Source: an uncultured Rhodospirillaceae bacterium (GTDB lineage: Bacteria; Pseudomonadota; Alphaproteobacteria; RF32; CAG-239). From it: a DNA stretch of 22,623 bases. Below, one piece after another: positions 1 through 22,623 of this stretch (its first letter is position 1; the number at the start of each line of letters is the position of its first letter). Where the stretch lies: contig OMQZ01000007.1 of the NCBI GenBank assembly GCA_900313355.1, forward strand, positions 1 through 22,623, given 5' to 3'. A program made the position numbers and the translations under genes. The notes under the pieces are model-generated. The model saw only the letters and a list, made by a program, of their open reading frames with translations. It made no database searches and was not told where the DNA came from.

Positions 1-1
1 T

Positions 2-703
2 ATGCTCAATATGATGAGAAGGTTTGGCAAATATAATTCATCAAAGCTTGTCATTACGGAAATGTATTTTACCGAGCGTGTTCTTGCGGATTTGAAAAAA
101 ACCAAGATGTACAAGAAAGAGTTTAAGCTTGGCCAGCCAATACCGCAAGATTTTATTAATTCACTTATTGATGATAACAAAGGGGATTTGATTGCGGCTC
201 GTGATGAAAAAGGAAGGAAGTTGAACGGGGCTGATTTTCCGTCATTTGAGGTACATCATAAATATGCGGTCAGTGATGCAGGCGATTTAAACAGTGTTGC
301 ATATGTTAATTATAAAAGTAATTTATGTTTGGTCATATCTGATATTCATAGTTTGTTTATTCACAGGTGTGACAAAGCAAAGCAACGCGGCGATACGAAG
401 AGTTATTCCAAAAGGCTTGAATTTATTGATCCGAATGCGGTCTTTGTTATCGGTTTTAAGCCAAGTGAGCGTTTGTCGTATGACTTTAACAAAGCAAAAC
501 GAACAAAACGTCAGGTTATGGATGATAGGCATATAGTTAATTATGCCGAATGTATGAAGCAACTCAAGCGTAACCAAAGTGCTTATGATAAAGTACAAAA
601 CAAAGAAGTTTTTGATGTGGATGAAATTATTCAACGCTATAAGAGCCGCCGCAAAGTCAATAAACAGCGCAAAATGTTTTTAAAGAAAGTCAATACGAGA
701 TGA
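2..703 (+). CDS. HNH-like nuclease, probable toxin or toxin C-terminus (may be 5' partial)
   Basis: The frame is open from the window edge, so the real start may lie upstream. Seen: 233 residues, basic at the C-terminus, with an HNH-like spacing of H85-H86-K, N107-L, H116 and H121; the N-L-C-L-V stretch before the last histidines is typical of the beta-beta-alpha metal nuclease fold. No CxxC zinc pairs are present. The stop codon overlaps the start of the next gene by 4 bases (ATGA), so the two are translated together. Family knowledge: SUKH proteins are common immunity partners of HNH-type nuclease toxins, so a toxin role is inferred from the neighbour plus the motif. It could instead be the C-terminal toxin domain of a larger secreted polymorphic toxin, or a plain HNH endonuclease. 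I am fairly sure it is coding and less sure of the function. Confidence 0.6.
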   Translation: MLNMMRRFGKYNSSKLVITEMYFTERVLADLKKTKMYKKEFKLGQPIPQDFINSLIDDNKGDLIAARDEKGRKLNGADFPSFEVHHKYAVSDAGDLNSVAYVNYKSNLCLVISDIHSLFIHRCDKAKQRGDTKSYSKRLEFIDPNAVFVIGFKPSERLSYDFNKAKRTKRQVMDDRHIVNYAECMKQLKRNQSAYDKVQNKEVFDVDEIIQRYKSRRKVNKQRKMFLKKVNTR

Positions 704-1107
704 TGAACTTTATTCAAACATTGAAAGAAAACGGATATAAAGTGCAAGAGACACGTTTTGCACAAAAAGATGTGATTGAGACACAAAAAGAGCTTGTGAA
801 ACAAGGGTATCCCTTTTTGCCGCTTGAGTTTATAAGCTTTTTGAAAAGTTATAACGGACTTAGAGGCGAAGACAGTGCTATTTTAGGTGTTTTACCAAAG
901 GATAAAGGGCTTGATATTGTGACTTTTAACGAAATTCACAACGGTTCGAAAGATATGGTTATTTTGGGCTATGATGATTTTTGTTTTTTTGTTTATGATG
1001 AATTTCAAAAAGATTATCTGTTGGTTGACAGAGAAACGGGTGATGAGTTAGAGAGTTTTTCGGCTGAAGGATTGCCCGAAGGTCTGAGTTCGATTTTGCA
1101 TTATTGA
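700..1107 (+). CDS. SMI1/KNR4 (SUKH) family protein, probable immunity protein
   Basis: A 135-residue acidic protein with SUKH-fold features: a leucine- and proline-containing helix near residues 36-52 (LPLEFISFLKSYNGL), the 'NG' turn that follows it, and a hydrophobic strand with an aromatic and glycine-rich segment near residues 86-98. Two adjacent ATG codons (700 and 703) could start it; the first overlaps the preceding stop, which indicates translational coupling. Family knowledge: SUKH proteins neutralise diverse nuclease toxins by direct binding in the cytoplasm. Inference: this one protects against the HNH-like protein encoded immediately upstream. It lies only 9 bases before tsaC, so it may share that transcript. 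SUKH proteins also have non-immunity roles, so the pairing is likely but not proven. Confidence 0.65.
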   Translation: MMNFIQTLKENGYKVQETRFAQKDVIETQKELVKQGYPFLPLEFISFLKSYNGLRGEDSAILGVLPKDKGLDIVTFNEIHNGSKDMVILGYDDFCFFVYDEFQKDYLLVDRETGDELESFSAEGLPEGLSSILHY

Positions 1108-1116
1108 TGAAAAAAG

Positions 1117-2073
1117 ATGAGTAATATTTTTGATATAACTGATGAGAATATTTCAAACGCTGCCGATGTAATTAAAACCGGTGGTTTGGTAGCTTTTCCA
1201 ACCGAAACGGTTTATGGCTTGGGGGCAAATGTTTATAATCCTAAAGCGGTGGCAAATATTTATGCGGCCAAAGGCAGGCCTTCGTTTAATCCGCTGATTT
1301 CGCATATTGCGGAGATTGATTTTTTGAAAAGTTATGCAAAGACCGATGAACGTGTTCTTTCTCTTGCAAAGCATTTTTGGCCGGGGCCTTTGACTTTTGT
1401 TTTAAACAGGATTGATGAAAATCCGGCTCTTGATTTAGCTTGTGCGGGTTTAAGAACAGTTACGGTTAGAATGCCAAATCATCCGGTTGCTCTGGAGCTT
1501 ATTAAAAAAAGCGGCGTGCCGATTGTGGCGCCGTCGGCAAATAAATCACAAACCATATCACCGACAACGGCACGTCATGTGTATGAGAGTTTGGGTGAAA
1601 AAGTTGATATGATTTTAGACGGTGGACAATGCAAGGTTGGTGTTGAATCAACTATTATTGATTTGACAGGCGGAGATGTTGTGTTGCTTCGCGCAGGTGG
1701 AATTGCTTTGGAAGATTTGGAATCATTTTTAGGCGTTAAAATTTTAATTTCACACGGCAATCCTGATTTGCCCTCATCTCCGGGACAGCTTTTGAAGCAT
1801 TATGCACCGGCGCATGATTTTAGAATCAATGCGACAAAACGAGAAGGTGATGAATTTTTTATTGGCTTTGGAGATATAAAAGATTGTGATTTGAATTTAA
1901 GCCCAAGTGGTGATTTATGCGAAGCTGCAGCCAATCTTTTTTCTTATATGCGAATGGCTGATGAAGACGGGCGCAATATTGCGATGTCACCAATTCCCGA
2001 TAAGGGGTTGGGGTTGGCGATTAATGATCGTATTCGTCGTGCGGCATATAAAAAAAATGCGTATAATGGCTAA
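1117..2073 (+). CDS. tsaC: L-threonylcarbamoyladenylate synthase, Sua5 type
   Basis: Makes threonylcarbamoyl-AMP from threonine, bicarbonate and ATP, the first step of t6A modification at position 37 of ANN-decoding tRNAs, in the cytoplasm. Seen: a YrdC/Sua5 core with the PTETVYGLG motif at residues 28-36, the K-G-R-P nucleotide-binding segment near 52-55, a SANKS segment near residue 140, and the STIIDL and LLRAGGI strands. After about residue 220 comes a second domain containing SPGQLLKHYAP, which marks the long Sua5 form (318 residues) rather than the short TsaC/YrdC form of about 190. The start is ATG at 1117, 9 bases after the SUKH gene, with only a weak purine-rich ribosome site. tsaB, another gene of this pathway, lies elsewhere in the window. 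Confidence 0.93.
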   Translation: MSNIFDITDENISNAADVIKTGGLVAFPTETVYGLGANVYNPKAVANIYAAKGRPSFNPLISHIAEIDFLKSYAKTDERVLSLAKHFWPGPLTFVLNRIDENPALDLACAGLRTVTVRMPNHPVALELIKKSGVPIVAPSANKSQTISPTTARHVYESLGEKVDMILDGGQCKVGVESTIIDLTGGDVVLLRAGGIALEDLESFLGVKILISHGNPDLPSSPGQLLKHYAPAHDFRINATKREGDEFFIGFGDIKDCDLNLSPSGDLCEAAANLFSYMRMADEDGRNIAMSPIPDKGLGLAINDRIRRAAYKKNAYNG

Positions 2074-2174
2074 CTGATACAGCCGCCTTTCTTCGAGCTC
2101 GGTCATGTACGCTCATATACACTAAAATTTTTCAATTGGTTATAAAGAAATTATCCCCTATAAAAAAAATGCTC

Positions 2175-2203
2175 TTTACAATGAAAAATATTGTGCATAT
2201 TCT
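2175..2203 (+). promoter_or_regulatory. Candidate sigma70-type promoter for hfq-hflX
   Basis: TTTACA at 2175-2180, a 17-base spacer, and TATTCT at 2198-2203, about 37 bases before the chosen hfq start. The rest of the 149-base gap after tsaC shows no clear terminator. Confidence 0.5.
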
Positions 2204-2240
2204 GATAAGGTCATTAAAATAAATGAAAAGGAATAAGACA

Positions 2241-2459
2241 ATGACCAAAAATGCTCAGGAAGATTTTTTATCAGATATTAAAGAAAATAAAATTTCCGTG
2301 ACGGTTTTTTTAATCAACGGTGTTAAATTGCAAGGGGTTATTACTTTTTTTGATAATGATGCTTTGCTCTTAAGACGTGATGGACATACACAGCTTGTTT
2401 ATAAACATGCTGTTTCGACGATTATGCCTTCACAAGCTGTTGATGTAGCTGAAAATTAA
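2241..2459 (+). CDS. hfq: RNA chaperone Hfq
   Basis: A hexameric Sm-like protein that binds U-rich and ARN-containing RNA, helps sRNA-mRNA pairing and influences mRNA stability. Seen: Sm1 with [13 protein letters not shown] and Sm2 with [13 protein letters not shown], including the conserved Y-K-H-A segment, and an R-R-D-G turn in the middle. The protein is 72 residues with a very short C-terminal tail, as in many alphaproteobacteria. An in-frame ATG at 2223 would add six residues, but the AAAAGGA ribosome site (about 2226-2232) lies between the two ATGs and fits the 2241 start with good spacing. hflX follows after one base, the classical hfq-hflX pairing. Confidence 0.95.
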
Positions 2460-2460
2460 G

Positions 2461-3780
2461 TTGCTGGAAATAGAGCAAAATAAGCCTACTAACACGATTG
2501 TTGTTTGCCCAGTTCATATGGGCGATGAGAGGTCTGTTTTACCCGATAGCCGATTAAACGAGGCTGTCGGGTTAACTGTTGCCATCAATTTAAATGTTGT
2601 TTATACAGAAACTGTTCGCTTAAAAGAAATCAAACCTGCAACTTATTTTTCAAAAGGGTTTGTAGAGAGGATGTTACCGATTATTGAGGAAAATGATGTA
2701 TTCTTGATGGTCGTTGACACTTCGCTTACGCCTATTCAGCAACGAAATTTAGAAAAAAGCTTAAAAATTAAAGTGATTGACCGCACAGCGCTGATTTTGG
2801 AAATTTTCGGAGAACGAGCCCAGACCAATGAAGGTAAGCTTCAAGTTGAGTTAGCGCATTTGACGTATCAACGTTCGCGTTTGGTCAGAAGTTGGACGCA
2901 CCTTGAGCGGCAACGCGGCGGTGCCGGTTTTTTAGGCGGGCCGGGGGAAAAACAAATTGAGCTAGATAAGCGCATTATTGATGATAAGATTGTAAAAATC
3001 AAAAAAGAACTTGAAAAGGTTAAGAATACGCGAGGCATTCAGCGCTCTAATCGAAAAAAAGTTCCGTATCCGATTGTGGCGTTGGTCGGTTACACAAATG
3101 CAGGAAAATCTTCTATTTTTAATTGTTTGACACAAGAAAACGTTATGGCAGAAGATATGCTTTTTGCAACATTGGATCCGGTTTTGCGAAAAATAAAGCT
3201 GAATTCAGGAAAAGAAGTTATTGTTTCAGATACGGTCGGTTTTATTTCTAATTTACCACATGAACTTGTGATGGCTTTTCGCTCAACTTTGGAAGAGGTT
3301 TTGGAGGCTGATGTTATTGTTCATGTGCGAGATGTTTCAAATCCGGACAGCGAAGTTCAGCGTAAAGATGTTTTAGATGTTTTACATCGTTTGGGCTTAA
3401 AAAATATCGAGCATGAAAATAATTATATTGAGGTTTTAAATAAAATTGATTTGTTGTCAGATGATGAAAAAAACATCTTAGAAAAAAGAGTTTCTCATCA
3501 AAAGAAAAGTTTGATTTTATTGTCAGCAGTTACGGGACAAGGCAAGCCGGAATTGCTTGATTTGATAGATAAAAAACTTTCGCAAAATTATATCGAATTT
3601 CAAGTAAAGCTTCCGATTTATGAAGGAAAATTCTTGAGTTTGATTTATGAATATGCGCAGGTTTTGAATGTTGAGGAACTTGAAGAGAGTATGATTATTT
3701 CGGGCAAAGCAGAGGCATCGCATCTCAAAAAATTAGAGCGTTTGATGCCTGATTATTTCCATTCAATCCAAAAATTGTAG
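2461..3780 (+). CDS. hflX: GTPase HflX
   Basis: A ribosome-associated GTPase of the TRAFAC class that splits stalled or stress-arrested ribosomes by binding the 50S subunit. Seen: the N-terminal HflX domain with the glycine-rich loop GGAGFLGGPGEKQIE near residues 153-167, then a G domain with G1 GYTNAGKS at 210-217, ATLDP near 236-240, G3 DTVGF at 257-261 and G4 NKID at 327-330. The length of 439 is normal. The start is a TTG one base after the hfq stop. The next ATG (2518) would remove the first strand, IVVCPV, which the family normally has, so TTG is preferred. The weak start and tight spacing suggest translation coupled to hfq. No convincing intrinsic terminator is seen in the 72 bases that follow. 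Confidence 0.93.
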   Translation: MLEIEQNKPTNTIVVCPVHMGDERSVLPDSRLNEAVGLTVAINLNVVYTETVRLKEIKPATYFSKGFVERMLPIIEENDVFLMVVDTSLTPIQQRNLEKSLKIKVIDRTALILEIFGERAQTNEGKLQVELAHLTYQRSRLVRSWTHLERQRGGAGFLGGPGEKQIELDKRIIDDKIVKIKKELEKVKNTRGIQRSNRKKVPYPIVALVGYTNAGKSSIFNCLTQENVMAEDMLFATLDPVLRKIKLNSGKEVIVSDTVGFISNLPHELVMAFRSTLEEVLEADVIVHVRDVSNPDSEVQRKDVLDVLHRLGLKNIEHENNYIEVLNKIDLLSDDEKNILEKRVSHQKKSLILLSAVTGQGKPELLDLIDKKLSQNYIEFQVKLPIYEGKFLSLIYEYAQVLNVEELEESMIISGKAEASHLKKLERLMPDYFHSIQKL

Positions 3781-3852
3781 GTCTTTTCTTCTCGTATTTT
3801 ATAACTACATTTTTCTAAAAGAATTGTAAAAGAGAAAACTTTATGTGTTTAA

Positions 3853-5079
3853 TTATCTTTTATTTTCGGCGTGATAGTCAATATGGCAATCCGTGCAAAG
3901 CATGACGCAATTTTCAATTGTTGTTTCGCCACCGTCAGCAAAAGCAATTTTATGATGCCCTTGTAAATCTTTTAAAGCAAAAGGTTTGTGACATCTTGCG
4001 CACTTTTTGCCTTGATTTTCGTAGGCTTGTTTTTGTTGATGGTCAGAAAAAGCGCGGTGCCAAATAAGTGTTCTGTCACCCGACAAACAATATTCATAAA
4101 ACCCTTTTTTCTTTAATCCGTCGGGGTCAACATCATACAAATCGTAAAGATATTTGAGCTTTTTTTCTATCTCGGCGGAATTGAAATTTTGATGATGATA
4201 TTTGTTATATAATATCCCCCAATCAATGCCTTTCATATCCGTGCGATAGTTCACAAACGTTTCTTTAACCCAACGGATAACATTTTTAAAATAGGTTATC
4301 AACTCATCGGCATTTTTATCAGACCTGTGCTTTCCCATATAATCTTTAATTTGAGGATATTCTGCCGAATCGGCATCAATACGCCATAAAAGCGCAAGTT
4401 CAAGCAATAATTGGCGGTTTGCTTTATCGCCTATTGATCCCATATCTCCCAAAACCTTGTCGGCGGAAAGGTTAAGCAAAGTTTTTTTATCGTCGTTATC
4501 ATAGTATGAAATATTGATTGCGGCATTGTTGCTTTTTTTAGAGAAAAATTCTTTTGCCGAAGTCAGCCATGTGCCCGTATAGTTTGCATTTAAAAGTTCT
4601 TGATTGGTCATTTGTTTGCCTGCAATGTTGATGGTATGGAACCAATCAAGCTTTTCATCATCGGTGCCGTCGCAAACATAAACCTGTAGTTTATAATTTA
4701 AAATTTGTTCTTTTTTTTCGGGTGATAAGCCTTCAAAAGTTTGGGTATGTTTGCCGTTAAAATCTATGGCAATCGGGTTTCCGAAACCATCATTATTCGT
4801 TAAAAATTGGCAAATTGAAATGATGCGTTGTTGACCGTCAATCACTTCATAAGTTCCGTCGGGGTTGATTGCCCAATACATACTGTTTAAGGGCATGTTG
4901 TTATAAACTGAAATCATAACGCGGTCACGGTCTTCAGGGTTATAAACAAATTCGCGCTGAAAGGCAGGGCGAACATTGAGTTTGCCGCTATAAGCCTTTA
5001 CACCGTTTTGACCTGCGTCGGCATAATCTTTGATTAAATCACGAATCGTAATGATAGGTTGTGATGTTTCCATTGTCAT
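3853..5079 (-). CDS. DUF262-HNH nuclease, probable restriction component
   Basis: A two-domain protein of 408 residues. Seen: an N-terminal DUF262 (ParB/GmrS-like) region with RPAFQREFVY near residues 37-46 and the DGQQR motif at 81-85; and a C-terminal zinc-type HNH domain with C360-x2-C363, H375-H376-K, N390 and C395-x2-C398-H, ending H403. Family knowledge: DUF262 proteins such as GmrSD and SspE use the DGQQR region for nucleotide binding or modification sensing, and the HNH domain cuts DNA. The gene starts one base after the stop of an EcoRI-family adenine methylase and has a GGAG ribosome site in the end of that gene. Inference: the pair is a restriction-modification-like defence unit. 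Whether it cuts unmethylated DNA or senses a modification cannot be read from the sequence. The gene converges on hflX. Confidence 0.87.
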   Translation of the reverse strand: MTMETSQPIITIRDLIKDYADAGQNGVKAYSGKLNVRPAFQREFVYNPEDRDRVMISVYNNMPLNSMYWAINPDGTYEVIDGQQRIISICQFLTNNDGFGNPIAIDFNGKHTQTFEGLSPEKKEQILNYKLQVYVCDGTDDEKLDWFHTINIAGKQMTNQELLNANYTGTWLTSAKEFFSKKSNNAAINISYYDNDDKKTLLNLSADKVLGDMGSIGDKANRQLLLELALLWRIDADSAEYPQIKDYMGKHRSDKNADELITYFKNVIRWVKETFVNYRTDMKGIDWGILYNKYHHQNFNSAEIEKKLKYLYDLYDVDPDGLKKKGFYEYCLSGDRTLIWHRAFSDHQQKQAYENQGKKCARCHKPFALKDLQGHHKIAFADGGETTIENCVMLCTDCHIDYHAENKR

Positions 5080-5080
5080 G

Positions 5081-6025
5081 TTATAATCTCCTCTTAATAA
5101 ATAGCCTTTTATATTTTTTAATATTGTTCACTGTTGCTTGCGCAACTCTTGTGCTTTCAATCCATAAACCGTTTGAAAATCCTTTTCCCTCACTTTCTGT
5201 TGCACCTATGATTTCAAATTGTTCTGGGTTATATTTATCCAGAAAAGTTATCGGAACCCCCATCACACCATCATAATCCATCGGGATGTCACTGACTTTA
5301 TCAACATTGATGGCGTCATAATTGTCATATTTGGGATACATATTCTCAAAACCGGTATATTTTTTACCTGTGTCTATGATTTCGTTTCTTCGGCTATTTT
5401 CTAAGTTTGTATACCAACTGACATAGCCAAAGTTTTGAACAGAACCATCAGGTTTTAAAAATTGTTTGACATGATTTAAGCCACACCAAAATTTATTATC
5501 TTTAATTAAAGGGAAAATCTCTTTATAAGTTCGACAATTATCGTTGCCGATAATTAAAAACTTTTTCTTATATTTTATCAGTTGCGCAACATATTCACGG
5601 AATAAAGGGAAAGGAGGATTGGTGATAACAATATCGGCTTGTTTTAATAGTTCCACACATTCTGAGCTTCTAAAATCGCCGTTGCTTTTCATTGGGATTT
5701 CGGCAACATCTTCCAAACAAATAATGCCGTCGCCTGTGTTATCTTTATCTAATATATACATAGAGGAATGCTCTTTGTCTTTTTCATAGTGTGTGGCAAT
5801 CACCTTCTTGATTTGAAAGGCTTCAAAGTTATCTGCCAAATATTTGATAAAATTTGATTTCGGTGTGCCTAAGCCGATGCCATTATGGTCATCACAGTTG
5901 CAATAAATCACTTTATTTTTGAAATATTTAGCGTAATTGACGAGCTCTTTTTTGATGTCTTCATAAAAAGTATAAAATTCAGCATTTTTTGCATCTTTTG
6001 ATCTTTTAAGGCTTTCATTTCCCAT
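5081..6025 (-). CDS. EcoRI-family DNA adenine-N6 methyltransferase
   Basis: Transfers methyl from S-adenosylmethionine to N6 of adenine in DNA, normally protecting the host from a partner nuclease. Seen (numbering from the chosen start): a first strand VIYCNCDD at about 39-46, and the catalytic motif NPPF at 136-139 followed by LFREYVAQL, a signature of the M.EcoRI family. The protein is 314 residues, close to M.EcoRI's size. The start is ATG at 6025 because GGAAGAAG lies just upstream; the frame stays open back to a GTG at 6142, but that extension runs through a terminator-containing leader. It forms an operon with the downstream DUF262-HNH gene. The target site cannot be inferred. The notable oddity is the intrinsic terminator ending 15 bases before the start codon. 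Confidence 0.88.
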   Translation of the reverse strand: MGNESLKRSKDAKNAEFYTFYEDIKKELVNYAKYFKNKVIYCNCDDHNGIGLGTPKSNFIKYLADNFEAFQIKKVIATHYEKDKEHSSMYILDKDNTGDGIICLEDVAEIPMKSNGDFRSSECVELLKQADIVITNPPFPLFREYVAQLIKYKKKFLIIGNDNCRTYKEIFPLIKDNKFWCGLNHVKQFLKPDGSVQNFGYVSWYTNLENSRRNEIIDTGKKYTGFENMYPKYDNYDAINVDKVSDIPMDYDGVMGVPITFLDKYNPEQFEIIGATESEGKGFSNGLWIESTRVAQATVNNIKKYKRLFIKRRL

Positions 6026-6040
6026 AGTTCTTCTTCCAAC

Positions 6041-6067
6041 AAAAAATCGCCTTGGTGTAAAAGGCGA
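6041..6067 (-). terminator. Intrinsic terminator inside the methylase leader (possible attenuator)
   Basis: A perfect 7-bp stem on the minus strand: TCGCCTT (minus, 6067-6061) pairs with AAGGCGA (6053-6047) across a 7-base loop, followed directly by six T (6046-6041). The methylase ATG is at 6025, so a transcript begun upstream would have to pass this signal. Confidence 0.75.
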
Positions 6068-6250
6068 CTGGAAGTAGTACCTACTCATTGGAAGCAGTGG
6101 GCTTATTGATTTAAAGGGAATAGTCCCATTAAACTTATTCACCTCCTTCCAGTCGTTCGACCGGAAGGGGTTTTACGCCAACAGGTGTTGGCAACCAATG
6201 ATGAGGGTACTAACCTCGGGGCAGACACCAACCTGCCTTAAACATAAGGT
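6041..6250 (-). ncRNA. Structured leader RNA upstream of the methylase, attenuator-like
   Basis: Between the ftsZ terminator and the methylase, the minus strand carries a chain of inverted repeats (plus-strand coordinates): CCTTA/TAAGG 6236-6249, GGCAG/CTGCC 6220-6237, GAGG/CCTC 6203-6217, GCCAAC/GTTGGC 6177-6192, a 10-11-bp hairpin 6145-6168, and the terminator 6047-6067. The segment at 6155-6146 (minus, CGACTGGAAG) pairs with CTTCCGGTCG on its 5' side (6167-6158, one G-T pair) or perfectly with CTTCCAGTCG at 6074-6065, which overlaps the terminator's 5' arm; the two pairings are mutually exclusive. GGAGG at 6146-6142 and an 8-codon frame (6129-6103, MGLFPLNQ) could form a leader peptide, but the spacing is long. 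It could be an attenuator or a separate terminated small RNA. I do not recognise a named RNA family, and no strong promoter is visible. Confidence 0.5.
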
Positions 6251-6298
6251 TAAACGATAATGGCTAAAATGCAAGATATTTTTAAGGGCGGTGAATAT

Positions 6299-6325
6299 AA
6301 AAAAAACACCGCGGTTTGCGGTGTT
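6299..6325 (-). terminator. Intrinsic terminator of ftsZ
   Basis: AACACCGC/GCGGTGTT, an 8-bp stem (6305-6312 with 6318-6325) with a 5-base loop. On the minus strand it ends in a run of T at 6306-6299, 11 bases after the ftsZ stop. It closes the cell-wall/division operon and separates it from the methylase leader. Confidence 0.88.
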
Positions 6326-6335
6326 CTTTGTGAGG

Positions 6336-8090
6336 TTATTTCCTTCTTAAAAAGGATGGTATGTCTAAATTGTCCGGAATATCGTTTGAATAGTCGAGCG
6401 CTTCGGAGGTGTTCGAAAAACTAGGCGCGGTCGGTTCTGCAAAACGATCATCAATCACAGGTGTGTCCTTGCGATTTTTGCGTGCTCTTGAAATACCCAA
6501 AATTTTATCAATGAATTTTGTTTTTGAGGGCGTTTCAACAATCGGTTCTTCTTCCTTCAAATCTTCCTGATGAGAAAGAAAACTCGGCTCTTCAGGATCA
6601 GGGAAAAGAACGGGTTCATTTTCAAAATTATTGATTTGTGTCGTTGAAGAGAAAACGTCTTTTTCTTCGGGAATAAAATCTGCTATAGAGGTTTCGCGGG
6701 AAGATGAGCTCTCATTTGATTGGCTTTTATTGATGATAGCACTAAACAGGGCAGATGCCTGAGGTGCTTCGGAAATAGCGCCGGAGTGCTCAATGTTTTC
6801 AAAATCTTCAAAACGTGAAAAATCAGGTTCGACTGCGGAGTTTTCTGTTTCAGCGACAAGAGTTTCCTGATTTTCGGATTTTTCTTCATCTTCTGTTTTG
6901 TTTTCAATATCCGAGATATTTTGTTCGTCGGTATTTTCCGTCGAGCTTTCTTCTTGAGTATTTTCTTCGCTTGTTTTGACAGCTGAAAAACGCTCAAGGT
7001 TATCATCAATATCTTGGCTGTCTATTGCAAAATTCTTTTCGGCTTTTGTTGCGGGAGAAAAGCTTTCATCAATATATGCCGTTGTATCAAGTGCTTTTTC
7101 TTTAAAACGAGACCCCGGTTTGTTTTCAATTCCGGTTACGACGATTGAAACGCGAATTTTGCCTTCAAGAGAACTGTCAAAGCTTGAGCCGAAAATGATG
7201 TTTGCATCTTCATCAACTTGTTCTTTAATGATGTTTGCAGCTTCGTCAATTTCAAGCAATGTGATGTCATTGCCGCCTGTGATGTTGATTAAAACACCCT
7301 TGGCGCCTTTCATTGAGCAGTCATCAAGAAGCGGATTCGATAAAGCTTGTTCGGCTGCAATACGCGCACGATCTTCTCCTTCGGCTTCGCCGGTGCCCAT
7401 AATGGCTTTGCCTTTGTCTTCCATAATGTTTTTAATATCTGCAAAGTCCAAATTGATGAGACCGGGCATCATCATTAAGTCCGTAATGGAGCGTACGCCG
7501 GAATAAAGTACGTTATCAGCTAAAATAAATGCGTCAGCTAAGGTTGTATTTTTGTCGGCAATTCTGAACAAGTTTTGGTTTGGAATAATGATGATGCTGT
7601 CAACTTCTTTTGTGAACTTAGAAACGGCATCTTCGGCTGTTTCCATACGTTTCTTTCCTTCAAAATCGAACGGCTTTGTGACCACACCGACTGTTAAGAT
7701 GCCTTTTTCTTTAGCGATTTTTGCAACAACAGGAGCTGCGCCGGAACCTGTTCCGCCTCCCATACCGGCTGTGATGAACACCATATTAGAACCTTCAAGC
7801 TCTTTTTCAATCTGCTCTTGAGCTTCTTCAGCGGCAAGCTTTCCGATTTCAGGACGAGCTCCTGCACCGAGACCTTGCGTTATCTTCAAACCAAGCTGAA
7901 TTTTTCGACTCGCTGTTGAATGAGCTAAAGCTTGAGAATCTGTATTTGCGACTATAAAATCAACTCCCTCAAGGTTTTTTGCAATCATATTGTTGACAGC
8001 GTTGCCGCCGCCACCTCCGACGCCTATGACGGAAATACGCGGTTTTAAGTGGGTAATCGGTGTTTCAGGAACGGCTAAATTAATTGACAT
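6336..8090 (-). CDS. ftsZ: Cell division protein FtsZ
   Basis: A tubulin-like GTPase that polymerises into the Z ring at midcell and recruits the division machinery. Seen: the N-terminal [16 protein letters not shown] nucleotide-binding segment, the tubulin signature GGGTGSG at residues 111-117, and a conserved globular domain to about residue 315. Then comes a long acidic, Glu/Ser-rich linker of some 240 residues and the C-terminal peptide DIPSFLRRK that docks on FtsA. The length of 584 suits the long-linker alphaproteobacterial type. A TTG at 8111 would add seven residues, but the AGGAG ribosome site lies inside that extension, so ATG at 8090 is chosen. It is the last gene of the cluster, 84 bases after ftsA, with a 7-bp dyad in the gap. 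Confidence 0.97.
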
Positions 8091-8134
8091 CTTTTTTGAG
8101 ACTCCTAACAAAAAATTTATATATGCTGAATGTT

Positions 8135-8153
8135 ACCTTAAATAGATTAAGGT
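8135..8153. repeat. Perfect 7-bp inverted repeat in the ftsA-ftsZ gap
   Basis: ACCTTAA (8135-8141) and TTAAGGT (8147-8153) are separated by five bases, 45 bases upstream of the ftsZ start. It has no T-run, so it is not a standard terminator. It could be an operator or an mRNA hairpin affecting ftsZ expression. Confidence 0.5.
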
Positions 8154-8174
8154 TTAGTTACTATTCGTTATATT

Positions 8175-9437
8175 TTAAAAATTATCTTTAAGCCAGGTGA
8201 AAATCTTGCCGATAGAACTAAGATTTCCGATATTCATTGAATTTGAAACAGATGTTACGGGATGTCTTTCTTTGCAGTTTATGGCAAATAAGAGCATGCC
8301 GAGAGCCGTTGAATATTTCGGATCATATAAATAGGTCGGAATATTGGGGATATTACGCGGAATGCCCAGGCGAACCTGTTTGTTTAAGACAAGAGATGCA
8401 ACCTCTCTGATTCCGGATAAAGAACTTGTGCCTCCGGTTAGAACGACTCGATGATTTGAAATGTCTTTTAGGCCTTGTTCATCCAGTTTTTTAGCGACCA
8501 TTTCAAAAATTTCTTCCACACGAGGAGCGATGATATTAATCAGTTCAGATTTTGGCACGGAACGGATAGAGTTGTCATCTTCTTCACCTACGGGATAAAC
8601 ATCAATCGTTTTTAATTCATCTTGGCTGATTAAAAAGGCACAGCCGTGTCTTATTTTTAAGTCCTCAGCGTGAGCAAAGGAAGTTGTCAGTCCCCAGGCA
8701 ATGTCATTTGTGATGTTGTTTCCGCCGACGGGAAGGGTGGAAAAATATACAGGAAAACCGTTTTTAAATGTTGTGATGCTTGTTGTTCCGCCGCCTATGT
8801 CAATGACTGTTGCGCCTAACTCCTTTTCATCTTCGACTAAGCAAGCTAAGGCAGAGGCATATCCGGAAAATGCCTTTAAAGCGATTTCAAGATGGGCATT
8901 TTCGATTATATTTGTGAGATTTTTATAGAGTAAAGACGGATAGAAACCAAACAGCATATCAAGTCCGAGTGTTTCAGCATAAAAGTTGCGCGGATCTTTG
9001 ACAACCTCACGTTTATCAATCGTGTAATTCATAGGGACACAGTGAATTAATTCACTTTCCGGCATTTTGATTTTTGTCGGGCTCTGTGTGATTATTTTTT
9101 CTATATCGATTTCTGTGATGGGTTTGTTTTTGTGTAGCTGTATTGAATTGTGCTTGATAAAACTTTGTGTTTTATCGCCGGAAATATTGACAATCAGACT
9201 GTTAATTCTTTCTTTTGCTTTCTGCTCAGCGTCTTCAACAGCGTTACAAACAGAAAGAGTGGCTTGATTGATGTCTGTGATAACGCCGTTTTTAATTCCT
9301 TTGGAAGCATTGTAGCCATAACCGACGATTTCTATTTTCTTATCTCGGGGGGAAACGTGAGCAATTAAACAACATACTTTAGATGAGCCGATATCTAAAG
9401 TTGCTAAAGTGGACTGTCTTGTAAAAGAATGATTCAC
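8175..9437 (-). CDS. ftsA: Cell division protein FtsA
   Basis: An actin-like ATPase that tethers FtsZ to the inner membrane and recruits later division proteins. Seen: the phosphate-1 segment LDIGSSKVCCLI near residues 14-25, the SHS2-type subdomain of FtsA, the phosphate-2 segment VIDIGGGTTSIT near residue 215, the adenosine motif VVLTGGTSSLSG near residue 335, and a C-terminal amphipathic stretch (IGKIFTWLKDNF) typical of membrane binding. The 420 residues are normal. The start is GTG at 9437, supported by AAAGGAAA just upstream. It sits 26 bases after ftsQ and 84 bases before ftsZ, the canonical order. Confidence 0.96.
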   Translation of the reverse strand: MNHSFTRQSTLATLDIGSSKVCCLIAHVSPRDKKIEIVGYGYNASKGIKNGVITDINQATLSVCNAVEDAEQKAKERINSLIVNISGDKTQSFIKHNSIQLHKNKPITEIDIEKIITQSPTKIKMPESELIHCVPMNYTIDKREVVKDPRNFYAETLGLDMLFGFYPSLLYKNLTNIIENAHLEIALKAFSGYASALACLVEDEKELGATVIDIGGGTTSITTFKNGFPVYFSTLPVGGNNITNDIAWGLTTSFAHAEDLKIRHGCAFLISQDELKTIDVYPVGEEDDNSIRSVPKSELINIIAPRVEEIFEMVAKKLDEQGLKDISNHRVVLTGGTSSLSGIREVASLVLNKQVRLGIPRNIPNIPTYLYDPKYSTALGMLLFAINCKERHPVTSVSNSMNIGNLSSIGKIFTWLKDNF

Positions 9438-9463
9438 TTATGTTTCCTTTTAAGCTTTTACTC

Positions 9464-10294
9464 TTATTGAGCAATTTCGACGTTAACCCTATCTTCTAAT
9501 CTTAAATCGATAGAAGTTAATTTACGCTTAAAAATTCCATATTTATTATTAATTTTGATTAATTTATCCCACGCATGTTCAATGTTTTCTTCAGGTAGTA
9601 ATACTTTTGTGCCATTATCCAAGTCATCAAAAATGAGATCCCATCGTCGTCCGGACTTGAAAATAGCGGCTTTAATGTGTGAAAAAAGTTCGGGATCAGA
9701 GAGGATAACATTGAATAATTCGAAAAGTTTTTCAGGAGCGTGTTTTCCGACAATTATCATGGAGGGTACATTTGGAATGTAATCAGTGTGGATAATGTTT
9801 CCATGTTTATCAATCGGGTAATATTTGCCGTTTGATTGGTATAAGGCAATAACCTGCTTTTCTTTTAAGGATATTTGCAAAATGTTCGGAAAATATGAAC
9901 GTTTTAATTCAGCCCGTTCAATCCATGGCAAATCCTCAATTTTTGTTTTTAATTCATCCAAATTAACTTGCAGAATGCTGTCGTTTCTGTTTAAATTAAT
10001 TTTTTCGTTTAATGATGAAAGTGTTGTTTTCTTTCTGCCTTCAATAAGGATGTCATTGATGCCAAAGCCGTGTTGTGAGGAATAATCAAAAAGCTGCTGT
10101 TTTAGGTCATCGAATTGCTTTGAAATAACACTGTCGCGCAAGGCTACTGTTGTTACAAAAACGCAGGAGATAATCAAGAGGATAAGAAGATTTCCAATCA
10201 CTCTGACAGGGGTTTTATCAACAAGAGCAAAGCGATTTTGTGCTTGAAGCGGTTTTTGCCTTTTTTGAAATATTTTGTTCTTTAATAATTTCAT
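9464..10294 (-). CDS. ftsQ: Cell division protein FtsQ
   Basis: A bitopic inner-membrane protein that links early and late division proteins through its periplasmic domain. Seen: a basic cytoplasmic N-terminus, one transmembrane helix at about residues 30-50, then a POTRA-like domain beginning FGINDILIEG near residue 82, and the FtsQ segment LPWIERAELKRSYFP (L-P-W-V-x-x-A-x-V pattern) typical of the family. It is 276 residues from the ATG at 10294. That ATG overlaps the murB stop in ATGA, and TTAGGG in the end of murB serves as ribosome site. A longer frame starts at 10324 but lies inside murB. In many relatives ddl lies between murB and ftsQ; it is absent here. Confidence 0.92.
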   Translation of the reverse strand: MKLLKNKIFQKRQKPLQAQNRFALVDKTPVRVIGNLLILLIISCVFVTTVALRDSVISKQFDDLKQQLFDYSSQHGFGINDILIEGRKKTTLSSLNEKINLNRNDSILQVNLDELKTKIEDLPWIERAELKRSYFPNILQISLKEKQVIALYQSNGKYYPIDKHGNIIHTDYIPNVPSMIIVGKHAPEKLFELFNVILSDPELFSHIKAAIFKSGRRWDLIFDDLDNGTKVLLPEENIEHAWDKLIKINNKYGIFKRKLTSIDLRLEDRVNVEIAQ

Positions 10295-11196
10295 TTTTTT
10301 TGCCCTAATCGCTGAATTTCCCACTCAAGTAAAACACCTGTTTTTTCTTTCACGCGCTTTATTATTTCTTCACCAAGCTCTTCACAATCAGAAGCTGTTG
10401 CCTGACCGGTATTAATCATGAAATTGCAATGCTTTTCTGACATTTTAGCTCCGCCGATACGCAGATTTTCACATTCTGATTGTTTGATAAGTTCCCAAGC
10501 ACGTTTTTCTGATGGGTTCTTAAATGTTGAACCTGCAGTTTTTTGATTATATGGCTGCCTTTGTTTTCGATAATCATCCTGCTCTTGTAGAATTTTTCGA
10601 ATTTCATCGGCATTTTTATGATATGTTTTTAAGTTTAGCGAAATTATAATCCAATCATTTGGAAAATCGGAAGACCGATATGAAAAATGAAAATCTTGCG
10701 GTGCAACTGTTTGTATATTTCCTTTTAAGTCTATTATTGTAGCAGAATGCAAAATGTCGCTGACAGAATGACCGAAACATCCGGCGTTTGTTTTGATAGA
10801 ACCGCCTAAAGTTCCCGGAATGGAACATAAAAATTCAAGACCGCCGATTTCATGTTCAATTAAAAATTTTTTTAATGATGCATTTTTGAGGCCGGCAGAA
10901 CATGTTAAAATTTGATCAGATAGTGTAAGATTCTTAAAATAAGGCGTATCTAATTTAATGACAACACCTTTGATTCCGCCGTCGCGAACTAAAATATTGG
11001 CTCCGCCTCCGATGATGTGTGTGGGAACATCATCTGGTTTGTTTTGTAAAAAAAGTTTGAGATCATCTATATCTTGCGGAAAAAACATTATTTCAGCAGG
11101 GCCTCCGACGCCCAGCCAAGTGTGCTTGCTTAAGGGTTCATTAAAAAGGATTTTCCCCTTGAGCAGATTTAATGTTTTTTCGATATTGTGATTCAT
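10291..11196 (-). CDS. murB: UDP-N-acetylenolpyruvoylglucosamine reductase MurB
   Basis: A FAD- and NADPH-dependent reductase that forms UDP-N-acetylmuramate, the second committed step of peptidoglycan synthesis, in the cytoplasm. Seen: the FAD-binding segments HTWLGVGGPAE and GGGANILVRDGG, PGTLGGSIKTNAGCFG, the catalytic-site tyrosine segment FSYRSSDFP, GSTFKNP, and the C-terminal SEKHCNFMINTGQATASD. It is 301 residues. The open frame reaches back to 11484, but that part lies within ftsW and lacks family similarity; the start at 11196 forms a TAATG junction with ftsW and has AGAGGA upstream. In many clusters murG and murC lie between ftsW and murB; here the genes abut. Confidence 0.95.
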   Translation of the reverse strand: MNHNIEKTLNLLKGKILFNEPLSKHTWLGVGGPAEIMFFPQDIDDLKLFLQNKPDDVPTHIIGGGANILVRDGGIKGVVIKLDTPYFKNLTLSDQILTCSAGLKNASLKKFLIEHEIGGLEFLCSIPGTLGGSIKTNAGCFGHSVSDILHSATIIDLKGNIQTVAPQDFHFSYRSSDFPNDWIIISLNLKTYHKNADEIRKILQEQDDYRKQRQPYNQKTAGSTFKNPSEKRAWELIKQSECENLRIGGAKMSEKHCNFMINTGQATASDCEELGEEIIKRVKEKTGVLLEWEIQRLGQKK

Positions 11197-12323
11197 TATA
11201 TATCTTTGTCCTCTGCTGTAGAATTTCGTCTTGTCAGGGCTAAAAGCATCCCCATTCCGAGAGCAGATGCAAATAAAGATGAGCCACCGTAAGATATAAA
11301 GGGCAGTGTCATGCCTTTTGTCGGAATCAGGTGTAGCGTTGAGGCCATATTGATAATACTTTGCAGACCAAAAGATGCTGCGAGGCCTGCAGAAGCGTAA
11401 ATGATAAACAGATTGTTGTCTTTTAGTGAAAGCCTTAAAGATCTGATGACAATGATTGCGAAAATAATCACGAGTAGCAAACAAAGCCAGACACCAAATT
11501 CTTCACCGGCGACAGCAAAGATAAAATCTGTGTGAGCATCGGGTAAGTGGAGTTTAACGGTGCCTTCTCCGGGACCTCTGCCAAGCAAGTTTCCGTTTTC
11601 AAAGGCTTCCATCGATTTGCGCACTTGATAACTGAGTTCTCCGCCGGAGAATAAAAATTGTTGGATTCGATCACGAACGTGATCTAAAGTAAGATATGCG
11701 CCGATACCCATAATTAATCCGAGGAAAGGAAGAATTGTTACAATCACCATCGGGAGGCCGGCTAAAAAGAGTTGCAAAACCCAGATTGAAGTGACAACAA
11801 TCATCATACCAAAGTCAGGCTGGAGATAAAGCATGGTAATTGTCAGAGCAAATAGTCCACAGGAGAGAAGAGATCCCGGAAAATCAGCATATTTTTTACT
11901 TCCTTCAAGCAACCATGCAGATACGACGACAAAAGTTGGTTTGATAAATTCAGATGGCTGAAGGGTAAAGCCTAAGATGCGAATCCATCTTGAGGCTCCT
12001 TTGGTTGAATATCCGGCAAAGAGTGTTACAATCATTAGCGCCAAAAAGATGAGATAACAAATGATGGATAAGCGTCGGATATTTTTTAAACGCATCATTG
12101 ATGTTGAAAATAGGATAACAAGAGCGCCTATAATAAATACAATTTGTTTTTTGATAAAATGGTAGTCCGCAAAATTATTCGTTCTGGCAACGGATGGACT
12201 TGCTGAAAATACAAGAAACGCACCGATAAATATGACAAGCATCAACAAACTTAAGGTGATTTTATCGACGGTCCACCACCAATTTGCTAATCTTGATTTA
12301 CTTAATCTTGAAAACAGAGCCAT
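11196..12323 (-). CDS. ftsW: SEDS glycosyltransferase FtsW
   Basis: A multi-spanning inner-membrane SEDS protein that polymerises septal glycan strands from lipid II together with its partner penicillin-binding protein. Seen: about ten hydrophobic helices, the LVFSASPSVA loop after the first helix, the GASRWIRILGFTLQPSEFIKP signature in two parts (GASRWI and LQPSEFIKP) near residues 130-150, a long periplasmic loop with LLGRGPGEGTVK, DFIFAVAGEEFG, and the C-terminal LPFISYGGSSL. It is 375 residues. ATG at 12323 follows AAGGA with proper spacing. The stop shares a base with the murB start. It follows mraY after nine bases, where murD is commonly found in other genomes. Confidence 0.95.
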   Translation of the reverse strand: MALFSRLSKSRLANWWWTVDKITLSLLMLVIFIGAFLVFSASPSVARTNNFADYHFIKKQIVFIIGALVILFSTSMMRLKNIRRLSIICYLIFLALMIVTLFAGYSTKGASRWIRILGFTLQPSEFIKPTFVVVSAWLLEGSKKYADFPGSLLSCGLFALTITMLYLQPDFGMMIVVTSIWVLQLFLAGLPMVIVTILPFLGLIMGIGAYLTLDHVRDRIQQFLFSGGELSYQVRKSMEAFENGNLLGRGPGEGTVKLHLPDAHTDFIFAVAGEEFGVWLCLLLVIIFAIIVIRSLRLSLKDNNLFIIYASAGLAASFGLQSIINMASTLHLIPTKGMTLPFISYGGSSLFASALGMGMLLALTRRNSTAEDKDI

Positions 12324-12332
12324 CAATGTTCC

Positions 12333-13385
12333 TTAAAATTTAATCAATGAAAGAAAACCGATAAAAGATGCAATAAAACCGATGAGCCAGAATCTTAAAA
12401 CGACCTTTCGTTCAGTCCATCCGAGTTGTTCAAAATGATGGTGTATCGGAGCCATTTTAAAAAATCTTTTTCCTGTCTTTTTGTACCAAAATATTTGAAT
12501 CATAACAGATAATGTTTCTGCGACGAAGACACAACCGACAATGGCCAGCAGTATCTCTTGTTTTAGTGTAACCGCGACTGTGCCTAATAAAGCTCCCAAA
12601 GCAAGCGATCCCGTATCGCCCATAAATACTTTTGCTTTTGGCGCATTAAAGTGTAAGAAACCTAAGCAAGAGCCGACAACTGCGGCACATACAACGGCAA
12701 TTTCGGCGCTCCTCGGGATGTATGGAAAAATAAAGTTGGTTGCAATCGGTGTGCCGACAATATAGGCCATAACAGCAAAAAAGGTGAATGCCAAAACGAG
12801 TAGTCCGCTTGCCAGACCATCAAGTCCGTCGGTTAAGTTGACAGCATTCGAAGTTCCGGAAATAACAATAACGGCGAATGGAATGTATAACCATGATAAA
12901 TTGAAAATAATGCGTAAATAAGGAATATATAAAATGTTGCTTGAGGCATTTGGCGTTGCTGCCGTAATGATTGTTGCAACAATAACAGCGGTCATAAACT
13001 GGATAAAAAGTTTGGCCTTTGCCGTGAGTGCGTTCGGCGTTTCTTTAGTGACTTTAATATAGTCGTCAATAAAACCGGTTAATCCATATATCAGCATAAC
13101 AATCAAACTTACCCAAACAAAATGGTAAGAGGTGTTTGCAAAAGAAATTGTCGAAAGGATTGTGCTTGCTAAAATTAAAATTCCACCCATGGTCGGGGTG
13201 CCTTGTTTTGTTTGAAGATGGGACTGAGGACCGTCGGTTCGAATCGGTTGTCCGTGGTGCTGATGTTTGTGAAGAAGCGCGATAACAGGTTTTCCAAGAA
13301 CAAGAACAAGAACGAGTGAACATAAAAGCGCAGATAAAGCTCTGAGAATAACATTTATTTCAAGACCAAGTGCAGAAAGTAACAT
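12333..13385 (-). CDS. mraY: Phospho-N-acetylmuramoyl-pentapeptide transferase MraY
   Basis: Transfers phospho-MurNAc-pentapeptide from UDP to undecaprenyl phosphate to make lipid I at the inner membrane. Seen: about ten transmembrane helices, GTPTMGG near residue 62, the DDYIK acidic motif near 107-111, NLTDGLDGLASG near 185, FMGDTGSLALGA near 255, and the magnesium-site loop PIHHHFEQLGW near 315. The length of 350 is normal. The start is ATG at 13385 with AAGGA upstream. It is the first gene of the visible division cluster; its usual upstream partners (mraZ, rsmH, ftsL, ftsI, murE, murF) are not here, and accD lies upstream instead. Confidence 0.96.
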   Translation of the reverse strand: MLLSALGLEINVILRALSALLCSLVLVLVLGKPVIALLHKHQHHGQPIRTDGPQSHLQTKQGTPTMGGILILASTILSTISFANTSYHFVWVSLIVMLIYGLTGFIDDYIKVTKETPNALTAKAKLFIQFMTAVIVATIITAATPNASSNILYIPYLRIIFNLSWLYIPFAVIVISGTSNAVNLTDGLDGLASGLLVLAFTFFAVMAYIVGTPIATNFIFPYIPRSAEIAVVCAAVVGSCLGFLHFNAPKAKVFMGDTGSLALGALLGTVAVTLKQEILLAIVGCVFVAETLSVMIQIFWYKKTGKRFFKMAPIHHHFEQLGWTERKVVLRFWLIGFIASFIGFLSLIKF

Positions 13386-13418
13386 TTTTTTTCCTTATTT
13401 TAAGATTAATTTTTCGCC

Positions 13419-13424
13419 ATTATA
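13419..13424 (-). promoter_or_regulatory. Candidate -10 element for the mraY-ftsZ operon
   Basis: TATAAT on the minus strand, about 34 bases before the mraY start, in the 169-base gap after accD. No good -35 hexamer is found at the right distance, so this is tentative. The core is palindromic and reads as TATAAT on the plus strand too. Confidence 0.33.
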
Positions 13425-13500
13425 ATGTTGAAATATTAAAATAAGTCTTAATGGGGTGCATATTTTCCAAATTTTTTATATTAGAAGTTTATCTGATTTA

Positions 13501-13526
13501 TGCCTTGAAAACAAAATTTTCAGGCA
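13501..13526. repeat. Hairpin-forming inverted repeat between accD and mraY
   Basis: TGCCT-GAAAA pairs with TTTTC-AGGCA (10 bp with one bulged T at 13506, loop 13512-13516), starting 29 bases downstream of the accD stop. No T-run follows it on the minus strand, so it is a weak candidate for the accD 3' end or an RNA processing site. Confidence 0.4.
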
Positions 13527-13554
13527 GCATTAAAATTGAAAGGGAGCATTAAAG

Positions 13555-14415
13555 TTAATCTAATGCTTTGTTTTTGTTTGTTAAGATTTGTAAAATATTT
13601 GAAAGTTGTTCTTTTAGGTTTTGCCTGTCAACAACAATATCAACCATACCGTGTTCTTTCAAATATTCGGCGCGTTGGAAGTTTTCAGGCAATTTTTCTC
13701 TGATTGTCTGTTCAATCACGCGTTGTCCGGCAAAACCGATAAGACTGCCTGTTTCAGCAATATTGATGTCACCAAGCATTGCAAATGAAGCTGAAACACC
13801 GCCGGTCGTCGGATCTGCTAAAATTGAGATGAAAGGGATTCCTTTTTCTTTTAGAAGGTTGATGGCAGCTGTCGTGCGAGCCATTTGCATCAAAGATAAA
13901 ATTCCTTCCTGCATACGTGCACCACCTGAAGATGCAACAGTGATGAAAGGGATTTTTTGCTTTAAGGCAAGTTCTGCGGCTTTGACAATTCCTTCACCGA
14001 CTACTGTTCCCATAGAGCCGCCCATAAATGAAAAATCCATTACGGCAACAACGACATCAACTCCGCCGATTTTGCCGGTGGCGATTTTGAGGGCATCTTG
14101 ATTTTCAGTCGATTTTCGATTGTTTTTAAGGCGATCGGTGTATTTTTGTGAATCTTTGAACTTAATCGGGTCGTCTATCAACAGAGGCAGATCAATCAAG
14201 GTGAACTCCTCGTCATCAAATAACATTTTGAGGCGTTTGTCGACATAAAGCCTTAAATGGTGACCGCAAGAAGTACACACATATAAAGATTTCTTGAGCT
14301 CTTTAGAAAACAACATTTGATTACAGTTTGGGCATTTTACCCACATGTTGTTGGCTATTTCTTTAGGTGTCGTCTTTTGAATCTTAGGACGAACAATATT
14401 GATAAACCAGTTCAT
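13555..14415 (-). CDS. accD: Acetyl-CoA carboxylase carboxyltransferase subunit beta
   Basis: Together with AccA it transfers the carboxyl group from carboxybiotin to acetyl-CoA to make malonyl-CoA, the first committed step of fatty acid synthesis. Seen: a four-cysteine zinc ribbon at C28-x2-C31 and C47-x2-C50, then a crotonase-like carboxyltransferase domain with GGSMGTVVGEGI, SSGGARMQEGILSLMQMA and DPTTGGVSASFA, and FAGQRVIEQT near the end. It is 286 residues, normal for bacterial AccD. ATG at 14415 has AAGGT upstream. It is the last gene of the tsaB-ihfB-lapA-like-accD run on this strand. Other alphaproteobacteria often place accD next to folC or trp genes; those are not here. Confidence 0.96.
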   Translation of the reverse strand: MNWFINIVRPKIQKTTPKEIANNMWVKCPNCNQMLFSKELKKSLYVCTSCGHHLRLYVDKRLKMLFDDEEFTLIDLPLLIDDPIKFKDSQKYTDRLKNNRKSTENQDALKIATGKIGGVDVVVAVMDFSFMGGSMGTVVGEGIVKAAELALKQKIPFITVASSGGARMQEGILSLMQMARTTAAINLLKEKGIPFISILADPTTGGVSASFAMLGDINIAETGSLIGFAGQRVIEQTIREKLPENFQRAEYLKEHGMVDIVVDRQNLKEQLSNILQILTNKNKALD

Positions 14416-14435
14416 AAAAAATTACCTTGATTGGA

Positions 14436-14822
14436 TTAATCTTTTTTGAATTTGAAAGCGTTGGCTAGTCTTGTTTTGAACGGAACTTTCGGTTCAGTCG
14501 GTACAGACACTTTCAGATGATCAAAATTTTGTTGCAAATGTGAAAAATTATTTGTGAGTTTTTCGTGTTCCTTATTAAGCGCTTTGTGTGCTTTCTTTTG
14601 TTCGCGCAATTTCATGCGGGTTGGAGCTCCGGCCATATAGCCGTCAAATCGACCGATCAGATAGCCCAAGAAAAACAGGACAAGTATTAAAACACTTATA
14701 GAAACGCTGATGTCAAGATTGAAGGGCTTTAATGAAAATTTCGCAAACTCATTATTGATGGCAGCTAAAACGATAACCAAAATGAATACAGGTATTTCAA
14801 TGATGCTTCGAAGAAAATTCAT
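14436..14822 (-). CDS. LapA-like (DUF1049) inner-membrane protein
   Basis: A 128-residue protein with two hydrophobic segments: residues about 5-22 and, after a short loop containing NLDIS, about 43-62 ending in the G-Y-L-I-G-R turn. A charged coiled-coil-like C-terminus follows (about 78-110) and a basic tail. This layout matches the lipopolysaccharide assembly protein A family, which in enterobacteria works with LapB to control LpxC degradation by FtsH. Position right after ihfB is common in proteobacteria and supports the call. Start at 14822: GGAGGG lies just upstream, while the GTG four codons earlier contains that ribosome site. No LapB is visible here, so the function in this organism is inferred only. 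Confidence 0.75.
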   Translation of the reverse strand: MNFLRSIIEIPVFILVIVLAAINNEFAKFSLKPFNLDISVSISVLILVLFFLGYLIGRFDGYMAGAPTRMKLREQKKAHKALNKEHEKLTNNFSHLQQNFDHLKVSVPTEPKVPFKTRLANAFKFKKD

Positions 14823-14849
14823 AAGGCCCTCCACAAGTTTTGATTGAGA

Positions 14850-15134
14850 TTATTTTGACGGATTGAGCTGATTGTGCAATTCTTTGCCTGTTTTAAAATG
14901 AACAAAATGACGTTCGCCAACAGAGACCAATTCGCGGGTTTTTGGGTTTTTAGCAATTCTCGGTGAACGAGAGCGAACAGAGAAAGCTCCGAATCCTCTA
15001 AATTCAACACGTTTTCCTTGAGCAAGAGAATCGATGATTGTCTTAAAGATGACGCTGACAATTTTTTCAACATCTTTAATTGTTAAATTTGGATTTTTCT
15101 GTGCTATTTTTGCAATTAATTCAGATTTTGTCAC
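14850..15134 (-). CDS. ihfB: Integration host factor subunit beta
   Basis: A DNA-bending protein of the HU/IHF family that acts as a heterodimer with IHF-alpha in recombination, replication and transcription. Seen: MTKSELIAKIA helix, the dimer core, EFRGFGAFSVRSR (the usual E-x-RGFG-SF signature), and the DNA-minor-groove arm with K-N-P-K-T. It is 94 residues, close to the norm. The beta rather than alpha or HU call rests on the R-x-R-x-P-R-I arm start and the VHFKTGKELHNQLN end, plus the LapA-like neighbour. The start is GTG at 15134 with AGAGGAAA upstream. A TTAACCAT octamer lies 23 bases upstream of the start on this strand. Confidence 0.9.
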   Translation of the reverse strand: MTKSELIAKIAQKNPNLTIKDVEKIVSVIFKTIIDSLAQGKRVEFRGFGAFSVRSRSPRIAKNPKTRELVSVGERHFVHFKTGKELHNQLNPSK

Positions 15135-15216
15135 TTTATTTCCTCTTATAAAAAATATGGTTAACGAAAGATACTTTTTAAATACAGCTTTGAGTTTTAA
15201 ATTTCCAGCTTTTTTT

Positions 15217-15873
15217 TTATTTTACACAGACATCAGCCGCTTTTAAATATAGCGGTTTTGGAAAATCAATGTTTTTTTGTTCATAGCGTTCGATTGCAAG
15301 AAGCGCAATTTCTTCAATCGACGGATGAAGGGGAAACAGGGCATCACATATATGCAATCCGCTGGGTTTTGAAAGGAAGCGCTTTGTGCCATCGCCGGTT
15401 AAGATAATACGTTTGCCTTGCATGTCGTGAATGATATCATGATAGAATGCTGTTTTCGGGGGTTCAATCTTTTTAAGATTTTGATTGTAGTAAGTTACAT
15501 AAAAATCTTCTCTTTTTGTTTCAATAAGTGCAACAACACAATCTGCACTGTCTTTGTGTGCTAGGTTGTGAACATATGCATCAAAGGCGTTGATGCCGCA
15601 TATGGTTAGATGTTCAGAAGCCAGAGCAAATGCACGAATTGCAGAAATGCTGGAACGGACGCCGGTGAAAGATCCTGGACCGGTGCAAACAGCCATTAAG
15701 TCTAAATCGTTGATTTTTAAGTTTTGTTTTTTTAGCATTTGGGCAATTTGCGGAATTAAAACCTCACTTTGTCCAAAAGTCATTTCTTGTACGAACGAAT
15801 CGATTTTCGTTTTATCTTTCATTAAGATAATTGAGCAAAAAGCTGTTGTCGTATCAAAAGCAAGTGTCCACAT
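15217..15873 (-). CDS. tsaB: tRNA t6A biosynthesis protein TsaB
   Basis: A catalytically inactive paralogue of TsaD that forms the TsaB-TsaD-TsaE complex to transfer threonylcarbamoyl onto adenosine 37 of tRNA. Seen: the N-terminal TLAFDTTTAFCSI strand pair of the ASKHA fold, the GPGSFTGVRSSISAIRAFA signature near residues 66-84, and the internal GINAFDAYVH segment. It is 218 residues from ATG at 15873; a GTG at 15882 in the same frame would add three residues but its GGTGA overlaps the likely ribosome site. It is the first gene of its operon, divergent from the PAS gene. rimI, often next to tsaB, is absent. Confidence 0.93.
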   Translation of the reverse strand: MWTLAFDTTTAFCSIILMKDKTKIDSFVQEMTFGQSEVLIPQIAQMLKKQNLKINDLDLMAVCTGPGSFTGVRSSISAIRAFALASEHLTICGINAFDAYVHNLAHKDSADCVVALIETKREDFYVTYYNQNLKKIEPPKTAFYHDIIHDMQGKRIILTGDGTKRFLSKPSGLHICDALFPLHPSIEEIALLAIERYEQKNIDFPKPLYLKAADVCVK

Positions 15874-15913
15874 TTTATTCACCGAACAGAAAAAATATAT
15901 TTACGCACTCAGG

Positions 15914-15942
15914 TTTATAATATAAAATTTCGGAACTGACAA
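15914..15942 (-). promoter_or_regulatory. Candidate sigma70-type promoter for the tsaB operon
   Basis: On the minus strand, TTGTCA (15942-15937), a 17-base spacer, and TATAAA (15919-15914), about 40 bases before the tsaB start. The same AT-rich patch contains a plus-strand TATAAT (15916-15921) without a matching -35, so any PAS-gene promoter would overlap it. Confidence 0.55.
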
Positions 15943-15966
15943 TCATTTTTTTATTGAGCAGACCAA

Positions 15967-17613
15967 ATGGATTTTAATCTTTTACAAACACTTGTTTTTT
16001 CCAGTTTTATTGTTTCAGCGATTCTTGCAGTTGCTGTTATTGATTTTCGTCTCAGATATCTTCGCTTGAAACAAAAGAATTATTTTTTGAATCGCGATCG
16101 AGACAGGTATGCTGAAACAATTTATGCATCTAAAGACGGGTATTTTGCTTTTATTTATCCGGACGAATTGATTAAAGATCCCTTAAAAACGATTAAAGAG
16201 CGCTGTTCTCGCCGCTTGGCGGTTATGCTGAATTTAAAAAACGGCAGGCAATCTTCTTTTGAGGATGTGCTTTCTGTTTTTTATAAAGAAGATGCACGAA
16301 AACTTCAAAAATATTTACATTTGATGCGGGAAGAAGGTCTTTCGTTTGAAGATACTTTTGTGATGAAGGCAAATAAGCGCGAAATGCGTATTTTCGGAAG
16401 CCGAATTAATGGTTCGGACGGAAATTTATATTGTGATATGCTTTGGTTTAGGGATTTAAGCATCGAACAAGCCAGAATCGAAGATTTGGAAAAAGAAGGG
16501 AAGGAAAAAGATCAAACAATTAAGACTTTAGAAGCGTTAATCGACAATCTAAAGACTCCTGTCTATTTGAAAAACAACAAGCTAGAAACAAAAGTTTTGA
16601 ATTTGTCGTGTCTTGAAGTTTTGGGATTGGCGGATAAAAAAGATTTTGATAAAGATAGAGACATAACAGAAATTGAGAAAATTTCAAAGGAACTTTCTGA
16701 AACAGCCATTCAAACAAATCAGGTACAACAGCGCTATGCACAAGTTGTGGTGAACGGGCAGGGAAAATATTATGAATTTACGGAAAAGCCCTTTCATGAT
16801 GCAGATAAACTTGATGAGATTGGAGTTGTCGGACAGCTGATTGATATGAGTGAGCTTGATGAAGTCAAACGCCATTTTAAGGTTCATCAGAGCGCACATC
16901 TTGAGGTGTTGTCGGCTTTGGGGACGGCTTTTGCCATTTTTGATATAAAATCAGAATTGATGTTTTATAATAAATCTTTCGTTCAGATGTGGAATTTAAA
17001 TCCGGAAGATTTAACGGAAAAACTTTCATATGTTTCGTTTTTAAGTCTTATACGCAATAAAAGATTGTTGCCTGAAGTTAGTGATTTTAAGGCTTATAAG
17101 GCCGAAGAAGAAAAGCTTTTCAATTCGTTGATCAATCCTAAAGAAAATTTATTGCATCTTCCTGATGGGCGCACCATAAGAAGGCTTGTTTTACAGCATC
17201 CGAACGGATTAATGTTTGCTTATGAAGATGTGTCGGACAGGTTGGCAGCAGAGCGAACGATTCATGAGCTGATGAATGTTCAAAAGAATATCTTAGATAA
17301 TGTTTCTGATGCGGTTCTTATTTTTGAACAAGATGGAGAATTGAGATATTTTAACGAACCTTATGTTAAACTTTTTAATGCCAATGTTTCGCAACTTCAG
17401 AATTTGCCTCAGCTTTCAGACGTTTTTGAAATGCAAAAATCTTATTTTACAAGAGTTGATAATTGGAACAATCTTAAAAAACATATGTCTAAGCATATTT
17501 TTGAAATTTGTGCGCCATTCAAACTTGAAAGAGATGATGGTCAAATTTTAGATGTGCACCCCGTGATGCTGACAAACGGGTTGATTATGGTAACCTATGT
17601 GCGTGAAAAGTGA
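15967..17613 (+). CDS. Membrane-anchored multi-PAS protein lacking a kinase domain
   Basis: A 548-residue protein. Seen: an N-terminal transmembrane helix at about residues 7-27, then a PAS-like region (about 50-165), a short coiled coil (about 168-192), and three further PAS-like regions (about 190-295, 305-425 and 435-545); the last two begin with recognisable PAS starts, TAFAIFDIKSELMFYNKSF and DAVLIFEQDGELRYFNEPY. The protein ends after the last PAS region. There is no HisKA or HATPase domain, nor GGDEF/EAL, and the following bases do not resume one. Family knowledge: the architecture resembles the sensory half of alphaproteobacterial cell-cycle kinases such as DivL. Inference: it may be a sensory scaffold acting in trans, or a kinase shortened in this lineage. 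The gene is divergent from tsaB; its ribosome site is weak. Confidence 0.7.
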   Translation: MDFNLLQTLVFSSFIVSAILAVAVIDFRLRYLRLKQKNYFLNRDRDRYAETIYASKDGYFAFIYPDELIKDPLKTIKERCSRRLAVMLNLKNGRQSSFEDVLSVFYKEDARKLQKYLHLMREEGLSFEDTFVMKANKREMRIFGSRINGSDGNLYCDMLWFRDLSIEQARIEDLEKEGKEKDQTIKTLEALIDNLKTPVYLKNNKLETKVLNLSCLEVLGLADKKDFDKDRDITEIEKISKELSETAIQTNQVQQRYAQVVVNGQGKYYEFTEKPFHDADKLDEIGVVGQLIDMSELDEVKRHFKVHQSAHLEVLSALGTAFAIFDIKSELMFYNKSFVQMWNLNPEDLTEKLSYVSFLSLIRNKRLLPEVSDFKAYKAEEEKLFNSLINPKENLLHLPDGRTIRRLVLQHPNGLMFAYEDVSDRLAAERTIHELMNVQKNILDNVSDAVLIFEQDGELRYFNEPYVKLFNANVSQLQNLPQLSDVFEMQKSYFTRVDNWNNLKKHMSKHIFEICAPFKLERDDGQILDVHPVMLTNGLIMVTYVREK

Positions 17614-17637
17614 TGATAGATAATCTCAGAGATATGT

Positions 17638-17666
17638 TTGACAAAGCAAACTTTTCGCTATATTAT
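17638..17666 (+). promoter_or_regulatory. Strong sigma70-type promoter
   Basis: TTGACA at 17638-17643, an exact 17-base spacer, and TATTAT at 17661-17666: a perfect -35 and a five-of-six -10. It predicts transcription from about 17673, giving the 17697 gene a leader of roughly 25 bases. Confidence 0.75.
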
Positions 17667-17696
17667 AAACAGTTGTAGGGTTTTGGGAGAAAATGT

Positions 17697-18587
17697 GTGA
17701 GCAAAAAAGAAAAAAATAAAAAACAAGAACAGGAATCTGTCTTTGCGTGGAAGAAAAACGGATTTGATGTTCATGAACATTTGACACTCAAAAATAATGC
17801 TTTGGAGGCTGAGGCATATCAAGATTCAGAGCAACAAAGAAGACCGAAGCGACTAAAGAATAATGATAAAAAACTGCCACTCGGGTTACAAAAAATTCGT
17901 AAAAAAATTCGGGAAGTATATGACGAAGATGATGAAGAAGAGGATGATTATACATATACATTTGCTCATATGCCGATGGTGGAACCTGAAGAAGATGATC
18001 GTTTGCTTAAGGGTTTAACCGATCAGGAAAAACGAGATTTACAACAAAAAGAGACGATAGATACTATGAAATCAATGCAAGATGCAGGGCGTATGGAGGC
18101 TTTGCATATAGCTCACAATATGGCAAGAGATATCGGCTTAAAAGGACTAGAGAAAAAGACGGTTAGTGAGAGTATGCAGCGGGCTGAATTTAAACCGCAG
18201 GAGATGCAGGATTTGGCTATACAAAAGGATATTGCGGCACGACTCGGTATTAAAGGCAAAATTGATAACGGTAAAGTTCGTGAGGCGGCAAAAGGTATTA
18301 AAAAAGTTGAAAATTTAGGCGGACAAAAAGCAACAAAAAATCTTGATATGAAAGACATGATTAAAGCCGGCGAAGAGAAGCTTGATGAAATTCGACTTGC
18401 AGAACTGATTTTAGAAAAATCGGGTCAAGATGTTAAAAAACGCAAAGTGAATTTACAAAAGAGTAAAGAAAATATCGAATTGAAAAATTTAGATCAGACA
18501 AAAGAGAAAAAGAACAAGGAACCGAAAGAAGTTGAGAAAAAGAAGAAATCTACATTGTTGCGTTTAGATGATGATTTCAGCCGATAA
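17697..18587 (+). CDS. Uncharacterised highly charged protein
   Basis: Not recognised. It is 296 residues and starts with GTG at 17697, chosen for GGGAGA seven bases upstream. Seen: a lysine-rich N-terminus, a basic patch (about 48-75), an acidic run (DEDDEEEDD, about 76-84) followed by YTYTFAHMPM, a long, mostly helical charged middle rich in Met, Gln and Glu, and a Lys/Glu-rich C-terminal tail. There is no signal peptide, membrane segment or catalytic motif. Composition suggests a cytoplasmic, partly disordered protein that may bind nucleic acid or another protein; that is inference only. It has its own strong promoter and follows the PAS gene by 83 bases, so it may also receive read-through. 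Confidence 0.75.
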   Translation: MSKKEKNKKQEQESVFAWKKNGFDVHEHLTLKNNALEAEAYQDSEQQRRPKRLKNNDKKLPLGLQKIRKKIREVYDEDDEEEDDYTYTFAHMPMVEPEEDDRLLKGLTDQEKRDLQQKETIDTMKSMQDAGRMEALHIAHNMARDIGLKGLEKKTVSESMQRAEFKPQEMQDLAIQKDIAARLGIKGKIDNGKVREAAKGIKKVENLGGQKATKNLDMKDMIKAGEEKLDEIRLAELILEKSGQDVKKRKVNLQKSKENIELKNLDQTKEKKNKEPKEVEKKKKSTLLRLDDDFSR

Positions 18588-18601
18588 GTTGCGGCAATGA
18601 T

Positions 18602-18630
18602 TTGACACTTTCAAAAAGATGTTTTATAAT
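18602..18630 (+). promoter_or_regulatory. Perfect-consensus sigma70-type promoter
   Basis: TTGACA at 18602-18607, a 17-base spacer, and TATAAT at 18625-18630. All 12 hexamer positions match the consensus. It predicts a start near 18637 and a leader of about 28 bases before the 18665 gene, with AGGAAAA as ribosome site. Confidence 0.85.
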
Positions 18631-18664
18631 TGCTCTCAGAATTAATTCATGTGAGGAAAATTTT

Positions 18665-19081
18665 ATGGAAACTCAATATTATACATTGGTCGAAAAACAA
18701 GACTTTTACGAAATTATTGAAAATAAATATGGTGAACTTGCTGTGTTTATTGATGCAAGACCAGGCACGCCGGTTGATCCTGTTTTGGAATTTGACGGCA
18801 AAGAAACAGCACTTTTAAAAAGAGATGAAAGATTAGCTGTTCGTCTTGATAATATTGATCCGGAAACCAAAAATATATTGGCTGAGAGAGAAGTAGTTTT
18901 GATTGTTGAACTCACCGGCGAAGTTGTTGAGCGTGTTTATGGTGTGCCCGTAGAAAATGTTGAGGAAATTGTGTTTAACGGTCGTCAAACCAGAGCCGAT
19001 GAATTGGTTCGTGCAAAAAGCAAGGCTGATGTTATCAATTCATTCGGTGCCGTTAAAACTTGGGTCGGTGGGCAAAAATAA
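18665..19081 (+). CDS. Uncharacterised 138-residue protein of the PTS operon
   Basis: Not recognised. The open frame reaches back to 18602, but that part is the promoter; ATG at 18665 has AGGAAAA upstream. Seen: an acidic, strand-rich protein with LAVFIDARPGTPVDPVLEFD near residues 25-44, then ETALLKRDE, a VVLIVELTGEVVERVYGVPV stretch near 78-97, and a helical, more basic end. There is no Walker motif, so it is not HPr kinase; no membrane segment or signal peptide is seen. Its stop overlaps the EIIA start (TAATG), so it is translated with the PTS genes and probably works with them, perhaps as a regulator or adapter. That role is inference from position only. Confidence 0.75.
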   Translation: METQYYTLVEKQDFYEIIENKYGELAVFIDARPGTPVDPVLEFDGKETALLKRDERLAVRLDNIDPETKNILAEREVVLIVELTGEVVERVYGVPVENVEEIVFNGRQTRADELVRAKSKADVINSFGAVKTWVGGQK

Positions 19082-19479
19082 TGATTGGATTGGTTTTGGT
19101 TGCTCACGGTGCGTTGGCTGATGAGTTTTTATCTGCAATGCAATATGTTGTCGGTCCTCAAAAACAAATTGCTTCAGTTGGAATTTTTCCAAACGATGAT
19201 TTAAAAAAGCGCAGAGAAGAGATTTTAGATAAAGTTCATGAAGTTGACAAAGGTTCGGGGGTGATTGTGTTAACGGATATGTTCGGTGGCACACCTTCAA
19301 ACTTGTCTATTTCGTTAATGGATAAGGAGAACATTGAGGTGGTTGCCGGGATGAATTTGCCTATGCTAATTAAGCTCTCATCACTGCGTTCACATTCAAC
19401 ATTAAAAGATGCAGCATTGGCTGCAGAAGAAACGGGCAAAAAGTATATTAATGTCGCATCAAAAGTTTTGGGGCATTAA
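19081..19479 (+). CDS. PTS mannose-class EIIA component (regulatory)
   Basis: A cytoplasmic phosphocarrier that accepts phosphate from HPr on a histidine. Seen: LVLVAHG with the likely phosphorylated His9, and DMFGGTPSN near residues 66-74, both hallmarks of the EIIA-Man fold. It is 132 residues, a free-standing EIIA with no IIB, IIC or IID in view. Family knowledge: in alphaproteobacteria this EIIA usually sits with HPr and acts in regulation rather than sugar import. ATG at 19081 overlaps the previous stop by one base; the frame extends to 19060 but within the upstream gene. HPr follows after one base. The usual partners hprK, rapZ and ptsP are not in the window. Confidence 0.9.
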   Translation: MIGLVLVAHGALADEFLSAMQYVVGPQKQIASVGIFPNDDLKKRREEILDKVHEVDKGSGVIVLTDMFGGTPSNLSISLMDKENIEVVAGMNLPMLIKLSSLRSHSTLKDAALAAEETGKKYINVASKVLGH

Positions 19480-19480
19480 A

Positions 19481-19762
19481 ATGAATGGTCTTGATATGAT
19501 TGAAAAAGATTTGACTATTCAAAACGAAAAAGGGTTGCATGCAAGGGCTGCCGCAACTTTTGTGAAGTCAATTCAAGATATTGATGCCGAGGTTTTTGTT
19601 TCGCGTTTAGGCCAAGAAGTCGGTGGAGATTCGATTATGGGACTGATGATGTTGTCTGCTTCAAAAGGTACGGTTATACATCTGAGGGCTAAGGGAAAAG
19701 AAGCGCAAAAGGCAGTAGATGTTTTAACTCTGTTAATTGATTCAAAATTTGGGGAAGAATAG
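19481..19762 (+). CDS. Phosphocarrier protein HPr
   Basis: Relays phosphate from enzyme I to EIIA proteins in the cytoplasm. Seen: NEKGLHARAAATFVKS with the active-site histidine, and GGDSIMGLMMLSA with the serine that HPr kinase phosphorylates. The 93-residue form from ATG 19481 has GGGG about eight bases upstream. An internal ATG at 19496 gives 88 residues and places these residues exactly at the canonical His15 and Ser46, so that start is also credible. Retention of the serine motif suggests an HPr kinase is encoded elsewhere in the genome. It is the last gene of the three-gene PTS operon; a weak GGGG/CCCC hairpin with a T-run at about 19750-19779 may end it. Confidence 0.92.
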   Translation: MNGLDMIEKDLTIQNEKGLHARAAATFVKSIQDIDAEVFVSRLGQEVGGDSIMGLMMLSASKGTVIHLRAKGKEAQKAVDVLTLLIDSKFGEE

Positions 19763-19768
19763 GCCCCC

Positions 19769-19797
19769 TTGAGTTTTTGTATCAAAACTTCTATATT
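19769..19797 (+). promoter_or_regulatory. Candidate sigma70-type promoter for ftsH
   Basis: TTGAGT at 19769-19774, a 17-base spacer, and TATATT at 19792-19797, about 36 bases before the ftsH start. Confidence 0.5.
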
Positions 19798-19832
19798 GTA
19801 TTAAACGAAATTATGCTTAAAGGATTTTATGA

Positions 19833-21698
19833 ATGAAAATAAACAGAAATTTTTTGATTTGGGTGTTAATTTTTTTAGGCCTGTTTTTGTTTATTAATCT
19901 CAGTAATGTTAATAATACACGTGTTTCTCAAGAAAAAATTGCTTTTTCTGATTTTATGAGTGATGTTGAAAATAAACGCGTGATGGAAGTGACGGTCAGC
20001 GGGCCTGATGTTTATGGAAAAATGACTGACGGAACGTCTTTTTATACATATGCTCCTTATGATCCGTCTATGATTGAAACAATGCGCAAAAATGGCGTAA
20101 AGGTTAATGCAAAACCTGTTGATAACAGTTCTTCAACTTTTTGGGGCGTTGTTGTTTCGTGGTTTCCGATGTTGCTTCTTATCGGGGTTTGGATTTTCTT
20201 CATGCGTCAGGCAAATTCCGGTAACAATAAGGCGATGAGTTTCGGTAAATCGCGCGCACGTTTGATTGAAAATACTAAAAAAGTGACTTTTGCCGATGTT
20301 GCAGGGGCAGATGAATCAAAACAGGAATTGGAAGAAGTTGTTGATTTTTTGAAAGATCCCAAAAAGTTTTCACGGCTTGGCGGACGCATTCCGAAGGGCG
20401 TTTTGCTCGTCGGACCTCCGGGAACAGGTAAAACTTTGCTTGCAAAAGCTGTGGCAGGTGAGGCTGATGTGCCGTTTTTCTCAATTTCCGGCTCGGATTT
20501 CGTTGAAATGTTTGTCGGTGTGGGTGCTTCGCGTGTGAGAGATATGTTTGCTCAAGCAAAGAAAAATGCACCATGCTTGTTGTTTATTGATGAAATTGAC
20601 GCCGTTGGTCGCCACAGAGGTGCAGGCTTGGGTGGCGGTAATGATGAACGAGAGCAAACCCTAAACCAACTGTTGGTGGAGATGGACGGTTTTGAGGAAA
20701 ATGAAAACGTGATTTTGATTGCGGCAACAAACAGGCCTGACGTTTTAGATCCGGCACTTTTAAGGCCGGGGCGTTTTGACAGACAGGTTGTTGTGACAAA
20801 TCCGGACATCAAAGGTCGAGAGGAAATCTTAAAGGTTCATGTTAAGAAAGTTCCGTTGGCAAAAGATGTGGATTTGGCGGTTGTGGCTCGTGGAACGCCC
20901 GGTTTTTCGGGTGCGGATTTGGCAAATCTTGTTAATGAAGCAGCCCTTTTAGCGGCTCGCAAAGATAAACGCAAAGTTACGGCTCAGGATTTTGATGATG
21001 CCAAAGACAAAGTTTTGATGGGTAATGAGCGTAAATCTATGGCGATGGATGAAAAAGAAAAGATGCTTACAGCTTATCATGAAGCCGGACATGCTATTTG
21101 TTCGCTTAATGTTAAAGAGACAGATCCGATTCATAAAGCCACGATTATTCCAAGGGGCAGAGCTCTTGGTATGGTTCAACAGTTGCCTGAAAAGGATCAA
21201 TACTCATACACGCGAGCAAAAATGCTTTCACGCCTGACTATTTTGATGGGCGGAAGGGCTGCCGAAGAGTTGAAATTCGGTTATGATGCCGTAACGTCAG
21301 GTGCGTCTTCGGATATTGCCGGTGCGACAAACTTGGCCCGTTCGATGGTTACTGAATGGGGTATGAGCGATTTATTAGGGCCGATTCAATATGCGGACAA
21401 TTCAAATGAGGTCTTTTTAGGTCGATCTGTTACACAAAACAAAAATATGAGTGAGGATACAGCACGATTGGTCGATTCTGAAATCAAACGTTTGGTCACT
21501 CAAGCGCACGAGCAAGCTTTGAATATCTTGAAAGAGAAGAAAAAAGATTGGGAAACGCTAGCTGAGGCGATGATGGAATATGAAACTTTGACAGGTGATG
21601 AAATCAACGCGGTCTTAAGAGGCGAAAAGATTGATAAATCAAAAGAACAGCCTGTTGAGGCAGAGAAGAAGACGCAAGCGTCTGTTCCCGAAGTTTAA
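19833..21698 (+). CDS. ftsH: ATP-dependent zinc metalloprotease FtsH
   Basis: A hexameric inner-membrane AAA+ protease that degrades misfolded membrane proteins and regulatory substrates. Seen: two transmembrane helices (about 8-25 and 104-124) flanking a periplasmic domain, Walker A GPPGTGKT at 194-201, Walker B LLFIDEID near 249-256, the second region of homology with [20 protein letters not shown] near 298-317, the zinc-protease motif HEAGH at 416-420, and the third zinc ligand in [10 protein letters not shown] near 490-499. The length of 621 is normal. ATG at 19833 is placed nine bases after AGGA; an ATG at 19829 is out of frame. It is usually next to tilS or folP in proteobacteria; here it stands alone with its own promoter and terminator. 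Confidence 0.97.
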
Positions 21699-21714
21699 GA
21701 GCTTGTCTGGTAGG

Positions 21715-21747
21715 GCTTGTCTGATGGGCTACTGACAAGCGCTTTTT
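21715..21747 (+). terminator. Intrinsic terminator of ftsH
   Basis: GCTTGTC (21715-21721) pairs with GACAAGC (21734-21740) over a 12-base loop, followed by GCTTTTT. A second copy of the left arm, GCTTGTC, lies at 21701-21707 and could pair with the same right arm. Confidence 0.65.
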
Positions 21748-21829
21748 CTCCTTGTGTAGCTATTTGTACACGGCGTCAAAAAAGCACTTATTATTAGCCT
21801 CATTATCCAAGCCCATTGATGTTGTTATT

Positions 21830-21864
21830 AAAAAAACCTGCGTGCCGGTGAGGGCGCGCAGGTT
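21830..21864 (-). terminator. Strong intrinsic terminator on the minus strand
   Basis: A 12-bp stem (21835-21846 with 21853-21864, one G-T pair) with a 6-base loop. On the minus strand it is followed by a run of seven T (21836-21830, the last two pairing in the stem). It lies just downstream of the start-less frame at 21880-22059. On the plus strand a CTGTTTTG follows, so it may act weakly in both directions. Confidence 0.75.
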
Positions 21865-21879
21865 CTGTTTTGTGAGGGC

Positions 21880-22059
21880 TTAATCAGAGAGCTTTCCTGG
21901 TTGGAAGTAGGTGTTTTGAGTCCACGTTACATGCAAGAAAGGTTTTCCGTCTGAGTCGTTGACGACTTTCTCGACATCTTCTCCGAACCAGGCAATGTAA
22001 TTACCGTTCCCTTCAAAGGACAGAAAGAAAGTACCTTTGCCGTATTTTTTTTTATATTT
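21880..22059 (-). pseudogene. Start-less remnant of a small gene
   Basis: A 59-codon frame with protein-like content (YIAWFGEDVEKVV, then PFLHVTWTQNTYF) ends in TAA at 21882-21880, 16 bases before a strong terminator of the same strand. An in-frame TAA lies immediately upstream (22062-22060) and no ATG or GTG occurs in the frame; the only TTG leaves about 19 residues. Nine A in a row near its 5' end (22053-22045 on the minus strand) is a plausible frameshift site. It looks like the tail of a decayed gene that kept its terminator, or a small gene with a non-standard start. I do not recognise the protein. Confidence 0.45.
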
Positions 22060-22137
22060 TTAACCTTTAAAGACGTTTTTTGTTTAAGCGGTTATTAAAA
22101 AAGTTGTGAATTACAGAGGTAAAGCTTAAAAAATTTA

Positions 22138-22166
22138 TTGCATCAGTGCCCTAAATGCCCTAAAAA
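22138..22166 (+). promoter_or_regulatory. Candidate promoter and tandem repeat upstream of mreB
   Basis: TTGCAT at 22138-22143, a 17-base spacer, and TAAAAA at 22161-22166, about 38 bases before mreB. Two perfect tandem copies of TGCCCTAAA (22147-22155 and 22156-22164) fill the spacer and run into the -10. Nothing else is evident between the remnant gene and this site. Confidence 0.35.
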
Positions 22167-22188
22167 AGAAGAAAAGTTAATTGAATAA

Positions 22189-22623
<435 letters not shown>

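Follow-up and report, generated by a model that had tools for sequence, protein, structure and literature searches.

What sets the expression of the restriction-modification (R-M) genes at this locus? In the window (the whole stretch of DNA analysed, 22,623 nt), an EcoRI-type adenine methyltransferase gene and the gene of its restriction partner follow ftsZ on the minus strand. A preliminary description, made from the DNA letters, had proposed that a short attenuator-like leader in front of the methylase sets both genes by conditional termination.

The leader in front of the restriction-modification genes

Downstream of the leader lie a methyltransferase and a matching nuclease, as in a Type II R-M pair, an assignment that concerns profile rather than activity. 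The methylase begins with an ATG at 6025, just past the terminator, and is preceded by a purine-rich ribosome-binding site. The gap from 6041 to 6025 measures ~16 nt, and any promoter located there would have to fit inside it. At two other loci (L084 and L072), several EcoRI-type methylase genes stand in tandem arrays before one GmrSD/HNH nuclease.

Between its own promoter-like site and the methylase, the window contains a structured leader of ~200 nt (about 6240-6041, minus strand; Table 1). The leader folds with a z-score of -6.2, and none of 200 dinucleotide shuffles folds as well. Likewise, the arrangement of segments A, B and C with a terminator occurs in 0/2000 mononucleotide shuffles of the 216-nt stretch. 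The three segments of the preliminary description, CTTCCGGTCG (6167-6158), CGACTGGAAG (6155-6146) and CTTCCAGTCG (6074-6065), are located exactly at these positions of the minus strand, and they pair as proposed, with nine Watson-Crick pairs and one G-U pair among ten in the local A:B pairing and 10/10 pairs in the distal B:C pairing. The terminator said to precede the methylase and to share bases with segment C is also present; specifically, its stem, AGTCGCCTT/AAGGCGATT, occupies 6069-6045 and is followed by a T run, and a terminator scan flags it as terminator-like. The element is larger than described, comprising in addition a promoter-like site, a first hairpin, a pseudoknotted hairpin, more hairpins and a second, competing partner (D) for the 3′ end of B. 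In the window, the pseudoknot pairs at 7/7 positions, and the loops of P0 and of the terminator read TTGGTGT:ACACCAA.

Table 1. Features of the leader and of the surrounding genes in the window (percentages refer to alignment cells paired in the 45-copy set)
Feature	Coordinates	Strand	Basis or remark
ftsZ	8111-6336	minus	Pfam; upstream of leader
Separate terminator-like site behind ftsZ	6329-6301	minus	Terminator scan
Promoter-like site	CTTGCA 6275-6270, TAACCT 6252-6247	minus	Spacer 17 nt; seen by eye, absent from simple scan
First hairpin P0, loop TTGGTGT 6231-6225	6237-6220	minus	87.5% paired
Hairpin GAGG..CCTC, loop TAGTACC 6212-6206	6217-6203	minus	Loop in pseudoknot with GGTACTA 6081-6075
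Hairpin P3	6192-6177	minus	82.4% paired; 6/6 in window
Segment A, 5′ arm of local hairpin (candidate anti-antiterminator)	6170-6158	minus	A:B pairing
Segment B, candidate antiterminator strand common to A, C and D	6155-6142	minus	Alignment pairing
Variable hairpin P5	6133-6110	minus	59% paired; present in window
Hairpin P6 (CTGCT..AGTAG)	6097-6081	minus	95.6% paired; double changes at 4/5 pairs
P2 3′ arm CCAATG, inside P6	6091-6086, pairs with 6200-6195	minus	55.2% paired
Segment C, partner of B (candidate antiterminator) or terminator 5′ arm	6074-6065	minus	B:C pairing
Intrinsic terminator and U tract, loop ACACCAA 6058-6052	6069-6041	minus	Scan; loop complementary to P0 loop
EcoRI-type adenine methyltransferase	6025-5081	minus	PF13651, E 5.8e-101; PADLOC MTase_II
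GmrSD_N + HNH nuclease, restriction partner	5079-3853	minus	PF03235 + PF01844; PADLOC REase_II, E 9.8e-93
hfq	2223-2459		Pfam

Conservation and covariation of the competing pairings

The alternative pairings are conserved and covary. We aligned 130 distinct copies of the RNA, 99 of which are below 85% identity, and from the 130 picked 45 for diversity (set A6), which were aligned with MAFFT without structure. In these 45 copies, where pair counts are inflated by related sequences and corrected in part by the controls, 88.6% of the cells of the OFF structure, which includes A:B and the terminator, are paired, compared with 38-49% when the partners are slid, and the covariation score is 0.480, compared with 0.242 after shuffling. 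For the ON structure, which includes B:C and B:D, 91.2% of the cells are paired, compared with 38-46% after sliding.

The test set beforehand for the proposal was whether the three segments are conserved and covary among homologues, and the segments clearly pass it. In particular, the nine-pair B:C helix is 100% paired in 45/45 copies, with double changes at 4/9 pairs. For A:B, with nine pairs counted, a seven-pair helix is 96.8% paired and a two-pair helix 100%; because G-U pairs are frequent in the middle of the helix, A, though longer, is base for base the weaker partner of B. The terminator, which uses C, covaries and is 93.0% paired. Two mutually exclusive helices, one of them an intrinsic terminator, are thus both conserved, as in an attenuator. 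In the 99 non-redundant copies, B:C is 96% Watson-Crick and shows 94 double-change cells versus 33 in permutations, while the control, in which A is paired with C, does not differ from permutation. The sequence of B itself varies, reading GACTGGAAG in the group of the window and GGCAGGAAG, AGCAGGAAG, GACCGGAAG, GGTAGGAAG or GACTGGGAG elsewhere, with complementarity to C retained.

Other parts of the leader behave in the same way. The 3′ part of B covaries with D (four pairs, 100% paired in the 45 copies), and the pseudoknot between the loop of the GAGG..CCTC hairpin and the bases just 5′ of C is 95.5% paired, with double changes at 6/7 pairs. Conserved unpaired bases outside the helices (e.g. 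AATA and GTAAAA) stand beside the multi-helix domain, as in riboswitches. A contact of the P0 loop with that of the terminator is supported more weakly than the other pairings; the mean longest Watson-Crick match of 4.93 bases, versus 4.11 (maximum 4.32) in 100 permutations, is consistent with such a contact, and the match is three bases or fewer in 17/99 copies (e.g. L170 and L271). Some copies have a broken T run.

In two divergent copies located before EcoRI-type methylases (L034 and L039), the core is replaced and the main architecture is retained, with 7/7 and 10/10 pairs in B:C, 9/9 and 9/9 in the pseudoknot, and 10/10 and 9/9 in P2, respectively. In L039, A:B is weak (6/7), and no B:D partner was found (2/8 in the pairing tried).

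Distribution of the leader

In a DNA search of 153 genomes of the order, which we take to be GTDB RF32, represented by gut and rumen samples, relatives of full or nearly full length turned up in six further genomes (G084, G021, G040, G079, G014 and, in two pieces, G121); the remaining matches were short. A covariance model built from six copies (R1) matches at E <= 0.01 in at least 115/153 genomes of the order, at least 83/109 good genomes and at least 15/17 genera, and the places listed in the order all cover the whole model. The matches sum to 316, a rough count from which strict filters and the scoring of up to 15 candidates per genome lose copies and to which weak antisense echoes may add some. 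Two or more matches occur in 77 of the 115 genomes, with at least 15 in G109 and 13 in G080, and the genome of the window carries the RNA once more (G000:C149), upstream of the gene of a sulfatase-family protein. In a sample of 385 genomes of the class, with five candidates scored in each, at least 19 match. Five of these belong to the order (the genome of the window is one of them), and the other 14, with genome sizes of 0.9-2.1 Mb, represent nine further families.

Among 82 EcoRI-type loci, R1 finds the RNA at four (L034, L036, L038 and L037, which is cut by the contig end), and the contigs of L036, L037 and L038, all with methylase and leader, are labelled Rhodospirillales, Rhodospirillaceae or Alphaproteobacteria. 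By the same model, most EcoRI-type methylases are without the leader, for example in Treponema (L040), in Rickettsiales (L093) and in the same order (L033); L055, which starts inside the gene, lies outside this judgement. Since R1 misses L039, the counts probably understate the size of the family. When the regions in front of 78 methylase loci, that of the window among them, were scanned with a descriptor, there were 16 matches, compared with 15 in 390 shuffled loci; we believe only those in the window, L036, L038 and L039 to be credible, and the match in L039 used a 5′ loop other than the one identified by eye. Phage and plasmid records gave no match apart from one of 38 nt in a plasmid at E 0.2, and viral contigs gave 0 matches to one conserved pattern.

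Promoters and genes adjoining the leader

Promoter-like sites and start codons keep their positions at the two ends of the leader. Specifically, in 69/98 copies the end of the best promoter-like site lies 8-10 nt ahead of the RNA, 58/98 copies have TTGACT or TTGACA, and the promoter score reaches 10/12 or more in 23/98 copies versus 4.6 per 98 shuffles; position is the main evidence for these predicted promoters. Downstream, where ORF starts were sought up to 150 nt away, 128 copies have an ORF, which in 118 of them begins -12 to 40 nt from the end of the RNA; four further copies have none. As in an attenuator, the leader is situated between a promoter, recognised by sequence only, and a start codon.

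The genes behind these start codons are of many kinds. Classified by simple sequence rules, 73/128 first genes encode a pilin-like start, a lipobox or another hydrophobic N-terminus, versus 37/206 other ORFs of the same loci, a contrast that is exaggerated because the mechanically defined control ORFs may include false ones; when the first genes are limited to those of 130 aa or more, as the control ORFs were, the fraction is 66/106. Pfam searches with 40 representatives from most clusters identified outer-membrane barrels, PEGA, several glycosyltransferase families, Stealth, sulfatase, PLD-like, SHOCT, LRR, resolvase and HSDR_N, and 18 of the 40 gave no Pfam match. Frequent first genes are exported, pilin-like, lipoprotein, glycosyltransferase and R-M genes. 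The reading of the preliminary description is supported by the conserved pairings of the switch, with the caveat that the leader is not R-M-specific and is found across the order before many envelope and accessory genes.

One recurrent first gene, present after ten copies that form one BLAST cluster (e.g. L215), encodes a protein of ~80-100 aa of the 'MKEANYGFPGHNVRITE..' type, a representative of which has no Pfam match.

The R-M module and its leader adjoin different genes in different genomes, namely ftsZ in the window, fructose-bisphosphate aldolase in G014 and G021, MscL in G084, and a HAD hydrolase in G040. In G079, the leader is followed by an N6 methylase gene and then by a Methylase_S gene. 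This leader (L006/L283) is 90% identical to that of G084 (L003), while the proteins behind the two are unrelated except for their first residues (MGNENLR versus VGNASLR). Closely similar leaders before unrelated genes suggest capture by recombination, through which the leader seems to have been swapped onto another R-M system.

A probable conditional terminator and its candidate triggers

Taken together with the positions of the promoter-like sites and start codons, the competing pairings make it highly probable that the leader is a cis-acting conditional transcription terminator; real termination, the direction of control and sensing are what we infer from them. In the proposed mechanism, RNA polymerase would start from the promoter at 6275-6247, and B would pair first with A in a local hairpin. 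If A:B holds, C would enter the terminator, and transcription would stop at about 6041, before the methylase (OFF); thermodynamically, this would be the default state. Should A be displaced, B would pair with C, and the 3′ end of B with D, so that the terminator would be blocked and both R-M genes would be transcribed (ON). The 5′ domain (P0, pseudoknot, P3 and P6) would be the likely sensor, deciding whether A keeps B, and kissing of the P0 and terminator loops would make the OFF state more stable.

Nested energy models, which omit pseudoknots and kissing, choose A:B in 90/99 copies, the terminator in 95/99 and B:C in 0/99, and forcing B:C costs a median of 11.9 kcal/mol over the 99 copies and ~20 kcal/mol in the window. 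At face value, this preference implies a default OFF and a trigger for ON. Since B:C is never chosen, the ON state would need help, or else the pseudoknot and the kiss that the models leave out.

The trigger might be a protein or a trans-acting RNA, not a small molecule, that captures A or binds the 5′ domain, in which case the leader would be a protein-dependent attenuator. We put this forward tentatively, as a serious candidate somewhat short of an even chance. Consistent with it, reaching the ON state unaided costs a median of 10-12 kcal/mol, the genes behind the leader have diverse functions, like the targets of a global factor, and hfq is encoded in the same window. Against it, of the 132 genomes of the order with a NusG match, 128 have just one, which argues against a general RfaH/LoaP-like paralogue and disfavours a dedicated NusG paralogue as the trigger; the NusG search misses some, because 21 genomes, some nominally complete, gave no match.

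Instead of acting in cis, the element could yield a free small RNA, ended by its own terminator, that works in trans, and leaky read-through would account for expression of the downstream gene. The promoter-like site of its own, the terminator that covaries family-wide and the conserved terminator loop would all suit such an RNA. However, the close placement of a start codon on the same strand in 118/128 copies, the continued association of leader and R-M pair at differing genomic locations, and the conserved B:C pairing, which would be without obvious use, make this reading improbable.

Attenuation by a leader peptide, in which the fold would depend on a ribosome translating a short ORF, is very improbable. 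The window does have a AAGGAGGT site before an ATG at 6128 that opens an ORF of eight codons (by eye), and 15/99 copies have an eight-codon ORF led by a Shine-Dalgarno sequence; but by a simple rule 67/99 copies have no closed ORF of this kind in the RNA, a common TAATAAG stretch contains stop codons, and no translatable short ORF is conserved among the 99 copies. c-di-GMP riboswitches are known to control surface genes resembling those behind the leader, and the leader could be a diverged riboswitch for c-di-GMP or c-di-AMP, which we consider equally improbable, as a GGDEF match is present in 140/153 genomes of the order, that of the window included, yet all 13 genomes without GGDEF (two of them very incomplete) carry the RNA, in up to eight copies, a DAC match is present in 0/153, and the RNA has no Rfam match. 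Leader-peptide control, c-di-AMP and c-di-GMP made by GGDEF proteins are accordingly disfavoured as triggers.

Comparison with known systems

Rfam searches gave 0 matches in the window at the gathering score. At 20 loci, none fell on the RNA at the gathering threshold, the only matches being tRNAs elsewhere, while in another search sub-threshold matches reached at most 18.9 bits versus thresholds near 45; in a set of five loci, four weak matches were found, all in L161 and outside the RNA.

The leader shares with terminating riboswitches and orphan candidates a multi-helix pseudoknotted domain, an anti-antiterminator, an antiterminator and a terminator, and many copies before different genes. 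It differs from them in that the genes are mixed rather than of one pathway and in that it has no Rfam match. In the cobalamin riboswitch, the kissing contact joins two loops, one in the sensor domain and one in the expression platform, whereas the candidate kissing partner here is the terminator loop itself, again in an RNA without an Rfam match. RfaH and LoaP, factors of processive antitermination, act on surface-polysaccharide and pilus operons through leader sequences; in contrast, the leader would operate by strand exchange at a single terminator, in an order that as a rule has no NusG paralogue. Control by C proteins (controllers) likewise sets R-M expression at transcription, but the interval from the leader to the methylase contains no C gene, and control by the leader would come after initiation.

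The antisense control of EcoRI and Eco29kI, described in the accessible text of two R-M reviews (PMC3874152 and PMC12707154), also regulates Type II R-M systems at the RNA level; it uses reverse promoters and antisense RNA, whereas here a leader on the sense strand would control read-through. In the same portions of these reviews, R-M timing is attributed to antisense RNA, control proteins and translation-limiting hairpins, with no terminator/antiterminator leader; 'riboswitch' occurs 0 times in either, and 'attenuat' one time in PMC3874152 and 0 times in PMC12707154. The available part of a survey of new ncRNAs in 50 genomes (PMC11109978) does not contain the term alphaproteobacteria and proposes a terminator-loop pseudoknot for another motif, and that of PMC7266159 does not contain the terms looked up for the RNA. 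In a literature search of mainly freely accessible papers, the RNA is not named. The leader thus appears to be a large new RNA family, apparently unnamed, with a known kind of mechanism and an unusual set of genes.

The comparative evidence for two states is unusually strong in this family, which is frequent in a little-studied alphaproteobacterial order. Through the leader, envelope variability and DNA defence may come under common control at the level of RNA. A bolder reading is that a new riboswitch-like class, acting as a global RNA switch of these alphaproteobacteria, senses one common signal and, with leaders that number up to 15 or more in a genome, adjusts surface structures (porins, pilins, lipoproteins and glycans) and R-M together; we regard it as less probable than not. 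If it were true, the exposure to phage and host would be governed through one shared terminator switch. The conserved segments lend themselves to direct and cheap mutational tests, and the question of a ligand is approachable.

Paired copies of the RNA occur at two loci. In L272, two tandem copies ~72 nt apart (144-329 and 401-584), each with its own promoter-like stretch and its own terminator, precede a lipoprotein-like gene, and in L245 two copies (30-226 and 401-595) lie on opposite strands within 600 bases.
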